From: Paenibacillus aceti
Lineage (GTDB): Bacteria > Bacillota > Bacilli > Paenibacillales > Paenibacillaceae
DNA: 64,000 nt
NCBI RefSeq assembly: GCF_003614185.1
Contig: NZ_KZ987724.1
Span: forward strand, 416,679-480,678
Direction of reading: 5' to 3'
In this document: piece by piece, positions 1 through 64,000 of the stretch
Layout of the letters: each line of letters begins with the position of its first letter
How positions within the stretch are numbered: position 1 is the first letter of the stretch
Made by a program: the position numbers and the translations under genes
The notes under the pieces: generated by a model
Databases searched by the model: none
What the model was told of the DNA's origin: nothing
The model's input: only the letters and a program-made list of their open reading frames with translations

Positions 1-2
1 TC

Positions 3-359
3 CCCCGGGGCGGAGCCACCGGGGGGCAGCCCGCCACAGGCGGAAGGCCGCCGGCCGACTCGCGGCGGCGGCCGAGTGCCGCACACGGCGCGGAGCAGCC
101 GCGCGTGGCGGGGCAAGAGCGGAAGACGGCTGAACAGCGCGTCTTCATCAAGATCACGGCGGCGGCGGAGAACGCCGCCCTGCTCGTGAAGCTGAAGCAG
201 CTGCTTCAGCTTCACCCGGGCCCACTGGCCACGGTGCTCTTCTACGAGAGCACCGGCAAGCTGCTCGCGCTTTCAGATCGCTACAGCATCAAGCCCTCGC
301 CCGATTTATTCCGCGAAATGGAACAAATGCTCGGGGACGATACCGTGAAGGTGAAATAA
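3..359 (+). CDS. dnaE: DNA polymerase III subunit alpha (DnaE), C-terminal end, 5'-truncated by the window
   Basis: The reading frame is open from base 3 and stops at 357-359, so only the last 118 or so residues are present. The final 84 residues (from base 105) resemble the carboxy-terminal tail of Bacillus/Paenibacillus DnaE-type replicative polymerases, including a phrase on alternating strands and loops ending ALSDRYSIKPSPDLF. The preceding 34 residues are extremely GC-rich and rich in Gly, Pro, Arg and Ala, which looks like a low-complexity linker. DnaE lies upstream of accD-accA in Bacillus subtilis, which supports the assignment. The polymerase active site lies outside the window. A GTG at 105 could be mistaken for a start but the frame continues upstream. 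Confidence 0.72.
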   Translation, partial: PRGGATGGQPATGGRPPADSRRRPSAAHGAEQPRVAGQERKTAEQRVFIKITAAAENAALLVKLKQLLQLHPGPLATVLFYESTGKLLALSDRYSIKPSPDLFREMEQMLGDDTVKVK

Positions 360-464
360 CGGGCGGCTCTCCTCTAAATAAAACTATATTATTCATTAAA
401 TGAAATTTATCCATTAAATGTAATTTAGTAGCGCAAACACCGACCAACCTTCCTCTCTCAACAT

Positions 465-646
465 AAAAACCTGCAAAAATGCAGGCTTTTATGCCGAAAC
501 TACCCAATTACAAGCAAAAGCCTGCAAAAATGCAGGCTTTTCTCCTTAAATCACCCAAATTCCATGTTTTCCAGTGAAAAAGATGCATATTTGCAGGAAT
601 TTCTATAAACTCGCCCGATACGAGGAAAATACCTGCATTTTTGCAG
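465..646. repeat. Four-unit palindromic intergenic element, family A copy 1
   Basis: Four palindromes with core CCTGCA-N4-TGCAGG or close variants are centred near 477, 529, 591 and 638, giving spacings of about 52, 62 and 47 bp. The second unit (516-541) is an 11-bp perfect inverted repeat around AAAA. The same four-unit layout recurs at 15744-15930 and 30275-30459. There is no coding potential; a minus-strand open frame through 289-507 is a by-product. Confidence 0.8.
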
Positions 647-686
647 TTTTGGCCTCCTCCATTTCAGAAACTCCATCCCGCCACCC

Positions 687-1010
687 CATAACATTACTTC
701 CTTTACCTCCCCAAGTGCTATATCCGTAACATTACGCCTCGTATGGGACTATCGTGTATCCCAAAGTTACTTTTTAACATTACATTTCATCTAAGTATCA
801 CATAACCCTAATATGACTTCCCTTCCCTGGCCCAAGCGCAATATCCGCAACAGCATATTTCGCACAGTCGTATCGCATTCTCCCAAATTACCTCTATCAC
901 TTCATATGAATAGCCCACCTCGCACAATCTCTATCCCGCTAACATTACTTCCAATTACCCCGCCCAAGTAACCATGCTTCACCGCATTACCTCCATCTCA
1001 CATCACTAGC
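687..1010. repeat. Pyrimidine-rich degenerate direct repeats between dnaE and the nuclease-like gene
   Basis: This gene-free stretch is rich in C and T and has no convincing frame. A phrase starting GC(T/A)ATATCCG(T/C)AACA occurs at 717 and again at 838, about 121 bp apart, with matching sequence downstream. TAACATTACTTCC followed by a C-rich tail occurs near 689 and 940, with a degenerate copy near 804. Function unknown. Confidence 0.45.
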
Positions 1011-1057
1011 CTTCATCACGAACCATCCCCATTTCGACAACATCATCCACATTGCTC

Positions 1058-1729
1058 CTACAGCATGCGCTGGACTTTTTGTGGGTCTAGCTCGTAGCGG
1101 ACGATGTGTTTGCCGTTTTTGCCTGCGATGGGGGTGAAGTAGCCTTTGTGGCAGAGGGTCTGCAGGGTGCGGACGGCGGTGCGGTGGCTCAGGTTGAGCT
1201 GTCGTTCTATATCGATGGGGCGCAGGGGGCGGGCTAGGGTGAAGGCGAGGCGGATAATTTCTCGTTCGGCGGCAGCGCTCGGATGATCGGGGGAAGCGGT
1301 GGATTGATAACGGCTAAAGATCATCCGCAATAGCGTCATGCATAGCTCTGGTCTCTGAGCGACATCGTCATAGGCAAAGGAGATGACCTGGTATCCCATC
1401 GCAGTCAGGAAGGTCTCTCGGTTTAGCTCGTTGCAGTATTTTTGTCTATCCATATCTCGTACATGTGGACCGTAGCCTTTGACCTCAATAATTAGCTTTA
1501 CATACCCCGGCAGCCAGGCGAAATCGCAAAAGTAAGATATTCCTCTCCAGTCCATAACCTCAAACTCGGGATGCAGGTCATCAAAGCTCCCGCGGAGCGG
1601 CCACCAAACATTGCGGCAAAATAACATTTCGGCCTCCGGATGCCCTCGTTCCAAGCGTCCTCTTCGTTCGCCCGTTCTATTTTCGATATGGCGCTGAATG
1701 TAGTCTGAATGTGCTGCTTTGAATTCCAT
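1058..1729 (-). CDS. PD-(D/E)XK nuclease-like protein with C-terminal winged helix
   Basis: A 223-residue protein when started at the ATG at 1729, which lies about 10 bases after an AAGGAGG site; a TTG two codons upstream is also possible. The middle (about residues 60-130) contains YFCDFAWL then LIIEVKGYG and a downstream DRQKYCNELN segment, matching the D...ExK arrangement of Vsr/DUF559-type PD-(D/E)XK nucleases. The last 70 residues look like a winged helix (RPIDIERQLNLSHRTAVRTL). Such nuclease plus DNA-binding domain proteins are known but I do not recognise a characterised homologue. It stands alone between dnaE and a divergent gene, with a terminator-like hairpin just upstream of its start. 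Nuclease activity is inferred from the motif only. Confidence 0.7.
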   Translation of the reverse strand: MEFKAAHSDYIQRHIENRTGERRGRLERGHPEAEMLFCRNVWWPLRGSFDDLHPEFEVMDWRGISYFCDFAWLPGYVKLIIEVKGYGPHVRDMDRQKYCNELNRETFLTAMGYQVISFAYDDVAQRPELCMTLLRMIFSRYQSTASPDHPSAAAEREIIRLAFTLARPLRPIDIERQLNLSHRTAVRTLQTLCHKGYFTPIAGKNGKHIVRYELDPQKVQRML

Positions 1730-1752
1730 TAGCAACAGACCTCCTTATATGA

Positions 1753-1795
1753 ATAAAAAAACGCCCCGCTCCATAGCAATATGGATCGGGACGTT
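1753..1795 (-). terminator. Terminator-like hairpin in the leader of the nuclease-like gene
   Basis: Arms 1761-1775 and 1780-1794 pair at 13 of 15 positions around GCAA. On the minus strand the hairpin is followed by seven U (1754-1760). It lies only about 24 bases upstream of the start codon at 1729, so it would stop transcription entering that gene unless bypassed. No minus-strand gene lies immediately upstream. Confidence 0.6.
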
Positions 1796-2145
1796 CTTCG
1801 TCACTGATCCCATTATATTAAAATTTGGGGAGATTATCCAATATTGAGGGAAACAGGTTCAGGCTAGTTGGGAGGGGGAATTGGCGGAACTCGATAGCGA
1901 TTTTCCCAAGAACATTTTACAGGCCTCCTGCATACACATATGGAACACGAGGCGGGACAGGGTCAGGGGAACGGGTGTTGGTAGATAAATCGGCACGAGG
2001 GGACAGGCCGGACAGGGTCAGGACGGATGCTGGGCGGAGTAATAGTTGAGAGATCATTGAATTACGGATTCGTGTTCGCGTTTGCGGATAATTTTGACGG
2101 AGAGGTCGAGAGAGCAATTTGACAGAAACCTAGGAGGGGTAAGCG

Positions 2146-2655
2146 ATGTCGTTTGAATTGGCGGAGGCGCAGTTGTTGAAGCGGGGAGTGCGGCTGGAGG
2201 AGATCGCCGAGATTGTGTATAAGCTTCAGTTGCCATATCATGATGATCTGACAGTGGAACAATGCTATGATAGTGTGAAGGCAGTATTGCAAAAACGTGA
2301 GGTACAGTATACGCTTTTTACCGGTATTGCTCTTGACGAGCTGGCGGAGCAGAAGCTGCTGCCGCAGCCGCTGCAATCGATTATGGAGGCGGATGAACCG
2401 CTGTATGGCGTGGATGAGACGATGGCGCTGGGCATTACGAGCGTCTTCGGTATGATCGGACTGACGAGCTTCGGATATCTGGACAAGGTCAAGCCGGATT
2501 TGATCGGCAGGCTGAACAATCGGGGCGATCGCATCCATGTTTATTTGGATGATCTTGTCGCAGGTTTGGCAGCTGCGGCTTCGGCGCGAATTGCCCACAG
2601 AAGCCAGAATGCGACAAGCTATGCGACGGACTTGACGGAATCTTCGACAGATTGA
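2146..2655 (+). CDS. Phosphatidylglycerophosphatase A family protein (YutG-like)
   Basis: A 169-residue protein preceded by a strong AGGAGGGG site. It matches the soluble YutG branch of the PgpA family in Firmicutes: an N-terminal helical segment (RGVRLEEIAEIVYKLQ), a central phrase LTGIALDELAEQKLLPQPLQ, then LYGVDETMALGITSVFGMIGLTSFGYLDK and an acidic LDDLVAGLAAAASARIAH end. PgpA proteins dephosphorylate phosphatidylglycerophosphate in membrane lipid synthesis; the role of this soluble branch is less certain. It has no transmembrane span, unlike Gram-negative PgpA. It is monocistronic here, in front of an unrelated small gene. Confidence 0.8.
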   Translation: MSFELAEAQLLKRGVRLEEIAEIVYKLQLPYHDDLTVEQCYDSVKAVLQKREVQYTLFTGIALDELAEQKLLPQPLQSIMEADEPLYGVDETMALGITSVFGMIGLTSFGYLDKVKPDLIGRLNNRGDRIHVYLDDLVAGLAAAASARIAHRSQNATSYATDLTESSTD

Positions 2656-2717
2656 TTCAGGAACTGAGCTAAACTTGAGTTTTTCTGGTCTTATTACATC
2701 TAATTTGTTAATCTATA

Positions 2718-2755
2718 AGTGCCGGGCTAATGCGCGGCATTCGCTTTGTTTTCAC
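2718..2755 (+). terminator. Weak terminator candidate after the YutG-like gene
   Basis: A TGCCG...CGGCA stem (2720-2739) is followed by a T-rich, interrupted tract. The stem is short and the position is plausible for ending the 2146-2655 transcript. Confidence 0.35.
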
Positions 2756-2848
2756 AGCCTTGCTCTGTTGCGGGACTTTTGAACATTATGTTATCATTAC
2801 TCTATTATACGGGCTTAAGTTGAGAGGTTAGGGGGCTTGGAGTAGGGC

Positions 2849-3037
2849 ATGTGGACCGTAATGTATATTGCTCCTACCGCTAAAATTGCGGAAATGATCA
2901 AATCAAAACTCACAGAGGAAGGCTTTCTAGTCCAAACACGTCCTGTTAATTTATCCAAACAGCAGTTTGAAATATTAGTTCCTTCAGGAGAACTGGAAGA
3001 GGTCCAAGAAGTATTAAATTCAATATTGCGTCCGTAG
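2849..3037 (+). CDS. Small DUF2007-like protein upstream of accD
   Basis: A 62-residue protein read from an ATG just after a GGGGGCTTGGAGTAGGGC purine-rich stretch. Its pattern, YIAPTAKIAEMIKSKLTEEGFLVQTRPV followed by an alternating strand and a second helix, fits the small ferredoxin-like alpha/beta fold of DUF2007 signal-transducing-type proteins. It precedes accD by about 90 bases on the same strand, and similar small genes sit at this place in Paenibacillus genomes as far as I recall. No catalytic residues or membrane spans are visible and the function is unknown. Co-transcription with accDA is possible, since no clear terminator separates them. Confidence 0.6.
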   Translation: MWTVMYIAPTAKIAEMIKSKLTEEGFLVQTRPVNLSKQQFEILVPSGELEEVQEVLNSILRP

Positions 3038-3125
3038 AACAAGGAGACAACTGTTTATACATGTTATGTCCTTGTTTTCGGGTGTACGGGAGTAGTAATA
3101 AATTAACGGCTGAAGAGGTGTAGTT

Positions 3126-4019
3126 GTGTTTAAAGACTTATTCCAAAAAAAAAGAAAATACGCGACCATTCCTTCAGAACGTTTGGGTACTGACGCGAAT
3201 GGAGAGCCGATAGAACGGCCGAAGCGTGAAATCCCGGAAGGTCTGATGAATAAGTGCAGCCGCTGTGGCAGCATACAATACAGCAAAGAGTTGGAGAAGA
3301 ATCTCAAGGTATGTTCCTCCTGCGGCCATCATATGCGGCTGAATGCGATGGAACGGGTCCGTATTACGATGGATGAAGACAGTTTTGTAGAATATGATCA
3401 AGATATCGTCTCCGAAGATCCGCTGGAGTTCCCGGGATATGCGCTCAAATTAGAGCAGCAGGCTCTGAAATCGGGGCTTCGTGAAGCTGTAATTACCGGT
3501 GAAGGGACGATTGGAGGCTTTCCTGTCGTTGTAGCGGTGATGAGCTTTGATTTCTTTACTGGAAGCATGGGCTCGGCTGTCGGCGAGAAAATTACCCGTG
3601 CGATTGAAGCGGCTACAGACAAGCGTGTTCCATTAATTATCTTCTCAACATCGGGCGGGGCCCGTATGCAAGAGAGCATCCTCAGCCTGATGCAGATGGC
3701 GAAGACAAGCGCTGCCTTGGCCCGCTTGAATGAACAGGGAGGACTATATATTTCGGTCATTACGGACCCGACTACGGGTGGCGTATCGGCCAGCTTTGCT
3801 ATGCTTGGCGATATTATTATCGCTGAGCCAGGAGCTGTGTTCGGCTTCGCCGGCAGAATTGTCATTGAGCAGACGATCCGTCAGAAGCTGCCGGAGGATT
3901 TCCAGACTGCGGAATTCAATCTGCAGCATGGCCAATTGGACCTTGTTGTTCATCGTAAGGAACTCAAGGCGATGCTGACGAAATTGATCGACTTGCACAG
4001 CGTGAAGGGAGGGGCATAA
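3126..4019 (+). CDS. accD: Acetyl-CoA carboxylase carboxyltransferase subunit beta
   Basis: A 297-residue protein starting with GTG. With AccA it forms the carboxyltransferase that moves CO2 from biotin to acetyl-CoA, the first committed step of fatty acid synthesis. An N-terminal zinc ribbon is visible as Cys44, Cys47, Cys63 and Cys66 (CSRCG...CSSCG). The crotonase-like core follows, with glycine-rich oxyanion-hole segments [10 protein letters not shown] and [14 protein letters not shown]. The length is close to the family norm (about 290). The stop codon abuts the accA start with no gap, so the two are translationally coupled. Confidence 0.96.
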
Positions 4020-5117
4020 ATGGCTGGAGAATTGCCTTTTGAGACACCTCTTGTGAAACTGCGCGAGAAAATTAATGAGCTGGAGCAGTTCGGCCAGGAG
4101 AAGGGAATCGATTTCAGCGAAGAGGTTGCCCGGCTGGAGGAACGTTATAAGCAGTTGGAGGAAGAGATCTACAGCTACATTTCGCCATCACAGAAAATGC
4201 ATCTGGCCAGACATCATCAGCGTCCGACCTCGCTCGATTTAATCAACCTGATCTTTGATGATTTCATCGAGCTGCACGGGGATCGTCTGTTCGGAGACGA
4301 TCTGGCGATCGTCGGCGGTCTGGCCAAGCTGGACGGGACCGCTGTGACTGTGGTCGGCCAGCAGCGCGGTAAGGATACGAAGGATAATATCGCCCGCTTC
4401 TTCGGCAGCCCGCATCCTGAAGGCTTCCGTAAGGCGCTGCGTCTGATGCATCAAGCCGAGAAGTTCGGCAGACCTGTGATCACCTTTATCGATACGAAGG
4501 GTGCTTATCCGGGAAGTACTGCGGAGGAGAGAGGACAATCCGAGGCGATTGCCCGCAATCTGATGGAGATGGCTGCGCTTCGCGTACCTGTAATCTGTGT
4601 AGTGATTGGCGAAGGTGGCAGCGGCGGTGCCTTGGCGCTAGGTGTCGGTAACCGTGTGCTGATGCTGGAGAATGCGATATACTCCGCTATTTCACCTAAT
4701 GGAGCAGCCTCTATTCTATGGAAGGATGCCTCCAAAGCGGATATGGCGGCTGAAGCGATGAAGATTACAGCCCAGGATCTGATGGAGATGGAAGTAATTG
4801 AAGGGATTATCCCTGAACCACGTGGCGGGGCGCATCGTGACTATGATGCGACAGCTGCGGCAGTCAAGCAGGAACTGCTGGTTCAGTTGCAGGAGCTGTC
4901 CATTATGAATTCGGACGAGCTGTTGGAGGATCGTTATCGCAAATTCCGCAAGATCGGCAAATATACGGAGCAGGCGAGCGAGGCTGCGGAGTGCTCCAAG
5001 ACCGATGAAGCGGTCGCAGAACCGTCTGGCGAAGAGTCCGTTCAAGAACCGGAGGAAGCCCATGTGGAGACGGAAGAAAACGTTGTTATAGAATCTTCCG
5101 GTTCGGGAAATGAATAG
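4020..5117 (+). CDS. accA: Acetyl-CoA carboxylase carboxyltransferase subunit alpha
   Basis: A 365-residue protein starting immediately after the accD stop. It partners AccD in the carboxyltransferase complex. Typical segments are the N-terminal helical region ([13 protein letters not shown]), the [18 protein letters not shown] block, [18 protein letters not shown], and glycine-rich [15 protein letters not shown]. The usual family length is about 320 residues. The last 45 residues form an acidic, Glu/Ser-rich tail ([19 protein letters not shown]) that is absent from the core fold and probably disordered. In B. subtilis pfkA follows accA; here the next gene is pyk. Confidence 0.96.
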
Positions 5118-5237
5118 GACAGTTGGACTGATATGACAAAATGCCTATACAAATCGGACAAAATGTAGTAGATTTAGTTGTTGGAAAAGATGTATCAAAA
5201 AAATATAGAGAGAACATAAAAACGGAGGAAACCCAAA

Positions 5238-6659
5238 ATGCGCAAAACAAAAATCGTATGTACTATCGGTCCTTCAAGTGAGTCGTTAGAGAACACCAAG
5301 AAACTGATCACGGCCGGAATGAACGTTGCTCGCCTTAACTTCTCGCATGGTGATTTCGAGGAGCATGGTAATCGGATCAAGACGATTCGCCAAGCGAGCC
5401 AAGAGTTGGGGAAAACGATTGCCATACTGTTGGACACGAAAGGTCCTGAAATTCGCACCGGTAAATTAAAAGAAGAACCACTTGAACTTGTACAAGATGA
5501 GTTCATCACTTTGACCACCGAAGAAATCCTCGGTGACAAGAACCGCATCTCTGTAACTTACAAAGAGCTTCCTGGAGATGTGAAAGTGGGTTCGACGATC
5601 CTGATCGACGATGGTCTGATCGGATTGGCCGTTGAAGAAATTCAAGGTACGGAAATCAAATGCCGCATCGTAAATGGCGGTACAATCAAGAGCAAGAAGG
5701 GTGTTAACGTTCCAGGCGTCAACATCTCTTTGCCAGGGATTACTGAGAAAGACGCTAACGATATCAAGTTTGGGATTGAGCAAGGCATCGATTTCATTGC
5801 GGCTTCCTTCGTTCGTAAAGCAAGCGACGTGCTTGAAATTCGTAAATTGCTCGAGAGCAACAACGCAACTCATATTCAAATTATCTCGAAGATCGAGAAC
5901 CAACAAGGTGTGGACAACCTGGATGAAATCCTTGAAGTGTCCGACGGCCTGATGGTAGCACGTGGTGACCTCGGCGTAGAAATTCCTGCTGAAGATGTGC
6001 CGCTCGTGCAAAAATTGATGATCGAGAAATGTAACCGTGCCGGTAAACCGGTTATTACGGCAACACAAATGCTCGATTCCATGCAACGCAATCCAAGACC
6101 TACTCGTGCTGAAGCAAGTGACGTAGCGAATGCGATCCTTGACGGAACAGATGCGATCATGCTGTCTGGCGAGACGGCTGCAGGTAAATACCCTGTTGAG
6201 TCTGTACAGACGATGTCCCGTATCGCTGAGAAGGCTGAATCTGCGCTGGACTACCATGGAATTCTTGTAAAACAAAGAATCGCTCAAGAGACGACAGTTA
6301 CAGAAGCGATCAGCCAAGCTGTAACGACCTCTGCTCTTGAATTGAATGCCAAAGCGATCATTACTTCGACGGAAACAGGCTATACCGCTCGTATGGTATC
6401 CAAGTATCGTCCGCAAGCACCGATCATCGCTGTAACGACTCAAGATCAAACTCTGCGTCGTCTGGCTCTGAACTGGGGCGTTGTTCCAGTGAAAGGTCAA
6501 GTAGCTACTTCTACAGACGAAATGTTCGACAATGCGATGAAGGGCGGACTTGATTCCGGTATCGTGGCTGAAGGCGATCTTGTAGTGATTACTGCAGGAA
6601 TTCCGCTGGGAAGCTCCGGTTCGACTAACTTGATCAAGGTTGGCCAAGTTCATAACTAA
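5238..6659 (+). CDS. pyk: Pyruvate kinase
   Basis: A 473-residue enzyme converting phosphoenolpyruvate and ADP to pyruvate and ATP, behind an ACGGAGGAAA site. The N-terminal [24 protein letters not shown], the Mg-binding [13 protein letters not shown] block and [15 protein letters not shown] are all present. The protein ends after the regulatory C domain ([16 protein letters not shown]). The extra phosphohistidine-like domain that makes B. subtilis Pyk about 585 residues long is absent, so this is the short form as in E. coli PykF. A strong terminator follows directly. Confidence 0.97.
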
Positions 6660-6694
6660 TTAGAGTAACGCCATTATTTTGTAGGCGATGAAGA

Positions 6695-6737
6695 AGCAAT
6701 GGGACAACCGCAAAGCCGGTTTTCCATTGCTTTTTTT
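6695..6737 (+). terminator. Rho-independent terminator after pyk
   Basis: AGCAATGG pairs with CCATTGCT, enclosing an inner AACCG/CGGTT stem, followed by seven T. Confidence 0.9.
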
Positions 6738-6772
6738 AACATTTCAAACGCAGAAGGAGGAGCTGTTACAGG

Positions 6773-7192
6773 ATGTACGTAAGCGAACTGAGCATCACAC
6801 CTAAATATTTTGAATACGATATGATGGGGATTATTTATCACTCTCATTATTTAGAGTGGTTTGAAGCGGGACGGCTGAAATTGACTAAGGATCTGGGCCT
6901 TAGCTATTTCGAAATGGAGCAGTCCGGATATATTTCTCCCGTGCAGGAAATGAAGGTAGAATACAAGCGGGGAATCCGTTATGGGGAAGAAGTGCTGCTT
7001 CGCACCTGGATCAAGCAGAATGGGGGAGTCAAGACCGAATATGCTTATGAGGTGCTGAATGGCGAGGGTACGCTCTGCGTCACAGGCTCCTCGATCCACT
7101 ATGTGGTCAGACGCGAGGATTTCAAGCCCGTGCAGTTCAAGAAGGTGTTCCCTGAATGGTATTCCGCGTTTGAAAAGGCGAGCCAATCCTGA
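6773..7192 (+). CDS. YbgC/4-hydroxybenzoyl-CoA-type acyl-CoA thioesterase
   Basis: A 139-residue single hot-dog domain protein with an AGAAGGAGGAGC site upstream. The family signature reads YFEYDMMGIIYHSHYLEWFEAGR, split here as residues 12-22 and onward, with Asp16 at the position of the catalytic aspartate. Members hydrolyse short or medium acyl-CoA, or acyl-ACP, and act as tetramers. The substrate cannot be read from the sequence. It lies between pyk and fxsA; an intergenic gap of about 90 bases to fxsA without a terminator suggests co-transcription. Confidence 0.85.
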   Translation: MYVSELSITPKYFEYDMMGIIYHSHYLEWFEAGRLKLTKDLGLSYFEMEQSGYISPVQEMKVEYKRGIRYGEEVLLRTWIKQNGGVKTEYAYEVLNGEGTLCVTGSSIHYVVRREDFKPVQFKKVFPEWYSAFEKASQS

Positions 7193-7281
7193 ACAATTTT
7201 GATTATGCGGTCCCAAAACGGTAAAATATGAGTCATAGGAATTTCTTGCCGAAGAAACTTGCTAGTGAAAAGGAGTTATTT

Positions 7282-7674
7282 ATGCGCAAATGGATTGCCG
7301 TTTTGATTGTTTTATTTCCAATTGTCGAATTTTGGGGATATGTTGAGGTTGGAGAGAGACTAGGTCTGGGCAAGACGATTTTCCTGACCGTTGCGACATC
7401 GATTATCGGCGGGGTCATGATGCAGTTTGAAGGCAGCAAAGTGATGGCTGATGCGAAGTCGCAGATGAACGGGGGGCAAATTCCCGGACGTACTATGCTG
7501 GATGGAATGTGCGTATTCTTTGGTGGAATACTGCTGCTTCTACCAGGCTTCGTAACGGATATCATCGGTTTTACGATGGTGTTCCCGCTAACCCGTCTCA
7601 TCTACCGGAAGCTGCTCTTGAAATGGATAGAGAAGAAAATGAAGGATGGGTCGATTACATTTTATCGGCGTTGA
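7282..7674 (+). CDS. fxsA: FxsA family membrane protein
   Basis: A 130-residue protein. I place the start at the ATG at 7282, nine bases after AAAAGGAG; an in-frame ATG at 7228 lacks a binding site. Hydrophobic spans cover about residues 3-20 (WIAVLIVLFPIVEFWGYVEV), 27-45 and 75-98 (FFGGILLLLPGFVTDIIGF). The pattern LLLLPGFVTDIIG is typical of FxsA, a cytoplasmic membrane protein first linked to phage exclusion in E. coli. In B. subtilis the homologue YtzA also lies next to pyk and ytvI, so the context is conserved. A Lys/Arg-rich cytoplasmic tail ends the protein. Cellular role unknown. Confidence 0.85.
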   Translation: MRKWIAVLIVLFPIVEFWGYVEVGERLGLGKTIFLTVATSIIGGVMMQFEGSKVMADAKSQMNGGQIPGRTMLDGMCVFFGGILLLLPGFVTDIIGFTMVFPLTRLIYRKLLLKWIEKKMKDGSITFYRR

Positions 7675-7749
7675 CTTTTGCTGATCCTATGTATACAATG
7701 TCGGTATCAAAAAAGCGGATTTTTTGAACTGACCTCTAATAAATATCTA

Positions 7750-7995
7750 CGATCGGGAGAGTAGCTCCTCCTCAACCTGCAATTAGCGAGCCGGGACGGT
7801 GCAAGCCGGTGCAGGGAGGCCGAGCGAAGCGCACCCGGGAGATGGTCTTCTGAAGCATGAGTGGTAGGAGGACCCGGCCGTCGGACGTTAACCGACCCTA
7901 AGCTGGCTGAACCCGGGTGGTTCGGCACGTAGAGTGGTACCGCGGGAACATAAGTCTCTCGTCTCTTCATTAAGAGATGGGGGGCTTTTTTATTT
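7750..7995 (+). promoter_or_regulatory. T-box leader controlling argS
   Basis: The leader carries the hallmarks of a tRNA-sensing T-box. These are an AGTA motif near the Stem I base (7759-7763), an apical region with AGCGAG and GGTGCAAGCCGG (7785-7810), and the T-box sequence AGAGTGGTACCGCGGG at 7931-7946 within the antiterminator. A terminator hairpin follows with a T-run at about 7952-7993. In the specifier loop GAAG is followed by CGC (7830-7832) and then A, so an arginine codon is the most likely specifier; reading the triplet one base earlier gives GCG. Uncharged tRNA-Arg would stabilise the antiterminator and switch on argS. Confidence 0.92.
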
Positions 7996-8023
7996 TACAA
8001 TTAAATTAAAGGAGATGAAGTAA

Positions 8024-9775
8024 ATGGAGATGATCAAATTTAAAATAGCTCAGCTGCTGGCAGCGGGGTTGGACGGAATTTCGGAACAGGAGATCGTGGT
8101 GATGCTGGAGTATCCAAAGGATGCGGCTCTTGGTGATCTGTCCTTGCCTTGCTTCAAATTAAGCAAGCAGTTGCGGAAATCCCCGCCGCAGATTGCTGCA
8201 GAGCTGAAGGATGCACTGGAGGCGCAGCCTGTGGGACAGGAGGTCATTGATCGGATCGAGACGGTGTCTGGATACTTGAATCTGTTCTTGAAGCAGAGCT
8301 ATTTGGCCGGGCATGTGGTGCCTTCGATATTAAGTGCAGGGGAGCGTTACGGTGCTAAGGACATCGGTGCTGGCAAGACGGTTGTGATCGACTTCTCTTC
8401 GCCGAATATCGCCAAACCGTTCCATGTGGGGCATTTACGTTCGACGGTGATTGGGAATGCGCTGTATCAAATCCACTCCTTCCTCGGCTACCAATGTATC
8501 GGGGTTAACCATTTGGGCGATTGGGGTACTCAGTTCGGCAAACTGATCATTGCTTATCGTTGGTGGGGCGATGAACGGCGGCTGGAGGAAGGAGCGATCG
8601 ATGAATTGCTTCGCCTGTACGTGAAGTTCCATGAGGAAGTAGAGGCCACGCCGGAGCTTGAGGACGAGGCAAGGGCTTGCTTCGTGAAGATGGAGCAGGG
8701 AGATGCGGATGTGCTGGCGCTATGGCAGCGCTTTGTCGATATTAGCCTGGCTGAGTTCCAGAAAATATATGATCTACTCGGGGTGGAGTTCGACTATTTC
8801 ACCGGAGAGAGCTTCTATAACGATAAGATGGGGCCGGTGGTACAGGAGCTTAAGGATAAGCAGCTTCTGGAGGAGGATGAAGGGGCCTGGCTCGTGCGTC
8901 TCGATGCTTACCAGATATCGCCAGCCTTGATGCTGAAGCAGGATGGAAGCACGCTCTATCATACCCGTGATGTGACTGCGGCCCTATACCGCAAGCAGAC
9001 TTATTCTTTTGATAAGGCGCTCTATGTCACGGATTACGCGCAGAGCCTGCATTTCGCGCAATGGTTCAAGGTCGTCGAATTGATGGGCTATGAATGGGCG
9101 AAGGAGGAACTGATCCATGTTCCTTTTGGCCGCGTAAGTCTGGAAGGGATGAGCTTGTCCACGCGGAAGGGCAATGTCGTGAAGCTGGAGGATCTACTTG
9201 AACAGACGATTAAGAAGGTCGAGGAGATCATCGAAGAGAAGAACCCGCGGCTTGAAAATAAAGATGAGGTAGCTCGGCAGGTTGGCGTCGGTGCGGTCAT
9301 ATTCAATGATCTCAGCGCGAACCGGATTAAGGACATCGTGTTCTCCTGGAATGAGGCGCTTAGCTTCGAGGGCGAGACCGGGCCGTATGCTCAGTATTGT
9401 TACGCCAGAACCTGCAGCGTGCTGCGTAAGGCGGGCGCTGATCCGGCTGCTGATCCAGCGTCGGTTGATTCCCCCATATTGGCAGGGCAATTCGCCCCCT
9501 CTATGCTGCAGCATCCAGCTGAAATCAAGGTGCTGAAGCAGCTCGCATTGTTTCCGGAACGGGTCGGGCAGGCTGCGATCAAGCTTGAGCCTTCGGTGGT
9601 CACCCGCTATTTGATCGATTTGGCCCATGCGTTCAACCGTTTCTATCATGATTGTCCTATTCTTGTAGAGGACAGCGCATTAAGAACGGCTCGTCTTAGC
9701 CTTGTTAAATGTGTTCAGATTACACTTGGCAATGGCTTTAGATTGATCGGCCTGCAAGCGCCGGAAGAGATGTAG
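8024..9775 (+). CDS. argS: Arginyl-tRNA synthetase
   Basis: A 583-residue class I aminoacyl-tRNA synthetase behind AAAGGAGATGAAG. The HIGH box is HVGH at residues 134-137, and the KMSKS-like loop reads MSLSTRKGN. The arginine-specific catalytic context LGDWGTQFGKLI and the DALRF-type C-terminal anticodon-binding domain (GPYAQYCYARTCSVL, LIDLAHAFNRFYHDCPI) are present. The length is slightly above the B. subtilis enzyme (about 556). The gene stands alone, controlled by the upstream T-box, and is followed by convergent ytvI. Confidence 0.97.
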   Translation: MEMIKFKIAQLLAAGLDGISEQEIVVMLEYPKDAALGDLSLPCFKLSKQLRKSPPQIAAELKDALEAQPVGQEVIDRIETVSGYLNLFLKQSYLAGHVVPSILSAGERYGAKDIGAGKTVVIDFSSPNIAKPFHVGHLRSTVIGNALYQIHSFLGYQCIGVNHLGDWGTQFGKLIIAYRWWGDERRLEEGAIDELLRLYVKFHEEVEATPELEDEARACFVKMEQGDADVLALWQRFVDISLAEFQKIYDLLGVEFDYFTGESFYNDKMGPVVQELKDKQLLEEDEGAWLVRLDAYQISPALMLKQDGSTLYHTRDVTAALYRKQTYSFDKALYVTDYAQSLHFAQWFKVVELMGYEWAKEELIHVPFGRVSLEGMSLSTRKGNVVKLEDLLEQTIKKVEEIIEEKNPRLENKDEVARQVGVGAVIFNDLSANRIKDIVFSWNEALSFEGETGPYAQYCYARTCSVLRKAGADPAADPASVDSPILAGQFAPSMLQHPAEIKVLKQLALFPERVGQAAIKLEPSVVTRYLIDLAHAFNRFYHDCPILVEDSALRTARLSLVKCVQITLGNGFRLIGLQAPEEM

Positions 9776-9790
9776 CTCTGCTCCGTGGCG

Positions 9791-10909
9791 CTATCGAAGT
9801 CTCCCGTTCATGACGTAGTCTCTTAACTCATTGATCACGCCGGCTTTAATAATGGCGTTGATCACGACGAGCGAGACCGGGCCGATAATGAGTCCGAGGA
9901 CGCCGAACAATCTTAAGCCGACGAACAAGGATATGAGAGTAGGCAACGGATCGAGCCCGACGCTGGTAGCCAGCACCTTGGGTTCGATCAGCTGCCTGGA
10001 GATGAGGACGACACCATAGAGAATCGACAGCCCAATGCCTAGCGCGAGATTCCCGGTCATGAAGGCGTAAGTAAGCCACGGAATCAGAATCGTACCTACG
10101 CCTAAATAGGGCAGCAGATCCACCAGCCCGATCAGGATCGCATAAGTGACCGGTGAGTCGACTCGAAGAATGAGCAGCCCGATGCAGACGACGAAGGCCG
10201 TGATCGTGATCATAATGAACTGGGCGCGCAAGTATCCGAATAAGGCCATCTGCAGATTATTTCGTATCACATTCCCCGTTTTGAACCAGGCCTGCGGTAC
10301 CAGGCTGAGCACCATTCGTTTATTTTTATCCCATCCATTGCTGATGAAGAAGGCTGAGAGCAGGATGATCAACAGGATCAGAGCCAGACTGGGCAGTGAA
10401 GTGATTACATGGATGACACCGTTCAGGAAGCTGGTAATCATCCTCGAAATCGCCGAGCTGATCGTCAAGGCCGCGTTATCGACATTTTTGGTGAATGTAT
10501 CATTATAACCCGGATTTCTCACGATAAAAGAATTGATATCACTAATCAGCCTCTGCAACTCTTCATTCCGTCCCCAGGATACGAACAGGTCCCGCCATTC
10601 TCCAATATGCACATTGATCGTGTCGGCTAGATGGATCATCTCCTTGACCAACCGCGTGACAGCTGCGGTAATGACGATCGCTCCGGCAGCAAAATAGACG
10701 AGCAGAGCCAGGGTCACCGAGGCCCAGCGGGGCAGCTTCATAGTAACTTGCAGCCAGCGGACGAATGGATTCATGGCATAGGCGATGATCCAGGCGATCA
10801 GAAAGGGATAAATCAGCGGTAAGACCCAATAGAATGAGAGGCATAATGCTAGCACAACGAGACATACCCAGGCTCCGCGCAGTATTCGTTTGGTTACTAC
10901 ATGATCCAT
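9791..10909 (-). CDS. ytvI: Sporulation membrane protein YtvI (AI-2E transporter/UPF0118 family)
   Basis: A 372-residue polytopic membrane protein read leftward from an ATG preceded by GAGGAGG. Two hydrophobic spans near the N-terminus (residues 12-55), one at 70-90, a long amphipathic region (95-165), then spans around 170-200 and 240-345 fit the AI-2E/UPF0118 fold. Near the end GLDPLPTLISLFVGLRLFGVLGLIIGPV is the family signature. In Bacillus, YtvI lies in the same neighbourhood (fxsA-ytvI-citZ) and is made in sporulation. It converges on argS. The transported substrate, if any, is unknown. Confidence 0.88.
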   Translation of the reverse strand: MDHVVTKRILRGAWVCLVVLALCLSFYWVLPLIYPFLIAWIIAYAMNPFVRWLQVTMKLPRWASVTLALLVYFAAGAIVITAAVTRLVKEMIHLADTINVHIGEWRDLFVSWGRNEELQRLISDINSFIVRNPGYNDTFTKNVDNAALTISSAISRMITSFLNGVIHVITSLPSLALILLIILLSAFFISNGWDKNKRMVLSLVPQAWFKTGNVIRNNLQMALFGYLRAQFIMITITAFVVCIGLLILRVDSPVTYAILIGLVDLLPYLGVGTILIPWLTYAFMTGNLALGIGLSILYGVVLISRQLIEPKVLATSVGLDPLPTLISLFVGLRLFGVLGLIIGPVSLVVINAIIKAGVINELRDYVMNGRLR

Positions 10910-11211
10910 GGTTTCAGCCTCCTCGGACGGGACAGGTCTTATTCTATTTCTATTGCGTCGTTAAAATTAGTATTACAGAAACAATTTTCTTGTGATTTCG
11001 TAGAATAATGTGACTTTTGTTATTGCATATCGTCAATGTCATAAAAATTTCTTTATATATCTGATTAAATAATTTGATGTGTATACAACGTCTCAAGTTG
11101 TTCCCATGCTCGGGGAAATCCAGTATGATTATTTCAAGAGAGTTATCGTACCAAATCCTCCCTGCACTTCTATTTCCAATGCCATATTGCGAAAATTTTA
11201 AACTTTAAAAT

Positions 11212-11225
11212 TGAAAATGTTTTCA
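11212..11225 (+). promoter_or_regulatory. Catabolite-responsive (cre-like) operator upstream of citZ
   Basis: TGAAAATGTTTTCA matches the CcpA consensus TGWAANCGNTNWCA except for T in place of C at position 7. It lies 44 bases before the citZ start at 11269, in the 350-base gap after ytvI. citZ is CcpA-repressed in B. subtilis. The remainder of the gap (10910-11211) is AT-rich with no gene. Confidence 0.65.
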
Positions 11226-11268
11226 ATGGTTTGTTTTCCAAAATTCGTATTTGTAAGGAGAGATGTAT

Positions 11269-12381
11269 ATGACAGCTACCAAAGGACTTGAAGGAATCGT
11301 CGCTGCGACTTCTTCAATCAGCTCCATACATGACGGCGTGCTGGCTTATCGCGGGATCAATATCGATGAACTGGCCGAGCGGGCAAGCTTCGAAGAAGCC
11401 GCTTATCTGCTCTGGTATGGGAAGCTGCCAACCAAGGGACAGCTTGCAATTCTGCAACAGCAGTTGAGTGATTATGCGGCGATTCCAGAATCGCTTGTAG
11501 CTCAAATGAAATTATTCCCGTCTGACTCCAACACGATGGCCGTTCTGCGTACAGCTGTATCGGCACTAGCTCTATACGATGAGAATGCGAATGACAACTC
11601 TAGAGAAAGCAACCAGACGAAAGCTATCAAGCTGCAAGCGCAACTCCCTACGATTATTGCGGCGTTTGCCCGGATTCGCAAAGGCGAGGAGCCGATTGCT
11701 CCGTTGAAGAATGTGTCGCTAGCGCATAATTTCCTTTATATGCTGTCCGGAGAAGAACCGGACCCGATCGCGGTCAAGGCTCTGGATCAAGCACTTGTGC
11801 TGCATGCCGATCATGAACTGAACGCATCGACCTTCTCGGCTCGCGTTACGATTGCGACGCTGTCGGATATTTACTCCGGTATTACCGCGGCGATCGCTAC
11901 CTTGAAGGGACCTCTTCATGGTGGAGCCAATGAGGCAGTTATGAAGATGCTGACAGAGATCGGCAGCCTCGACAATGTGGAACCTTATATTTTGAACAAA
12001 ATGGCAAATAGAGAGAAGATCATGGGCTTCGGACATCGGGTATACAAGAACGGCGATCCGCGCGCTAAGCATCTGCAGAAGCTGTCCCGCGGGCTTGGCC
12101 TGCTGAAGGGCGATTCAACTCTCTATGAAATGTCTGTGAGGATTGAGGAACTGGTAACGAGTCAAAAGGGTCTTAAACCGAATGTCGATTTCTATTCTGC
12201 ATCTGTATACACATTACTGGGTATTCCATCCGATTTATTCACTCCGATCTTCGCGATCAGCCGCTTGTCCGGCTGGACCGCGCATATTCTGGAGCAGCTT
12301 GATGATAACCGGATTATCCGCCCGCGTGCTGAGTACACGGGTCTCACGAATCAGAAATATATACCAATCGATCTTAGATAA
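11269..12381 (+). CDS. citZ: Citrate synthase
   Basis: A 370-residue citrate synthase (acetyl-CoA plus oxaloacetate to citrate), the entry step of the TCA cycle. I choose the ATG at 11269, eight bases after AAGGAG; the ATG at 11263 is only two bases from that site. Catalytic histidines and aspartate fall in LHADHELNASTFSARV, GPLHGGANEAVMKML and MGFGHRVYKNGDPRAKHL. The length is typical of Gram-positive CitZ. It is followed by icd after about 95 bases that contain a small hairpin. In B. subtilis the order is citZ-icd-mdh; no mdh follows icd here. Confidence 0.95.
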   Translation: MTATKGLEGIVAATSSISSIHDGVLAYRGINIDELAERASFEEAAYLLWYGKLPTKGQLAILQQQLSDYAAIPESLVAQMKLFPSDSNTMAVLRTAVSALALYDENANDNSRESNQTKAIKLQAQLPTIIAAFARIRKGEEPIAPLKNVSLAHNFLYMLSGEEPDPIAVKALDQALVLHADHELNASTFSARVTIATLSDIYSGITAAIATLKGPLHGGANEAVMKMLTEIGSLDNVEPYILNKMANREKIMGFGHRVYKNGDPRAKHLQKLSRGLGLLKGDSTLYEMSVRIEELVTSQKGLKPNVDFYSASVYTLLGIPSDLFTPIFAISRLSGWTAHILEQLDDNRIIRPRAEYTGLTNQKYIPIDLR

Positions 12382-12387
12382 TGGATC

Positions 12388-12408
12388 TGGCGGGAAATCT
12401 TCCCGCCA
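12388..12408 (+). other. Intercistronic hairpin between citZ and icd
   Basis: TGGCGGGA and TCCCGCCA form an 8-bp perfect stem with a short loop just after the citZ stop. There is no T-tract, so it is more likely an mRNA processing or stability element than a terminator. Confidence 0.55.
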
Positions 12409-12475
12409 CTTGTGTTAGAATGAGAACCAGGTGATAGCCTGTTCATTAAATATATACGAGGAGGAACATATAAAC

Positions 12476-13771
12476 ATGCTGCAACTTTCTAAGTTTGACC
12501 TTCCAACAGAGGGAGAAAAAATCGTCATCGATAACGGTAAATTGCAGGTCCCTAGCAACCCGATTATTCCTTTCATCGAGGGTGATGGCACCGGCCGCGA
12601 CATTTGGAGAGCGTCGAAGCGTGTGCTGGATGCGGCGGTTGAGAAGGCATATAATGGCGAGAAGAAGATCGCCTGGTATGAAGTGTTTGCGGGTGAGAAG
12701 GCCTTTAATACATACGGGGAATGGCTGCCTGCTGATACGCTTGCTGCGATCCGTGAGTATATTGTAGCGATCAAGGGTCCGCTTACGACGCCAATCGGCG
12801 GGGGCATTCGTTCCCTGAACGTTGCGCTGCGTCAAGAGCTCGATCTGTACGTATGTCTGCGTCCGGTCCGTTATTTTGACGGCGTTCCTTCTCCGGTGAA
12901 GCGGCCTGAACTGGTGGATATGGTTATTTTCCGTGAGAACACAGAGGATATCTATGCAGGTATTGAATATAAAGAAGGCTCTGAGGAAGTGAAGAAGGTG
13001 CTTAGCTTCCTGCAAAATGAGATGGGTGTCACCAAAATTCGTTTCCCTGAAACTTCTGGGATCGGCATCAAGCCGGTATCTGAGGAAGGCTCGAAGCGTC
13101 TGATTCGTGCAGCTGTCGAATATGCGATCAAGCATGATCGCAAGAGCGTGACCCTTGTTCATAAGGGTAATATTATGAAATTTACCGAAGGCGCCTTTAA
13201 AAATTGGGGCTATGAGGTGGCGGAAGCCGAATTTGGCGATAAGGTGTTCACTTGGGCTGAATATGATCGTATCAAGGAGCAATCCGGTGCGGATGCTGCC
13301 AATAAGGCTCAGCAGGATGCGCTGGCGGCTGGCAAGATCCTGGTCAAGGATGCGATCGCCGATATCGCTCTGCAGCAAGTATTGACTCGTCCGACTGATT
13401 TTGATGTTATCGCTACACTGAACTTGAACGGCGACTACTTGTCCGATGCGCTGGCAGCTCAGGTTGGCGGCATTGGTATCGCTCCTGGAGCGAATATCAA
13501 CTATGTCACAGGGCATGCCATCTTTGAAGCTACGCATGGTACAGCTCCGAAGTATGCGGATCTCGATGTCGTGAATCCGGGCTCGGTCATTCTCTCCGGC
13601 GTCATGCTGCTGGAGCATTTGGGTTGGCAGGAAGCGGCTGCTCTGATCTATAAAGGCTTGGAGACTTCGATCAATAACAAGACAGTAACCTATGATTTCG
13701 CCCGTCTGATGGAAGGCGCGACAGAAGTGAAATGCTCGGAATTTGCGGACCATGTCATTCGTAATATGTAA
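12476..13771 (+). CDS. icd: NADP-dependent isocitrate dehydrogenase
   Basis: A 431-residue TCA-cycle enzyme oxidising isocitrate to 2-oxoglutarate with NADP. The start at 12476 follows GAGGAGGAAC; an in-frame upstream ATG at 12431 precedes that site. Visible motifs are [12 protein letters not shown] near residue 40, the substrate loop [23 protein letters not shown] with the regulatory serine, [13 protein letters not shown], and the metal-binding [17 protein letters not shown]. The C-terminal [18 protein letters not shown] fits the NADP-specific bacterial type. It is co-directional with citZ and probably co-transcribed. Confidence 0.96.
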
Positions 13772-13907
13772 TCTCTAGTATTTTCAAGTCTTCGGAATTA
13801 TGGGATTATGGGGGCCTCCTGTAATAGGGGGTTCCTTTTATTTCCTAGCAATGATAGGTATAATAGATTGTAATAAATCTAATTTACTTTGGAAGGATGA
13901 TCAGGAT

Positions 13908-14333
13908 ATGTATAAAATCATGCTGTTTCTGCATATTGTAGGCACTCTAGCATTGGGCTTCTATCTGGTGCTGCCCTTTGTCATGGCGAAAGTCAGCAAA
14001 TTATCTCCGGCTGCACAGGAGGGCACGATGGCTGCCGTCAAATCTCTGAATACTTTTGCACAGATCGGCCTTGTTATTCAATTAATCAGTGGCGGGTATA
14101 TGATGAGTAAGGGAGAATATTCGGTGCCGTGGATGATCGTTATCGTTCTGTTGTTCCTTGGCATTGGCGCCGTGGGCGGCATTATGGGCAAACCGCTGCG
14201 TCTGGCGATCGAAGGAATCCGTTCGAACCGCAGCATAACCGCCGAGAGCAGTAAACTGGCCACATTGAGCTCTATCGTAGCCGTTCTCGTTCTGCTCATC
14301 AGCTTTTTCATGGTATATAGCTCTATTATTTAA
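13908..14333 (+). CDS. Small integral membrane protein, DUF2269-like
   Basis: A 141-residue protein. The ATG at 13908 after GGAAGGATGATCAGG is the best start; the frame extends upstream to 13800 without a binding site. Four hydrophobic spans are visible at about residues 3-25, 45-63, 72-95 and 117-140. The beginning IMLFLHIVGTLALGFYLVLPF, with a histidine inside the first span, resembles DUF2269-type membrane proteins. It follows icd where mdh stands in Bacillus. No function can be assigned. Confidence 0.65.
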   Translation: MYKIMLFLHIVGTLALGFYLVLPFVMAKVSKLSPAAQEGTMAAVKSLNTFAQIGLVIQLISGGYMMSKGEYSVPWMIVIVLLFLGIGAVGGIMGKPLRLAIEGIRSNRSITAESSKLATLSSIVAVLVLLISFFMVYSSII

Positions 14334-14451
14334 ATTCGTAAACGGCAAGTTCGCAAGTAGTGAGTCCAATTACCGCATAACCTCACCTGTCTAAGCTCAT
14401 TCTAATGAAGGAGCTCGATGAATTTGGACAGGAAGGAAGCGAGATATAGCA

Positions 14452-15321
14452 ATGGCTAGTAGTGGACAGAGTAAACCGACGATGCCGCCGCAGCATCAGA
14501 ATCAGCAGCCTGGACTGGAGCAGAAGATGACTCCACTCCCGAATTATGAGGGGCCTTACAAAGCGGCCGGTAAGCTGCTGAATAGAGTGGCTCTGATTTC
14601 CGGAGCGGACAGCGGTATAGGAAGGGCAGTGGCTGTCGCTTATGCCAAGGAGGGCGCGGATATCGCGGTCGTCTATTTGAGCGAGCATGAGGATGCCGAG
14701 AAGACCAAGCGTGAGGTAGAGCAGGAAGGCAGAAGATGTCTATTGATTCCCGGCGATATCGGGAATGAGGCGTTTGCGAAGCAGGCTGTGCAGCAGACCG
14801 TATCTCAGCTCGGAGGGCTGGATATCCTTGTGAACAATGCCGGAGAGCAGCACCCACAGCAGGACATTACGGCGATTACCTCGGAGCAGCTGGAGCGAAC
14901 CTTCCGGACTAATGTGTTCGGTATGTTCTATATAACCCAGGCTGCGCTGCCACATATGAAGCAGGGGAGTGCGATTATTAATACCACCTCTGTAACGGCT
15001 TATCGCGGTAACCCGCAACTGATCGATTACTCGGCCTCGAAAGGGGCGATCGTAAGCTTCACCCGGGCTTTGTCCATGAACATCGTGGGCAAGCTGGGGA
15101 TTCGCGTCAACGCAGTAGCGCCCGGCCCGATCTGGACACCGCTGATCCCATCGACCTTCGATGCGCAGAAGGTGTCTACGTTCGGCGGTGATACTCCGAT
15201 GCAGCGCCCTGGCCAGCCGGAGGAACTAGCCCCGGCCTACGTCTACTTGGCTTGTGATGACTCATCCTATATGAGCGGACAAGTGCTCCACATTAATGGC
15301 GGAGAGATCATCAACGGTTAG
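14452..15321 (+). CDS. Short-chain dehydrogenase/reductase, general-stress-protein-39 type
   Basis: A 289-residue classical-extended SDR. A 30-residue Gln/Pro-rich leader (PPQHQNQQPGLEQKM) precedes the Rossmann domain. The NAD(P)-binding motif is SGADSGIGRAVA, followed by LDILVNNAGEQ, a serine at NTTSVTAYRG and the catalytic YSASKGA. The leader plus body closely resembles the YdaD/YhxC/GspA39 group of stress-induced oxidoreductases. The substrate is unknown; aldehydes or alcohols are possible. It is monocistronic with a terminator behind it. Confidence 0.88.
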   Translation: MASSGQSKPTMPPQHQNQQPGLEQKMTPLPNYEGPYKAAGKLLNRVALISGADSGIGRAVAVAYAKEGADIAVVYLSEHEDAEKTKREVEQEGRRCLLIPGDIGNEAFAKQAVQQTVSQLGGLDILVNNAGEQHPQQDITAITSEQLERTFRTNVFGMFYITQAALPHMKQGSAIINTTSVTAYRGNPQLIDYSASKGAIVSFTRALSMNIVGKLGIRVNAVAPGPIWTPLIPSTFDAQKVSTFGGDTPMQRPGQPEELAPAYVYLACDDSSYMSGQVLHINGGEIING

Positions 15322-15360
15322 TGGATTTATGGAACTGGACGAGCTATAGCAGCTTAGAAG

Positions 15361-15417
15361 AGCCTTCCCGATTTACGCTTCTTCAGTCGAAGCCTAACTT
15401 GGGAAGGCTTGTTTGTT
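15361..15417 (+). terminator. Terminator after the SDR gene
   Basis: AGCCTTCCC pairs with GGGAAGGCT, with an inner CTTC/GAAG hairpin, followed by GTTTGTT. Confidence 0.75.
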
Positions 15418-15743
15418 CTCTGGTCGAGTTTGCGCCGCAATTTCCTGCACCGCACTCTATAAGGCTGCGCCAATCCGAACGAACATAACTTCAACATCGC
15501 TAATATATTGGCCGGAGTAGGGTCAGCGTGGGAGTAACTTAGGATGCACCAGATTGGCGTAATCAGATTAGAGTAACCAGTGGCACAGAGGGCGTTGGTG
15601 TGAACGGAGTAATTTAGTTTTTTTTGAGGAGGAGTAATTAGCTAGGCTGGAGCTTTATCGGAATAGTATGTAGTAGACTTGCTTGAGGTTGCTTTGGGGA
15701 CGTGTGAAGAGTTTCTTCTTGCTTGGCCCAGCTCGACCCAGTC

Positions 15744-15930
15744 ATTCCTGCATAAATGCAGGCTTTTGAGGAGAAATCTGGATTAGGATAGAAATTCCTG
15801 CGATTATGCATCTTTTTTCGAGGTTTCGGCCTCAATTCAAGGAAAACGTAGATAAAGCCTGCATATTTGCAGGAATTCTCACCAAAACAGGTGATAAGTA
15901 GGTAAAAGCCTGCAAATTTGCAGGCTTTTA
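15744..15930. repeat. Four-unit palindromic intergenic element, family A copy 2
   Basis: Four units with the core CCTGC-N6-GCAGG or variants are centred near 15757, 15804, 15867 and 15917 (spacings about 47, 63 and 50). The last unit (15904-15930) is a perfect 11-bp inverted repeat around AATT. The upstream gap (15418-15743) carries degenerate GGAGTAA-type phrases but no gene. Confidence 0.8.
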
Positions 15931-16014
15931 CACACAGCGTCACACACAGCGTCACACACAGCGTCACACACAGCGTCACACACAGCGTCATACACAGCGT
16001 TTCACGCACAGCGC
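15929..16014. repeat. 12-bp tandem repeat (CACACACAGCGT)n
   Basis: Five near-perfect copies of a 12-bp unit ending CACAGCGT, then two degenerate copies, directly abut the last palindrome of the family A element. Because 12 is a multiple of three, a minus-strand frame stays open through it, producing a repetitive false peptide. Confidence 0.85.
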
Positions 16015-16074
16015 AAGCGCAGCGGCGCACCTAGAGCTATAGCGTCCGTCGCTCTCCTTCATTATGAGCAGCGC

Positions 16075-16689
16075 TTAATTCTGCTCCGGCAGCTCGGACA
16101 GCTCATCCAGCGTCATCTCGAAGCTGGGGGCGAAGTGCTCGAGGAAGTAGCTGATCTCTGGCAGGTTCAGCTTCTCCAGCTTGTCCAGCAGCTGCTCCTT
16201 GGCAACGGCGAATTCCCGGTTGCCGCAGGTAAGCTCCCAGCTGCATTTCAAGTACGCATCCAGGCTGTCGGCGGCCTTCACGTACTTCATCAGCTCGACC
16301 TCGCTCGGATCGCCGCTGGTCTGAGCTGGGAACAGCAGAGTCTGGTAGCTCGCCTTGAGCTCCGGTGGAATCATAGCTAGCAGCCGCTCGCCGGCAATGC
16401 TCTCCATCTCTCTGAAGCTGGCCAGCAGCTTCGGATTATGATGCTTCACCGGGGTCGGAATATCGCCGGTAAATACCTCGGTCGCATCATGGAACAGCGC
16501 CAGTGTCGCAGCTCGTTCAGCATTTAATTGGCGCTGGAACAGCTTGTTGCCGATCTCGCATAGCAGATGCGCCAGCAGAGCGACATGGAAGGAATGCTCC
16601 GCTACATTTTCCTCGGCGGTGCTGCGCATCAGGCTCCAGCGTTTGATGGAACGCAGGCGGTAAACATAAGCAGAAAAATGATAATTCAT
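16075..16689 (-). CDS. yfbR: 5'-deoxynucleotidase, YfbR-like HD-domain protein
   Basis: A 204-residue HD-domain phosphohydrolase read leftward from an ATG after AGAGAGG. The metal-binding pattern is complete: RSTAEENVAEHSFHVALLAH provides the first His pair, and LALFHDATEVFTGDIPTPVKHH provides the HD and the acidic residues that in E. coli YfbR select deoxynucleoside 5'-monophosphates. The expected role is to dephosphorylate dNMPs to balance the deoxynucleotide pool. Length matches the family (about 195-200). It is monocistronic and divergent from the fumarase gene. Confidence 0.88.
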   Translation of the reverse strand: MNYHFSAYVYRLRSIKRWSLMRSTAEENVAEHSFHVALLAHLLCEIGNKLFQRQLNAERAATLALFHDATEVFTGDIPTPVKHHNPKLLASFREMESIAGERLLAMIPPELKASYQTLLFPAQTSGDPSEVELMKYVKAADSLDAYLKCSWELTCGNREFAVAKEQLLDKLEKLNLPEISYFLEHFAPSFEMTLDELSELPEQN

Positions 16690-16882
16690 CTGTGATAAAC
16701 CTCTCTTTTTTAGCGAAAAGTCTGTATAATTTTGTAACCGGAAACATCTTACTATGTTATTATAAAGCTAATGAAGCGCATAAATCTATCGGCAGCAATC
16801 CTTTTTGAGCAATTCATTTGAAGACGCATTTTATATGTTACTTCGTATGTCATTTCGAGCAATAGAGAGGAGAGCAAGGTTA

Positions 16883-18484
16883 ATGCAGCAAATTCAAGAG
16901 AGTATTTATGAATTGATTGTGGAAGCTTCGACGAATTTACCTGGCGATGTACGGCGGGCGATCCAACGGGGGAAAGCGCGTGAGAACCATGCTACTCGGG
17001 CCGGTCTGGCCCTGTCAACGATCTCGAAGAATATCAAAATGGCCGAAGAGCAGGTATCTCCAATTTGCCAGGATACGGGGATGCCGACCTTTATTGTTCA
17101 TACACCGATAGGAGTAAATCAGCTTGAAATCAAGAAGAACATCAAAGTGGCGCTGCAAAGGGCGACCAAGGAGGGAAAACTGCGTCCCAACTCTGTGGAT
17201 TCACTGACCGGGGAGAACAGCGGCGATAACTTAGGCCCGGGCACTCCGGTAATCCACTTCGAGCAATGGGAGAATGATTATATAGAGATGCGGCTGATCC
17301 TCAAGGGCGGCGGCTGCGAGAATAAGAATATCCAATACTCCTTGCCGGCAGAGCTGGAGGGACTTGGGCGTGCTGGGCGGGATCTGGACGGTATCCGCAA
17401 ATGCATTCTGCACGCAGTATACCAGGCGCAGGGGCAGGGCTGCAGCGCAGGCTTCATCGGCGTTGGTATCGGGGGGGACAGAACGACTGGCTATGAACTG
17501 GCCAAGCAGCAATTATTCCGTCCAGCCGATGATGTGAACCCGAATGCGGATTTGAAGCGGCTGGAAGACTATATTGTAGATAAGGCGAATCAGTTGGGAA
17601 TTGGCACGATGGGATTTGGCGGTGAGGTTACGCTGCTCGGCTGCAAGATCGGCGCGGCGAATCGCTTGCCAGCCAGCTTTTTCGTCTCCGTGGCTTATAA
17701 CTGTTGGGCTTTCCGGCGTCAAGGGGTAGAGATCGATCCGGCGACAGGCACCATTCATAAATGGATCTATGAGCGGGGCAATGAGGTAGCTGAGGATATA
17801 GCGACTCAGGATGAAGCCGTTCCACAGACGGCGACTCCAACGGCGGAGCCTTCGTCCGAGCAGCAAGCAACGACAACGGCTGAACAGACGGCCGCTGCTT
17901 CGCAGGCTCGCGAAGTCGTGCTGCAGACGCCGATTACCGAAGAGCAGATCCGCAGCCTGCGTGTAGGCGATGTCGTGATCATTAAGGGCGAAATGCATAC
18001 CGGTCGGGACGCGCTGCACAAGTATCTGCTCGATAATGATTCACCAGTCGATCTTAACGGAGCCGTCATTTATCACTGCGGACCGGTAATGCTGAAGGAT
18101 GAAGCGGGCTGGCATGTGAAGGCGGCAGGTCCGACGACGAGCATTCGTGAGGAACCCTATCAAGCAGATATTATCAAAAAGTTTGGCATCCGTGCGGTGA
18201 TCGGCAAGGGCGGAATGGGCGCGAAGACGCTTGCCGCGCTTAAGGAGCATGGCGGTGTGTATTTGAATGCGATCGGCGGGGCCGCGCAATACTATGCTGA
18301 ATGCATCAAGCAGGTGAATGGAGTCGATTTCCTTGAATTCGGCATTCCAGAAGCGATGTGGCATTTAGAGGTAGACGGCTTTGCAGCCATCGTTACCATG
18401 GATTCGCATGGAGACAGCCTGCATGCAGGCGTAGAACAAGCATCGAAGGAGAAGCTAGCCTCTTTTAGGGAAGCTGTATTTTAA
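16883..18484 (+). CDS. Class I (iron-sulfur) fumarate hydratase, fused alpha/beta form
   Basis: A 533-residue enzyme converting fumarate to malate with a [4Fe-4S] cluster. The start at 16883 follows GAGAGGAGAGCAAGG; an in-frame TTG at 16805 adds 26 residues without a binding site. Cluster cysteines are expected in PICQDTGMPTF, GGGCENKN and GQGCSAGFIGVG. The N-terminal alpha domain ends near residue 300 and the beta domain begins with TPITEEQIRSLRVGDVVIIKGEM. Between them is a Thr/Ala/Gln-rich linker of about 45 residues (PQTATPTAEPSSEQQ) that looks disordered. B. subtilis uses class II FumC instead. The phoR start is six bases downstream. Confidence 0.92.
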   Translation: MQQIQESIYELIVEASTNLPGDVRRAIQRGKARENHATRAGLALSTISKNIKMAEEQVSPICQDTGMPTFIVHTPIGVNQLEIKKNIKVALQRATKEGKLRPNSVDSLTGENSGDNLGPGTPVIHFEQWENDYIEMRLILKGGGCENKNIQYSLPAELEGLGRAGRDLDGIRKCILHAVYQAQGQGCSAGFIGVGIGGDRTTGYELAKQQLFRPADDVNPNADLKRLEDYIVDKANQLGIGTMGFGGEVTLLGCKIGAANRLPASFFVSVAYNCWAFRRQGVEIDPATGTIHKWIYERGNEVAEDIATQDEAVPQTATPTAEPSSEQQATTTAEQTAAASQAREVVLQTPITEEQIRSLRVGDVVIIKGEMHTGRDALHKYLLDNDSPVDLNGAVIYHCGPVMLKDEAGWHVKAAGPTTSIREEPYQADIIKKFGIRAVIGKGGMGAKTLAALKEHGGVYLNAIGGAAQYYAECIKQVNGVDFLEFGIPEAMWHLEVDGFAAIVTMDSHGDSLHAGVEQASKEKLASFREAVF

Positions 18485-18489
18485 AATAA

Positions 18490-20289
18490 ATGAAAACCTT
18501 TCGGACACGACTAACAATTATATTAATGGGCCTGATCGGCATTTCCATGCTGGCGTCAGGTTTGACGATGGCCCAGCTATTTAGAAATTCGCATATCCGG
18601 GCGTTGGAGGAGAATATGTCCCGGGAAATTGACTTGCTGCAGAGCACGTTCCAGTTCCGAGCTATCGATGGGAGCCAAGGCGATTATTACTCGGCGCAGG
18701 CCAGGAAGCTGGAGCAATTGATGGATTCGCGGGTTACCTTTATTTCCTTGGATGGAAGGGTCATCGGAGATTCGGAAATGGCCTCCTCCGCTATGGATAA
18801 CCACTTGAAGCGCGAGGAGATTATCTCTGCGACTAAGGGGGATATCGGCAGTTCCATCCGTTATAGTGAGTCCATCCGCGAGAATATGCTCTATGTTGCC
18901 AAACATGTTATCTCAGAGGATGGGTCCTTCGATGGCTATATCCGCCTGTCGATGAGTCTCAAGGCAGTGGAGAGGGATCTGAGCAAGGGCTGGCTGATGA
19001 TGGCAGGGGGCCTGCTGTTGCTATTCCTGGCGGCGGCGTTGGTGAGCTATCGGATATCCAGAGGGCTGACCAAGCCGCTGGAGCATATCACTCTAGTAGC
19101 GAATCGCATCTCGCGGCTCGATTATGATGCAAGGGTGCAATTAACCAGGCGGGATGAGATCGGACAGCTCGGGCTGGCCATCAATCGGATGGCTGGCAGT
19201 CTGCAGGAGCAGATGAAGGTGATCCGCGATAATGAAGATTTGCTGCAGAGCGTCCTGACGAATATGGTCGGCGGTATTCTGATGGTTGAAGCGGACGGAC
19301 GGGTCGCTCTGATGAACAGGGAGGCCGAGCAGTTCCTGCATGTCGAGCAGGATAAATTCCTCGGCAAATCCTATCTTGACCTGAAGCGCAACCATGATTT
19401 CCAGCAGTTTATGGTCGAAGGCATGGATACGAAGGAATATCTCAAGGAAGAGCGGAATGTGTATGATCCTGAACAGCGCACCTTGCAGTTCGAGCGGGTA
19501 CCGATGTTCGAGGATGATGGCAAATATCGGGGAATGCTGTTCCTGCTGCAGGACGTAACCGAGATCCGTCGTCTTGAGACGATGCGTAGTCAATTCGTCG
19601 CGAATGTTTCGCATGAATTGAAGACGCCGATCGCTGCGGTGAAGGGTTTTGCAGAGACGCTGCTAAGTGGTGGCGTAGAGGATAAGGAGACAGAGCGTTC
19701 CTTCCTGCAGATTATTTACGATGAAGGAGATCGCTTGAATCGTCTGATCGGAGATATCCTGGAGTTATCGAAGATTGAATCGAAGCTTGTTCCCCTCGAA
19801 TATTCTCCAGTGCAGCTGAAAGAATTAATCGATAGTCTCTATGAAGTTCTGCTTCCAGTCGCTTCGCGGAAATCGATTATGATAAGCAATAATGTTCCGG
19901 AGCATCTTTTCATCGAGGCGGATGAAGATCGGCTGCGGCAGGTGTTCATGAATTTGCTGTCCAATGCAATCAGCTACACGCTGGAAGGCGGCAGGGTCAA
20001 GGTCGAAGCGGAGATCGTAGATTCCGGCGAGGAGCAAGAGGATGAGCGAGTGCGAATTTCGATCAGCGATACCGGGATCGGGATACCGAAGAAGGATTTG
20101 CCGAGGATCTTCGAGCGATTCTACCGCGTTGACAAAGCGAGGTCGCGCAGCTCGGGCGGCACGGGGCTTGGACTGTCCATCGTGAAGCATCTGGTTGATC
20201 TCCATCATGGAATGATTGCGGTGGAGAGTCGGGTTGGCGAAGGGACTACGTTCTTCATTGAACTGCCAATTACACAAAATTTAGCATAA
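18490..20289 (+). CDS. phoR: Phosphate-sensing histidine kinase PhoR
   Basis: A 599-residue membrane histidine kinase. It has a first TM span at about residues 8-28, an extracytoplasmic sensor region (30-160), a second TM span (165-190), a HAMP domain, a PAS domain (about 250-350), and HisKA with FVANVSHELKTPIAAVKGF as the phosphoacceptor site. The ATPase domain shows N (NLLSNAISYT), G1 (SDTGIGIP) and G2 (GGTGLGLSIV) boxes. This layout is that of Bacillus PhoR. It starts only six bases after the fumarase stop and has no obvious binding site, suggesting translational coupling. The kinase precedes the regulator, opposite to B. subtilis phoP-phoR. Confidence 0.88.
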   Translation: MKTFRTRLTIILMGLIGISMLASGLTMAQLFRNSHIRALEENMSREIDLLQSTFQFRAIDGSQGDYYSAQARKLEQLMDSRVTFISLDGRVIGDSEMASSAMDNHLKREEIISATKGDIGSSIRYSESIRENMLYVAKHVISEDGSFDGYIRLSMSLKAVERDLSKGWLMMAGGLLLLFLAAALVSYRISRGLTKPLEHITLVANRISRLDYDARVQLTRRDEIGQLGLAINRMAGSLQEQMKVIRDNEDLLQSVLTNMVGGILMVEADGRVALMNREAEQFLHVEQDKFLGKSYLDLKRNHDFQQFMVEGMDTKEYLKEERNVYDPEQRTLQFERVPMFEDDGKYRGMLFLLQDVTEIRRLETMRSQFVANVSHELKTPIAAVKGFAETLLSGGVEDKETERSFLQIIYDEGDRLNRLIGDILELSKIESKLVPLEYSPVQLKELIDSLYEVLLPVASRKSIMISNNVPEHLFIEADEDRLRQVFMNLLSNAISYTLEGGRVKVEAEIVDSGEEQEDERVRISISDTGIGIPKKDLPRIFERFYRVDKARSRSSGGTGLGLSIVKHLVDLHHGMIAVESRVGEGTTFFIELPITQNLA

Positions 20290-20317
20290 AACAGGTATCC
20301 CGTTAATTTTTCTTGTT

Positions 20318-20351
20318 TTTTTACACTGCGTTAACATTGTGGTGCTATGCT
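20318..20351 (+). promoter_or_regulatory. Pho-box-like direct repeats upstream of phoP
   Basis: TTTACA (20320-20325) and TTAACA (20331-20336) are 11 bp apart, as in Bacillus PhoP boxes. The 19-mer at 20318-20336 is identical to that at 22556-22574 in front of pstB1. A -10 candidate TATGCT lies at 20346-20351. Positive autoregulation of phoP is likely, independent of phoR. Confidence 0.75.
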
Positions 20352-20465
20352 GGGCTTGTCAGGGGGAATGGGCTTGCCGGTGAGACGTTCCTTCTGACTT
20401 TCCCAGGAAATAAACAAGATATATTATTCAATATTGAGACATGCATTATGAATTTGGGGGTTAAT

Positions 20466-21194
20466 ATGACTCAAAAACTGTTGGTAATTGAAGACGAACC
20501 GACGTTATCGCGGCTTCTATCCTACAATCTCACCAATGAAGGGTATCAAGTTACGGTTGCGGATAATGGTCTGTTAGGATACGATACTGCGGCCCAGGGC
20601 GAATTTGATTTAATCCTGCTTGATCTGATGCTGCCGGGCATGAACGGCTTTGAAGTGCTAGGCAAGCTGCGGCAGATCGGCGTGAAGACACCGATTATTA
20701 TTCTGACCGCCAAGAATGCCGAGGAAGAGGTTGTGCAGGGCTTGAAATCCGGGGCCGATGATTATATTACGAAGCCATTCGGTGTGGCGGAGCTGCTGGC
20801 CCGAGTAGCTGCGGTGCTGAGAAGAGCGACGGGGATCGAGGAGAGAGAGCCCCTTCAGGAGCAGGATACTACGAAGATCTCGCTCGGTCCATTGGCGATT
20901 TTCCCGGATAAGTATGAGGTTGTGTTAAATGGCGAAGCGATCACGCTAAGGCCGAAGGAATTTGAAGTTCTGCTCTATCTGGCTCGGAAACCGGGGGTCG
21001 TGCTTACTAGGGATGATCTGATGAATGCGGTATGGGGCTTTGATTATATCGGCGGACAGCGGACGGTAGACGTCCATGTCAGCTCACTACGGAAGAAGCT
21101 GGAGCTTGATCCGGAGTCCGTGCATATCGATTCGATCCGCGGAGTAGGCTATAAGCTGGTAGTGAACAAGAAGAAAGGTGCTCTACATGGGTAA
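20466..21194 (+). CDS. phoP: Phosphate response regulator PhoP (OmpR family)
   Basis: A 242-residue response regulator. The ATG at 20466 after TTGGGGG is preferred; the frame extends upstream to 20313 through the promoter region. The receiver domain has acidic EDEP, the phosphoacceptor in LILLDLMLPGMNG and the lysine in ITKPF. The winged-helix DNA-binding domain begins near residue 140 (TLRPKEFEVLLYLARKPG) and ends with the RTVDVHVSSLRKKLE recognition region. It is expected to bind the TT(T/A)ACA repeats found upstream of itself and of the pst and CBS-MCP genes. A gap of 176 bases with its own promoter separates it from phoR. Confidence 0.92.
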   Translation: MTQKLLVIEDEPTLSRLLSYNLTNEGYQVTVADNGLLGYDTAAQGEFDLILLDLMLPGMNGFEVLGKLRQIGVKTPIIILTAKNAEEEVVQGLKSGADDYITKPFGVAELLARVAAVLRRATGIEEREPLQEQDTTKISLGPLAIFPDKYEVVLNGEAITLRPKEFEVLLYLARKPGVVLTRDDLMNAVWGFDYIGGQRTVDVHVSSLRKKLELDPESVHIDSIRGVGYKLVVNKKKGALHG

Positions 21195-21244
21195 CTATTC
21201 CATGAGGGCATCTTTTTTTGAGCCTATTCTCCTGATTTTGTTTT

Positions 21245-21298
21245 TTTACATAGTTCTTAAGTATCACTAACATTCCTCGAATGAAGCGGGATTACAAT
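21245..21298 (+). promoter_or_regulatory. Pho-box-like promoter of the CBS-MCP gene
   Basis: Hexamers TTTACA (21245), CTTAAG (21256) and CTAACA (21267) are in 11-bp phase. They are followed by a 20-bp gap and the -10-like TACAAT (21293-21298). The same three-box plus 20-bp geometry is seen before pstB1 and pstS. Confidence 0.6.
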
Positions 21299-21347
21299 GT
21301 TAACATACGAGAAAAATATAAATACATACCTCGAGGAGTGATGGAGT

Positions 21348-22523
21348 ATGGGGAACCGGGCAGGGGTAATGGATCTGCAAGAACTGGACAGCAGGCTGGC
21401 GTTGATAGGGAGTGTAAAGAACGGCCAGGGTCAGGGCCCGATCGGATCGGTGGAAAATAAGGAGAGTCAGGTTGAGATCGCTACGTACTGCAGGAATGTG
21501 CCGGCGATATCGGAGAGTGAATCATGTCAGCAAGTTCTGCATATTTTTCAAAATCATCCGGGTCTACCTTGTGTCGTTCCTTGTGATGATAATCACGTAC
21601 CGATCGGGCTAATTATGCGTGATAAATTCTATAAGCATCTGGCGGGCAGATTTGCGGCTGACTTGTTCTATGGCCGTCCAGCAACCATGTTCGCGACTCC
21701 AGAGCCGCTGATTTGCGAGAAGTCCACTCCTGCGCTTACACTCTTGGATGCTGCTCTGGAGCGGCAGGATGCCGAATTCTACGACTGCTTGATTGTAACT
21801 GAACAGGGCCGGTTGTACGGTGCATTAACGACGGAGGATCTGATGCTCATCTCGCGGGAATTAGAGCGCAGAACCGAGCTGCTGCGTAGCAGGGTGATCC
21901 AGGTAAGCCGGGGTCATGTGCTGGAGATCGCCAGCTCGGTAGAGCAGCTATCGTCCATTTCGCGATTGAGTCTGACTGAGTCGCAGAGGATGAGCAGGCT
22001 GGCGGAAACGGGACGGGCAGAGCTGGAGGAGATGAAAGCTTCCTTCTCCCATGTGCTGGAGCTGATGCAGCTGCAGCAGGGCCTTGTTATGAAGCTCCTG
22101 GAGCAGAAGGACGAGGTCTCGTCTATCACTGCTTCGATCAGAGAGGTCGCCGAACGCAGCAAGATCCTCGCCATCAACGCTTCGATCGAAGCGTCTCGTG
22201 CTGGGGCGCACGGGCAAGGCTTCGCCGTCGTTGCGGATGAAATGCGCCAGCTGGCTCAATCGACCAAGCAGTTCTCGGAGGATATCGGGCAGGATCTGGA
22301 GATCATTCATTCCCTGATCGAGCAGACCGTTTCCGCGGTGAAGTCTACTTCGTATGAAATGAGCGTAAGCTATGAGAGGGTGGGCAAAGCGGATGAAACC
22401 TTCCGCGAGCTTGCTGGATCGGCGGATGTGGTGAAGAGTCGGGGCGAGGAAATGTCCGTATCTGCGACGGAAGCGGCCAGAATAACGGGAGATGTGCTCC
22501 AGAATTTAACAGCAATTAATTAG
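21348..22523 (+). CDS. Soluble CBS-domain protein with methyl-accepting chemotaxis signalling domain
   Basis: A 391-residue protein with no transmembrane span, starting after GAGGAGTGATGGAG. Residues 45-165 contain two CBS-like repeats (PCVVPCDDNHVPIGLIMRDKFYKHL and DCLIVTEQGRLYGALTTEDLMLI). After a coiled-coil region comes the MCP hairpin tip ILAINASIEASRAGAHGQGFAVVADEMRQLA, split here only for description, around residues 270-305. CBS pairs bind adenine nucleotides, so an input of cellular energy or nucleotide state into a CheA/CheW array is plausible. Its location between phoP and pstB1, behind Pho-box-like repeats, suggests expression in phosphate starvation. Confidence 0.8.
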   Translation: MGNRAGVMDLQELDSRLALIGSVKNGQGQGPIGSVENKESQVEIATYCRNVPAISESESCQQVLHIFQNHPGLPCVVPCDDNHVPIGLIMRDKFYKHLAGRFAADLFYGRPATMFATPEPLICEKSTPALTLLDAALERQDAEFYDCLIVTEQGRLYGALTTEDLMLISRELERRTELLRSRVIQVSRGHVLEIASSVEQLSSISRLSLTESQRMSRLAETGRAELEEMKASFSHVLELMQLQQGLVMKLLEQKDEVSSITASIREVAERSKILAINASIEASRAGAHGQGFAVVADEMRQLAQSTKQFSEDIGQDLEIIHSLIEQTVSAVKSTSYEMSVSYERVGKADETFRELAGSADVVKSRGEEMSVSATEAARITGDVLQNLTAIN

Positions 22524-22555
22524 TGGAGTGTGAAGAATGAAGCATATATCGGCAG

Positions 22556-22611
22556 TTTTTACACTGCGTTAACAATACTGTCCATCTTCCTTTACATAAG
22601 TCCGCTAAAAT
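22556..22611 (+). promoter_or_regulatory. Pho-box-like promoter of pstB1-phoU
   Basis: TTTACA (22558) and TTAACA (22569) lie 11 bp apart; a weak third box GTCCAT (22580) and another TTTACA (22591) are in the same phase. A -10-like TAAAAT is at 22606-22611, 20 bp after the third box. Confidence 0.72.
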
Positions 22612-22645
22612 AAGATGAAGCTTTAACTCAAAGAAGGTGGATGAC

Positions 22646-23401
22646 ATGACAACAGCTATTCAAATAGAACAACTAAATTTATTCTATAATCAGTTCCAGG
22701 CTCTTAAGAATATATCGCTCGAAATACCGCAGAAGGCGATCACCGCTTTCATTGGTCCGTCTGGCTGCGGAAAGTCTACGCTGCTGCGGACACTGAACCG
22801 GATGAATGACATGATTCCCGGTACCCGGGTGGAAGGTGCTGTCCGGATTGGCGGCCAGGATATTTATGGCGAGGCTGTAGAAGTTGAGACACTCAGGAAG
22901 CGGGTTGGGATGGTATTTCAGCAGCCGAATCCTTTTCCTAAGTCGATATATGATAATGTAGCTTATGGGCCGCGTCTGCACGGTATTACAAGCAAGGCCC
23001 AACTGGATGAAATCGTGGAGCAGAGCCTGCGGCAGTCCGTTCTATGGGAAGAAGTGAAGGATTTCCTCAAGAAGTCGGCACTGAGTTTGTCGGGGGGACA
23101 GCAGCAGCGTTTATGCATCGCCAGGGCGATCGCCGTCCATCCTGACATTCTGCTGATGGATGAAGCGACCGCGGCGTTAGATCCAATCTCTACACTCAAG
23201 ATCGAGGAGCTGGTTCAGAAGCTCAAAGATAAATACACGATTGTGATGGTGACTCACAACATGCATCAGGCGGCGCGAGTGTCTGATAAGACGGTATTTT
23301 TTCTGAATGGTGAAATTATAGAGGCGGATGAGACGAGTAAATTATTCTCGACACCACAGGATTCTCGTACTGAAGATTATATTTCCGGCCGCTTCGGTTG
23401 A
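22646..23401 (+). CDS. pstB: Phosphate ABC transporter ATP-binding protein PstB (copy 1)
   Basis: A 251-residue ABC ATPase. The ATG at 22646 after AAGAAGGTGG is preferred over an in-frame GTG at 22637 that lies inside that site. Walker A is GPSGCGKST, the signature [16 protein letters not shown], and Walker [14 protein letters not shown] with the switch histidine in [10 protein letters not shown]. It energises the PstC-PstA phosphate channel. It is separated from pstSCA by 7 kb and paired with phoU, while a second pstB closes the pstSCA operon. The D-loop reads DEATAALDP rather than the usual DEPTSALDP. Confidence 0.92.
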
Positions 23402-23418
23402 CATAAGGAGGATTATAG

Positions 23419-24078
23419 ATGATACAAAGACGGGAGTTTGACCAGAATTTAAATGAGCTCCGCGAATTGCTGCAGACGATGGGAGAGCATGTGGAGCATG
23501 CGCTCGTTGAAGCTGTCGCTGCCTTGAAGAACCTGGATTCCAAACGGGCAAAAGAAATTATTGAGCGTGACCATGACCTGAATCAGTTAGAGGAGCAGAT
23601 TATGGATTTAGGCTCGCGCCTCATCGTGACGCAGCAGCCGGTTGCGAAGGATTTGCGCCGGATTCTCGTCGCCTTCAGAATTTCCAGTGATTTGGAACGG
23701 ATGGGGGATTTGGCGATCGATATCGCTAAAGTTACGATGCGTCTTGAAGGTCAGACCTTGATCAAGCCGTTGGTAGATATCCCGAAGCTGGCGGAGTTGG
23801 TCGTACTGATGATCCAGGAATCACTGCAATCCTATCTGGATGAGAACACGGATCTGGCATATAAGATGGCGAAGGATGATGATGAGGTAGATCACCTGTA
23901 TAGTCAGACGATTACGGATCTCTATAAAATCGTGATCGATCATCCAGAATCGCTACATCAAGCTATGTCTTTGACACTGGTCGGGCGTTATATCGAACGG
24001 ATTGCTGATCATGCTACGAATATCGGAGAGAGCGCGGTATACTTAGTAACAGGCCATCGTCCTGATCTCAATCATTAG
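23419..24078 (+). CDS. phoU: Phosphate signalling/transport regulator PhoU
   Basis: A 219-residue all-helical protein with two repeated three-helix bundles, starting after AAGGAGG, 17 bases beyond pstB1. Metal-binding ExxxD-type segments are visible: DLERMGDLAIDIAK in the first half and RYIERIADHATNIGESAVY in the second, the standard PhoU fingerprints. PhoU modulates Pst activity and dampens PhoR signalling when phosphate is plentiful. The phoU-pstB pairing supports the assignment. A terminator follows. Confidence 0.93.
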   Translation: MIQRREFDQNLNELRELLQTMGEHVEHALVEAVAALKNLDSKRAKEIIERDHDLNQLEEQIMDLGSRLIVTQQPVAKDLRRILVAFRISSDLERMGDLAIDIAKVTMRLEGQTLIKPLVDIPKLAELVVLMIQESLQSYLDENTDLAYKMAKDDDEVDHLYSQTITDLYKIVIDHPESLHQAMSLTLVGRYIERIADHATNIGESAVYLVTGHRPDLNH

Positions 24079-24097
24079 ACTTGTTGATCTGTATAAG

Positions 24098-24128
24098 ACA
24101 CTGGGGAATTCCCCGGTGTTTTCTTTTT
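24098..24128 (+). terminator. Terminator after phoU
   Basis: ACACTGGGG pairs with CCCCGGTGT around AATT, followed by a T-rich tract. Confidence 0.9.
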
Positions 24129-24189
24129 TATATAAAGGTTCCATGTGTTAAAATAAAAGGAAGCTGTATTTAGAAGGACGAGGTGTCAA

Positions 24190-26847
24190 ATGAATAAATT
24201 GATTCTTATAGACGGGAATAGTATTATATATCGTGCTTTCTTTGCGATGCCGCCGCTGACCAGTTCAAGCGGGGTGCATACGAATGCGGTCTATGGCTTC
24301 ACGAATATGCTGCTGCGCTTGCTACAGGAGGAGCAGCCGAGCCATATTCTGGTAGCTTTTGACGCGGGCAAAGAGACCTTCCGCCATGAAGGATATCAAG
24401 ACTATAAAGGCGGTCGGGAGAAGACTCCTCCCGAGCTGTCCGAGCAATTCCCGCTGATGCGCGAGCTATTGGAGAGCTTCGGCATCGCCTGGTTTGAGCT
24501 GCCTGGCTTTGAAGCCGACGATATTATCGGCACGATCAGCAAGCAGGGAGAAGAGGCCGGAGTTGATGTGCTTGTCGTGACGGGGGATAAGGATATGCTC
24601 CAGCTCGTCTCGGACCGGGTGAAGGTCGCGTTGACGCGCAAAGGAATCAGTGAGGTTGAACCCTATGGTATCAAGGAGATTGAAGATAAATATGGACTGC
24701 GGCCTGAGCAGATTATCGATCTGAAGGGTCTGATGGGCGATGCGTCTGACAATATTCCGGGAGTACCGGGAATCGGTGAGAAGACGGCGCTGAAGCTGCT
24801 GCATCAATTTGGATCGGTGGAGGAAGTGCTGGCTCGTACCGATGAATTGAAGGGCAAGATGAAGGAGAATCTGGTGAATCATGCGGAGGACGCACGCATG
24901 AGCAAACAGCTCGCTACGATATTCCGCGAGGTTCCTGTTGAGCGCTCCTGGGAGGAGATGGCCTTCAGCGGAGTGCTGGAGGAGCAGGCGGCGCAGATGT
25001 TGCGCAAGCTGGAATTCAAATCGCTGCTGGAGCGCCTGTCTTTTGCCCCTCACCAAGATGTCGAGCAAGCTGGCGGCTCTGCTCTGGAAGAAGTGCAGGT
25101 GACGGTCATCGATGATCAGACGATTCATCAGCTCGTCGAGGTGTTGCCAGAGGTTCAGAATGTAGTGGTAGAGTCCCATGGAGAGAATCCGCATCATGCT
25201 GTGTTGATGGGCGTTGTCCTGTCTACGGAGGAAGAGCATTTCTATCTTGCTCCCGAAGTGCTGCATTCCGATGTTGCCAAGCCTGTCATTGACTGGCTGG
25301 GGGATAAGAATAAGCCGAAGCGTGGCTATGATCTGCATCGGGCCGATCTAACCCTGTATTGGCAGGGGATTGAGTTCGGCGGAGCGGAGCATGATATTCA
25401 GCTTGCTGCTTATTTGCTGGACCCGACGAATAATGACCAGACGGTAAGCGGGCTGGCGGCGAAATACGGAATCGGAGCCGTCGCTGCGGATGAAGAGGTG
25501 TATGGAAAAGGAGCCAAGTTCAAGGTCCCTGATCAGGCTCTGCTCAGTCAGCATTTAGCCCGCAAAAGTGCGGCCCTGCTGCAAATTTTGCCGCTGCAGA
25601 AGCAAGAGCTGGAGCAGGTCGAGATGAACCGCCTGTTCTATGAGCTGGAAATGCCTCTATCCATCATCCTGGCGGAGATGGAGAAACAAGGCGTTGCTGT
25701 GAACCGCGGCACATTAATGGAGCTCGGAGCGGAGTTTGAGGCGCAGATTAGCTCACTCATCGCTAGAATTTATGACATTGCTGGACTCGAATTTAATCTT
25801 AATTCACCGAAGCAGCTGGGAGAGGTGCTATTCGATAAGCTCCAGCTTCCGGTTATTAAGAAGACCAAGACCGGATATTCTACCGATGCCGAAGTGCTGG
25901 AGAAGCTGGCTCCCTACCATGATATCGTGCAATATATTTTGGAATACCGCCAGCTTGCCAAGCTGCAATCGACTTATGTGGAAGGGCTGCTCAAGGAAAT
26001 TCGCCCGGAGACGGGCAAGGTGCATACCTATTTCAGACAGACTATTACGGCTACCGGTCGGTTAAGCAGTCAGTTCCCGAATTTGCAGAATATCCCGATC
26101 CGGCTTGAGGAAGGTCGTAAGATTCGTCAGGCCTTCGTTCCTTCCGAAGAGGGCTGGTTCATGTTGTCGGCGGACTATTCGCAGATCGAACTGCGCGTGC
26201 TTGCCCATATTTCTGGAGATAACGGGCTACAGGAAGCATTCCTGCATGATATGGATATCCATACGAAGACGGCCATGAAGGTATTTGGCGTGGCTGCTGA
26301 TCAGGTGGATGGCAATATGCGCCGTTCGGCCAAGGCGGTCAATTTCGGAATCGTGTACGGGATTAGCGATTACGGTCTGTCACAGAACTTGAATATTACT
26401 CGCCGGGAGGCGGCCCGATTCATAGATCAGTATTTCGATGCCTTCCAGGGTGTGCGTACTTATATGGATGAGATTGTCAAGGAGGCGAAGCGTGACGGCT
26501 ACGTTAAGACTCTGCTGGAGCGGCGCCGTTATTTGCCAGAGATCAACGCCTCCAACTTCAATCTTCGTTCGTTCGCGGAGCGTACCGCGATGAACACGCC
26601 GATCCAAGGCACCGCCGCGGATATTATTAAGCTCGCTATGATTATGATGGATGAGGTGCTTCGCGAACGTAAATTGAAGAGCCGCATGCTGCTTCAGGTG
26701 CATGATGAACTGGTATTTGAGGTTCCGCCGGAGGAACTGGAGCTGATGACGACGCTCGTTCCTGAGACGATGGAGCGGGCGCTGCAACTATCCGTACCTC
26801 TCAAGGCAGAGGTTAGCAGTGGCGCGAATTGGTATGATGCCAAGTAA
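24190..26847 (+). CDS. polA: DNA polymerase I
   Basis: An 885-residue enzyme for Okazaki fragment maturation and excision repair. Residues 1-295 form the 5' nuclease domain (DGNSIIYRAFFAMP, VVTGDKDMLQL, GDASDNIPGVPGIGEKTA). The central 3'-5' exonuclease-like domain has lost the catalytic DxE: the equivalent stretch reads VVVESHGENPHH, so proofreading is probably absent as in other Bacilli. The polymerase domain has motif A DYSQIELRVLAHISGD, motif B RRSAKAVNFGIVYG and motif C LLQVHDELVFEVP. The order polA-mutM-coaE is conserved in Bacillus, although ytaF is not found here. Confidence 0.97.
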   Translation: MNKLILIDGNSIIYRAFFAMPPLTSSSGVHTNAVYGFTNMLLRLLQEEQPSHILVAFDAGKETFRHEGYQDYKGGREKTPPELSEQFPLMRELLESFGIAWFELPGFEADDIIGTISKQGEEAGVDVLVVTGDKDMLQLVSDRVKVALTRKGISEVEPYGIKEIEDKYGLRPEQIIDLKGLMGDASDNIPGVPGIGEKTALKLLHQFGSVEEVLARTDELKGKMKENLVNHAEDARMSKQLATIFREVPVERSWEEMAFSGVLEEQAAQMLRKLEFKSLLERLSFAPHQDVEQAGGSALEEVQVTVIDDQTIHQLVEVLPEVQNVVVESHGENPHHAVLMGVVLSTEEEHFYLAPEVLHSDVAKPVIDWLGDKNKPKRGYDLHRADLTLYWQGIEFGGAEHDIQLAAYLLDPTNNDQTVSGLAAKYGIGAVAADEEVYGKGAKFKVPDQALLSQHLARKSAALLQILPLQKQELEQVEMNRLFYELEMPLSIILAEMEKQGVAVNRGTLMELGAEFEAQISSLIARIYDIAGLEFNLNSPKQLGEVLFDKLQLPVIKKTKTGYSTDAEVLEKLAPYHDIVQYILEYRQLAKLQSTYVEGLLKEIRPETGKVHTYFRQTITATGRLSSQFPNLQNIPIRLEEGRKIRQAFVPSEEGWFMLSADYSQIELRVLAHISGDNGLQEAFLHDMDIHTKTAMKVFGVAADQVDGNMRRSAKAVNFGIVYGISDYGLSQNLNITRREAARFIDQYFDAFQGVRTYMDEIVKEAKRDGYVKTLLERRRYLPEINASNFNLRSFAERTAMNTPIQGTAADIIKLAMIMMDEVLRERKLKSRMLLQVHDELVFEVPPEELELMTTLVPETMERALQLSVPLKAEVSSGANWYDAK

Positions 26848-26900
26848 ATGATGTGAAGTCTAGGGATTTTTTGTCGAAATAAATGAGGTGAAATATAGAG

Positions 26901-27809
26901 ATGCCAGAACTACCGGAGGTAGAAACAGTCAGAAGAACCTTAACAGATCTTGTGGTGGGCAAGACGATTCAATCGGTCACCGTGTCATTGCCGCGTATTA
27001 TTCAGAAGCCCGATGATATTCATCAGTTTGAGCTGGATTTGGCAGGGCATCGGATTCTGGAAATGGGTCGCAGAGGAAAATTCCTGCGTTTTATTATGGA
27101 CGGTGTCGTACTCGTCTCGCATTTAAGGATGGAGGGGCGTTACGGCTTATATCAGAGCGGTGATCCGGTTGAAAAGCATACACATGTTATTTTTTATTTT
27201 ACCGATGGAACGGAACTAAGATATAGGGATGTTCGCCAGTTCGGCACGATGCATCTATTCGCAGCCGGGGATGAGTTTAACCATAAGCCCTTGTCGAAGC
27301 TGGGACTGGAGCCGTTAGATGATGCATTTACGTATGAGGCTTTTCGGGACGTTATAGCCAGACGTACCACCAAGATCAAGGTTGCACTTTTAAATCAGGA
27401 ATATATAGTGGGGCTTGGCAATATTTATGTGGATGAGGCGTTATTCCGTGCCGGTATTCATCCAGAGACGCCAGCTTGCGAGCTACACGAAGAGCAGCTT
27501 CGCAAATTGCATGCGATGATCCTTGAAACACTGAATGAAGCGGTGGAGGCCGGTGGCTCCTCGATCAAGTCTTATGTGAATGGACAGGGTGAGATGGGGA
27601 TGTTCCAGCAGTTGCTGCGCATTTATGGTCGAAAGGATGAGCCTTGTGTCGTCTGTGGGCATGTGGTTGAGAAGACGGTAGTCGGAGGCCGCGGGACTCA
27701 TTTCTGTCCGGTCTGTCAGCCTTTAAAGCGGACAAGCGCTGGCAAGAGTAAGGTAAGACGGAAGGTTGGCTCTGCGGATAATCAAGGAAGCGGTGGGGTG
27801 AAAGGATGA
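26901..27809 (+). CDS. mutM: Formamidopyrimidine-DNA glycosylase
   Basis: A 302-residue base-excision-repair glycosylase/AP lyase removing 8-oxoguanine and formamidopyrimidines. The N-terminus PELPEVETVRRTL supplies the catalytic proline (after Met removal) and Glu. The helix-two-turn-helix region is GLGNIYVDEALFRAGIHP. A C-terminal zinc finger has four cysteines (CVVCG...FCPVC, about residues 249-272). A basic extension of about 30 residues follows the finger, so the protein is longer than the usual 275. Its stop overlaps the coaE start by four bases. Confidence 0.95.
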   Translation: MPELPEVETVRRTLTDLVVGKTIQSVTVSLPRIIQKPDDIHQFELDLAGHRILEMGRRGKFLRFIMDGVVLVSHLRMEGRYGLYQSGDPVEKHTHVIFYFTDGTELRYRDVRQFGTMHLFAAGDEFNHKPLSKLGLEPLDDAFTYEAFRDVIARRTTKIKVALLNQEYIVGLGNIYVDEALFRAGIHPETPACELHEEQLRKLHAMILETLNEAVEAGGSSIKSYVNGQGEMGMFQQLLRIYGRKDEPCVVCGHVVEKTVVGGRGTHFCPVCQPLKRTSAGKSKVRRKVGSADNQGSGGVKG

Positions 27810-28402
27810 ACATCGGATTAACCGGCGGGATCGCTACCGGCAAAAGCACGGTCTCCCGTATGCTCGCTTCTCTAGGAGCAGCCATCATTGATGCGGATGT
27901 GGTCGCCAGAGAGATTATGGAGCCAGGGCATCCGGTTCTGGCCAGAGTTGTTGAGCATTTCGGTCAAGCTGTGCTGAACCCGGATGGAACGTTGAACCGC
28001 AAAGAGCTAGGGGCGATCGTGTTCGCGGATGTCAAGCAGCGTCAAGTGCTGAATGACTTAACCCATCCAGTGATCCGCAGTGAGATAACAGCTAGGATGA
28101 GAGCGCTGGAAGCGGAGGACCCGCATCGTCTGGTGGTTTGCGATATTCCATTATTATATGAGTCGGGTCAAGAAGGGCTCTATGAGCAGATCATGGTCGT
28201 ATATGTGCCGAGAGAGGTGCAGCGGAAGCGGCTGATGGAGCGGGATCATCTCACGCTAGAGCAGGCCGATTCGAGGCTTGCCGCGCAGATGGATATTGAA
28301 TTGAAGAAGAGTAAAGCCGATATATTGATTGACAACCGATATGGCTCGGAAGAAACGAAGCGCCAAATCGAAGAATTCTGGCGGGAAAAGGTTCTTATAT
28401 GA
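27806..28402 (+). CDS. coaE: Dephospho-CoA kinase
   Basis: A 198-residue P-loop kinase catalysing the last step of coenzyme A synthesis. The Walker A is GGIATGKST near the N-terminus, followed by the DADVVAREIMEPG substrate-binding segment and the LID region RLMERDHLTLEQADSRLAAQM. The length is typical. The ATGA overlap with mutM upstream and with the transglycosylase gene downstream shows a tightly coupled operon polA-mutM-coaE-slt. Confidence 0.95.
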   Translation: MNIGLTGGIATGKSTVSRMLASLGAAIIDADVVAREIMEPGHPVLARVVEHFGQAVLNPDGTLNRKELGAIVFADVKQRQVLNDLTHPVIRSEITARMRALEAEDPHRLVVCDIPLLYESGQEGLYEQIMVVYVPREVQRKRLMERDHLTLEQADSRLAAQMDIELKKSKADILIDNRYGSEETKRQIEEFWREKVLI

Positions 28403-28962
28403 GGCTGCTGCGAAAAAAGCGGGTGCTGCTCGTCCTGTTTCTTGGTTTTCTGGTCATTCTGTTTTTTAATTCGGCCTGGCTTGCGATGTTCTATCCGATC
28501 TATTATAAAGAAGAGATCAAGCAGCATGCTCAGGAGAACGGGCTGGACCCATTGATCGTAGCGGCGATTATCCGGGTAGAGACTAATTTCAAGTCCGGTG
28601 CCGAATCGAAGAAAGGCGCGCTCGGAATTATGCAGATCATGCCGGACACGGCGGAATGGGTTATTATGAAAGCAAAATATGACAAGGTGCCCCTCGATAA
28701 AGTCAAGAATGAGATCGATGCGAATATACAGATCGGCACCTGGTATTTGAAATCCTTATCCGAGCAATTTGACGGTAATCAGATCGCGATGATTGCGGCT
28801 TATAATGCAGGGCCGAACAATGTGAAGAATTGGCTTAAGAGCGGCCGTTGGGACGGCCATCTGGATACGGTCAAGGATATCCCGTTCGGGGAGACCCGGC
28901 ATTATGTGCAACGGGTAACTCATTACTATAAACAATATTCCGAGATATATGATGATTTTTGA
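28399..28962 (+). CDS. Membrane-anchored lytic transglycosylase (SLT domain)
   Basis: A 187-residue protein with a basic N-terminus (RLLRKKR) and one TM span (residues 8-28), then an SLT lysozyme-like domain. The catalytic glutamate is in IIRVETNFKSGAESKKGALGIMQ, followed by MQIMPDTAEW, IAAYNAGPNNVKNWL and the aromatic ETRHYVQRVTHYY end, all standard in family 1 transglycosylases. It cleaves peptidoglycan glycan strands on the outer face of the membrane. It overlaps coaE by four bases. Confidence 0.93.
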   Translation: MRLLRKKRVLLVLFLGFLVILFFNSAWLAMFYPIYYKEEIKQHAQENGLDPLIVAAIIRVETNFKSGAESKKGALGIMQIMPDTAEWVIMKAKYDKVPLDKVKNEIDANIQIGTWYLKSLSEQFDGNQIAMIAAYNAGPNNVKNWLKSGRWDGHLDTVKDIPFGETRHYVQRVTHYYKQYSEIYDDF

Positions 28963-28986
28963 GGATAACGTCGGTTACAATAGATA

Positions 28987-29028
28987 AGGAAAGCACTAAA
29001 AGGCCTAACAGCCTTTCAATGCTTTCCT
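28987..29028. terminator. Bidirectional hairpin between the transglycosylase and spore protein genes
   Basis: AGGAAAGCA pairs with TGCTTTCCT with an inner AAAGGC/GCCTTT stem. It lies between convergent genes; T-tracts are short on both strands. Confidence 0.65.
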
Positions 29029-29041
29029 AAATATTCACTTA

Positions 29042-29272
29042 TTAGAATTGTCCTTGACTTTGACCTTGACCTGCCAGTTGTTGTTCGGCGATCGTTACCA
29101 AACGTTTGGTGATGTAACCACCGATCGAACCGTTCTCGTAGGAAGTCAGGTTACCAGCGTATCCATCTTGTGGGAAATTAATGCCAAGCTCTTGAGCAAC
29201 TTCGTATTTCATTTGCTCGAGTGCACCAGTAGCTTGTTTTACTACCAGGTTGTTAGAAGAATTTTGCGCCAT
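29042..29272 (-). CDS. Small acid-soluble spore protein, alpha/beta type
   Basis: A 76-residue protein read leftward from an ATG after CAAGGAGGTGAAC. It contains the two conserved blocks of the family: ALEQMKYEVAQELGINF, including the region cut by the germination protease, and GYAGNLTSYENGSIGGYITKRLV. A short Gln/Gly tail follows. These proteins coat and protect DNA in dormant spores and provide amino acids on germination. This is the clearest direct evidence that the organism forms endospores. Confidence 0.95.
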   Translation of the reverse strand: MAQNSSNNLVVKQATGALEQMKYEVAQELGINFPQDGYAGNLTSYENGSIGGYITKRLVTIAEQQLAGQGQSQGQF

Positions 29273-29410
29273 GTTTGTTCACCTCCTTGCGGTTGGTAAC
29301 AGTATTATGCTCAGGTATTTGAAACTTCATTACTGATTTTTTTAGTTATTTATTGGTATTCTTGTTTAGAGGAATAGCAGTTAACAGAACCAGAAGGGAG
29401 ACAATTTTGC

Positions 29411-29878
29411 GTGAAATGTCCGTATTGTGACTATATGGGGACGAAGGTGCTTGATTCGAGGCCGGCTAACGAGAATCGCTCGATCCGCCGCCGTCGCGAA
29501 TGTGAGAGATGCAGCCGACGTTTTACTACATTTGAAATGGTGGAGGAAATGCCGCTCATCGTCATTAAGAAAGACGGCAGCCGCGAGGAATTCAATCGCG
29601 AGAAATTACTGCGAGGACTGATGCGGGCTTGTGAGAAAAGACCAGTATCCGTCGAGCAATTAGAGTCTATCGTATCCGAGGTAGAGCGCCAGATGCGCCA
29701 TTCTGCGAATGCAGAGGTAGAGAGCCGTGAAATCGGCGAGCTCGTGATGGAACAATTGTATCCGGTGGATGAGGTTGCTTATGTCAGATTCGCCTCGGTA
29801 TATCGTCAATTCAAGGACATTAACATGTTCATGAAGGAGCTGAGCAGCCTGCTCTCCAAGCCTGCAGTCGAGGAGTAA
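29411..29878 (+). CDS. nrdR: Transcriptional regulator NrdR
   Basis: A 155-residue repressor of ribonucleotide reductase genes, starting at GTG after AGAAGGGAG. The N-terminal zinc ribbon uses Cys3, Cys6, Cys31 and Cys34 (MKCPYC...CERCSRRF). The ATP-cone follows from about residue 46 ([23 protein letters not shown]). The length and motifs match the family exactly. B. subtilis has nrdR close to the same polA-mutM-coaE region. Monocistronic with a UUCG-loop terminator. Confidence 0.96.
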
Positions 29879-29913
29879 TCGGGTGGCGATTTTAATTAAT
29901 ATTTACCAAAAGG

Positions 29914-29939
29914 GTGTTGCCTTCGGGCAGCACTTTTTT
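29914..29939 (+). terminator. Terminator after nrdR
   Basis: An 8-bp GTGTTGCC/GGCAGCAC stem with a TTCG tetraloop precedes six T. Confidence 0.92.
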
Positions 29940-29983
29940 GAGGAGGCTTGGTTGTTGTGATTGTTGTGACCACCTTGTCTCTC

Positions 29984-30165
29984 TCTAAACTACAGATCGC
30001 TATTTCCCCAAAAACAGCGTTAAAATAAATTTAACGAAACATCATCTCGCTATTTCAACGAAATCCCGCCTTTTGGCCCCTTAATCGCTCCAATAGCGTT
30101 CCCCAGTCTATCTATACACGATGTCCCATCCGAGTACGTTTCCTGGCCTATTTCGCAAGAGTTTC
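29984..30165. repeat. Four-unit intergenic element, family C copy 1
   Basis: Units related to (T)AACGAAAC-N5-TCGCTATTT are seen at 29984-30004 and 30032-30056. An inverted unit ATAGCGTTCCCCAGTCTA lies at 30092-30110, and a degenerate unit is near 30147-30165. Equivalent positions are about 51, 60 and 53 bp apart. It lies just upstream of family A copy 3; no gene is present. Confidence 0.6.
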
Positions 30166-30274
30166 CATATATTAGCACGCTTCCTACACTAATTATCAGC
30201 GCATCCTACGTAATTACACATACTCACCGTAATCCCACGTTCATACCACATTCCAGCCGCCTACCCAAAGTTGA

Positions 30275-30459
30275 AAACTGCAAAAATGCAGGTTTTTGGT
30301 CCAAAACCACCTGTTCTGGGTGAATTCCTGCAAAAATGCAGGATTTTCCATCTTTTTCTGCAGAATCAGGCGGATCTAGATAAAATACCTGCATTTACGC
30401 AGGAATTCACTCTCCCGGGGCTGAGTATTTGGAAAATTCCTGCATATTTGCAGGCTTTT
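30275..30459. repeat. Four-unit palindromic intergenic element, family A copy 3
   Basis: Units with CCTGCA-N4-TGCAGG cores or close variants are centred near 30287, 30336, 30396 and 30446 (spacings 49, 60 and 50). It sits 70 bp upstream of the pstS Pho boxes. A plus-strand frame through the region is incidental. Confidence 0.82.
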
Positions 30460-30527
30460 CTACCGCTGCGCACACAGGCTCCCCAAAAGCTCTCGGGCAC
30501 AACTCGGCCATAAGGGAGTCAATATAT

Positions 30528-30581
30528 TTTACACTCCGTTTACAAAACGAAAACATGGCTTTGATATTCGCCCTCTATAAT
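30528..30581 (+). promoter_or_regulatory. Pho-box-like promoter of pstSCAB
   Basis: TTTACA at 30528 and 30539, with a weak AAAACA at 30550, are in 11-bp phase. After a 20-bp gap the -10 element TATAAT lies at 30576-30581. Confidence 0.8.
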
Positions 30582-30617
30582 CAAAATGTACAAACAAATG
30601 AGGGGGAAACCTGAATC

Positions 30618-31556
30618 ATGAAAAAAAGTATGCTGTTGGTATTAACAATTATTCTGACATTAACGCTGGCCGCCTGTGGAAGCAGCTCAGATAATAAACC
30701 AGACAATTCATCCTCAGCAGGCAACACATCCGCGAATAGTGGAAAAGAAACAAATGACAAGAAGGAACTCTCCGGCTCGATTCTGGCAGTTGGTTCTTCG
30801 GCGCTACAGCCGCTGGTCGAACAAGTTAGCCATAGCTTCATGGATGAGAATCCGAAGGTCTCGATTCAAGTGCAAGGCGGAGGTAGTGGAACTGGCTTGA
30901 CGCAAGTATCCGGGGGACAAGCGGATATCGGTAACTCCGACGTATTCGCGTCCGAGAAGCTGGATGCAGGTCCAGCGGAAGAGCTGGTTGACCATCAAGT
31001 TGCTGTAGTTGGTATGGCGGCGGTCATTAATCCGGAGATTACAGTTGACAATTTGACCAAGGATCAATTGGTGAAGATATTTACAGGTGAGATCACGAAC
31101 TGGAAGGATGTTGGCGGAGCAGATCAGAAGATTCAGATCATTAACCGTCCATCCAGCTCAGGAACACGGGCAACCTTCGAGAAATATGCCTTAGGCACAA
31201 AGACGGAAGATTTGCAGGGGGCGATCCAAGAGGATTCCTCTGGTACCGTTAAGAAGCTGGTGAAGGAAACTCCAGGCGCGATTGGCTACCTTGCTCTGTC
31301 CTATCTCGATGAATCCATCAAAGCCGTGAAATACGAGGGCGTTGAGCCGACGGAAGATAACGTAGCGAACGGAACTTATCCGGTATGGGCTTACGAGCAT
31401 ATGTATACGAAGGGTGAGCCGAGTGAAATTGTCAAGACATTCCTCGACTACATGCTCTCCGATGAAGTACAGAATAAAGATGTTGTTGAGCTTGGCTACA
31501 TCCCGGCTAGCAAGATGCAAATCAAGCGCGATGTAGACGGCAATATTACCAAATAA
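30618..31556 (+). CDS. pstS: Phosphate-binding lipoprotein PstS
   Basis: A 312-residue ABC-transporter binding protein. The signal peptide ends in a lipobox LTLAAC with Cys20 as the lipidated residue, followed by a Ser/Asn-rich spacer. Phosphate-ligand segments are GSSALQPLVEQV, GGGSGTGLTQV, GNSDVFASEKL and NRPSSSGTRATFEKYAL. It captures phosphate outside the membrane and delivers it to PstCA. It is the first gene of a four-gene pst operon behind Pho boxes. A strong stem-loop follows its stop. Confidence 0.96.
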   Translation: MKKSMLLVLTIILTLTLAACGSSSDNKPDNSSSAGNTSANSGKETNDKKELSGSILAVGSSALQPLVEQVSHSFMDENPKVSIQVQGGGSGTGLTQVSGGQADIGNSDVFASEKLDAGPAEELVDHQVAVVGMAAVINPEITVDNLTKDQLVKIFTGEITNWKDVGGADQKIQIINRPSSSGTRATFEKYALGTKTEDLQGAIQEDSSGTVKKLVKETPGAIGYLALSYLDESIKAVKYEGVEPTEDNVANGTYPVWAYEHMYTKGEPSEIVKTFLDYMLSDEVQNKDVVELGYIPASKMQIKRDVDGNITK

Positions 31557-31576
31557 CAATTGACAACATTACTATA

Positions 31577-31615
31577 GGTACTTAAGGAGGCGGATAATCT
31601 GCCTCTTTAAGTGCT
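31577..31615 (+). other. Intercistronic stem-loop between pstS and pstC
   Basis: A 14-bp stem (31578-31591 with 31601-31614, two wobble pairs) surrounds a 9-base loop, with no T-tract. A partial stop or mRNA 3'-end-protecting role would make PstS more abundant than the channel proteins, as known for other pst operons; this is inference. Confidence 0.75.
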
Positions 31616-31633
31616 ATGTAAAGGGAGAGGTTT

Positions 31634-32533
31634 ATGACTCAATCCGGTAGAAAACAAAAAGTGAAACAGCATGTTATCGAAGAATGGACCGGAAAAATAG
31701 TAACTTCCTTTTGTATCGTTCTGCTCGTTGTAATTATTTTCTCAATGGTGTACTTTGTAGCGACAAAAGGATTGAGCGCATTCTTTAAAGACGGGCTTAA
31801 GCTCAGCGAAATATTCGGTACGACCTGGAAACCGGACGGAGAGCCACCTCTATTCGGTGCTTTGCCGTTTATTATCGGTTCCTTCAGTACCTCCTTGTTG
31901 GCTGCGGTCATCGCCGCTCCGCTGGGGATCAGCGCCGCATTATTCATGGTGGAGATCATGCCGAATATCGGCCGAAAATATTTACAGCCCGTCATCGAGC
32001 TTCTGGCCGGGATTCCTTCGGTCGTATATGGCTTCGTTGGCCTTAGCGTAATCGTGCCGTTGTACCGTGATATATTCCCGGGACAAGGGCTAGGTATCGC
32101 TGCAGGTGCGACGGTACTGTCGATTATGATTCTGCCAACAATTACCTCGATCGCCACCGATGCGCTCGCTTCCCTTCCAGCCGGGCTGAAGGAGGGCTCC
32201 TATGCGCTAGGTGCGACGAGATGGCAGACGCTGTCCCGCACCGTTATTCCGACTACACTGCCCGCGCTCATGACCGGGATCGTGCTCGGGATGGCTCGCG
32301 CTTTCGGGGAGGCTCTTGCCGTACAGATGGTTATAGGCAACGCGCCACATATCCCTCATTCCCTGTTCGAATCGACCTCGACCTTAACGAGTGTCATTAC
32401 ACTCAGCATGGGAAATACAGTCATGGGTTCGATGCAGAACAACGTACTGTGGACGCTGGCATTCATTCTGATGATGATGACCTTCGTCTTCGTCTTTGTT
32501 GTCCGTTGGCTTGAAAGGAGAGCGCAGCGATGA
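31634..32533 (+). CDS. pstC: Phosphate ABC transporter permease PstC
   Basis: A 299-residue inner-membrane permease starting after AAAGGGAGAGG. About six TM spans are visible (30-52, 75-100, 115-135, 145-165, 210-235, 270-290). The EAA-type loop GSYALGATRWQTLSRTVIPTTLPALMTGI contacts the ATPase. The GEALAVQMVIGN segment is typical of PstC. It forms the channel with PstA; its stop overlaps the pstA start. Confidence 0.95.
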   Translation: MTQSGRKQKVKQHVIEEWTGKIVTSFCIVLLVVIIFSMVYFVATKGLSAFFKDGLKLSEIFGTTWKPDGEPPLFGALPFIIGSFSTSLLAAVIAAPLGISAALFMVEIMPNIGRKYLQPVIELLAGIPSVVYGFVGLSVIVPLYRDIFPGQGLGIAAGATVLSIMILPTITSIATDALASLPAGLKEGSYALGATRWQTLSRTVIPTTLPALMTGIVLGMARAFGEALAVQMVIGNAPHIPHSLFESTSTLTSVITLSMGNTVMGSMQNNVLWTLAFILMMMTFVFVFVVRWLERRAQR

Positions 32534-33417
32534 GTGCAAAAACAAAAGATAAACTTGCAACTGCCGTGATCGTCACTCTGGCTGGGATTATCGTCCTTGT
32601 CATGGCCGGTCTGCTCGGCTTCATTCTGGTCCGTGGTCTCGGACATGTCAGCTTCCACTTCCTGACCTCTGCACCGCAGACGATTAAGGAGGGCGGGGGC
32701 ATTGGGCCGCAATTATTCAATTCCTTGTTCCTGCTCGTATTGACGATGATCATAACGGTACCACTGGGTCTTGGTGCGGGAATCTACATGAGCGAATATG
32801 CCAAGCCCGGCAAAATTACGGATACAATCCGTCTGATTGTTGAAGTTTTGTCTTCATTTCCGTCGATCGTCGTCGGTTTGTTCGGCTTGCTCGTCATCGT
32901 CAATACCTTCGGACTCGGCTTCTCCCTGTTCTCAGGGGCGCTGGCCTTAACCGTGTTCAATCTGCCGTTGATGGTGCGGATTACGGAGCAGGGCTTGTCC
33001 GGTGTTCCTGCAGCGCAGAAGGAAGCGAGTCTGGCGCTTGGTATCTCCAAATGGAAGACGATCAAATCGATCATGCTGCCGATCTCTATGCCGGTGATCC
33101 TTACCGGTACAATTCTGGCGGCTGGCCGGGTATTCGGTGAAGCCGCAGCCCTGCTGTTCACAGCCGGGATGAGTAGTCCCAGACTGGATTTCACCAATTG
33201 GAATCCACTTAGCCCGACCTCACCGTTGAATCCGTTCCGACCGGCAGAGACGCTGGCCGTGCATATTTGGAAGATCAACTCGGAGGGACTGGCTCCGGAT
33301 GCTCCGCAAATTGCTGCCGGTGCTTCCGCTGTGCTGATCTTGATGGTGCTCATCTTCAACCTGCTGGCACGCTGGGTAGGCCGTCTTATGATGAAGAAAT
33401 TTACGGCTGCGAAATAG
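32530..33417 (+). CDS. pstA: Phosphate ABC transporter permease PstA
   Basis: A 295-residue permease overlapping pstC by four bases (ATGA). TM spans lie at about residues 10-35, 62-85, 100-130, 140-165, 190-215 and 260-285. The coupling loop [32 protein letters not shown] and the [15 protein letters not shown] block are characteristic. It pairs with PstC and is driven by PstB. Confidence 0.95.
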
Positions 33418-33427
33418 GAGGGCTCTC

Positions 33428-34186
33428 ATGCAAAATATAGAACTATCTACCAAAGATTTGAGTGTATTCTATGGGGAGAAGCAAGCGGTCAAGCATATCT
33501 CGCTCGATTTTGCCGCCAAGCAGGTTACGGCGCTGATCGGCCCGTCCGGCTGCGGGAAATCAACCTTTCTGCGCAGCTTGAACAGAATGAATGATCTGAT
33601 TGAGGGATCACGTATCACCGGGGAAATTTGGATTGGCGATGAGAATATTAACGATCCGAAGACAGATGTCGTGCTTCTGCGTCAGAGAATAGGGATGGTC
33701 TGGCAGCGCCCGAACCCGTTCCATAAATCGATCTATGAGAATATCGCCTTCGGCCCGCGCTATCATGGCATTCGCGACCGCAAGAAGCTGGATCAGATTG
33801 TCGAGGAATCATTGATTAAGGCAGCGCTGTGGGAGGAGACGAAGGATCGTCTGAATCAATCTGCGCTATCTCTATCCGGCGGCCAGCAGCAGAGTCTGTG
33901 CATCGCCAGATCGATTGCCGTAAGTCCGAGCATCATCCTGATGGATGAGCCTTCGTCCGCGCTTGATCCGGTTTCATCGGCGAAGATCGAAGAGCTGATC
34001 GCTGAGCTGAAGCAGGAATTCTGCATTATTATTGTTACCCACAATATGCAACAGGCTGCTCGCGTATCGGATCGAACGGCCTTCTTCCTCATGGGAGAGC
34101 TGGTAGAGTATGATGATACGAATATGATATTTACGAATCCATCGGATCAACGGACAGATGACTATATTTCTGGAAGATTCGGTTAA
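33428..34186 (+). CDS. pstB: Phosphate ABC transporter ATP-binding protein PstB (copy 2)
   Basis: A 252-residue ABC ATPase ten bases after pstA, with AGGAGGGC upstream. Walker A is GPSGCGKST; the signature is [16 protein letters not shown], with Ser where copy 1 and most PstB have Arg; Walker B is [13 protein letters not shown]. It is the genuine partner of the adjacent PstCA by position. It shares extensive similarity with copy 1 (22646-23401), so the genome has at least two PstB proteins, as B. subtilis does with PstBA and PstBB, though there they are adjacent. Confidence 0.94.
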
Positions 34187-34198
34187 GCGACACAGCAA

Positions 34199-34241
34199 GG
34201 CTCTTCATCTCTAATCAGTTGAGATGAAGGGCCTCTTTTTT
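34199..34241 (+). terminator. Terminator of the pst operon
   Basis: A stem of about 13 bp (34199-34211 with 34221-34233) is followed by TCTTTTTT. Confidence 0.92.
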
Positions 34242-34291
34242 GTTTTGGAACGTTAGAGTACAATAAAGGGTAGGCTCTTGGCTAGGTAAAG

Positions 34292-34753
34292 TTAGAGTAA
34301 GGATATAACCAACAATTCGTATAGAACTAACGGAAGGATGACATTGTTATAGTAGGAAGGTCCGAAGAACGAACGGGGCTGCTGCCCGTAGTGAGGGCCG
34401 TGTTCGTTCCAATTCCATGGATGCTGCCCGTCATGATGCCCATGGTCATGCCCATGGTCGTGTCCATGCCCATGGTCGTGTCCATGCCCGTTGTGGTCAT
34501 GCCCATGATCATGTCCGTGCTCATGTCCAGACCAAGGACCTTGCCCGGGAGGACCGGGAATACTGAGGAACAGCAGCCCGCCATCAAGGTGGGACAACCT
34601 GCCTTCATAAGTTAAGCCGTCAATGGTCTGAATTCGGACATTGCGGTTGACATACTGCTTACCGACGCGATGCATCTGATCTCTGAAATCTTTAACGGAT
34701 TGAATGGTGTTAGGATGAGCCTGATAAATCACTTGATTTTGCCCTAATGCCAT
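34292..34753 (-). CDS. His/Gly/Asp-rich protein with an LSm-like segment
   Basis: A 153-residue protein read leftward from the ATG at 34753 after GTGGAGG; the frame could start five codons earlier. Residues 35-65 (VNRNVRIQTIDGLTYEGRLSHLDGGLLFLSI) resemble the strand-turn-strand pattern of an LSm/Sm-like barrel. Residues 75-115 are a tract of GHDHGHDHNGHGHDHG type, likely to bind Zn, Ni or Cu. The end (VILPLVLYELLVISLL) is hydrophobic. Proteins of this type in Paenibacillus are often spore-associated, but I see no proof here. It converges on the pst operon terminator. Function unknown. Confidence 0.75.
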   Translation of the reverse strand: MALGQNQVIYQAHPNTIQSVKDFRDQMHRVGKQYVNRNVRIQTIDGLTYEGRLSHLDGGLLFLSIPGPPGQGPWSGHEHGHDHGHDHNGHGHDHGHGHDHGHDHGHHDGQHPWNWNEHGPHYGQQPRSFFGPSYYNNVILPLVLYELLVISLL

Positions 34754-34934
34754 ATTATTAACCTCCACTTGATCTTATTTCCTTATGGCTTATCATATGT
34801 AAGGAGCACTGGGGAGGTGCCTATGCATTGGACTTTGGTCCAGTATATATTTACGACCCGGGACTGTTTAGAATTGTCAACTTTAAGTTCATACTAAGGG
34901 TTAAGTTTATGAACGAGCAGGAGATTGGAATTCA

Positions 34935-35561
34935 ATGAATGTATTGGAATGGATTGAACGGATGTTTGATCAGTATGGTTATTTTGTGCTATTGCTTGGA
35001 TTGCCCGTTGATTTTATCGCCCTGCCGCTACCTCCGGGTCAGACTACGCTCACTTATACAGGATATTTGACTTATAAAGGAGTGCTCGATCTGCTGCCTG
35101 CCATTTTGATGGCCTATGCGGGTTCTGTGATCGGAATTACGGTGACTTATGTGCTGGGACATCGAATTGGAGCTCCGATTCTGGAGCGGTTCGGCAAATG
35201 GGTGTTGGTCAAGCCAGCTCATATAGAAAGAACGAGAAAAATCTATGAAAAATATGGGAATAAAATGCTATTCATCAGTTTCTTTGTGCCCGGGGTCCGG
35301 CAATTTTTCGGTTACTTTGTAGGAATTATTCGTATTCCTTTTCGAACCTTCGCCTTATTTGCTTATCCTGGAGCGTTGATCTGGATCCTCACGTTTATTG
35401 GGCTTGGCAATATATTCGGGGAACAGTGGCAGCGGATATTCGCGTTGGTGGAGCGTTATCTGGGTTATTTTTTCGCCGGTATAGGTGTGCTGGTGTTAAC
35501 GATTCTAATCGTTCGTTGGCGCAAATGGTGGCTGAAGAAGCCGGATAATGAACCGATGTAA
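34935..35561 (+). CDS. DedA family membrane protein (VTT domain)
   Basis: A 208-residue integral membrane protein. The VTT/SNARE-associated motif runs over residues 20-150: PLPPGQTTLTYTGYL and SVIGITVTYVLGHRIG, then FFVPGVRQFFGYFVGIIRIPFRTF with conserved Gly/Arg, and TM spans at the C-terminal end. DedA proteins are proposed lipid scramblases or flippases, including of undecaprenyl phosphate, and affect membrane energetics. It is monocistronic with its own terminator. Confidence 0.92.
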   Translation: MNVLEWIERMFDQYGYFVLLLGLPVDFIALPLPPGQTTLTYTGYLTYKGVLDLLPAILMAYAGSVIGITVTYVLGHRIGAPILERFGKWVLVKPAHIERTRKIYEKYGNKMLFISFFVPGVRQFFGYFVGIIRIPFRTFALFAYPGALIWILTFIGLGNIFGEQWQRIFALVERYLGYFFAGIGVLVLTILIVRWRKWWLKKPDNEPM

Positions 35562-35596
35562 GCTGTTCTGTTTCTGATCAGTAACGTACATAGCTG

Positions 35597-35628
35597 AAAA
35601 GCGTCAGACCTTAGTCCGGCGCTTTTTT
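35597..35628. terminator. Terminator after the DedA gene
   Basis: AAGCG and CGCTT flank an imperfect GAC/GTC inner stem, ending in six T on the plus strand. Confidence 0.7.
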
Positions 35629-35844
35629 GCGTGGGCTTAATTTTCCCTTGAGCGAATTCGTTCCTTCTTCCTTGGCCTTCAGCAGTGCCAGAAATGTGAA
35701 CAGACTTGCCAAGGTTTCAAATCCGGCCCCGATAATTTCCAAATCATCAGATGAGAGCTCTTCCTCATTCATTATATTCTGCAATCCGATTTGATTAAGA
35801 AGTTGTGTCTGCCTCCTCCTTGGCAAGCCTATCACCTGCTTCAA
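35611..35844 (-). CDS. Possible small protein of unknown function
   Basis: A 77-codon frame that would need a TTG start and lacks a well-placed ribosome binding site: an AAGGAGGAGG sequence lies inside the frame and no ATG follows it at a normal distance. The predicted peptide has an acidic helix and one short hydrophobic helix (SDDLEIIGAGFETLASLFTFLALL), which is protein-like. It could be real from an internal start or be chance. Confidence 0.35.
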   Translation of the reverse strand: MKQVIGLPRRRQTQLLNQIGLQNIMNEEELSSDDLEIIGAGFETLASLFTFLALLKAKEEGTNSLKGKLSPRKKAPD

Positions 35845-36010
35845 ATTGATTTTACTGTATGGTATGCAGCAGAGGCGAAGTTTGAATAGGCAAGTTAGCA
35901 GGGCGCGCGAAGGCCCAAAGATAAGTCATGTATATTTAAAATTAAATTAGCCCTTTCGTTTGGCGTTGTCCCTTCATAAGATGTTTTATACTCGAAAAGG
36001 AGGTATAGAT

Positions 36011-36118
36011 ATGTCAGGTTGTGGAGAAGTTGGCGGCGTAGGACTGTGGACATCTACAGGTGCAATTCTGGTATTGTTCATTCTGCTCGTAATTGTTACT
36101 AGAACATTTCCATACTAA
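36011..36118 (+). CDS. YjcZ-family small sporulation peptide
   Basis: A 35-residue peptide too short for standard gene finding, behind a strong AAAAGGAGG site at the right distance. It starts MSGCGEVGGVGLWTSTGA and ends in one hydrophobic helix (ILVLFILLVIVTRTF). The Gly-rich head plus single TM helix is the YjcZ family pattern, whose members are found in spores of Bacillus and relatives. It stands alone, followed by a hairpin. Confidence 0.75.
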   Translation: MSGCGEVGGVGLWTSTGAILVLFILLVIVTRTFPY

Positions 36119-36151
36119 TACTTCCTTCAAATACTTCGGATAACGCGAATC

Positions 36152-36181
36152 AAGCAGGACCTGTCTATGCAGGGCCTGCTT
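36152..36181 (+). terminator. Hairpin after the YjcZ-type gene
   Basis: AAGCAGG...CCTGCTT with an inner CCTG/CAGG stem; no long T-tract follows, so termination strength is uncertain. Confidence 0.5.
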
Positions 36182-36216
36182 GCTGCGTCAAGCGGTAAAT
36201 AGGTGTACTGTACTGA

Positions 36217-37161
36217 CTATTGTTGCGGGAAAATAGCCTCTAAAGCCGGGCAGGGCAGTCTGTCCAGGAAATCGGCCAGCTTATCGGGCATATTCTTATA
36301 TACATCCTTCAGTGAGGTCCCTTTGTAAATGTTGCCGATGATTACCGGATAGCATAGCTCAGAGATGAGTATGTCGCCGTTGCCATGCAGATGCAGTTGT
36401 TTCTTGCCTTCGATACAATTGGAGAAGTATACTCCTGGCTGCTCCTCGAAGCCGAGCTCCTTAGCGAAGCGATCCATACAGGTGAAATAAATATTGCTAT
36501 CCTCCCGGCGGTACTCAATAAGCTGTTGCACTGACTTCTTCAGATCCTCACGAGCTGCGATGGCTGACCAGCCGCTATGATTCATCGTAATACTGTTCTG
36601 AATCTCATGCGTGCGCACGCCAAGCGCGTATACATGGTCGGCAATTTCCCGCAAATGGGGAACCGTTTCTTCAAATAGCAGGGTCTCAAGTACGGTGTCG
36701 AAGGAAGCTTGAGCGCAGAGCGCGATATTTTCTCTAATTTTGGAATAGACGCTTGGATGCAGCCTGTAATAACGGGAGAATTCTTCGGCGGATGTGAAGT
36801 TGAACGAGATATGTATGGTCGTTACTCCAGCCTCCTCCAGTTGCTTCACTCGGGCAGCATTCAACAAACTGGCATTCGTATTGAGCTGGGTCTCGATGCC
36901 ATGCGCTGAGCAATAGCTGATGATATCCACGCAGTCCTGATATTTCAATGTAACCTCGCCACCCGATAATCTGACTCTGCGGATCGTGGGGACGTCCTGC
37001 AGGATCGAGATCACTTCCTTAGCGCTGATACTTTCATTATCGTCCCTGCTATACGCACAGCAGTAGCTGCATTTGAAATTACAATTGGATGTAACGCCGA
37101 CCTCAAGGGCCTCCAGATCGTAATGGTTTGGATTTTCAAGCTCAAGAAATTTATATTTCAC
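36217..37161 (-). CDS. Radical SAM protein with partial SPASM-like C-terminus
   Basis: A 314-residue protein starting at GTG after AGGAG. The radical SAM cluster motif is C27-x3-C31-x2-C34 (CNFKCSYC), with the SGGEVTL loop near residue 68 for S-adenosylmethionine. The C-terminal part has a SNCIEGKKQLHLHGNGDILISELCYP segment resembling a shortened SPASM/twitch domain able to hold one auxiliary cluster. Such enzymes usually modify peptides or act as maturases. No convincing precursor peptide or transporter gene is adjacent, so the substrate is unknown. The gene lies alone between the YjcZ-type peptide and the LPMO gene. Confidence 0.85.
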   Translation of the reverse strand: MKYKFLELENPNHYDLEALEVGVTSNCNFKCSYCCAYSRDDNESISAKEVISILQDVPTIRRVRLSGGEVTLKYQDCVDIISYCSAHGIETQLNTNASLLNAARVKQLEEAGVTTIHISFNFTSAEEFSRYYRLHPSVYSKIRENIALCAQASFDTVLETLLFEETVPHLREIADHVYALGVRTHEIQNSITMNHSGWSAIAAREDLKKSVQQLIEYRREDSNIYFTCMDRFAKELGFEEQPGVYFSNCIEGKKQLHLHGNGDILISELCYPVIIGNIYKGTSLKDVYKNMPDKLADFLDRLPCPALEAIFPQQ

Positions 37162-37810
37162 GTTTACCGGCTCCTAATTTCATAGATTTTGGTGGTATTC
37201 ATTTAACTAGCCAACCTTAGTGATTATATAGCTTATCGGCCGGATAGATGTATGAGGTTTTTAATAGGATAGGATTTGTCGAATGAGCCCATTAACACGT
37301 TAAAGCAAAGTTCGCGGTATTTCGCCTCAAACCGGGGTGATTCTATCTTTGAACCTATAGCGAAGGAGCTAATAGGGTGGAGGTATATGGATAAATCTAG
37401 TTCAAATATATTATTTTCCAAAAAAATAACACATTTTTCTTGAAATCATATATAATAAACTTGTCTGCGAAATTAAAAACATTATAAGAATGAAATAAGT
37501 CTAGTTACTCGTCCCTGTTCTTCTATTATTCCTCTTTTTTATTCAGAATTATCTTTTCTTCGAGCTTTTTCGCGCTAGTTTTAATTCCATTTATTTATTG
37601 CAGTTGCTTTATTGTTTAGGAGATTCACTTCAGTAGTATATAGACCTATCTATGGGTTTATATAGATTTTGTTGTCTGTTGGAAGAGGCTGAGTATGAAA
37701 CAACAGGAATGGACAGACACCTATTCATCATGCTTGAAAGGAGGGGTGAGGTTTTAGCAAGTTGGGCAATGAGGTTATTATTTTATTCAAAATTAGAAGG
37801 AGGTTTTAGA
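37162..37810. other. AT-rich gene-free stretch between the radical SAM and LPMO genes
   Basis: This 650-bp gap is markedly AT-rich and contains the divergent promoters. A minus-strand 62-codon frame (37233-37421) begins with TTG and has no ribosome binding site. The plus-strand frame that runs into the LPMO gene from 37652 also lacks one. I see no repeat or RNA structure that I would defend. Confidence 0.4.
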
Positions 37811-39160
37811 ATGAGTTCAATTTCATTATCTCGTTCACTGACCATGAAGGCGCTTACAACCGTTGGGGTTATGCTGCTTACGATGTTCGTCGTATTCCTG
37901 ATTGCTGACAAGGCTTCGGCTCATGGTTATATCGATGGACCAGCCAGCCGCGCATATCTGTGTAAGACAGGGGTTAACAAGGATTGCGGAGCTGTCCAGT
38001 ATGAACCGCAAAGCCTGGAAGCTCTTAAGGGATTTCCGGCAGCCGGTCCAGCCGACGGGAAGATCGCCAGTGCGAATGGTGCCTTCCCTGAGATGGACCA
38101 GCAATCTGCTACACGTTGGTCTAAAGTGAACATTACTGCCGGAACGAATACTTTCCATTGGACCCTGACTGCTGCTCATGCGACTAGCACTTGGAAATAT
38201 TATATCACAAAGGAGAACTGGAATCCGAATGCTCCGTTGACCCGGGACTCATTCGATCTGACTCCTTTCTGTTCTGTAGATTATAAAGGCAAACAACCAC
38301 CAAACAGCTACTCCGATACTTGTAATGTACCTCAACGTACTGGATACCATGTAATTCTCGCTGTTTGGGAAGTTGCCGACACTGCAAATGCGTTCTATAA
38401 CGTGCTTGACGTTGACTTCGGCGGCTCGAACTCCAGTGACACACAGGCGCCTACAGCTCCAGTGTCCCTTACAGCTAGCAATGTTACAGCTAATACGGTG
38501 ACTCTCTCCTGGGGAGCATCTACGGATAATGTTGGTGTAACAGGCTACAAGGTTTACAACGGTAATTCATTGGTAGGCTCGGTCCCTGGATCGACCTTAA
38601 GCTATACGGTAACTGGCTTGACTCCTAGCACGGCATATTCATTCAACGTTAAGGCAGTGGATGCTGCGGGCAATCAATCGCCCGCTAGCAATTCCGCTAC
38701 GGTGACGACTGGCCCGGCTGCTAACGATACAGTAGCGCCAACGGCTCCAGGTAATCTCCATGTGATGGGCACACCTACGGCATCGAGCGTATCCTTGATG
38801 TGGTCGGCCTCTACTGATAATGTAGGCGTAACTGCATACCGTGTATACAAAGGCTCCGAATTGGTAGCTACTGTTTCCGGTACGACAACAGATTATGTTG
38901 TCACAGGGCTGAGCGCTGAGACGACTTATAGCTTCACTGTCTACGCAGTCGATGCAGCTGGTAACGTATCTGCTGCAAGCAACGTAGTTCAAGCCACAAC
39001 GGCAGTAGCACCTGCTGCTCAGCCTTGGGCTGCTGGTGTTGCTTACGCGGCTGGTGACCAAGTAAGCTATAACGGCTCGGTCTATGAGTGCCTGCAGCCG
39101 CATACTTCGATCGCAGGCTGGGAGCCAGCCAATGTACCTGCAATCTGGGCATTGAAGTAA
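37811..39160 (+). CDS. Secreted chitin/cellulose-active lytic polysaccharide monooxygenase (AA10) with FnIII and CBM5/12 domains
   Basis: A 449-residue secreted copper enzyme. The ATG at 37811 follows AGAAGGAGG. A signal peptide ends ASA before His38, which becomes the mature N-terminus [14 protein letters not shown]. The second histidine-brace residue lies in [14 protein letters not shown], and the axial aromatic in [11 protein letters not shown]. The AA10 domain covers about 38-205. Two fibronectin III repeats follow (about 212-300 and 312-395, each starting APTAP and containing ASTDNVGVT). A CBM5/12 chitin-binding module ends the protein ([24 protein letters not shown]). It oxidatively cleaves crystalline chitin or cellulose. 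Confidence 0.95.
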
Positions 39161-39170
39161 TTTAGAATAC

Positions 39171-39211
39171 AAGCCACCCTCCCTTGAGTCTGTTGGGGAG
39201 GATGGCTTTTT
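39171..39211 (+). terminator. Terminator after the LPMO gene
   Basis: AAGCCACCCTCCC pairs with GGGGAGGATGGCTT, followed by TTT. Confidence 0.85.
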
Positions 39212-39355
39212 AGCTCAGCTACCTATTGACATAGCCTGTCCGATCCGTTACTATATAGTAGTCTCTTGTGAGAGATGGAGTGCGCTGTGTGTCATTCGCG
39301 TATCCAGAGTTAGGAATAAGACGGTTGATATTTATTTGCTTTAATGTAAATTCCT

Positions 39356-39431
39356 GGGGAATTAGCTCAGCTGGGAGAGCGCTTCGCTGGCAGCGAAGAG
39401 GTCAGGGGTTCGAGCCCCCTATTCTCCACCA
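39356..39431 (+). tRNA. tRNA-Ala (GGC anticodon)
   Basis: A complete 76-base tRNA with CCA encoded (39429-39431). The acceptor arms GGGGAAT/ATTCTCC pair with one wobble. The D arm contains AGCTCAGCTGGGAGAGC, the anticodon stem CTTCG/CGAAG surrounds CTGGCAG with anticodon GGC, and the T arm is GGGGGTTCGAGCCCCC-like. A terminator follows immediately, so it appears to be transcribed alone. Confidence 0.97.
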
Positions 39432-39442
39432 ATACTTAACAC

Positions 39443-39466
39443 AAACGGCAGAGATGCCGTTTTTTT
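39443..39466 (+). terminator. Terminator after tRNA-Ala
   Basis: AACGGCA/TGCCGTT around GAGA, followed by six or more T. Confidence 0.92.
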
Positions 39467-39514
39467 GTTGACTATATTTAATGATTTTGAGATGAGATGT
39501 CACAACAATAGCTA

Positions 39515-39702
39515 ATAACTGCTAAAATACACTTGTTTTTCTGAAATGAGGCTGAACTCGGGCAAATAGGTGCGTAAATACAACTATTTGCTGGTAAAAG
39601 CACCTAATCGAAGTGGAAATCATCGGAATAATTGTATATTTGCATTTATATTGCCTGTTACCCGAATAATGGAGGCGTATAGTTGTATAATTGCAGTTAT
39701 AT
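39515..39702. repeat. Four-unit intergenic element, family B copy 1
   Basis: Units related to ATAACTGC-WAAWATACAACTAT in both orientations are centred near 39526, 39579, 39639 and 39689 (spacings 53, 60 and 50). It closely matches the copy at 53103-53287 in unit order and orientation. No gene is present. Confidence 0.78.
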
Positions 39703-39895
39703 CTCGAGCGGAGGGCAAAAAACATTAATGTAGTTTAATATTTGGCTTTTATAAGCTGCTATCGCCATGGAAATGGGGCCGCTGATGGAACTGATCACGC
39801 ACTAATGGAGCACCGACAACTTCAGATTGTTTTTCAGAACGCTAGAACCTCTCCTATGAGATTTTTTGAGCCAAGTACCTTCCATCGTATTTACT

Positions 39896-40075
39896 TAGTT
39901 GCAGAAGATACACTTATTTCTGTAGAAAATCGTTTAACGTTACCTGCAGTTGTATTTTGTACACTTAAATAACTTATTTTTGTGATAATAACCGAAAATC
40001 GAGATTCTAAGTGCACTTTTTGCAATTAAAGTGAAGCTAGAATCGATTGGCGATGATTTAGTTGTACTTATGAGC
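39896..40075. repeat. Four-unit intergenic element, family B copy 2 (degenerate)
   Basis: Degenerate units GTTGCAGAAGATACACTTAT, TGCAGTTGTATTTTGTACAC, GTGCACTTTTTGCAATTAAA and TTAGTTGTACTTATGAG are centred near 39908, 39958, 40021 and 40066 (spacings about 50, 63 and 45). It lies 190 bp after copy 1. Confidence 0.55.
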
Positions 40076-40184
40076 CTTATAATGTCCGCATGTAATCCGC
40101 CTACGAGATTGATATCCATTCGAACCCCTCTTTGTTTAGCCTCTTCTAACAAAAGGAGCATAAATCAACTGTTCTGAGGAAATT

Positions 40185-40369
40185 TCCGCAAATTTGTAGA
40201 CTGTTGTAAAAGTACTGGCGAGACTTTCGGAGCTCTAACGAAACACCATATCGTTATTTGGGTAGAAAACCACCATTTAGCCTCTGATTTGCTCAGATAG
40301 CGCTCTCCAGTTTCGTTAGATTTTGAAATGACCCCTTTTGATGCAAATAACGATATACAGTTTCGTTAG
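40185..40369. repeat. Four-unit intergenic element, family C copy 2
   Basis: Clear units CTAACGAAACACCATATCG(TTATTT) at 40235-40260, inverted AGATAGCGCTCTCCAGTTTCG at 40295-40319 and AAATAACGATATACAGTTTC at 40344-40369 have centres 60 and 49 bp apart. A possible degraded first unit lies at 40185-40205. The element is homologous to 29984-30165. Confidence 0.62.
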
Positions 40370-40476
40370 AAGACACATGACCTTGCGGTCACCGTTTGAG
40401 CCGTCGCTGTTCCCCGTTCTCAAAGTCATACAGTGATCAACAGCCTGCCTACCGCAGAAAACCGCCATCGCGAGCC

Positions 40477-40611
40477 GGAATCTCCGGGAAATCCCCAGAG
40501 AATCTCCAGGGGGAATCCCCCAAAGAGCCCCGAGGAATCCCCAAAGAATCTCTAAAGAATCCCCGGGAGAGCCCCGAGAATTTCAAATAGAAATCCCCAC
40601 AGAATCCCACA
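40477..40611. repeat. Degenerate 11-12-bp tandem repeat (GAATCCCCAAA)n
   Basis: About twelve imperfect copies of GAATCCCCAAA or GAGCCCCGAG follow each other on the plus strand. Open frames through the block in both directions are repeat artefacts. Function unknown. Confidence 0.7.
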
Positions 40612-40761
40612 ATCGCAGGCTTTTCTGTGAATTGCCCCCCTCTGTTCATCACATGTTCAGAAGAATGTAATAAACTTAATATCGCAACAATCCCCTGTTG
40701 TAAGAGATTAGTGATTAAATATACAATAGAAGATAATTTATACTCGAAAGGATAGAGGACG

Positions 40762-41031
40762 ATGAGAGCAGTCATTACGGTTACTGGAAAAGATACGGTC
40801 GGCATTCTGGCGCGGGTGAGCACCATGTGTGCGAAATACCAGGCGAATGTGATCGAAGTGAGTCAGACGGTGCTACAGGATATGTTCGCGATGATTATGA
40901 TGGTCGATATTGATCAGATCAACTGCGAGCTGCATGAGCTGGTGGATATTATGCGGACGGAAGGCGAGAAGAATGGGCTCGTCATCCAGGTGATGCATGA
41001 GGATCTGTTCAACTCGATGCATCGTATTTAA
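40762..41031 (+). CDS. ACT-domain protein (UPF0237)
   Basis: An 89-residue single ACT domain starting after AAAGGATAGAGG. RAVITVTGKDTVGILARVSTMCAKYQANVIEVSQTVL is the usual ligand-binding first half. This family is encoded next to a PFL/UPF0210 protein in many Firmicutes, exactly as here (gap about 50 bases). A regulatory role through amino acid or small-ligand binding is likely, but the ligand is unknown. Confidence 0.9.
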   Translation: MRAVITVTGKDTVGILARVSTMCAKYQANVIEVSQTVLQDMFAMIMMVDIDQINCELHELVDIMRTEGEKNGLVIQVMHEDLFNSMHRI

Positions 41032-41082
41032 AAATAAGGCATATGGCGTGAAGTTCTAACTTGCTAGAAAGGGATGTACCTG

Positions 41083-42441
41083 ATGATAAATTCAAAAGAA
41101 GTGCTCGAGACGATTCATATGATCCAGGATCAACACCTGGACATCCGCACGATTACGATGGGGATTTCCTTGCTGGATTGCGCGGATCCGGACATTGAGA
41201 AGAGCTGTGACAAAGTATATGCCAAAATTACTCGGCTGGCCCGGGACCTGGTGAAGACCGGCGTCGATATTGAGAAGGAATACGGGATTCCGATCATCAA
41301 TAAACGTATCTCGGTAACGCCTATTTCCGTCCTGGTAGCGGCAAGCGGGGGAGATCCGGTGCTCTATGCCAAGACGCTGGACCGCGCGGCGAAGACCGTC
41401 GGCGTCAACTTTATCGGCGGGTACTCCGCCTTGGTACAGAAGGGCTTTACGGCGGGGGATCGGGCGCTGATCGAGTCGATTCCACGGGCCCTGAAAGAGA
41501 CGGAGCATGTCTGCTCATCCGTTAATATCGGTTCCACGAAAGCAGGCATCAACATGGATGCTGTGGCCTGGATGGGAGATATTATTCGGCAGTGTGCCGA
41601 AGAGACTGCGGATCAGAACTGCTTCGGTGCGGCCAAGCTGGTCGTGTTCTGTAATGCGGTGGATGATAACCCATTCATGGCCGGGGCTTTTCACGGCGTA
41701 GGCGAAGGCGACGTCGTGCTCAATGTCGGAGTGTCTGGCCCAGGCGTAGTACGGGCAGCCGTTGCCGGAGCTCCGGAAGATGCTGATCTGACGCAGATTG
41801 CGGAGATTATTAAGAAGACGGCCTTCAAAATAACACGGATGGGCCAACTCGTCGGCACGGTAGCGAGTGAACGCTTGGGCGTTCCGTTCGGCATCGTTGA
41901 CCTGTCCCTGGCTCCGACCCCTGCGATTGGCGATTCCGTCGCCCATATTCTGGAGGAGATCGGTCTTGAATCCTGCGGCGGCTACGGGACGACAGCGGCA
42001 TTGGCCATGCTGAATGATGCCGTGAAGAAAGGCGGCGTTATGGCCTCTTCGCGGGTCGGAGGACTGTCAGGCGCGTTCATCCCCGTGTCCGAGGATGCCG
42101 GGATGATCTCAGCCGTACGCGAGGGCTCGCTCGGCCTGGAGAAGCTGGAGGCGATGACAGCCGTCTGTTCGGTAGGCCTGGATATGATCGTCATCCCTGG
42201 CGATACGCCGAGTGAGGTGATCGCGGGAATCATCGCTGACGAGGCGGCGATCGGCATGGTGAACTCGAAGACGACGGCCGTGCGCGTGATCCCGGCGATC
42301 GGGAAGCGCGAGGGCGAGGAACTGGAGTTCGGCGGTTTATTCGGCACAGGCCCGGTAATGAGCGTGAATACATTCTCCCCGTCTAAATTTATCAAGCGCG
42401 GCGGACAAATTCCGGCTCCATTGCAGAGTCTGAAGAATTAG
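41083..42441 (+). CDS. PFL family protein (UPF0210/DUF711)
   Basis: A 452-residue protein. I prefer the ATG at 41083, ten bases after AAAGGG; an ATG at 41074 is too close to that site. It contains the family's [11 protein letters not shown]-like ([16 protein letters not shown]), [12 protein letters not shown] and [28 protein letters not shown] segments. The fold is related to pyruvate formate-lyase-like barrels, but no glycyl radical motif is visible and no reaction is established. It pairs with the ACT-domain gene, probably as an operon. Confidence 0.9.
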
Positions 42442-42454
42442 TCACCCGTTATGG

Positions 42455-42504
42455 AACAAGCAGGACAAGGGCGCAGCAACGACGTCTGTCCTGCTTGTTG
42501 TTTT
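42455..42504 (+). terminator. Terminator after the PFL family gene
   Basis: AACAAGCAGGAC pairs with GTCCTGCTTGTT, followed by GTTTT. Confidence 0.88.
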
Positions 42505-42532
42505 ATCCCCCTACCGACGCATCGAATCGTCC

Positions 42533-42862
42533 TCACCCACTATCATACGTAATACTTATGATCTTAGCAGTTGGAATCAGTATGCGCTGCTGGCGATCAT
42601 CCTCGATTTCCAGCGAATCATCGGCGACCGCGAGCAGCATACCCTGCATCACAAAATCATGCAAATGGATCGTCAGATATTGCCCGATCACATGATTTAA
42701 TCTACTTCGGGTGTCCTGATTTGGAAACGTAGCAAATGCCAAGGCTTGTTCCAGATGATCGATTCTAACGCTCAGAAGTGATAGAGAAGCTTCCAATATC
42801 TGAATGCGTTTGCGATCCGGTAATCGTTCCGGTATATTGAACAAAAAACGTAGAATCCCCAT
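42533..42862 (-). CDS. Small protein with an LSm-like C-terminal half
   Basis: A 109-residue protein read leftward from an ATG after AAAGGAGGTG, so it is very probably expressed. The N-terminal half is a helical region (KRIQILEASLSLLSVRIDHLEQALAF). The C-terminal half (YLTIHLHDFVMQGMLLAVADDSLEIE...ILIPTAKIISI) shows the alternating strand pattern of LSm/DUF2642-like barrels. It resembles in outline the folded part of the His-rich protein at 34292-34753. It is convergent with the PFL gene. Function unknown; a spore coat role is possible but unproven. Confidence 0.72.
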   Translation of the reverse strand: MGILRFLFNIPERLPDRKRIQILEASLSLLSVRIDHLEQALAFATFPNQDTRSRLNHVIGQYLTIHLHDFVMQGMLLAVADDSLEIEDDRQQRILIPTAKIISITYDSG

Positions 42863-43144
42863 TGCTCTACACCTCCTTTATACGAAAATTCGAAATCCCC
42901 CTCTTATAGCAGGAGACAAAATATCATATGTTCATAATCTGGTAGAGTTCGAACAAGCGTATACGAAAAACAAATAATTGCTGAATATACTCAGATATGA
43001 TTCAATCAAATTAGGAGAATTATAGATCGGTAGACTGGTATGAGTAGGCTATAGATGCTTAACGGAGCTTAACAGAGACTTATCGCCGTGTCTGGAGTAT
43101 AGTACAGCAGTTCAAGAGCTTGTCTGAAGGGAGGCTTGTCAAAA

Positions 43145-44029
43145 ATGAAACCGGCATCATCATTATCCATTCAGCCGGATGAAATTGTGCTGCCCACCCG
43201 CCTGCCGCTATCCGTGTCCACCTCGTTCGGCGTTTCCCCGTCATTTCAGCGGCTTCACTGGCATCGTGCACTGGAGATCAACTGGATTACAAAGGGTAGC
43301 GGCACCTATGTTATTAATGGGCAGGATTATCCTTTTGTCGAGGGTGACTTATTCCTGATCGATTCCCATGATTTGCATCGGGCTTACGAAGGAAATGATC
43401 TGGAGATGGTCATTGTCATGTTCGAGCCTGCCTTTCTCGGTTCGGAGTATAAATATGACCATGATATATTACTGCCGTTCCGGCAGATGGGGAATCCATT
43501 CTCCAATCATATCTCTCACGAGCATCCGGCCGCGAAGGGTTTGGGGGAATACGTGAACAGAATGTATCAGGAATACCAGGGGAAGAGACGCTCTTACGCC
43601 TCAGCGATCCGCGGCTGGCTGCTGTTGTTCCTGACCGAAATGAACCGTTCGATCCATTCTGGACACGGGCAGAGGAGTCAAGCGATGGTGAAGCATCTGG
43701 AGCAGATCCGCCATGTCGTACAGGTGATGGAGAGGAAGCTGGCCTATCCTTGGACGCTGAAGGAGCTGTCAGATGAAGCGCATCTAAGTCCATCGCGGTT
43801 CAGCGCGTTGTTCAGCCAGATCGTAGGAACTCCACCGATGAAATATCTGGTGCAGTTGCGAATTGATTATGCCGTGGAGCTACTGGAGCAGGATGATCTG
43901 AATATTCTGGAGATCGCCGAAGCTAGTGGATTCCGCAATTTATCCAACTTTAACCGTCTTTTCCTGGGACAGACCGGAACTACCCCCTCCGGGTTGAAGC
44001 GGCGTCTGCATGGTGAAGATGCGAAATAA
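43145..44029 (+). CDS. AraC family transcriptional regulator
   Basis: A 294-residue regulator. The ATG at 43145 is ten bases after AAGGGAGG; the in-frame TTG at 43136 is too close. Residues 30-110 form a cupin-like sugar-sensing domain (FQRLHWHRALEINWITKGSGTYVING, DLFLIDSHDLHRAY). Two helix-turn-helix motifs occupy the last 100 residues (WTLKELSDEAHLSPSRFSALFSQIVG and NILEIAEASGFRNLSNFNRLF). It lies upstream of a sugar kinase and a GH4 glycosidase and probably activates them. Confidence 0.9.
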   Translation: MKPASSLSIQPDEIVLPTRLPLSVSTSFGVSPSFQRLHWHRALEINWITKGSGTYVINGQDYPFVEGDLFLIDSHDLHRAYEGNDLEMVIVMFEPAFLGSEYKYDHDILLPFRQMGNPFSNHISHEHPAAKGLGEYVNRMYQEYQGKRRSYASAIRGWLLLFLTEMNRSIHSGHGQRSQAMVKHLEQIRHVVQVMERKLAYPWTLKELSDEAHLSPSRFSALFSQIVGTPPMKYLVQLRIDYAVELLEQDDLNILEIAEASGFRNLSNFNRLFLGQTGTTPSGLKRRLHGEDAK

Positions 44030-44090
44030 CATGATTCACTTCATGATCATATATTTAAAATCATAGAATAGTAAGATTGTATTAGAAATG

Positions 44091-44125
44091 AGGACTATTG
44101 CAGAAGAAATGCAGTAGTCCTTTTT
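44091..44125 (+). terminator. Terminator after the AraC gene
   Basis: AGGACTATTGCAG pairs with a GCAGTAGTCCT-type arm around AAGAAAT, followed by five T. It separates regulator and kinase transcripts. Confidence 0.85.
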
Positions 44126-44155
44126 AGTATGCTTAAGAGGAAGGAGAGATGCCAG

Positions 44156-45145
44156 ATGAACTACTACTTGGGCGTTGACGCCGGTGGCAGCAAGACGCAT
44201 TGCCTGCTCGTCAATGAGATGGGTGAGACCCTTGGCAGAGGGGCAAGCGGAAATGGAAACCATCAGACGAACCCACGGCATGCAGGTCATAACATTGCCT
44301 CTGCATGTAATCAGGCGTTGCGTGAAGCAGGATTAAGCGTTCATGACATTACTCATGCTTATTTTGGATTGGCGGGAGCGGACAGGGAGGCGGATTATAG
44401 AATTCTTCGTCCGATGATCGCCGAATTGAATTATCCTAATTATTCGATCGCATGCGATACGATGATTGCGATGCGCGCCGGGACGGACCGTCCGTACGGA
44501 GCGGTCATCATTAGCGGTACGGGATTCAATGCAGCGGCCAGGAACCGTGCCGGAGAGGAATTGCAATATGGCGGGTTCGGGTTTTTATTTGGTGATGGTC
44601 AGGGTTCCGGCAGGGATTTGGCGAACTTCGCCTTCCGATCGGCTGTCCGCGCCTGGGACCGTCGGGGCAAGCCGACCCTGCTGACGAATCTGGTATTGAA
44701 GGAGACTGGATTTGTCAGTGTACCTCAAATGCTGGATGCGGTTCTCGACGAAGGGTATACTCCTCCACTAGAGCTTGCCAGACTGATGTTCGAGGCGGCG
44801 GAGCAGGGCGATGAGGTAGCGACCAGCATCCTTGTTGAGCAGGGCGTCGAGCTAGGCAATGCGGCGGCAGCTCTAATCATCAGGCTGGGGATGGAGCAGG
44901 AGGAATTCAATGTCGTGCTGGGCGGGAGCATTCTCTCCAAGGTGCGCACGGATGTGATGCGTGATGCGATTAAGCGACGGCTACGGCTTACCGCGCCGAA
45001 GGCGACGATTACGCGGATTACAATGGATCCGGTAGCCGGGGCGGTGCTAAGCGCGATGGACCAGGTGGGACAGGAGATTAGCCCACAGGTGATGCAGAAC
45101 TTGAGTCATGTTTATTTTTCCGATTTGAAAGGAGAGGTACAATAA
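44156..45145 (+). CDS. BadF/BcrA-type sugar kinase (N-acetylglucosamine kinase-like)
   Basis: A 329-residue ASKHA-fold kinase. The ATG at 44156 follows AAGGAGAGATG; an upstream in-frame ATG at 44129 is less well placed. Phosphate-1 loop YYLGVDAGGSKTHCLLVN, phosphate-2 GAVIISGTGFNAAAR and adenosine region NVVLGGSILSKV are visible. The family includes N-acetylglucosamine kinases. Its stop codon shares a base with the ATG of the GH4 gene, so the two are coupled. It may phosphorylate a disaccharide or a released sugar for the GH4 enzyme. Confidence 0.85.
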   Translation: MNYYLGVDAGGSKTHCLLVNEMGETLGRGASGNGNHQTNPRHAGHNIASACNQALREAGLSVHDITHAYFGLAGADREADYRILRPMIAELNYPNYSIACDTMIAMRAGTDRPYGAVIISGTGFNAAARNRAGEELQYGGFGFLFGDGQGSGRDLANFAFRSAVRAWDRRGKPTLLTNLVLKETGFVSVPQMLDAVLDEGYTPPLELARLMFEAAEQGDEVATSILVEQGVELGNAAAALIIRLGMEQEEFNVVLGGSILSKVRTDVMRDAIKRRLRLTAPKATITRITMDPVAGAVLSAMDQVGQEISPQVMQNLSHVYFSDLKGEVQ

Positions 45146-46449
45146 TGAATCAACAAAAAGGTGTCAAGATAGCGGTAATCGGTGGAGGATCGTCTTATAC
45201 TCCTGAATTGGTAGAAGGACTGCTGCAAGGTTATGAGGAAATGCCGGTTTCCGAGTTGTGGCTGGTAGATATCGAGGAAGGCAAGCATAAGCTGGACATT
45301 GTGGGTAATTTGGCCAAGCGGATGGTGAAGAAGTCAGGACTGCCCATCGATGTGCATCTGACACTGGATCGGCGGGCGGCGATTAAGGATGCTGATTTCG
45401 TCTCTACACAAATTCGCGTCGGGCTGCTCGAAGCAAGGAAGCTGGATGAGCATATTCCGATTTCCTACGGCGTGATCGGTCAGGAGACCACCGGCCCAGG
45501 GGGGATGTTCAAGGCGCTGCGTACGGTTCCGGTCATTCTGGACATCTGCCGTGATATCGAGGAATTGGCGCCGAATGCCTGGATGTTGAATTTTACGAAC
45601 CCGGCGGGGATGATCACTGAGGCAGTTACGAAGTATTCACGTGTGCGTTCTGTAGGGCTATGCAATTCGCCGATCAACTTCAAGAAATTCCTGGCTGAGG
45701 CCTATCAAGTGGATGAGAGCAATGTGCTGCCGGAATTCGTGGGCATCAATCACCTGCACTGGGTAACCTCCGCAATCGTCAATGGACAGGAGCGGCTGCC
45801 GGAATTGCTGGCGGGCAAGGGAGAATATTCAGCTAAGAACGTGCCGACGCTAGGCTGGGATCAGGAGTTCCTGCAATCCCTGGGTTCGGTGCCAACCTAT
45901 TATCTGAAATACTACTACATGATGAATGAAATGTTCGATGAAATGAAGGAGTCGCTGGAGAAGAATGGCACCCGGGCGGATGTAGTCAGCCGTGTTGAGA
46001 AAGAGCTATTCGAACTGTATGCGGATGAGCATCTGGAGGATAAGCCGAAGCAACTGGAGCAAAGAGGCGGGGCCTTCTACTCGGAAGCCGCTGTTCACCT
46101 TATGAGATCCCTGTATACGGGACGGAATGACATCCAGACATTGAACGTTGCTAATAACGGAATATACGACTTCTTGCCGGATAATGCCAGTATCGAAATT
46201 AACTGTGTCGTCACCTCAGAGGGCCCGATTCCGCTCGTACCTCAGCATGTTCCAGAGCATGTCAAAGGACTGCTGCATGCGGTCAAGACCTATGAGAGCA
46301 CAGCTATCGACGCAGCGGTGAGCGGTGACCGCGGATTAGCTCTGCAGGCGCTTGCGCATCATCCGCTAGTGCCTTCCGTCTCTGTTGCCAAGGCGCTGCT
46401 TGATGAGATGCTGGAGGCGCATCGCCGCTATCTTCCGAATTTTTTCTAA
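45145..46449 (+). CDS. Family GH4 6-phospho-glycosidase (6-phospho-beta-glucosidase type)
   Basis: A 434-residue NAD- and Mn-dependent glycosidase. The N-terminal Rossmann motif is KIAVIGGGSSYTPELVEG, followed by STQIRVGLLEARKLDEHIP, GQETTGPGGMFKALRTVPV and the metal/catalytic segments NFTNPAGMITEAV and GLCNSPINFKK with Cys and GINHLHW with His. This matches LicH/CelF-like members acting on 6-phospho-beta-glucosides. The enzyme needs a phosphorylated substrate, yet no PTS gene is adjacent; the coupled kinase may provide it. Confidence 0.93.
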   Translation: MNQQKGVKIAVIGGGSSYTPELVEGLLQGYEEMPVSELWLVDIEEGKHKLDIVGNLAKRMVKKSGLPIDVHLTLDRRAAIKDADFVSTQIRVGLLEARKLDEHIPISYGVIGQETTGPGGMFKALRTVPVILDICRDIEELAPNAWMLNFTNPAGMITEAVTKYSRVRSVGLCNSPINFKKFLAEAYQVDESNVLPEFVGINHLHWVTSAIVNGQERLPELLAGKGEYSAKNVPTLGWDQEFLQSLGSVPTYYLKYYYMMNEMFDEMKESLEKNGTRADVVSRVEKELFELYADEHLEDKPKQLEQRGGAFYSEAAVHLMRSLYTGRNDIQTLNVANNGIYDFLPDNASIEINCVVTSEGPIPLVPQHVPEHVKGLLHAVKTYESTAIDAAVSGDRGLALQALAHHPLVPSVSVAKALLDEMLEAHRRYLPNFF

Positions 46450-46483
46450 ACTCTTAAATCCTTCTTAAGCTGATATACCCAAG

Positions 46484-46526
46484 AAGACCTTCAGGTAGAT
46501 TTATACAAATACTGAAGGTCTTTTTT
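46484..46526 (+). terminator. Terminator after the GH4 gene
   Basis: AAGACCTTCAG pairs with CTGAAGGTCTT, followed by T residues. Confidence 0.9.
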
Positions 46527-46665
46527 CGTCCCTATGTGACATGTAAGGCTTTCATGTGGCTAGGGGTTATGTTATATTTTGTGAAGATACATATTTCTAT
46601 TTCAAGTAGTCTGCATCCGCACAATCATTAGTTCAACTTATACAGCTTGCGGAAGGGGGAAATGT

Positions 46666-46953
46666 ATGATCAAGCATATTGTGTTGTTCAAACTGAAAGA
46701 CTCTTCACCTAAGAGCATTCGGGTAACGGAAGAGATACTGCGTGGATTGGCAGGCAAGGTAGAGCAGCTGCGGTCGCTGGAGGTCGGAGTCGATGTTGTG
46801 AAGTCACCTCGCTCCTATGATCTCGCATTGATCGCTACCTTTGATTCATTGGAAGACTTGCAAGGCTATCAGGTACACCCGGAGCATAAGAAGGTCATCG
46901 CGCATATGAACGAAGTACGGGAGAGCCAGGTAGCCGTGGATTTTGAATTCTAA
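46666..46953 (+). CDS. Dabb-domain (stress-responsive alpha/beta barrel) protein
   Basis: A 95-residue protein after GGAAGGGGG. MIKHIVLFKLKD, LRSLEVGVDVVKSPRSYDLALIATFDSLEDLQGYQVHPEHKKV and a final VDFEF strand are the standard Dabb ferredoxin-like barrel features; these proteins dimerise. The biochemical role in Firmicutes is not established. A 34-base gap to the next gene suggests co-transcription. Confidence 0.9.
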   Translation: MIKHIVLFKLKDSSPKSIRVTEEILRGLAGKVEQLRSLEVGVDVVKSPRSYDLALIATFDSLEDLQGYQVHPEHKKVIAHMNEVRESQVAVDFEF

Positions 46954-46987
46954 ATAAAATAAATCGATAAGGCATGGAGGTTAGCGC

Positions 46988-47416
46988 ATGTATTATGTGA
47001 ACCGGGAGCAAATTGAGCGGAGATTGGACGTGATCCCTGAACTGTTGCAGGTGTTCACTCTAGCTAATACCAACCCAGGAGAGCATTTGCTGGCACGTTA
47101 CGCGGAGGAGCGGGCGCTTCATCTGGCCATTGAGATTGTTACGGATGTCGGCAGCTATTTGATCGACGGATTCATCATGAGAGATGCCAGCAGCTATGAG
47201 GATATCGTTGATATTATGGTGGACGAGCAGGTCGTTGACAAGGAGCTTGGAAATTTACTGACACAATTAGTGCGTCTGCGCCGCCCACTTGTTCAGGAAT
47301 ACTTCGATTGGGACAGATCTGGCGGGCATGAGCTGGTTCAACAGCTGGATGAGGGGCTGACCTCATTTGCGAACAAGGTCCGCAGCTATATCGACAAAGA
47401 AGTAATTCCTTCGTGA
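46988..47416 (+). CDS. HepT-like DUF86 protein (YutE-like)
   Basis: A 142-residue all-helical protein starting after CATGGAGG. The architecture (LLARYAEERALHLAIEIVTDVGSYLI, then LLTQLVRLRRPLVQEYFDWD) is that of DUF86/HepT. In HepT toxins the active site is R-x4-6-H-x-Y; here the equivalent stretch is RRPLVQEY, with Gln where His is expected. No MNT-type nucleotidyltransferase antitoxin gene is adjacent. It is therefore more likely a housekeeping YutE-type relative than an active toxin. Confidence 0.85.
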   Translation: MYYVNREQIERRLDVIPELLQVFTLANTNPGEHLLARYAEERALHLAIEIVTDVGSYLIDGFIMRDASSYEDIVDIMVDEQVVDKELGNLLTQLVRLRRPLVQEYFDWDRSGGHELVQQLDEGLTSFANKVRSYIDKEVIPS

Positions 47417-47591
47417 CAAGTACGCGAAAAAATAGACACTAAATTGTGACGGGCCAAGCTGCATCTGCTTATAATAACATTAATTATATAGGCATTCGCC
47501 CTGATGGCCGGAAGGCAACCGCCTTCTGTGGAAGATTTGATTTCTCCCGCATGGGCTATTAGCGGTAATGTACGATAAGGAGAGATGAGTC

Positions 47592-48086
47592 ATGAGTCAA
47601 GAGAAAAAAGGCAACAAGGGCAATAAAGGTTGGATCTGGGGCGCTGCAATCGGTACGATCGTAGGTTCAGTAACTGCATTATTGTTTGCACCTAAGTCAG
47701 GACGCGAGCTGCGTAAGGATATTTCCGACGGTGCGCGTCAGGTGGGCGAGAAGACCCAAGAAGTGGCCGGCAAAGTATCCGAGCAAGGCGCGGTGTTGAT
47801 CGACAAGGTGAAGCAGACGACAGGAGAGATGGTTGAAGATTTCCAAACATGGAGAGCATGCAAGTCTTCAGAAGAGAGCGTAGAGGCCCATGTCTCCTCC
47901 GTAGCTGAGGATGAAGATCCATTGCTGCTGGAGACGGCGGTAATCGGTGTGGCTGAGGATGCGGAGCAAGCGGCAGCGACTGAAGAGGTTGTCGAAGCTG
48001 CCAGCGAAGAAGCCCAGCCTGTTGAAGAAGAAGAGCCTGTCGGCGAGACCGTTCAAGAAGCCAAAGAGACGATTGAAGAAGTTTAA
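47592..48086 (+). CDS. YtxH-domain protein with acidic tail
   Basis: A 164-residue protein after ATAAGGAGAGATGAG. One hydrophobic, Gly-rich helix (WIWGAAIGTIVGSVTALLFAPKSGRELRKDI) is the YtxH signature; the APKSGRELR end is diagnostic. An amphipathic alanine/lysine-rich stretch and then an acidic tail of about 65 residues, very rich in Glu and Val, follow. YtxH proteins are membrane-associated general-stress proteins of unknown mechanism. The acidic tail is longer than in B. subtilis YtxH. Confidence 0.88.
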   Translation: MSQEKKGNKGNKGWIWGAAIGTIVGSVTALLFAPKSGRELRKDISDGARQVGEKTQEVAGKVSEQGAVLIDKVKQTTGEMVEDFQTWRACKSSEESVEAHVSSVAEDEDPLLLETAVIGVAEDAEQAAATEEVVEAASEEAQPVEEEEPVGETVQEAKETIEEV

Positions 48087-48208
48087 TAGCCTTATTTAAG
48101 ATAGGCACTAGGCTTTAAGCAGGTTTGAACGAACCTGTAAATCAGCTTAGGCAGGTCTGATAGGGAGAATCCGGCTTATAGCAGGACCATAATAGTTGAT
48201 AAGAGCGA

Positions 48209-48233
48209 GAGGACCCGATTCAGGGTCTTTTTT
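48209..48233 (+). terminator. Terminator after the YtxH gene
   Basis: GGACCC pairs with GGGTCT(wobble) around GATTCA, followed by six T. Confidence 0.8.
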
Positions 48234-48377
48234 CTCGTATATGGGGCTGCTGCGGCATTATCTGCATCCTTGTACCGTCCTTGAAATTACGCTAATATTT
48301 AGGTACGCTTTATGTATGACAGTCATAAAGTAACGAGTAGAGAAATAAAACTAATGAACAAAGGAAGCGGTATTTTC

Positions 48378-49187
48378 GTGCAGCAAGCCATCGCAATATT
48401 AGACTCAGGCGTCGGAGGGCTTACCGTCGTCAAGGAAGTCATGAGACAGCTTCCTAGAGAAAAGATCATTTATTTTGGAGACACCGCGCGTGCTCCTTAT
48501 GGTCCACGTACTCCTCAAGAGGTTTGCTACTTCACAGAGCAGATTGTAGATTTTCTGATCCAATTTGATCCTAAAATGATTGTTATCGCCTGCAATACCG
48601 CCACAGCGGCGGCTCTGGAATATATCAAGAAGAAGGTGAATATTCCCGTAATTGGCGTGATTCATCCGGGAGCGCGCGCAGCGATCAGCGCTACCAAGAC
48701 AGGGCAGATTGGAGTTATCGGTACGATTGGGACGATTCGCAGCGGCGCTTATATAACAGCTTTGAAGGAATTGAATCCAGGTGTGGAGATCGTCAGCAAG
48801 GCATGTCCTGCATTAGCTCCGCTGGTCGAGCAAGGTCGGTATGATACGCCGGAGGCTCTGGAAGTGGTTCGGAAATCGCTTATAGAGATCCGATATTATT
48901 CGCTCGATTGTCTCATCCTCGGATGCACCCATTATCCTTTCCTCAAGAACGAGATTCAGCGGGTGATGGGCCCGGATGTTCAATTGATCAGCTCCGCTGA
49001 CGAGACGGCTCGGGAGATCAGCACGATTCTGTATCAGAAAGGCGGACTGGCGCGCGAGAGCGGGCTTCCGATACACCAGTTCTTCTGCAGTGGAGATCCG
49101 GAGATGTTCCGTAAGATCGCACTGCAATGGCTCGGTGAACAGATTGAATTGACGCCGATCGTATGGCAGGTATCCAATCCTTCATAA
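48378..49187 (+). CDS. racE: Glutamate racemase
   Basis: A 269-residue enzyme making D-glutamate for peptidoglycan. I choose GTG at 48378, ten bases after AAAGGAAG, giving the usual N-terminus QQAIAILDSGVGGLTV; the open frame extends upstream to 48312. Both catalytic cysteines are visible, in VIACNTATAAAL and LILGCTHYPFLKNEI, and the GDTARAPYGPR segment is typical. The length is normal for MurI/RacE. Confidence 0.95.
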   Translation: MQQAIAILDSGVGGLTVVKEVMRQLPREKIIYFGDTARAPYGPRTPQEVCYFTEQIVDFLIQFDPKMIVIACNTATAAALEYIKKKVNIPVIGVIHPGARAAISATKTGQIGVIGTIGTIRSGAYITALKELNPGVEIVSKACPALAPLVEQGRYDTPEALEVVRKSLIEIRYYSLDCLILGCTHYPFLKNEIQRVMGPDVQLISSADETAREISTILYQKGGLARESGLPIHQFFCSGDPEMFRKIALQWLGEQIELTPIVWQVSNPS

Positions 49188-49194
49188 CCACGTA

Positions 49195-49233
49195 AAAACC
49201 TTTGGACGGTGATGATCCGGCCAAAGGTTTTTT
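49195..49233. terminator. Bidirectional terminator between racE and the lipid kinase gene
   Basis: AAAAACCTTTGG pairs with CCAAAGGTTTTTT; T-tracts exist on both strands, which suits the convergent genes. Confidence 0.9.
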
Positions 49234-49241
49234 GCTGACTA

Positions 49242-50147
49242 CTATTTTGGAAGCGGACACATAACCGTCAAGGCGCCCGGATCGGCAGAGACGGATAGAG
49301 GGGTTGAAGCGATCTGCTCCCCATCCCCGAGCGCAAGCCGTGCTAACGAGCTATGGACGGATATATGTCTGCCGCGCAGCATCGTCACGAAGGGAAGGCG
49401 GGTATGCTTGCCGAGCAGCAGAGTCGGAAATAGCAGCAGGAGCTGCAGCTTGGAGCAGTCGTGCACAATGCAAATATCCAGCATGCCGTCATCCGGCTTG
49501 GCTTCCGGGCAGATCGTCAGTCCTCCGCCATAGCTGATCACATTATTCACCGCAGTCAGCCAGGCTGAGGAATATTTATGAATCACGCCGTCACACTCCA
49601 CCGTAAGCTCGGCCGGGCGGAAGGTAAGCAGGGTATGGAATACGCCGATGACATAGGCCAATCTTCCAAATCCGAGGGCATTGCATATCTTCTTATAACG
49701 GCTCTTATTCACGTTGTCTGCGACTTCGGCATCGAAGCCGACCGCCAGAGCGGTCAGCGTGCTGCGGTCCGTGGTAGAGATAAGGTCGGCAATTCTTGGC
49801 AGCCCTTGCAGCATCGTCTCTACAGCGGCCGGGATCTTCCGTGGAATACCGAACCCGCGGGCGGTATCATTGCCGGAACCTGCCGGGAAGACAGCCAGCG
49901 GAACTCCGGTGGCACGCAGCGCAGGCAAGAGGCTATGAATCGTTCCGTCCCCGCCTACTACACCGACCGCTTTCCAATCTACGGGTGCGGCGAGCCGTTC
50001 CTCGAGATAGGCATGGGCTCCTTGAGCACTCTCGGTAAATTGATATTCATAGGCTACCCCTTTATGATCAAGGATCTGCCGGATTTCTTGCCAGACCCGT
50101 CTGCCTCCCCCATTGCCTGATCGTTGATTAATGATAAATAAGTACAT
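49242..50147 (-). CDS. Diacylglycerol kinase family lipid kinase (DagK/YegS-like)
   Basis: A 301-residue protein read leftward from an ATG after ATGGGGG. The nucleotide-binding region has INQRSGNGGGRRVW at the N-terminus and VGVVGGDGTIHSLLPAL with VFPAGSGNDTARGFGI around residues 62-100. The C-terminal domain includes YGGGLTICPEAKPDDGMLDICIV, as in DgkB/YegS/YtlR proteins. It probably phosphorylates diacylglycerol or a related lipid, recycling it to phosphatidate. LtaS-dependent LTA synthesis releases diacylglycerol, and an LtaS gene lies 3 kb away. Confidence 0.9.
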   Translation of the reverse strand: MYLFIINQRSGNGGGRRVWQEIRQILDHKGVAYEYQFTESAQGAHAYLEERLAAPVDWKAVGVVGGDGTIHSLLPALRATGVPLAVFPAGSGNDTARGFGIPRKIPAAVETMLQGLPRIADLISTTDRSTLTALAVGFDAEVADNVNKSRYKKICNALGFGRLAYVIGVFHTLLTFRPAELTVECDGVIHKYSSAWLTAVNNVISYGGGLTICPEAKPDDGMLDICIVHDCSKLQLLLLFPTLLLGKHTRLPFVTMLRGRHISVHSSLARLALGDGEQIASTPLSVSADPGALTVMCPLPK

Positions 50148-50299
50148 GATTGTTCCCCCATATGCAGCTTGATTCTATTAGAGGTCGTTCAGATTCAAAA
50201 AAAAATCATGAGAACACCATTTTAGTTGATTAGATTAAGTAATTTAAGTGTAACAAATTAATCTTAAAAAGGAACCATTAAATTTTAAGGAGAAGGCCT

Positions 50300-50926
50300 A
50301 TGCAATGGATCGCGGTCATTACGATGCTGCTGGATCACATAGGAGTGGCGTTCTTTAGCGGAGAGGTGATGTGGCGAATTATCGGCCGTATCGCCTTTCC
50401 GATCTACGCCTACGCTTTGGTGCAAGGCTATCGGCATACATCGAGCTATAGCAGATATGTCTTCCGCTTAACCCTCATAGCTGTCGTGTCCCAGCTTCCC
50501 TATCAGGCTGCTCTAGGCCGCAGCGGTTTGAATGTGGTGGTGACGCTACTGGCAGCGGTACTTGCCATGAGGTTGCTTGATGGTATGCGGCCAGGAATAC
50601 TCTCCGCCCTGCTGATCGGCGGATTCAGCTTGCTGGTGGATTTTTTCCCGCTCGATTATGGGGCATATGGACTACTTCTCGTGCTTATATTCAGATATGC
50701 GCAACATTATCAGCTCCTGTTCATGCATTTGCTGCTGAACCTTATTTATTTGCTGGCTTACGGCTGGGTTGTGCAAATGGCGAGTATGATACCGACACTA
50801 TTCATCGTGTTTGGCCCGGCTTTGTGGCGGAGGCTTGAGCTGATCCGGATGCCGCGCTGGCTATGGAGATCCTATTATCCGCTTCATCTGCTGGTGCTGG
50901 CCGTATTTGGCTATTTACAGGGTTAG
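50300..50926 (+). CDS. TraX family membrane protein
   Basis: A 208-residue polytopic membrane protein after AAGGAGAAGG. It starts MQWIAVITMLLDHIGVAFF, the TraX hallmark with the conserved DHIG, followed by IGRIAFPIYAYALVQGY and about seven TM spans. TraX of F plasmid acetylates pilin; chromosomal Firmicute copies are thought to be acyltransferase-like, with unknown targets. The next gene begins 32 bases downstream. Confidence 0.88.
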   Translation: MQWIAVITMLLDHIGVAFFSGEVMWRIIGRIAFPIYAYALVQGYRHTSSYSRYVFRLTLIAVVSQLPYQAALGRSGLNVVVTLLAAVLAMRLLDGMRPGILSALLIGGFSLLVDFFPLDYGAYGLLLVLIFRYAQHYQLLFMHLLLNLIYLLAYGWVVQMASMIPTLFIVFGPALWRRLELIRMPRWLWRSYYPLHLLVLAVFGYLQG

Positions 50927-50957
50927 AATAAGATCATCATCGAATGGAGGCAGAGGA

Positions 50958-51878
50958 ATGCTGACGTCGAGAATAGCTGGCCGGGATTGGAGACCGGTCG
51001 TCGGGATGTGCGACGGTTACCGTTATGCCGACTTCATCGCGCAGAGCGCTGAACTGATGCGGCGTTACCCGACACTATGCCGGAAGTGCATCGGTCACAG
51101 TGTGCTTGGTAAATCGCTGGATTGCTTTGTGATTGGAAATGGGCCTGAACAGCTGCATATGAATGGGGCTGTCCATGCGAATGAGTGGATCACCACGCCG
51201 CTCCTGCTGCGTTTTATGGAAGAGCTGCTGGAATGCTCAATTGCGCAATTATCAGAGGAGATCACTTGTCTGCTGCAGCGGGTGACCCTGTGGATAGTGC
51301 CGATGGTGAACCCCGATGGAGTAGATCTGGCCCAGGACGGGATTGGGATCGCAGAAAGGGACTGGAGAAGCTGTCTGCTGGAATGGAATGGTGGTCGGGA
51401 TGACTTCACGGGCTGGAAGGCGAATATCCGCGGGGTGGATCTGAATGATCAGTTCCCGGCACACTGGGAGACCGAGCGGGAGCGTCGTCAGGTTACAGGA
51501 CCGGCTTCTCAGGATTACAGCGGCGCAGAGCCGCTTAGTGAACCCGAGGCGCGGGCGCTGGCAGAGCTCACGGAGAGAGTCGACTTCAGCCGTGCGCTAT
51601 CCCTTCATACTCAGGGGCGGGAGATCTATTGGAACTACCGGGATCATGAGCCGCCTCAGGCGGAGGAACTGGCTGACAGAATGGCTGCGGTGAGCGGATA
51701 TCGCGCTGTGAAATTAAGCGGCAGCGATGCAGGCTACAAGGACTGGTTTATTCTGAAGTTCCGTCGCCCCGGCTTTACTGTCGAGGCAGGCGAGGGGAAG
51801 AATCCGCTTCCGCCGGAGCAATTCGCATCCATCTATGAGGATCTGGCACCCTTGCTGCTGGAGTTCATTCGGGGGTAG
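50958..51878 (+). CDS. M14 family zinc carboxypeptidase/endopeptidase
   Basis: A 306-residue protein starting after AATGGAGGCAGAGG; the upstream in-frame extension overlaps TraX. Zinc ligands are in NGAVHANEWIT (HxxE) and the later LSLHTQGREIYWNY histidine. NPDGVDL and RGVDLNDQFPAHW are the substrate-pocket motifs and FTVEAGEGKNPL holds the catalytic glutamate. Similarity is to gamma-D-glutamyl-L-diaminoacid peptidases of sporulating Bacilli that cut peptidoglycan stem peptides. There is no signal peptide or LysM domain, which hints at recycling in the cytoplasm or mother cell. Confidence 0.9.
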   Translation: MLTSRIAGRDWRPVVGMCDGYRYADFIAQSAELMRRYPTLCRKCIGHSVLGKSLDCFVIGNGPEQLHMNGAVHANEWITTPLLLRFMEELLECSIAQLSEEITCLLQRVTLWIVPMVNPDGVDLAQDGIGIAERDWRSCLLEWNGGRDDFTGWKANIRGVDLNDQFPAHWETERERRQVTGPASQDYSGAEPLSEPEARALAELTERVDFSRALSLHTQGREIYWNYRDHEPPQAEELADRMAAVSGYRAVKLSGSDAGYKDWFILKFRRPGFTVEAGEGKNPLPPEQFASIYEDLAPLLLEFIRG

Positions 51879-52081
51879 CTCTACCCCTGGATAGCTCGCG
51901 AGATGGATTTGCCTGTTCCCTCGATGAAGCCATAAACTGGGGATAGATGTTCAGTGAGGGTAGCGGTCGGAAGAACATGTCACCTGGCTGCTTGCATCCA
52001 CCTGTATCGGCACAAACATGAGTTCAACTTGGAAAAACAGGGCATTCTACATGAAAACACATGTATAGGGGAGGATCGCTT

Positions 52082-52324
52082 ATGAAGAGATGGTCGAAAC
52101 TGTGGTCACTTCGTCATTGGTCGCATATTTTCAAGCGGGTGCCCAGGCTGCTCCAATCCCCGCAAATTCCTCTGCTGGACAAGCTGCTGCTTACCGTTCC
52201 GGCATTGCTCTATTGGGTGCTGCCCGACTTCCTGCCGTTCATACCTGTAGATGATATCGCGGTCACGATGCTGCTGATGAACTGGTTCGTAGCGCGAACC
52301 GAGCGCAAATACCCATCCGCTTAA
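52082..52324 (+). CDS. Small membrane protein of the DUF1232 (YkvA-like) type
   Basis: An 80-residue protein; the ATG at 52082 follows TAGGGGAGG. A basic N-terminal part (KRWSKLWSLRHWSHIFKRVP) precedes a hydrophobic hairpin IPLLDKLLLTVPALLYWVLPDFLPFIPVDDIAVTML, where LYWVLPDFLPFIPVDD is close to the DUF1232 signature. Function unknown. The 180-bp gap upstream holds no recognisable feature. Confidence 0.75.
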   Translation: MKRWSKLWSLRHWSHIFKRVPRLLQSPQIPLLDKLLLTVPALLYWVLPDFLPFIPVDDIAVTMLLMNWFVARTERKYPSA

Positions 52325-52449
52325 ATCTTATGCCGGGAGGGCTCTTGCATCTGTGGCAGTGTTTCTTTACAATAGGAATATTGGTCGACAATTTAATTAG
52401 TCCCATTTAAATAGAAAGTCATATACTTGCTGAACAGGAGATGTCATTC

Positions 52450-52752
52450 ATGAAGGTCAAAATTACCCGCAACGCGGCAAAAGTGATAAAGAAAGAAATG
52501 GACAAGGAAGAGAACCAAGGGCTGGTATTGAAAGTATTCATCACCCACGCCCATGGCGATCATGCCCATTATGGCCTTGATTTGGTCAAGCCTGACGATA
52601 AGCTGACACTCGTATCGACGGATAAAGAAATCGATGTGCTTGTGGATGCAAACGAACCGCTGCTCGATGGCGTGAAGATCGATTATTTGTATTTGCCTGA
52701 AGAAGGCTTCGTGATTACGAACCCGGCCAAGGGCAATCATGGAGATCATTAA
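52450..52752 (+). CDS. HesB/IscA-like protein with histidines replacing the cluster cysteines
   Basis: A 100-residue protein; the ATG at 52450 is nine bases after AGGAG, while the ATG at 52441 directly abuts it. The fold pattern is that of A-type iron-sulfur carriers (ITRNAAKVIKKEM, a central GLDLV strand, then IDVLVDANEPLLDGVKIDYLYLPEEGFVITNPAKG). Carriers have three Cys, one in a central GCSG-like loop and two in a C-terminal CGC. Here no cysteine is present: the loop reads HAHGDHAHYG (His33, 35, 38, 40) and the tail GNHGDH (His97, His100). Metal binding by His/Asp is likely; cluster transfer is not supported. It is followed 20 bases later by the YuzB-type gene. Confidence 0.82.
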   Translation: MKVKITRNAAKVIKKEMDKEENQGLVLKVFITHAHGDHAHYGLDLVKPDDKLTLVSTDKEIDVLVDANEPLLDGVKIDYLYLPEEGFVITNPAKGNHGDH

Positions 52753-52772
52753 GAAAAGAAGGGATCAACACG

Positions 52773-53012
52773 ATGGCTAATGATATTCGCATTTGCGATA
52801 AATGCAATCATATCCGTGTGAAGACATTTGTGCCGAAGCTGAAGAAGATGGCACCTGATGCCGATATCAAGATCGGCTGCAAATCCTACTGTGGTCCATG
52901 TGGCAAAAGAGCGTTCGTATACATCAACGGTCGTTATGTCAGCGGTCCTACAGAGGATGAAGTGCTGCAGAAGGCAGCTCCTTTTGTGAAAAAGCCGAAG
53001 AATGAAGAGTAA
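52773..53012 (+). CDS. DUF1450/YuzB family small protein
   Basis: A 79-residue protein after AGAAAAGAAGGGATC. It begins NDIRICDKCNHIRVKTF, with a CxxC pair, and has a second group IGCKSYCGPCGKRAFVYINGRYV with further cysteines, as in YuzB/UPF0349 proteins. Four or five conserved cysteines suggest metal or cluster binding. The tight spacing behind the HesB-like gene suggests a two-gene operon and perhaps a shared metal role. Confidence 0.88.
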   Translation: MANDIRICDKCNHIRVKTFVPKLKKMAPDADIKIGCKSYCGPCGKRAFVYINGRYVSGPTEDEVLQKAAPFVKKPKNEE

Positions 53013-53051
53013 CTGCAGTTATTATTGATCTAAATCGAATAGGAATAGTGA

Positions 53052-53092
53052 AGGGCGTTCATAGTTTGTAGTTGACATGAGCGTCCTTTTTT
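53052..53092 (+). terminator. Terminator after the YuzB-type gene
   Basis: AGGGCGTTCAT pairs (two wobbles) with ATGAGCGTCCT, followed by six T. Confidence 0.85.
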
Positions 53093-53102
53093 GTATTTTC
53101 AT

Positions 53103-53287
53103 ATAACTGCTAAAATACACTTATTCCGAGGGGGACAGTTCGAAATCGAGGAAATAGCTGCGTATGTACAACTATTTACTCCAATAGTCCTCAAAAGACA
53201 GGTCATTCATCCAAATAGTTGTAAAAAAGCAATTATATTAGCCGCGGAGAGGACGAAGGATCAATATAGTTGCATATTTGCACTTAT
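53103..53287. repeat. Four-unit intergenic element, family B copy 3
   Basis: Units at 53103-53124, 53154-53176, 53214-53238 and 53264-53287 are centred near 53113, 53165, 53226 and 53275 (spacings 52, 61 and 49). It begins with ATAACTGCTAAAATACACTT, identical at this point to copy 1 at 39515. An 86-codon frame across it is incidental. Confidence 0.8.
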
Positions 53288-53335
53288 GGGCTGGGCTGCT
53301 GCTGGTTATGTGCGTAATCCGAGTAGAGTCATAAT

Positions 53336-53376
53336 AAAGCAGCGGTTTTGAGTATCATCAAAGCCGCTGCTTTTTG
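53336..53376. terminator. Terminator between the family B element and the LtaS-type gene
   Basis: AAAGCAGCGG(C/T)TTTGA arms form a stem of about 15 bp around GTATCA, ending in TTTTT on the plus strand. It serves the leftward LtaS gene by position. Confidence 0.8.
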
Positions 53377-53385
53377 ACGAAAAGC

Positions 53386-55380
53386 CTATTTCGCAGCTCT
53401 TAATTGCCTGATCAGATCACCTGTAATGATTTGATCAGATATCGACAGGCGCTTATTAGCCTCCTCATAAGGGATTCTACACTTCTCTACATCCGTGAGC
53501 GTCCGCGAACCGAGATCATAGCAGGAGCCGTTATCGAAGCGGCTATCCGGTGAAGGAATGTAATAGAGCTTGCCATCTGTAAAAGCGACTGACCGGAGCA
53601 CGACAAAACGCTCCTGGCCGGAGAATAGATTATTGCCCATCATATAATCGCTTTCCGTCGAAATGCCGAGTAAATGCAGCAGTGACGGTGCCATATCAAG
53701 CTGACCCGCAGGCTCCTCATCTATTCCAGCATGCTGTCCATCAGGCAGATGGATCAGCAGAGGGACCTGGTTCATGATCTGGCTCATATCGAGAGCGGAT
53801 AAGGATTTGCCGAGAAATTTCTCGTAGGGCTCCTTATCCTGGAGGGAGTTGTCATGATCGCCGTAGAAGACAAGGATCGTGTTATCCCAGATTCCCTGCT
53901 GCTTCATCCCTTCCACTAACTCGCCAAGAGCCGCATCTACATAGTGGACCGATTGCAGATAATCGCCGAATAAGGTGCCTTGGAATCCTTCTGTATCCAG
54001 CTCCTGTACATCGGCTGGCAGCGTATATGGATGATGGCTCGATAAGGTGATCAGGAACGAATAGAAGGGCTGCTGTTCCTTGGACATCAACTCTAGCGAC
54101 TGGCGGAAGAAGGACTTGTCACCGAGTGACCAGCCGATGGCCTCATCCATTTTATAGTCCTGTTTGTTGTAGAAATGATCGTATTTCATCGCTTTATACA
54201 TATTCAGACGGTTCCAGAAGCTGCTCTCATAGGCATGGAAGGCTCCGGTCTCATAGCCGTTATCCTTCAGAATACTTGGCAGGACATCATATTCATGGCC
54301 TGGGAAGCGGACGAATACCGAGCCGGTAGGCAGTGGATGCAGCGAGCTATGGGATGAGAAATCCGCATCAGAGGTTCTGCCCTGTCCGGTCTGATGATAG
54401 AAATTCGAATAATACAAGCTCTCTTTCATCAGTCGGTTGAAATTTGGTGTAATCTCCTGACCTCCGATTTCCTTGCCGATCATGAAGTTCATGAAGGCTT
54501 CCGCCTGCACCACAATAATATTGCTGTCTTTATACGCGCCGAAGGTCTCATTTTGGACTACCCGTCTGGATTTAGCCGCAGCGAACCATTGCTCAATTTC
54601 CTGACGCGCTTCAGCGCTAAGCTCAGGCTTGCCGCCCAGATGCTCCTTCGTATAACGGTAGGCATCATAGTAATGAAATCCGAGCAGGCCGGTGACATTG
54701 TACAGGGAAATATTCCACCAGCCTCCCTCGAATAGCCCGGCTGCCCAGGTCTTGGTATACTGTCTGATCGGTCCCATCGTCATCACGAAGCCAAGTATGA
54801 AGATCACCACCCCGGCAGTGAAGCGGCGAATCACCACCCGCAGCCTGCGATCCTTCCCCCGGTAGGATGAGTCAGACGAATAAGGAGAATAATGATTATG
54901 ATCTCTGCGTCTACGCCGCAACCAGCGTATGCCGAGGAACAGCGCCAGGATCAGTCCGAGCAGCAGATCAGCGAATAGCCGCAGATCTGGTGCATGAATA
55001 AGGGAACGGATGCTGTCGCCGAGCTCACCGACTTGACCCGCCTGCAGCAGCACAGGAACCGTAATGAAATCGCCGAAGTAACGGTAATAGACCAGATCTG
55101 CGAAGATGATGAAGGTAAGGATGATATCGAGTATCCAGAGGGCGGGTAAGCGTCCGCGTCGCGGCAGCCAGAAGATCCAGAACGAGCTAAGCATGACCGA
55201 ACCGATAGCAATAATATTATCCAGCCAATTCATATCGATATATCTGGCATGCAGATTGTCATGCAGGATGACCAGCTTATAGAAGATCAGCAATAGAAAC
55301 ACAATATAGGCAAAAAAGTGCGCACGATACAGCCGCAGCATCCATCCGTGCTTACTGCGTTCTTGTGTATAGTTAAGCAT
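53386..55380 (-). CDS. LtaS-type lipoteichoic acid synthase / sulfatase-fold membrane protein
   Basis: A 664-residue protein read leftward from the ATG at 55380, which follows AAAGGAGG; the open frame continues upstream without a binding site. Five TM spans fill residues 15-215. The extracellular sulfatase-type domain has the Mn-binding glutamate in NIIVVQAEAFMNF, the nucleophilic threonine in GQGRTSDADFSSHSSLHP, and LVFYGDHDNSL near the end. LtaS enzymes polymerise glycerol phosphate from phosphatidylglycerol onto a lipid anchor. Bacilli carry several paralogues (LtaS, YfnI, YqgS, YvgJ), and which one this equals cannot be decided here. Confidence 0.92.
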   Translation of the reverse strand: MLNYTQERSKHGWMLRLYRAHFFAYIVFLLLIFYKLVILHDNLHARYIDMNWLDNIIAIGSVMLSSFWIFWLPRRGRLPALWILDIILTFIIFADLVYYRYFGDFITVPVLLQAGQVGELGDSIRSLIHAPDLRLFADLLLGLILALFLGIRWLRRRRRDHNHYSPYSSDSSYRGKDRRLRVVIRRFTAGVVIFILGFVMTMGPIRQYTKTWAAGLFEGGWWNISLYNVTGLLGFHYYDAYRYTKEHLGGKPELSAEARQEIEQWFAAAKSRRVVQNETFGAYKDSNIIVVQAEAFMNFMIGKEIGGQEITPNFNRLMKESLYYSNFYHQTGQGRTSDADFSSHSSLHPLPTGSVFVRFPGHEYDVLPSILKDNGYETGAFHAYESSFWNRLNMYKAMKYDHFYNKQDYKMDEAIGWSLGDKSFFRQSLELMSKEQQPFYSFLITLSSHHPYTLPADVQELDTEGFQGTLFGDYLQSVHYVDAALGELVEGMKQQGIWDNTILVFYGDHDNSLQDKEPYEKFLGKSLSALDMSQIMNQVPLLIHLPDGQHAGIDEEPAGQLDMAPSLLHLLGISTESDYMMGNNLFSGQERFVVLRSVAFTDGKLYYIPSPDSRFDNGSCYDLGSRTLTDVEKCRIPYEEANKRLSISDQIITGDLIRQLRAAK

Positions 55381-55501
55381 GTTGAGCAGCCTCCTTTCCT
55401 GTATATGAACAATGGCTGAATTCAAGATTCGATTGTCGAATAAGCTTTCAGTGTTGCTTGCTTCGGGATCAAAAGTGGACTTTTGGACTTCCTCTAAAGG
55501 G

Positions 55502-55540
55502 AAAACCCTTCCCCCAGAATTAATGTCTGGGAGGAAGGGG
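55502..55540 (-). terminator. Terminator of the THUMP methyltransferase gene
   Basis: Arms 55503-55518 and 55526-55540 form a stem of about 14 bp; on the minus strand it is followed by TTTTCCCTTT. It overlaps the last codons of the gene (stop at 55520). Confidence 0.85.
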
Positions 55541-56665
55541 TCCAAGGTATTGCAAGTATTGGCATTCGATCCGGCCGTTGTACAGCTTGCGGCGCTTGTC
55601 CGCCTTACGGCCAAAATCATGCTCGAATTGCTTGGTCGGCGTGATCGCGAAGAAGGACCATGTCTGCAGTTCTGCGGTAACCCGTCCGAGTTGGGTGATC
55701 AGGCGGCGAATTTCCTTCTCTTCGCCGATCCGTTCCCCGTAAGGGGGATTGGTGATCATACAGCCATAGCCGCCCTGAGGCTGGATTTTTGCAGCAGGCA
55801 GCGTCTGGAAGGTAATTTCCTTCGAGAGCCCGGCGCTCTTGGCCGCAGCTTCCGCCACTTCGATCGCCTTCGGATCGATATCACTGCCGGCGATATTCAG
55901 CGGAATATCATCCTTCACCGAGTCGATCGCTTCATCCCGGGCATCCTGCCATAATTCCTTAGGAATGACCGGCCATGCCTCTGAATTGAAGGAGCGGCGC
56001 AGTCCCGGGGCGATATTCCAGCCGATCAAGGCCGCTTCAATCGGCAGAGTGCCTGATCCGCAGCAAGGATCGTAGAAGGGACGGGCCGGATTCTGATTCC
56101 AGCGGCTGAGCAGAATTAGCGCAGCTGCCATCGTCTCTTTGAGCGGAGCCTCTGTGATCAGCTTGCGGTAGCCCCGTTTATGCAGTGCTGGTCCAGTCGT
56201 ATCCAGAGTAAGCAGCGCCATATCATTGAGGAGATTCACTTCGATTACATAGCGCGGTCCATTCTCCTGGAACCACTCGGTGCGATAGGATTGCTTCAGC
56301 TTTTCAACGATCGCTTTCTTCACGATGCCTTGGCAGGCAGGGACGCTGCTGAGCTGTGATTTATGGGATCTGCCTTCGACCGGAAATTCTCCATGTGCAG
56401 GAATCCAATCCTGCCAGGGCAACGCCTTCGTGCCTTCGAATAATTCATCAAAGGTGCGGACGCTGAATTCTCCCATTTTGACCAACACACGGTCTGAAGT
56501 GCGCAGCCAGAGATTACAGCGGCAGATATCGATCAAGTCTCCTTTAAAGGTAACTCGTCCGTTCTCTACCTTCGTATCGGTATAGCCCAGATCTTTTAGC
56601 TCGCGTGCCACGACGGCTTCCAGTCCCATCGGCGCAGTCGCGATCAATTCCAATTGTCTCGACAT
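55520..56665 (-). CDS. THUMP-domain class I RNA methyltransferase (RlmL/YpsC-like)
   Basis: A 381-residue enzyme read leftward. Residues 1-160 are a ferredoxin-like plus THUMP RNA-binding module (ATAPMGLEAVVARELKDLGY, VLVKMGEFSVRTFDELFEG). The SAM-dependent domain contains FYDPCCGSGTLPIEAALIG, GSDIDPKAIEVA and the catalytic NPPYGER motif of N2-guanine methyltransferases. It resembles the N-terminal half of E. coli RlmL, which modifies 23S rRNA G2445. No second methyltransferase domain is present. Confidence 0.93.
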   Translation of the reverse strand: MSRQLELIATAPMGLEAVVARELKDLGYTDTKVENGRVTFKGDLIDICRCNLWLRTSDRVLVKMGEFSVRTFDELFEGTKALPWQDWIPAHGEFPVEGRSHKSQLSSVPACQGIVKKAIVEKLKQSYRTEWFQENGPRYVIEVNLLNDMALLTLDTTGPALHKRGYRKLITEAPLKETMAAALILLSRWNQNPARPFYDPCCGSGTLPIEAALIGWNIAPGLRRSFNSEAWPVIPKELWQDARDEAIDSVKDDIPLNIAGSDIDPKAIEVAEAAAKSAGLSKEITFQTLPAAKIQPQGGYGCMITNPPYGERIGEEKEIRRLITQLGRVTAELQTWSFFAITPTKQFEHDFGRKADKRRKLYNGRIECQYLQYLGPLPPRH

Positions 56666-56851
56666 TCTTGTTTATCAACTCCGTATATACTTGTCATTCT
56701 GGTTCAACAGCGGACTGATTGAACTATTTCTTGTAGGAAATGCGCAAAAACCATACAATTTAGTATAGGGCAATGTCTATCAAGTTACAAACTATTGTTA
56801 TCCTGGGATGGCGATTTATTTTAGAGGTTATTGAAAGGGGATCACCGAAGT

Positions 56852-57481
56852 ATGATAACGCCGGAACAATATGGCGATGAATTATTTGCAAAGGATGAAA
56901 TATTGGCTCGGGTAACCGAATCGATTAAGGAGCACGGGATTCAAGATGTATCGATTGCGCCCGGTTATGGAAGATTGCTGACCCTGCTGGCGAAGCTGGC
57001 AGGTGCCAAGCAGGCGCTGGAGATCGGCGCTCTAGGTGGTTATAGCGGAATATGTCTGGCCAGAGGACTCGGGGAAGAGGGGCGTCTGGTATCGCTAGAG
57101 ATTAGTGAGGACAATGCCAAGCTGGCCGGAAGCAATATGGAAATGGCCGGATATGGTCAGGTCGCGGAATACATGGTTGGCCCAGCCCTGGAGAGTCTGG
57201 AAATTTTGAAGCAGCGGGGGGAGAGGTTTGATTTCTTCCTGATCGATGCGGATAAGGGAAATTATCCGGCTTATCTGGAATATGCCATTTCGCTGGCGAA
57301 GCCGGGTGCGCTCATTGCCGGAGACAACACCCTGCTCAGGGGCAGGACGCTGAATCCAGACAAGAACGGGCCCTCCGTCCTGGCTATGCGGCGATTTAAC
57401 GAGAGGATCGCCGCGGATGAACGCCTGATCAGCACGATGCTGCCGGCCTATGATGGTCTGGCGCTCGCACTGGTTAAATAG
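56852..57481 (+). CDS. O-methyltransferase (class I, CCoAOMT/YrrM type)
   Basis: A 209-residue SAM-dependent methyltransferase. The ATG at 56852 is ten bases after GAAAGGGG; a TTG at 56831 precedes that site. Motif I reads KQALEIGALGGYSGICLARGL, then RLVSLEISEDNAKLAGSNM, and the metal-binding FDFFLIDADKGNYPAYLEYA and IAGDNTLLRGR. The substrate cannot be inferred; family members act on catechols, caffeoyl-CoA or tRNA hydroxyuridine (YrrM/TrmR). Convergent with the MFS gene, with only six bases between the stops. Confidence 0.9.
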   Translation: MITPEQYGDELFAKDEILARVTESIKEHGIQDVSIAPGYGRLLTLLAKLAGAKQALEIGALGGYSGICLARGLGEEGRLVSLEISEDNAKLAGSNMEMAGYGQVAEYMVGPALESLEILKQRGERFDFFLIDADKGNYPAYLEYAISLAKPGALIAGDNTLLRGRTLNPDKNGPSVLAMRRFNERIAADERLISTMLPAYDGLALALVK

Positions 57482-57487
57482 AACATA

Positions 57488-58693
57488 TCAAGCGTGGGCC
57501 CGCGGCTTATTGTACAGCTTGATTCTCACCCAGAGGGTGTTCAGCAGTAATAGAATGCCGGAAATGATGAACAAGCCTTCGATGCCGATGAAGCCGGACA
57601 GAGTTCCTCCAATTAATGCTCCGAACATATTGCCCAGGGCCAGCGTGCTGCTGTTGAAGCCGAAGGCCCGGCTCTCCATTCCGTCAGGGGTATAGAAGCG
57701 GATCAGAGCATTGACGCTCGGTAACAGTCCTCCCATGAAGATCCCCATCAAGAAGCGGACGAGAATCAACTGCCAAACACTCTGGACAAAGGCCTGGGGA
57801 ATAAGCATTGATGCGGCACCGATCAGACAGATGGTCAGAATTCGGTGCGCCCCGATCTTGTCGCTGATCCGGCCGAGAATCGGTGAGGTAATCATATTGG
57901 ACATGCCGGTGACCGCGCTGACGAAGCCGGCCCAGAATGAAGCGTCCACTGCCGTTCCATGCAACCTCTCGACGTAAAGGGGCAGCAGCGTCATCGGACT
58001 GATCATGGCGAACTGTAATAGAAAAGTCACTGCAAAAAGAGCGGTTAACTGCTGGGTCTTCGTCAATTCGCGCAGGCCTGCCATTACGGAAATTTGCGGC
58101 GCACTGGCCGCTTCTTCTTTATTGAAGTTCTCACGCACGAACAGCAGGCAAGCGACCGAAGCGATGAACAGCAGGCTGCCGGTAATATAGAAGATGGGAC
58201 GGAAGCCTACCCAATCAGCCAAGAGTCCGCCGATCAGCGGGCCGAGAATCGTTCCGGCTACGTTGCCGGACTGGATCGTCCCCATCGCAAAGCCCATTCT
58301 TTCCTTCGGAGCCGTCCCGGAAATAAGCGAGATAGCCGCCGGATTGAAGCCGGAGATGGTGCCGTTCAGCAGCCGCAGCAACAGCAGATGCCATGGCTGA
58401 GTAGCCAGACCCATGAGGGCGATGACGATGGACATGCCGAAGCCGGAGCGAAGCAGCATGATCTTCCGTCCATATTTGTCGGCAAGCTTGCCCCAGACGG
58501 GCTGGAAGATGAAGGAGGTAGCGAAGTTAGCCGCGAATATGCTGCCGGCCCATAAGCCGATCGCATGCTCTCCGTGAACATTCAAATCCCTGGATAGATA
58601 GAGGGAGAGGAACGGAGTGATCATGGTCATTCCGGCATTAACCAGGAAAGCGCCGAGCCAGAGCACAATGAGGTTAACTTTCCAGGATTTCAA
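57488..58693 (-). CDS. MFS multidrug-type efflux transporter
   Basis: A 401-residue, 12-TM major facilitator read leftward from TTG after AAAGGAAGTGAGG. The loop 2-3 motif GKLADKYGRKIMLLRSG and the antiporter motif C-like GNVAGTILGPLIGGLLADWVGFRPIFY in TM5 point to a drug/H+ antiporter. The second half repeats the pattern (GRISDKIGAHRIL). The substrate is unknown. Confidence 0.9.
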   Translation of the reverse strand: MKSWKVNLIVLWLGAFLVNAGMTMITPFLSLYLSRDLNVHGEHAIGLWAGSIFAANFATSFIFQPVWGKLADKYGRKIMLLRSGFGMSIVIALMGLATQPWHLLLLRLLNGTISGFNPAAISLISGTAPKERMGFAMGTIQSGNVAGTILGPLIGGLLADWVGFRPIFYITGSLLFIASVACLLFVRENFNKEEAASAPQISVMAGLRELTKTQQLTALFAVTFLLQFAMISPMTLLPLYVERLHGTAVDASFWAGFVSAVTGMSNMITSPILGRISDKIGAHRILTICLIGAASMLIPQAFVQSVWQLILVRFLMGIFMGGLLPSVNALIRFYTPDGMESRAFGFNSSTLALGNMFGALIGGTLSGFIGIEGLFIISGILLLLNTLWVRIKLYNKPRAHA

Positions 58694-58887
58694 TGTGCCT
58701 CACTTCCTTTCTGGCTGTATTCTAGGTGTGAAAGTAACCTTTCTAGTATACCACAATTAGCTAAATTCATCGTCAAAGCCAGTTGTCATATGATTGTCAT
58801 CAGTTACATAAATGTGATAGTTGTTACATCTATCCAAAGGAGTCATAATGTATAATATAGATTTTTTGAAAATAGGAGGAGAAGTGG

Positions 58888-59937
58888 TTGGCATATAATG
58901 ATCGGTTTATTCGCGCATGCAGACGGCAGCAGATCGATACAGTTCCCGTGTGGTACATGCGGCAAGCAGGCAGGTATGATCCGGAATATCGCAAGATCAA
59001 AGAGAAATACAGTCTGCTTGAAATTTGCCGTCAGCCGGAGCTGGCTGCTCAGGTGACCCTGATGCCGGTTCGCAAGCTCGGTGTCGATGCGGCTATTCTG
59101 TATTCGGATATTATGAATCCGGTTGCTTCCATCGGCATTGACTTCGACATCGTCAAGAATATCGGGCCGGTGATCGAGAATCCGATCCGTTCAGCGGCGG
59201 ATATCGACCGCTTGACACCGATTGATGTCGAACGTGATCTATCCCATATTTTAGAAACTATAGAAATTCTGGATCGAGAGCTGGAGGTTCCGCTGATTAC
59301 CTTTGCCGGGGCTCCGTTCACGATTGCCAGCTATCTGATCGAGGGACGTCCGTCCAAGAGCTACATACGCACGAAAAGTATGATGTATGGCGAACCTGAG
59401 CTATGGGATAAGCTGATGTACAAGCTTGGGGATATGGTAATCGCCTATTTAAGAGCGCATATCAAACATGGCGGCAAGGCGTTCCAACTGTTCGACAGCT
59501 GGGTAGGTGCCTTGACCCGACAGGACTTTGAACGGTATGTATGGCCGACGGTTTCCCGTATTTTTGCCGAGCTGGCTGATTTAGATGTACCGAAGATTTA
59601 TTTTCCGGGTGTCAGTTCTGGGGAATTGCTGCCGGCATTGACTACGCTTCAGGCGGATGTGATCGGTCTGGATTGGCGCGTATCCATCGAGGAAGGGCGG
59701 AGGCGGATCGGCGGGAAATTTGCGGTTCAGGGTAATTTGGACCCATACGTGCTCACTGCGCCTATGCCTGTAATCAAGCAGTATGCCAAGGATATCATAG
59801 ATCAGGGAGTTCAGGAGCCGGGCTTCATATTCAATTTGGGACATGGGCTGTTCCCGGAGGCATCGCTTGATAAGCTGCGGGAATTGACCGAATATGTACA
59901 TGAATATTCACATCAGGTGATTACTGGGCAAGAATGA
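58888..59937 (+). CDS. hemE: Uroporphyrinogen decarboxylase
   Basis: A 349-residue haem-pathway enzyme decarboxylating uroporphyrinogen III to coproporphyrinogen III. The start is TTG at 58888, seven bases after AGGAGGA. Signature segments are PVWYMRQAGRYDPEYR near the N-terminus, SDIMNPVASIGIDFDI with the catalytic aspartate, ITFAGAPFTIASYLIEG and GLDWRVSIEEGRRRIGGKFAVQGNLDP. It precedes hemH by about 40 bases; hemY, which completes the B. subtilis operon, is not found after hemH. Confidence 0.95.
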   Translation: MAYNDRFIRACRRQQIDTVPVWYMRQAGRYDPEYRKIKEKYSLLEICRQPELAAQVTLMPVRKLGVDAAILYSDIMNPVASIGIDFDIVKNIGPVIENPIRSAADIDRLTPIDVERDLSHILETIEILDRELEVPLITFAGAPFTIASYLIEGRPSKSYIRTKSMMYGEPELWDKLMYKLGDMVIAYLRAHIKHGGKAFQLFDSWVGALTRQDFERYVWPTVSRIFAELADLDVPKIYFPGVSSGELLPALTTLQADVIGLDWRVSIEEGRRRIGGKFAVQGNLDPYVLTAPMPVIKQYAKDIIDQGVQEPGFIFNLGHGLFPEASLDKLRELTEYVHEYSHQVITGQE

Positions 59938-59979
59938 ATCACAGGCTATACCAATTCATTGGATGAGGTGAACGAGATC

Positions 59980-60927
59980 GTGAGCACGACGAAAATTGGC
60001 GTATTGGTGATGTCTTACGGCACACCGGAAAGCATGGATCAGGTGGAGGCTTACTATACTCATATCCGGCGCGGACATCCTCCGACCCCCGAGCAGCTTC
60101 AAGAGCTGACGGAGCGCTACGAGGCGATTGTCGGGGGGGTATTCCCGCTGCGGGCGAACACCGACAAGCAGGTGGCAGCATTGCAGGAGACATTGGCTCG
60201 GATGAGCGCTGGCTCGGATCAGCAGTTTATCTGCTATCAGGGCTTGAAGCATGCGCGGCCATTCATCGAGGATGGCGTGGAGCAGATGTTTCGTGATGGC
60301 ATCCATCAAGCGATTGGAATTGTGCTTGCCCCGCATTATTCGGTGATGAGCATCGGGGGGTATATCAAGCGCGCTGAGGCTAAGGCAGCTGAACTAGGGA
60401 TCAAGATGAGCTTTGTGCATAGCTATCATTTGCATCCGAAGCTGATCCAGGCCTTTGCGAACCGGGTGTCAGCCAAGCTGGAGCAGTTCAAGGAGGCCGG
60501 AGCGAAGCGGGATCAGGTCAAGGTACTGTTCAGCGCCCACAGCCTGCCTGAGCGCATTCTGCAGATGGGAGACCCGTATCAGGATCAACTGCTGGAGACC
60601 GCAGGGGCGGTAGCCGCTGAAGCCGGAGTGAAGGATTGGCAATTCACGTGGCAGAGTGCGGGGAGGACTGCGGACCCATGGCTCGGGCCTGATATTCTCG
60701 ACACCCTACGCACCCTAAGCCAGGAACAGGTGGAGGATATTCTCGTGGCTCCGATCGGATTCGTATCGGATCATCTCGAAGTACTGTACGATCTTGATAT
60801 TGAAGCGAAGACCATCGCCAAGGAGCTGGATATGCGCCTCGAACGCATTGATTCATTGGGGAACGATCCGCTTTATATGGAGACGCTTGGCGAGTGCGTG
60901 ATGAAGCTGGCGGCGGATTGGGCATAG
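59980..60927 (+). CDS. hemH: Ferrochelatase (coproporphyrin type)
   Basis: A 315-residue enzyme inserting iron into the porphyrin. I choose GTG at 59980, nine bases after GAGGTG, over a TTG at 59959. The N-terminus TTKIGVLVMSYGTPESMDQVEAYYTHIRRG, the catalytic histidine region VLFSAHSLPERI and the later VAPIGFVSDHLEVLYDLDIEA are standard. In Firmicutes it normally acts on coproporphyrin III. Co-transcribed with hemE. Confidence 0.95.
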   Translation: MSTTKIGVLVMSYGTPESMDQVEAYYTHIRRGHPPTPEQLQELTERYEAIVGGVFPLRANTDKQVAALQETLARMSAGSDQQFICYQGLKHARPFIEDGVEQMFRDGIHQAIGIVLAPHYSVMSIGGYIKRAEAKAAELGIKMSFVHSYHLHPKLIQAFANRVSAKLEQFKEAGAKRDQVKVLFSAHSLPERILQMGDPYQDQLLETAGAVAAEAGVKDWQFTWQSAGRTADPWLGPDILDTLRTLSQEQVEDILVAPIGFVSDHLEVLYDLDIEAKTIAKELDMRLERIDSLGNDPLYMETLGECVMKLAADWA

Positions 60928-60968
60928 TTGCTGCCGCATGGTGGCTTGTTCAGATAAGTGACAATGAT

Positions 60969-61006
60969 GAACCCTTCCCTGTAAAATAGGCGAGGGGTTC
61001 TATTTA
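60969..61006 (+). terminator. Probable terminator after hemH
   Basis: GAACCCTT and GAGGGGTTC form an 8-bp stem with a large loop, followed by TATTTATTT. Confidence 0.6.
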
Positions 61007-61071
61007 TTTGTACTCCCCTGATATAATAAAATCAGAAATGTTCAAATATGTTATTTAAAGGGGTCTCATGG

Positions 61072-62430
61072 ATGTATCCACCAAGGTCAGAAAAAAATAA
61101 AAAAAGAAAGCAGGAGCAGGAACGCCGCTTGAGCCGCTTCTGGCTGGCATTGAATGGGCTGCTTATCTTCATTATCATCGTGCTCGGAACTTATTTCTAT
61201 CTTGATTATCGTACGACGCAGGGGAATTTCAACAAAGAGCAGGAGGAGCAGCGAACGCCGGGTCTCTATGAGATGCCGGAGGTCTCTCGGGCCGAGGATC
61301 AACCGTCCGATGCCCCGGGGGACGTCCTGGATGAGCAGGAGCCTGATATGAATGGAGACGGGCAGGGAGGCGATCCGGACGATGAGGTGCAAGACGCGGC
61401 GAAGCCGGAATCCGAAGCTGAAGCCGAGGACGGGGATGGGGCGATCGTTGACCTCACCCCGGCTGAGGATAGCGTGGATGATGGGGAGCAGGTATGGATT
61501 CATTTTGGCGGGGACACGATTTTCTCGGGAAATGTGGCTAAAGTGCTGGAGAAGCAGGGCTATGATTATCCCTATCAGTATGTGAAGGATCTGTTCCAAG
61601 CCGATGATCTGACGGTTCTTAACCTGGAGACACCGGTCACGGATGGCGGCACAGCTGCGGAGAATAAGACATTCGTATTCAAATCCCCGCCGCAGGCTCT
61701 CGATGCGATGGCCGAGGCAGGGGTAGAGGCGGTCAACCTGGCGAACAATCATACCCTTGATCAAGGGGTCGAGGGACTGCTCGATACGATAGAGCATCTG
61801 AAGAAGAGCAAGATTCAATATGTCGGTGCGGGCAGCAATCAGGAGGAAGCCTATGCCCCTGTATATTTCGAGCGCAAGGGAATGAAGATCGCGCTGCTCG
61901 GCTTCAGCCGGGTGATCCCGCATTCTGACTGGGCCGCTGGCAAGAATAAGGCCGGTGTAGCCGCCGCCTATGATTCTACCTTGGCGGAAAAGGCGATTCG
62001 GGAAGCCCGTAAGAAAGCGGACTTGGTGCTGGTCGTTGCCCATTGGGGCAAGGAACGGGTTACGAAGCTGGAGCAGCATCAGACGACTCTCGCTCACACT
62101 TTCATCGATGCCGGCGCCGATCTGGTCATCGGCGGACATCCCCATGTGATGCAAGGAATCGAGCAATATAAGGGCAAGTGGGTCGTGTATAGCACCGGGA
62201 ACTTTATCTTCACCAAATCAAATGATCCGAAGACATGGGAGACGGCGGTCTTCTCTGCCAAGTGCAGCAAGAGCCGGGATTGCCGATTGAAGCTGACACC
62301 TTACTTGACGGAGATCGGGCAGCCAGTGCCGATGGAGGAGAAGGATGGATCGAAGCTGTTGCAAGAAGTGGAGGCTATGTCTCCAGGAATCAAGATCAAT
62401 GCCTCTGGCGAGGTGAGCACGAAATCCTGA
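61072..62430 (+). CDS. CapA family protein (poly-gamma-glutamate synthesis type)
   Basis: A 452-residue membrane-anchored protein. The ATG at 61072 is nine bases after AAAGGGG; an ATG at 61048 lies before that site. After a Lys/Arg-rich start comes one TM helix (residues 22-44), then a long acidic linker to about residue 140. The CapA metallophosphatase-like domain shows IHFGGDTIFSGNV, LNLETPVTD, NLANNHTLDQGVEGL, VAHWGKE and IGGHPHVMQGIE. Such proteins are needed for capsule polyglutamate in Bacillus anthracis, but no capBC are here, so the present role is open. Basic residues and two cysteines lie near the end. Confidence 0.9.
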   Translation: MYPPRSEKNKKRKQEQERRLSRFWLALNGLLIFIIIVLGTYFYLDYRTTQGNFNKEQEEQRTPGLYEMPEVSRAEDQPSDAPGDVLDEQEPDMNGDGQGGDPDDEVQDAAKPESEAEAEDGDGAIVDLTPAEDSVDDGEQVWIHFGGDTIFSGNVAKVLEKQGYDYPYQYVKDLFQADDLTVLNLETPVTDGGTAAENKTFVFKSPPQALDAMAEAGVEAVNLANNHTLDQGVEGLLDTIEHLKKSKIQYVGAGSNQEEAYAPVYFERKGMKIALLGFSRVIPHSDWAAGKNKAGVAAAYDSTLAEKAIREARKKADLVLVVAHWGKERVTKLEQHQTTLAHTFIDAGADLVIGGHPHVMQGIEQYKGKWVVYSTGNFIFTKSNDPKTWETAVFSAKCSKSRDCRLKLTPYLTEIGQPVPMEEKDGSKLLQEVEAMSPGIKINASGEVSTKS

Positions 62431-62456
62431 TTAATACGGACTACATACACAATCAT

Positions 62457-62487
62457 CGCCGATTCGTTATGAATCGGCGTTTTTTTA
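62457..62487 (+). terminator. Terminator after the CapA gene
   Basis: CGCCGATTC pairs with GAATCGGCG around GTTAT, followed by seven T. Confidence 0.95.
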
Positions 62488-62556
62488 TGACCCTATACTG
62501 GGGAGAATGGAGCTTATGACATGAGTGGAAGCGGGGATAGAAACTTGCAAAAAGAG

Positions 62557-62689
62557 GCGTATCTATGTCACAATCGACGTAGGTACGCTGAATTCCGTGC
62601 TGGACATTTGTGCGAATTTGACAACGGGTACGAAAAGGGGCTCACGACCATTTTCTCAGGGTACAGGCCACGAGGTGCCCGTTGTTTTT
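62557..62689 (+). ncRNA. Candidate structured RNA or leader upstream of the FAH-family gene
   Basis: A perfect 12-bp hairpin (62557-62568 with 62577-62588, two G-U pairs) is followed by an 11-bp helix (62621-62631 with 62675-62685, one G-U pair). That helix encloses a second small hairpin (62632-62655) and runs into a U-rich tract (62684-62689). The 3' arm GTGCCC (62675-62680) can instead pair with GGGTAC at 62659-62664, a direct repeat of the 62626-62631 arm, giving two exclusive folds. Short overlapping frames exist but have no recognisable products. It may be an attenuated leader, a riboswitch or a small RNA; none of the classes I know matches. Confidence 0.5.
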
Positions 62690-62747
62690 GGTTTATTCTG
62701 CTTATAGCATACATATCTTATCTTGTTGATTAAAGGGGAATCATCCA

Positions 62748-63401
62748 GTGAACAGAATGGTATCTAACGTATATTGTGTGGGCCGTAATTATCGCCTGCA
62801 TGCCGAAGAGCTTGGCAATGCAGTGCCGACTGAGCCGATGATCTTCATGAAGCCGTCGCATGCAGTTGTACCACTAATTGGTGCGCAGCTTGATTTGCCT
62901 CAGGAGCGTGGCGAGGTTCACTATGAGACCGAGCTTGTCCTGCGGATCGCCCGTGATTATAAGCCGGGTATGACGGTCGATGAACTCGTCGATGTCATGG
63001 CGTTCGGGATCGACTTCACGCTACGCGATGTTCAGAGTCGCTTGAAGGCTGCCGGGCATCCCTGGACAGCGGCGAAGGCCTTCCGTAGCTCGGCTCCCAT
63101 CACTCCTTATATCGCGTTTCCTGGAGCAGAGGAAGTGGCGGAGCAGGATTTCGTACTGCGCAAGAATGGCGAGATCGTTCAGTGTGGGAATACCGCGAAT
63201 ATGATCTTCCCATTGCAGCAGATAATTGACTTTATAGCGGAACGCTATGGTCTGGGTGAAGGGGATCATATCTTCACGGGAACCCCGGAAGGGGTTGGCC
63301 CTGTGTTCAAGGGAGATCAGTTGGAAATCTCCTATGGTTCCACTGTGCTAGGAAGCTGTGAGATTGTCAGCGGCCCGGCACCTCTGGAGCAGCCGATATG
63401 A
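62748..63401 (+). CDS. Fumarylacetoacetate hydrolase family protein
   Basis: A 217-residue FAH-fold enzyme starting at GTG 62748 (or ATG 62757), behind AAAGGGG. It begins VYCVGRNYRLHAEEL, with metal ligands in EVHYETELVLRIARD and GIDFTLRDVQSRLKAAGHPW, and the late TGTPEGVGPVFKGDQLEIS motif. Members include oxaloacetate decarboxylases/tautomerases and acylpyruvate hydrolases; the precise reaction is not decidable. The start is 58 bases after the putative structured RNA. Its stop overlaps the next start (ATGA). Confidence 0.9.
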   Translation: MNRMVSNVYCVGRNYRLHAEELGNAVPTEPMIFMKPSHAVVPLIGAQLDLPQERGEVHYETELVLRIARDYKPGMTVDELVDVMAFGIDFTLRDVQSRLKAAGHPWTAAKAFRSSAPITPYIAFPGAEEVAEQDFVLRKNGEIVQCGNTANMIFPLQQIIDFIAERYGLGEGDHIFTGTPEGVGPVFKGDQLEISYGSTVLGSCEIVSGPAPLEQPI

Positions 63402-64000
63402 TAGACTGGATCATCGGAGCGTTATGTGCTCTCGTTATCGCTGGGGCGGCTTACTGGAAGCAGTCTTTATCCTTATCGGGCGCGGTGGCGGCTGTTGCAA
63501 TGGGCACGGTTTATTATGGAGCGGGCAATCTGTTCTGGTTCGGGACGCTGATCCTGTTCTTCGTCACCTCTTCGGTATTCTCCAAGCTGCGGGGCGACCG
63601 TAAGGCCGAGCTGGAGAAATCCTATGCGAAGAGCGGCAGGCGTGACGCTGGTCAAGTACTGGCGAATGGCGGGCTCGGAATGCTAGCCTGCATTCTGAAT
63701 GTCATCTGGCCGAGTCCGGCCTGGGGCTGGTTCTTCATCGGCTCCATGGCGGCGGTCACCGCGGATACCTGGGCTACGGAATGGGGCGGCCTCAGCAAGA
63801 CACCTCCTCGCTCAGTATTGAGCTGGAGGACCGTTCCGCCGGGAACGTCTGGGGGCGTCTCAGCGCTGGGCAGTATGGCTGCATTGATCGGCGCAGGCAT
63901 TATCGGAGGAGCCGCCTGGTTGCTGCTGAGTTGGACTGGAGAGACGCAGGCAGGGACACAGGACTTGATCCCGATTACACTATGGAAATGGGTAGTTATC
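63398..64000 (+). CDS. DUF92 family membrane protein, cut by the window end
   Basis: The frame starts at the ATG at 63398, overlapping the FAH-family stop by four bases, and is open to the window end (201 codons). The first residues are MIDWIIGALCALVIAGAAYW. Several TM helices follow, and the characteristic RRDAGQVLANGG and AAVTADTWATEWGGLSKTPPRSVLSW segments identify the DUF92 family. Plant VTE6 and related proteins in this family are phytyl/polyprenyl phosphate kinases; the bacterial role is not settled. The 3' part is missing. Confidence 0.88.
   Translation, partial: MIDWIIGALCALVIAGAAYWKQSLSLSGAVAAVAMGTVYYGAGNLFWFGTLILFFVTSSVFSKLRGDRKAELEKSYAKSGRRDAGQVLANGGLGMLACILNVIWPSPAWGWFFIGSMAAVTADTWATEWGGLSKTPPRSVLSWRTVPPGTSGGVSALGSMAALIGAGIIGGAAWLLLSWTGETQAGTQDLIPITLWKWVVI

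Follow-up and report, generated by a model that had tools for sequence, protein, structure and literature searches.

Intergenic elements of four units at whole-turn spacing, with A/T triplets in helical phase, in Paenibacillus aceti and related bacteria

Dispersed bacterial repeats are usually classed by sequence and treated as mobile debris. From sequence comparison, the repeats described here appear closest to three known kinds of DNA, namely REPIN/BIME repeats, MITEs and DNA carrying positioned nucleosomes, although they do not pass defining tests of a REPIN. REP sequences, BIMEs and REPINs are made of short, intergenic, palindrome-like units in inverted arrangement, with conserved units, less conserved spacers and preferred spacings, and occur in hundreds of copies belonging to families that differ between genomes (PMC3116915, PMC3733652); our elements share these traits. 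A REPIN consists of two inverted REP units forming one hairpin, whereas the present elements have four units in the order > > < <, keep a single interval plan across many unit families, combine whole-turn quantisation with phased A/T in the spacers, show no compensatory hairpin-keeping changes in the arms and are carried by several genomes with no Y1/RAYT gene. MITEs are likewise short, non-coding and dispersed, and one of our families (F) sits within a genuine MITE, the ends of which are inverted and in some cases flanked by 9-bp duplications. The terminal inverted repeats that serve as a MITE criterion are found at the ends of family C (TCTAACGAAAC) and in the F shell (CACTAGCGTTGCATTAA). 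Unlike MITEs, the module in P. aceti has no shell, the C copies have no duplication, and the same geometry occurs in different shells or in none. CRISPR arrays are long arrays of direct repeats with unique spacers, whereas our elements are dispersed and hold four units in inverted order.

The third comparison concerns DNA shape. According to PMC4132750, bacterial genomes usually have a period of ~11 bp, while 10 to 10.5 bp marks nucleosome-wrapped DNA and values below 10.5 bp solenoidal DNA. The elements resemble nucleosome-positioning or phased A-tract DNA of this kind in having A/T every ~10.2 bp on one face, more weakly in family C, a period on the side of 10.5 bp associated there with solenoidal or nucleosomal wrapping. 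They differ from it in being bacterial, in forming discrete repeat families and in having four fixed, sequence-specific units. We found no earlier description of such elements in the open-access literature.

The window analyzed here is a stretch of 64,000 bases, corresponding to bases 416679 to 480678 of the 5.57-Mb main contig of P. aceti (genome G000). This genome contains three families (A, B and C) of intergenic, gene-free elements of ~186 bp, each with four ~24-bp units (U1 to U4) in the order > > < < at intervals of 50/51, 61 and 50/51 bp. Family A elements lie at 466..651 on the minus strand (51-61-50; 24-mer units starting at 466, 517, 578 and 628), at 15743..15928 on the plus strand (50-61-51) and at 30273..30458 on the minus strand (50-61-51), the last between nrdR (29411-29878) and a PBP-like gene (30618-31556). 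The remaining five have no assigned strand and comprise family B elements at 39515..39700 (51-60-51 in this frame) and 53102..53288 (51-61-51), a weaker B-like element at 39895..40080 (51-60-51), a family C element at 40185..40369 (50-61-50) and a decayed family C element at 29981..30165. The flanking genes are ordinary.

An earlier note on this DNA had claimed eight such elements with spacings of 45 to 53, 60 to 63 and 45 to 53 bp. We compared them with a sequence-blind scan whose score measures how closely U1, U2, rc(U3) and rc(U4) resemble one another at 49 to 52, 60 to 62 and 49 to 52 bp (maximum score, 144). Six were recovered with scores of 89 to 114 (at 466, 15743, 30273, 39515, 40185 and 53102), and the other two were weak, scoring 76 at 39895 and 63, a background value, at 29981. 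The rest of the window gave 62 to 69, plus a score of 74 overlapping the 30273 element, attributable to chance or overlap. The plan therefore stands as claimed, with real intervals that are tighter (50/51, 61 and 50/51), and the question mark that the note had put on the first spacing at 40185 reflects a first unit decayed beyond recognition. The element at 29981 is best seen as a decayed copy of family C, judging by a unit search that recognizes U1 and U2 and finds U3 and U4 poor. An 11-mer tandem repeat (CACACAGCGT-like, 15929-16010) directly adjoins the 15743 element of family A. Families A and C frequently occur side by side, as at L009:9612/9825, L013:8550/8763, L016:8707/8940, L020:11053/11287 and L010:4900/5193 in other stretches of the genome and at 29981/30273 in the window. 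In these six pairs, taken in this order, the distance between the facing C and A units was measured by hand as ~52, 52, 72, 73, 131 and 131 bp, and four of the values are close to 5 or 7 helical turns.

To place the layout against chance, we used a 464-kb sample of G000 made up of the window and 20 stretches, so that 20 of its 21 parts had been picked for holding A units. The family A core, CCTGCANNNNTGCAGG, occurs 181 times in the genome, versus once for the pattern read backwards. Distances between A-type units in the sample were concentrated at 51 bp (35 pairs), 112 (34), 61 (27), 50 (20), 111 (20), 162 (17) and 163 (9), every other distance up to 600 bp occurring three times at most. Among 33 candidate A elements, 25 had no more than four mismatches per unit, and the middle interval was 61 bp in all 25, with 60 to 62 permitted. 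Family C (TCTAACGAAAC-N7-CGTTATTT; 77 hits) followed strict directions, with > > at 50 bp (15 cases), > < at 61 (16) and < < at 50 (16) and 1-bp deviations in single cases; the family B intervals are alike (51, 61/62 and 51). The sequence-blind scan of the sample yielded 53 elements scoring at least 84 and 57 scoring at least 78, compared to none in six and four dinucleotide-preserving shuffles, respectively. Other control geometries gave 0 to 10 hits, versus 55 for the real one; a 50/71/50 control gave 56 but is unsuitable, because windows slid 5 bp outward convert 61 into 71. One GC-rich hit within a gene is probably due to chance. The elements occupied 43 intergenic gaps (25 between genes of the same direction, 11 convergent and 7 divergent), as judged with a simple purpose-written gene caller.

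Single units at random spacing, the outcome that the earlier note had named as refuting its claim, were not what we saw. Full elements hold 63 of the 77 C-type hits and 99 of the 135 A-type hits, the latter counted at up to two mismatches, so that some of those outside elements are chance matches. When the intervals were left free (outer, 36 to 77 bp; inner, 36 to 85 bp) on 1.88 Mb from several genomes, the best outer interval was 50 or 51 bp in 86 of 100 clusters, in DNA that had in part been fetched by the A geometry and with a few clusters representing tandem arrays of 51-bp period. Among the stretches used, L009 to L028 had been selected for A units, L079 to L098 for C pairs and L139 to L218 for matching a three-unit A pattern, and such preselected DNA entered both the free-interval grid and part of the survey of further families. 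The other repeated feature in G000 was a CRISPR-like array (L022:8884-12700; repeat CACTCCTTGCACAGGAGTG, 66-68 bp period).

Units and lengths are the parts that stay constant. Compared with the consensus of 25 copies of family A, the 24-bp units diverge by 9.7%, the spacers by 35.8% and the outside DNA by 62.8%. Within the units, the 12 core bases by which the copies were found diverge by 4.4%, and the A/T flanks, which played no part in finding them, by 7.2%. The lengths in family C, counted at the listed places of G000 and G011 with G032 left out, vary little. In G000 the inner pattern length was 57 in 43 of 50 places (56 in 6 and 55 in 1) and the outer length 59 in 98 of the 100 places listed out of 181. 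In G011 the outer length was 59 in 43 of the 50 places listed out of 123 (57, 58, 60 or 63 in the others), and of the 25 elements listed out of 30, a single one was 11 bp shorter in its inner interval than the remaining 24. The A copies of P. faecis match one another at 83 to 92% over pieces of 200 bp or more, and differences private to a single copy are half as frequent in the unit flanks (14/767) as in the spacers (51/1434; P = 0.024, for flanks outside the search pattern in 16 of 18 copies and with relatedness ignored). These patterns suggest that individual copies are maintained by purifying selection acting on both the units and their intervals.

That the same geometry is used by differing unit sequences, as the earlier note had proposed for three families, extends well beyond the window. 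Family D (CTAACGGAAA..., in G032 and G011), family E (CTAACGGACA..., in G000, G011 and G032), a family in G009 and others in G041, G043, G112, G078, G137 and P. oralis all keep ~50 to 52 and 60 to 62 bp. Family F of P. faecis DSM 23593 (G007) and family H (one element in G137) have intervals of 51 and 72 bp, with unit centers placed by hand, so that their middle interval is one helical turn more than 61. Of the 41 places compared in family F, where the U2-U3 interval was free to take any of 31 lengths, 39 had the same length and two deviated by 1 bp; three of the 41 belong to one tandem array. Intervals of 50/51 (50.5), 61/62 (61.5) and 72 bp correspond to 5, 6 and 7 turns of ~10.2 bp. The layout thus outlives the sequence, with whole-turn spacing in at least eight unit families, most of which also have an A/T phase near the nucleosomal value.

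This A/T phase is a new finding, the A/T triplets of the spacers being in helical register with the unit centers. In the middle spacer of 28 A elements, their frequency was 0.64, 0.82 and 0.61 at 20, 30 and 40 bp from the left unit center and 0.00 to 0.07 at 23 to 28 and 33 to 38 bp; 26 C elements had 0.96, 0.35 and 0.85 at 20, 29 and 40 bp. After helical-phase scaling, the maximum fell on the same face as the unit centers in each of the families A (29 elements), B (11), C (35), D (4), E (1) and F (17), with lows of 0.00 to 0.16 on the opposite face. Within-family P values are too small because the copies of one family share ancestry. With one element for each of 32 groups (of 35 labeled, those with enough A/T triplets), R was 0.38. 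For 244 shifted segments it was 0.074, and in 500 samples that each drew 32 of these segments it never exceeded 0.235. The mean phase fell within 2 bp of the units in 29 of the 32 groups and more than 2 bp off in three; since two of these groups (MAG_L and G193) share one 32,211-base contig, they represent at most 31 distinct genomes, and further overlaps are possible. Whole-element spectra, which include the units themselves, peaked at 10.15 bp in family A (n = 118), 10.15 bp in other families (n = 30) and 10.25 bp in F (n = 17), with contrasts to flanking DNA at 10.2 bp of ~9-, ~5.5- and ~11-fold, respectively. With the units masked, the peaks were at 10.00 (A), 10.15 (other families), 8.85 (F) and 11.85 bp (C), and, of five families, B alone had a column-average spectrum above its rotated control. 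The fit to the phase is poorer in family C, which has a whole-element peak at 9.95 bp (n = 38; contrast, ~3) and whose outer spacers carry an out-of-phase A/T cluster at 14 bp from the inner unit.

Of the options in the earlier note, phased protein binding gains support from the whole-turn intervals and from A/T triplets in phase with the units, the binder being putative. We see about even chances that the elements are DNA modules built for bending or wrapping, with four sites occupied by a family-specific, putatively dimeric protein. Such a module would be a piece of non-coding DNA of about 185 to 197 bp, made to be bent or wrapped. Its four ~24-bp sites, in the dyad order > > < <, are 5, 6 and 5 turns apart (5, 7 and 5 in F and H) and hence on one face of the helix, and its spacers are free in sequence except for A/T triplets that tend to recur on the same face. 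A putative dimeric DNA-binding protein, with its own specificity in each family, would most likely fill the four sites, and the bound dimers would probably join into one complex holding the DNA in a solenoidal curve. Located between genes, the modules might conceivably act as positioned nucleoid or supercoil-holding points or as boundaries. Purifying selection on units and intervals, indicated by the divergence data, would maintain the copies. These spread partly as cargo of carriers with transposases unrelated to the module geometry, as shown for family F in P. faecis and indicated for A in that species. Our search did not find the binding protein, and neither Y1 transposases nor Lrp/AsnC genes track the elements. 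Lrp/AsnC was rejected as the binder, with one PF01037 gene in G000 versus families A, B, C and E.

Curvature could also act without a dedicated protein, an intrinsic bend being used by HU, gyrase or plectoneme tips, and the persistence of A/T phase and whole-turn intervals while the unit sequences change would fit it. We consider this quite improbable, since the 12 core bases of family A diverge so little that their letter-by-letter conservation exceeds what curvature needs, and several families coexist within one genome. In these elements, the shape and length of the DNA seem to matter more to selection than its letters do. How bacterial DNA acquires its shape at fixed points thereby becomes a question open to test, and the elements are ready bait DNA for finding a putative family of DNA-binding proteins.

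A folded RNA or a DNA cruciform had been suggested as well, and the palindrome-like units would suit a transcribed RNA or single-stranded or cruciform DNA with four hairpins. Element E does fold far better than shuffled sequence (z = -7.85), because palindromes fold so, and native spacers fold somewhat better than shuffled ones on both strands (mean z, -1.0 to -1.9). In contrast, the covariation check proposed in the earlier note gave nothing in the arms of TGCA-type units beyond shuffles within eight genome groups (z at most 2.2 and often negative). Spacers 1 and 3 paired no better within than between elements (-10.4 versus -10.8 kcal/mol in A and -10.7 versus -10.5 in C). In family C, a C/T change that produces a mismatch on one of the strands and a wobble on its complement favors no strand; it is found in all four units, which themselves point both ways. 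Both directions are about equally frequent (10 and 13 in A, with 2 unclear; 24 and 21 in C). No Rfam family matches the elements in the searched loci; the window yielded only the tRNA at 39356, and stretches L014, L034, L044 and L037 yielded none. Moreover, an RNA would need no whole helical turns. The hairpin or cruciform reading was rejected on the lack of arm covariation, of spacer 1-3 pairing beyond that between elements and of strand polarity, and we regard it as highly improbable.

The last option in the earlier note, a mobile miniature element, is right in part, with support in P. faecis and evidence against it in P. aceti. In P. faecis, family F is the cargo of a ~330-bp MITE with shell ends CACTAGCGTTGCATTAA and perfect 9-bp duplications in three of nine end pairs (eight loci), with near matches by eye in two more. 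Two insertion sequences carrying DDE_Tnp_1 genes have, at the single end seen in each, a sequence that resembles the shell end. Several A copies of this species lie between IS200-like ends that elsewhere flank Y1 transposase genes, which indicates that A is mobile-element cargo there too. In the G000 sample the nearest paralogs are at most 83% identical, and target duplication was absent from 37 C and D copies. For A, B and C in G000 we found no autonomous partner with the same ends. Recent transposition in G000 was also considered and rejected, since the sole identical C pair (C1:4551145 and 4719561) lies within a longer duplication. The same contig, C1, has 14 Y1 transposase matches of equal E value and length, probably copies of one IS200-like element.

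Comparison of syntenic sites, also proposed in the earlier note, often revealed different elements at matching gaps. Where P. aceti has its 15743 element of family A, G032 has a C element and G011 a single C unit, and the counterpart of the 29981/30273 gap holds two D elements in both genomes. Same-site elements do occur, with E shared by three species and the A element at 466 matched by another A element in G011. Alignment of empty sites between G000 and G011 or G032 gave no insertion points, the gaps being too diverged. Between the two D elements of G032 (L034:11740-12850) there are degenerate CTAAC/CACTAA-rich repeats, largely missing in G011, and spacer 3 is more alike between the two D copies of one genome than between counterparts.

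These data bear on a selfish, REPIN-like origin, in which a transposase encoded elsewhere would read the four sites and the geometry would be a need of the synaptic complex, with no gain for the host. The hundreds of dispersed intergenic copies in families fit such an origin, as do the differing occupied sites in related species, the sharp ends of family C at the outer unit edges (TCTAACGAAAC on both sides, like terminal inverted repeats), the tandem arrays described below and the recent copies in P. faecis. We nevertheless hold it to be rather unlikely. What moved recently in P. faecis were shells that have ends of their own, in one case with a DDE transposase and 9-bp duplications and in the other IS200-like, so that the four-site geometry is not something they require. 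The paralog identities and missing target duplications given above also speak against it, as does the absence of Y1/RAYT genes from seven carrier genomes, and a synaptic complex would leave the phased A/T of the spacers unexplained. RAYT was rejected as a partner because PF01797 had no match in the carriers G011, G012, G017, G018, G022, G031 and G032. That the module travels in unrelated shells or bare argues against a geometry dictated by a single transposase.

A scan of further genomes, another proposal of the earlier note, placed the layout far outside the window, with TGCA-type unit pairs in 51 of 246 genomes and 19 of the 46 genera of the order; the reversed pattern gave one hit in each of three genomes. 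Within the genus, such pairs were present in 21 of 41 genomes, reaching 237 per genome (reversed pattern, 0), and family C pairs in 4 of 41. With one genome per species, the three-unit A pattern was found in at least 116 stretches, and among the 80 listed, 79 came from Paenibacillus, Cohnella, Fontibacillus or Paenibacillaceae bins and one from a Flavobacteriales bin. No element was found in stretches of 20 to 60 kb each from G004, G020, G026, G030, G034, G036 and G039, and none was seen in stretches of G045, G048 and G055. PLSDB plasmids had no match to F, C or A elements and the phage set none to A. A two-unit pattern of 16 fixed bases matched viral contigs, of which the collection is very large, and many of these matches are probably due to chance. 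We would tentatively make a broader proposal, to which we attach less than even credence, that the elements are a bacterial counterpart of the positioned nucleosome. They would be order-wide modules of ~190 bp set by helical geometry and A/T phase instead of sequence, in which paralogous dimeric proteins of changing specificity might wrap intergenic DNA into a solenoidal particle and which mobile elements would take up as cargo.

Some arrangements depart from dispersed single copies. TGCAN4TGCA units form long one-direction tandem arrays of 51-bp period in G231 (L119:7260-7976 and L121:4773-5538) and G112 (L122:9687-10096), and five near-identical C elements lie in tandem with a 220-bp period in G032 (L037:1999-3060). 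The genes beside the tandem arrays had nothing in common that we could see, their names being guessed from the first 60 residues. Extra forward C units ~50 bp apart occur in L376 of G000. The densest place seen was in G043 (L113 to L115), a genome from another taxonomic family, where two of three 20-kb stretches together contained seven elements belonging to at least four unit families.
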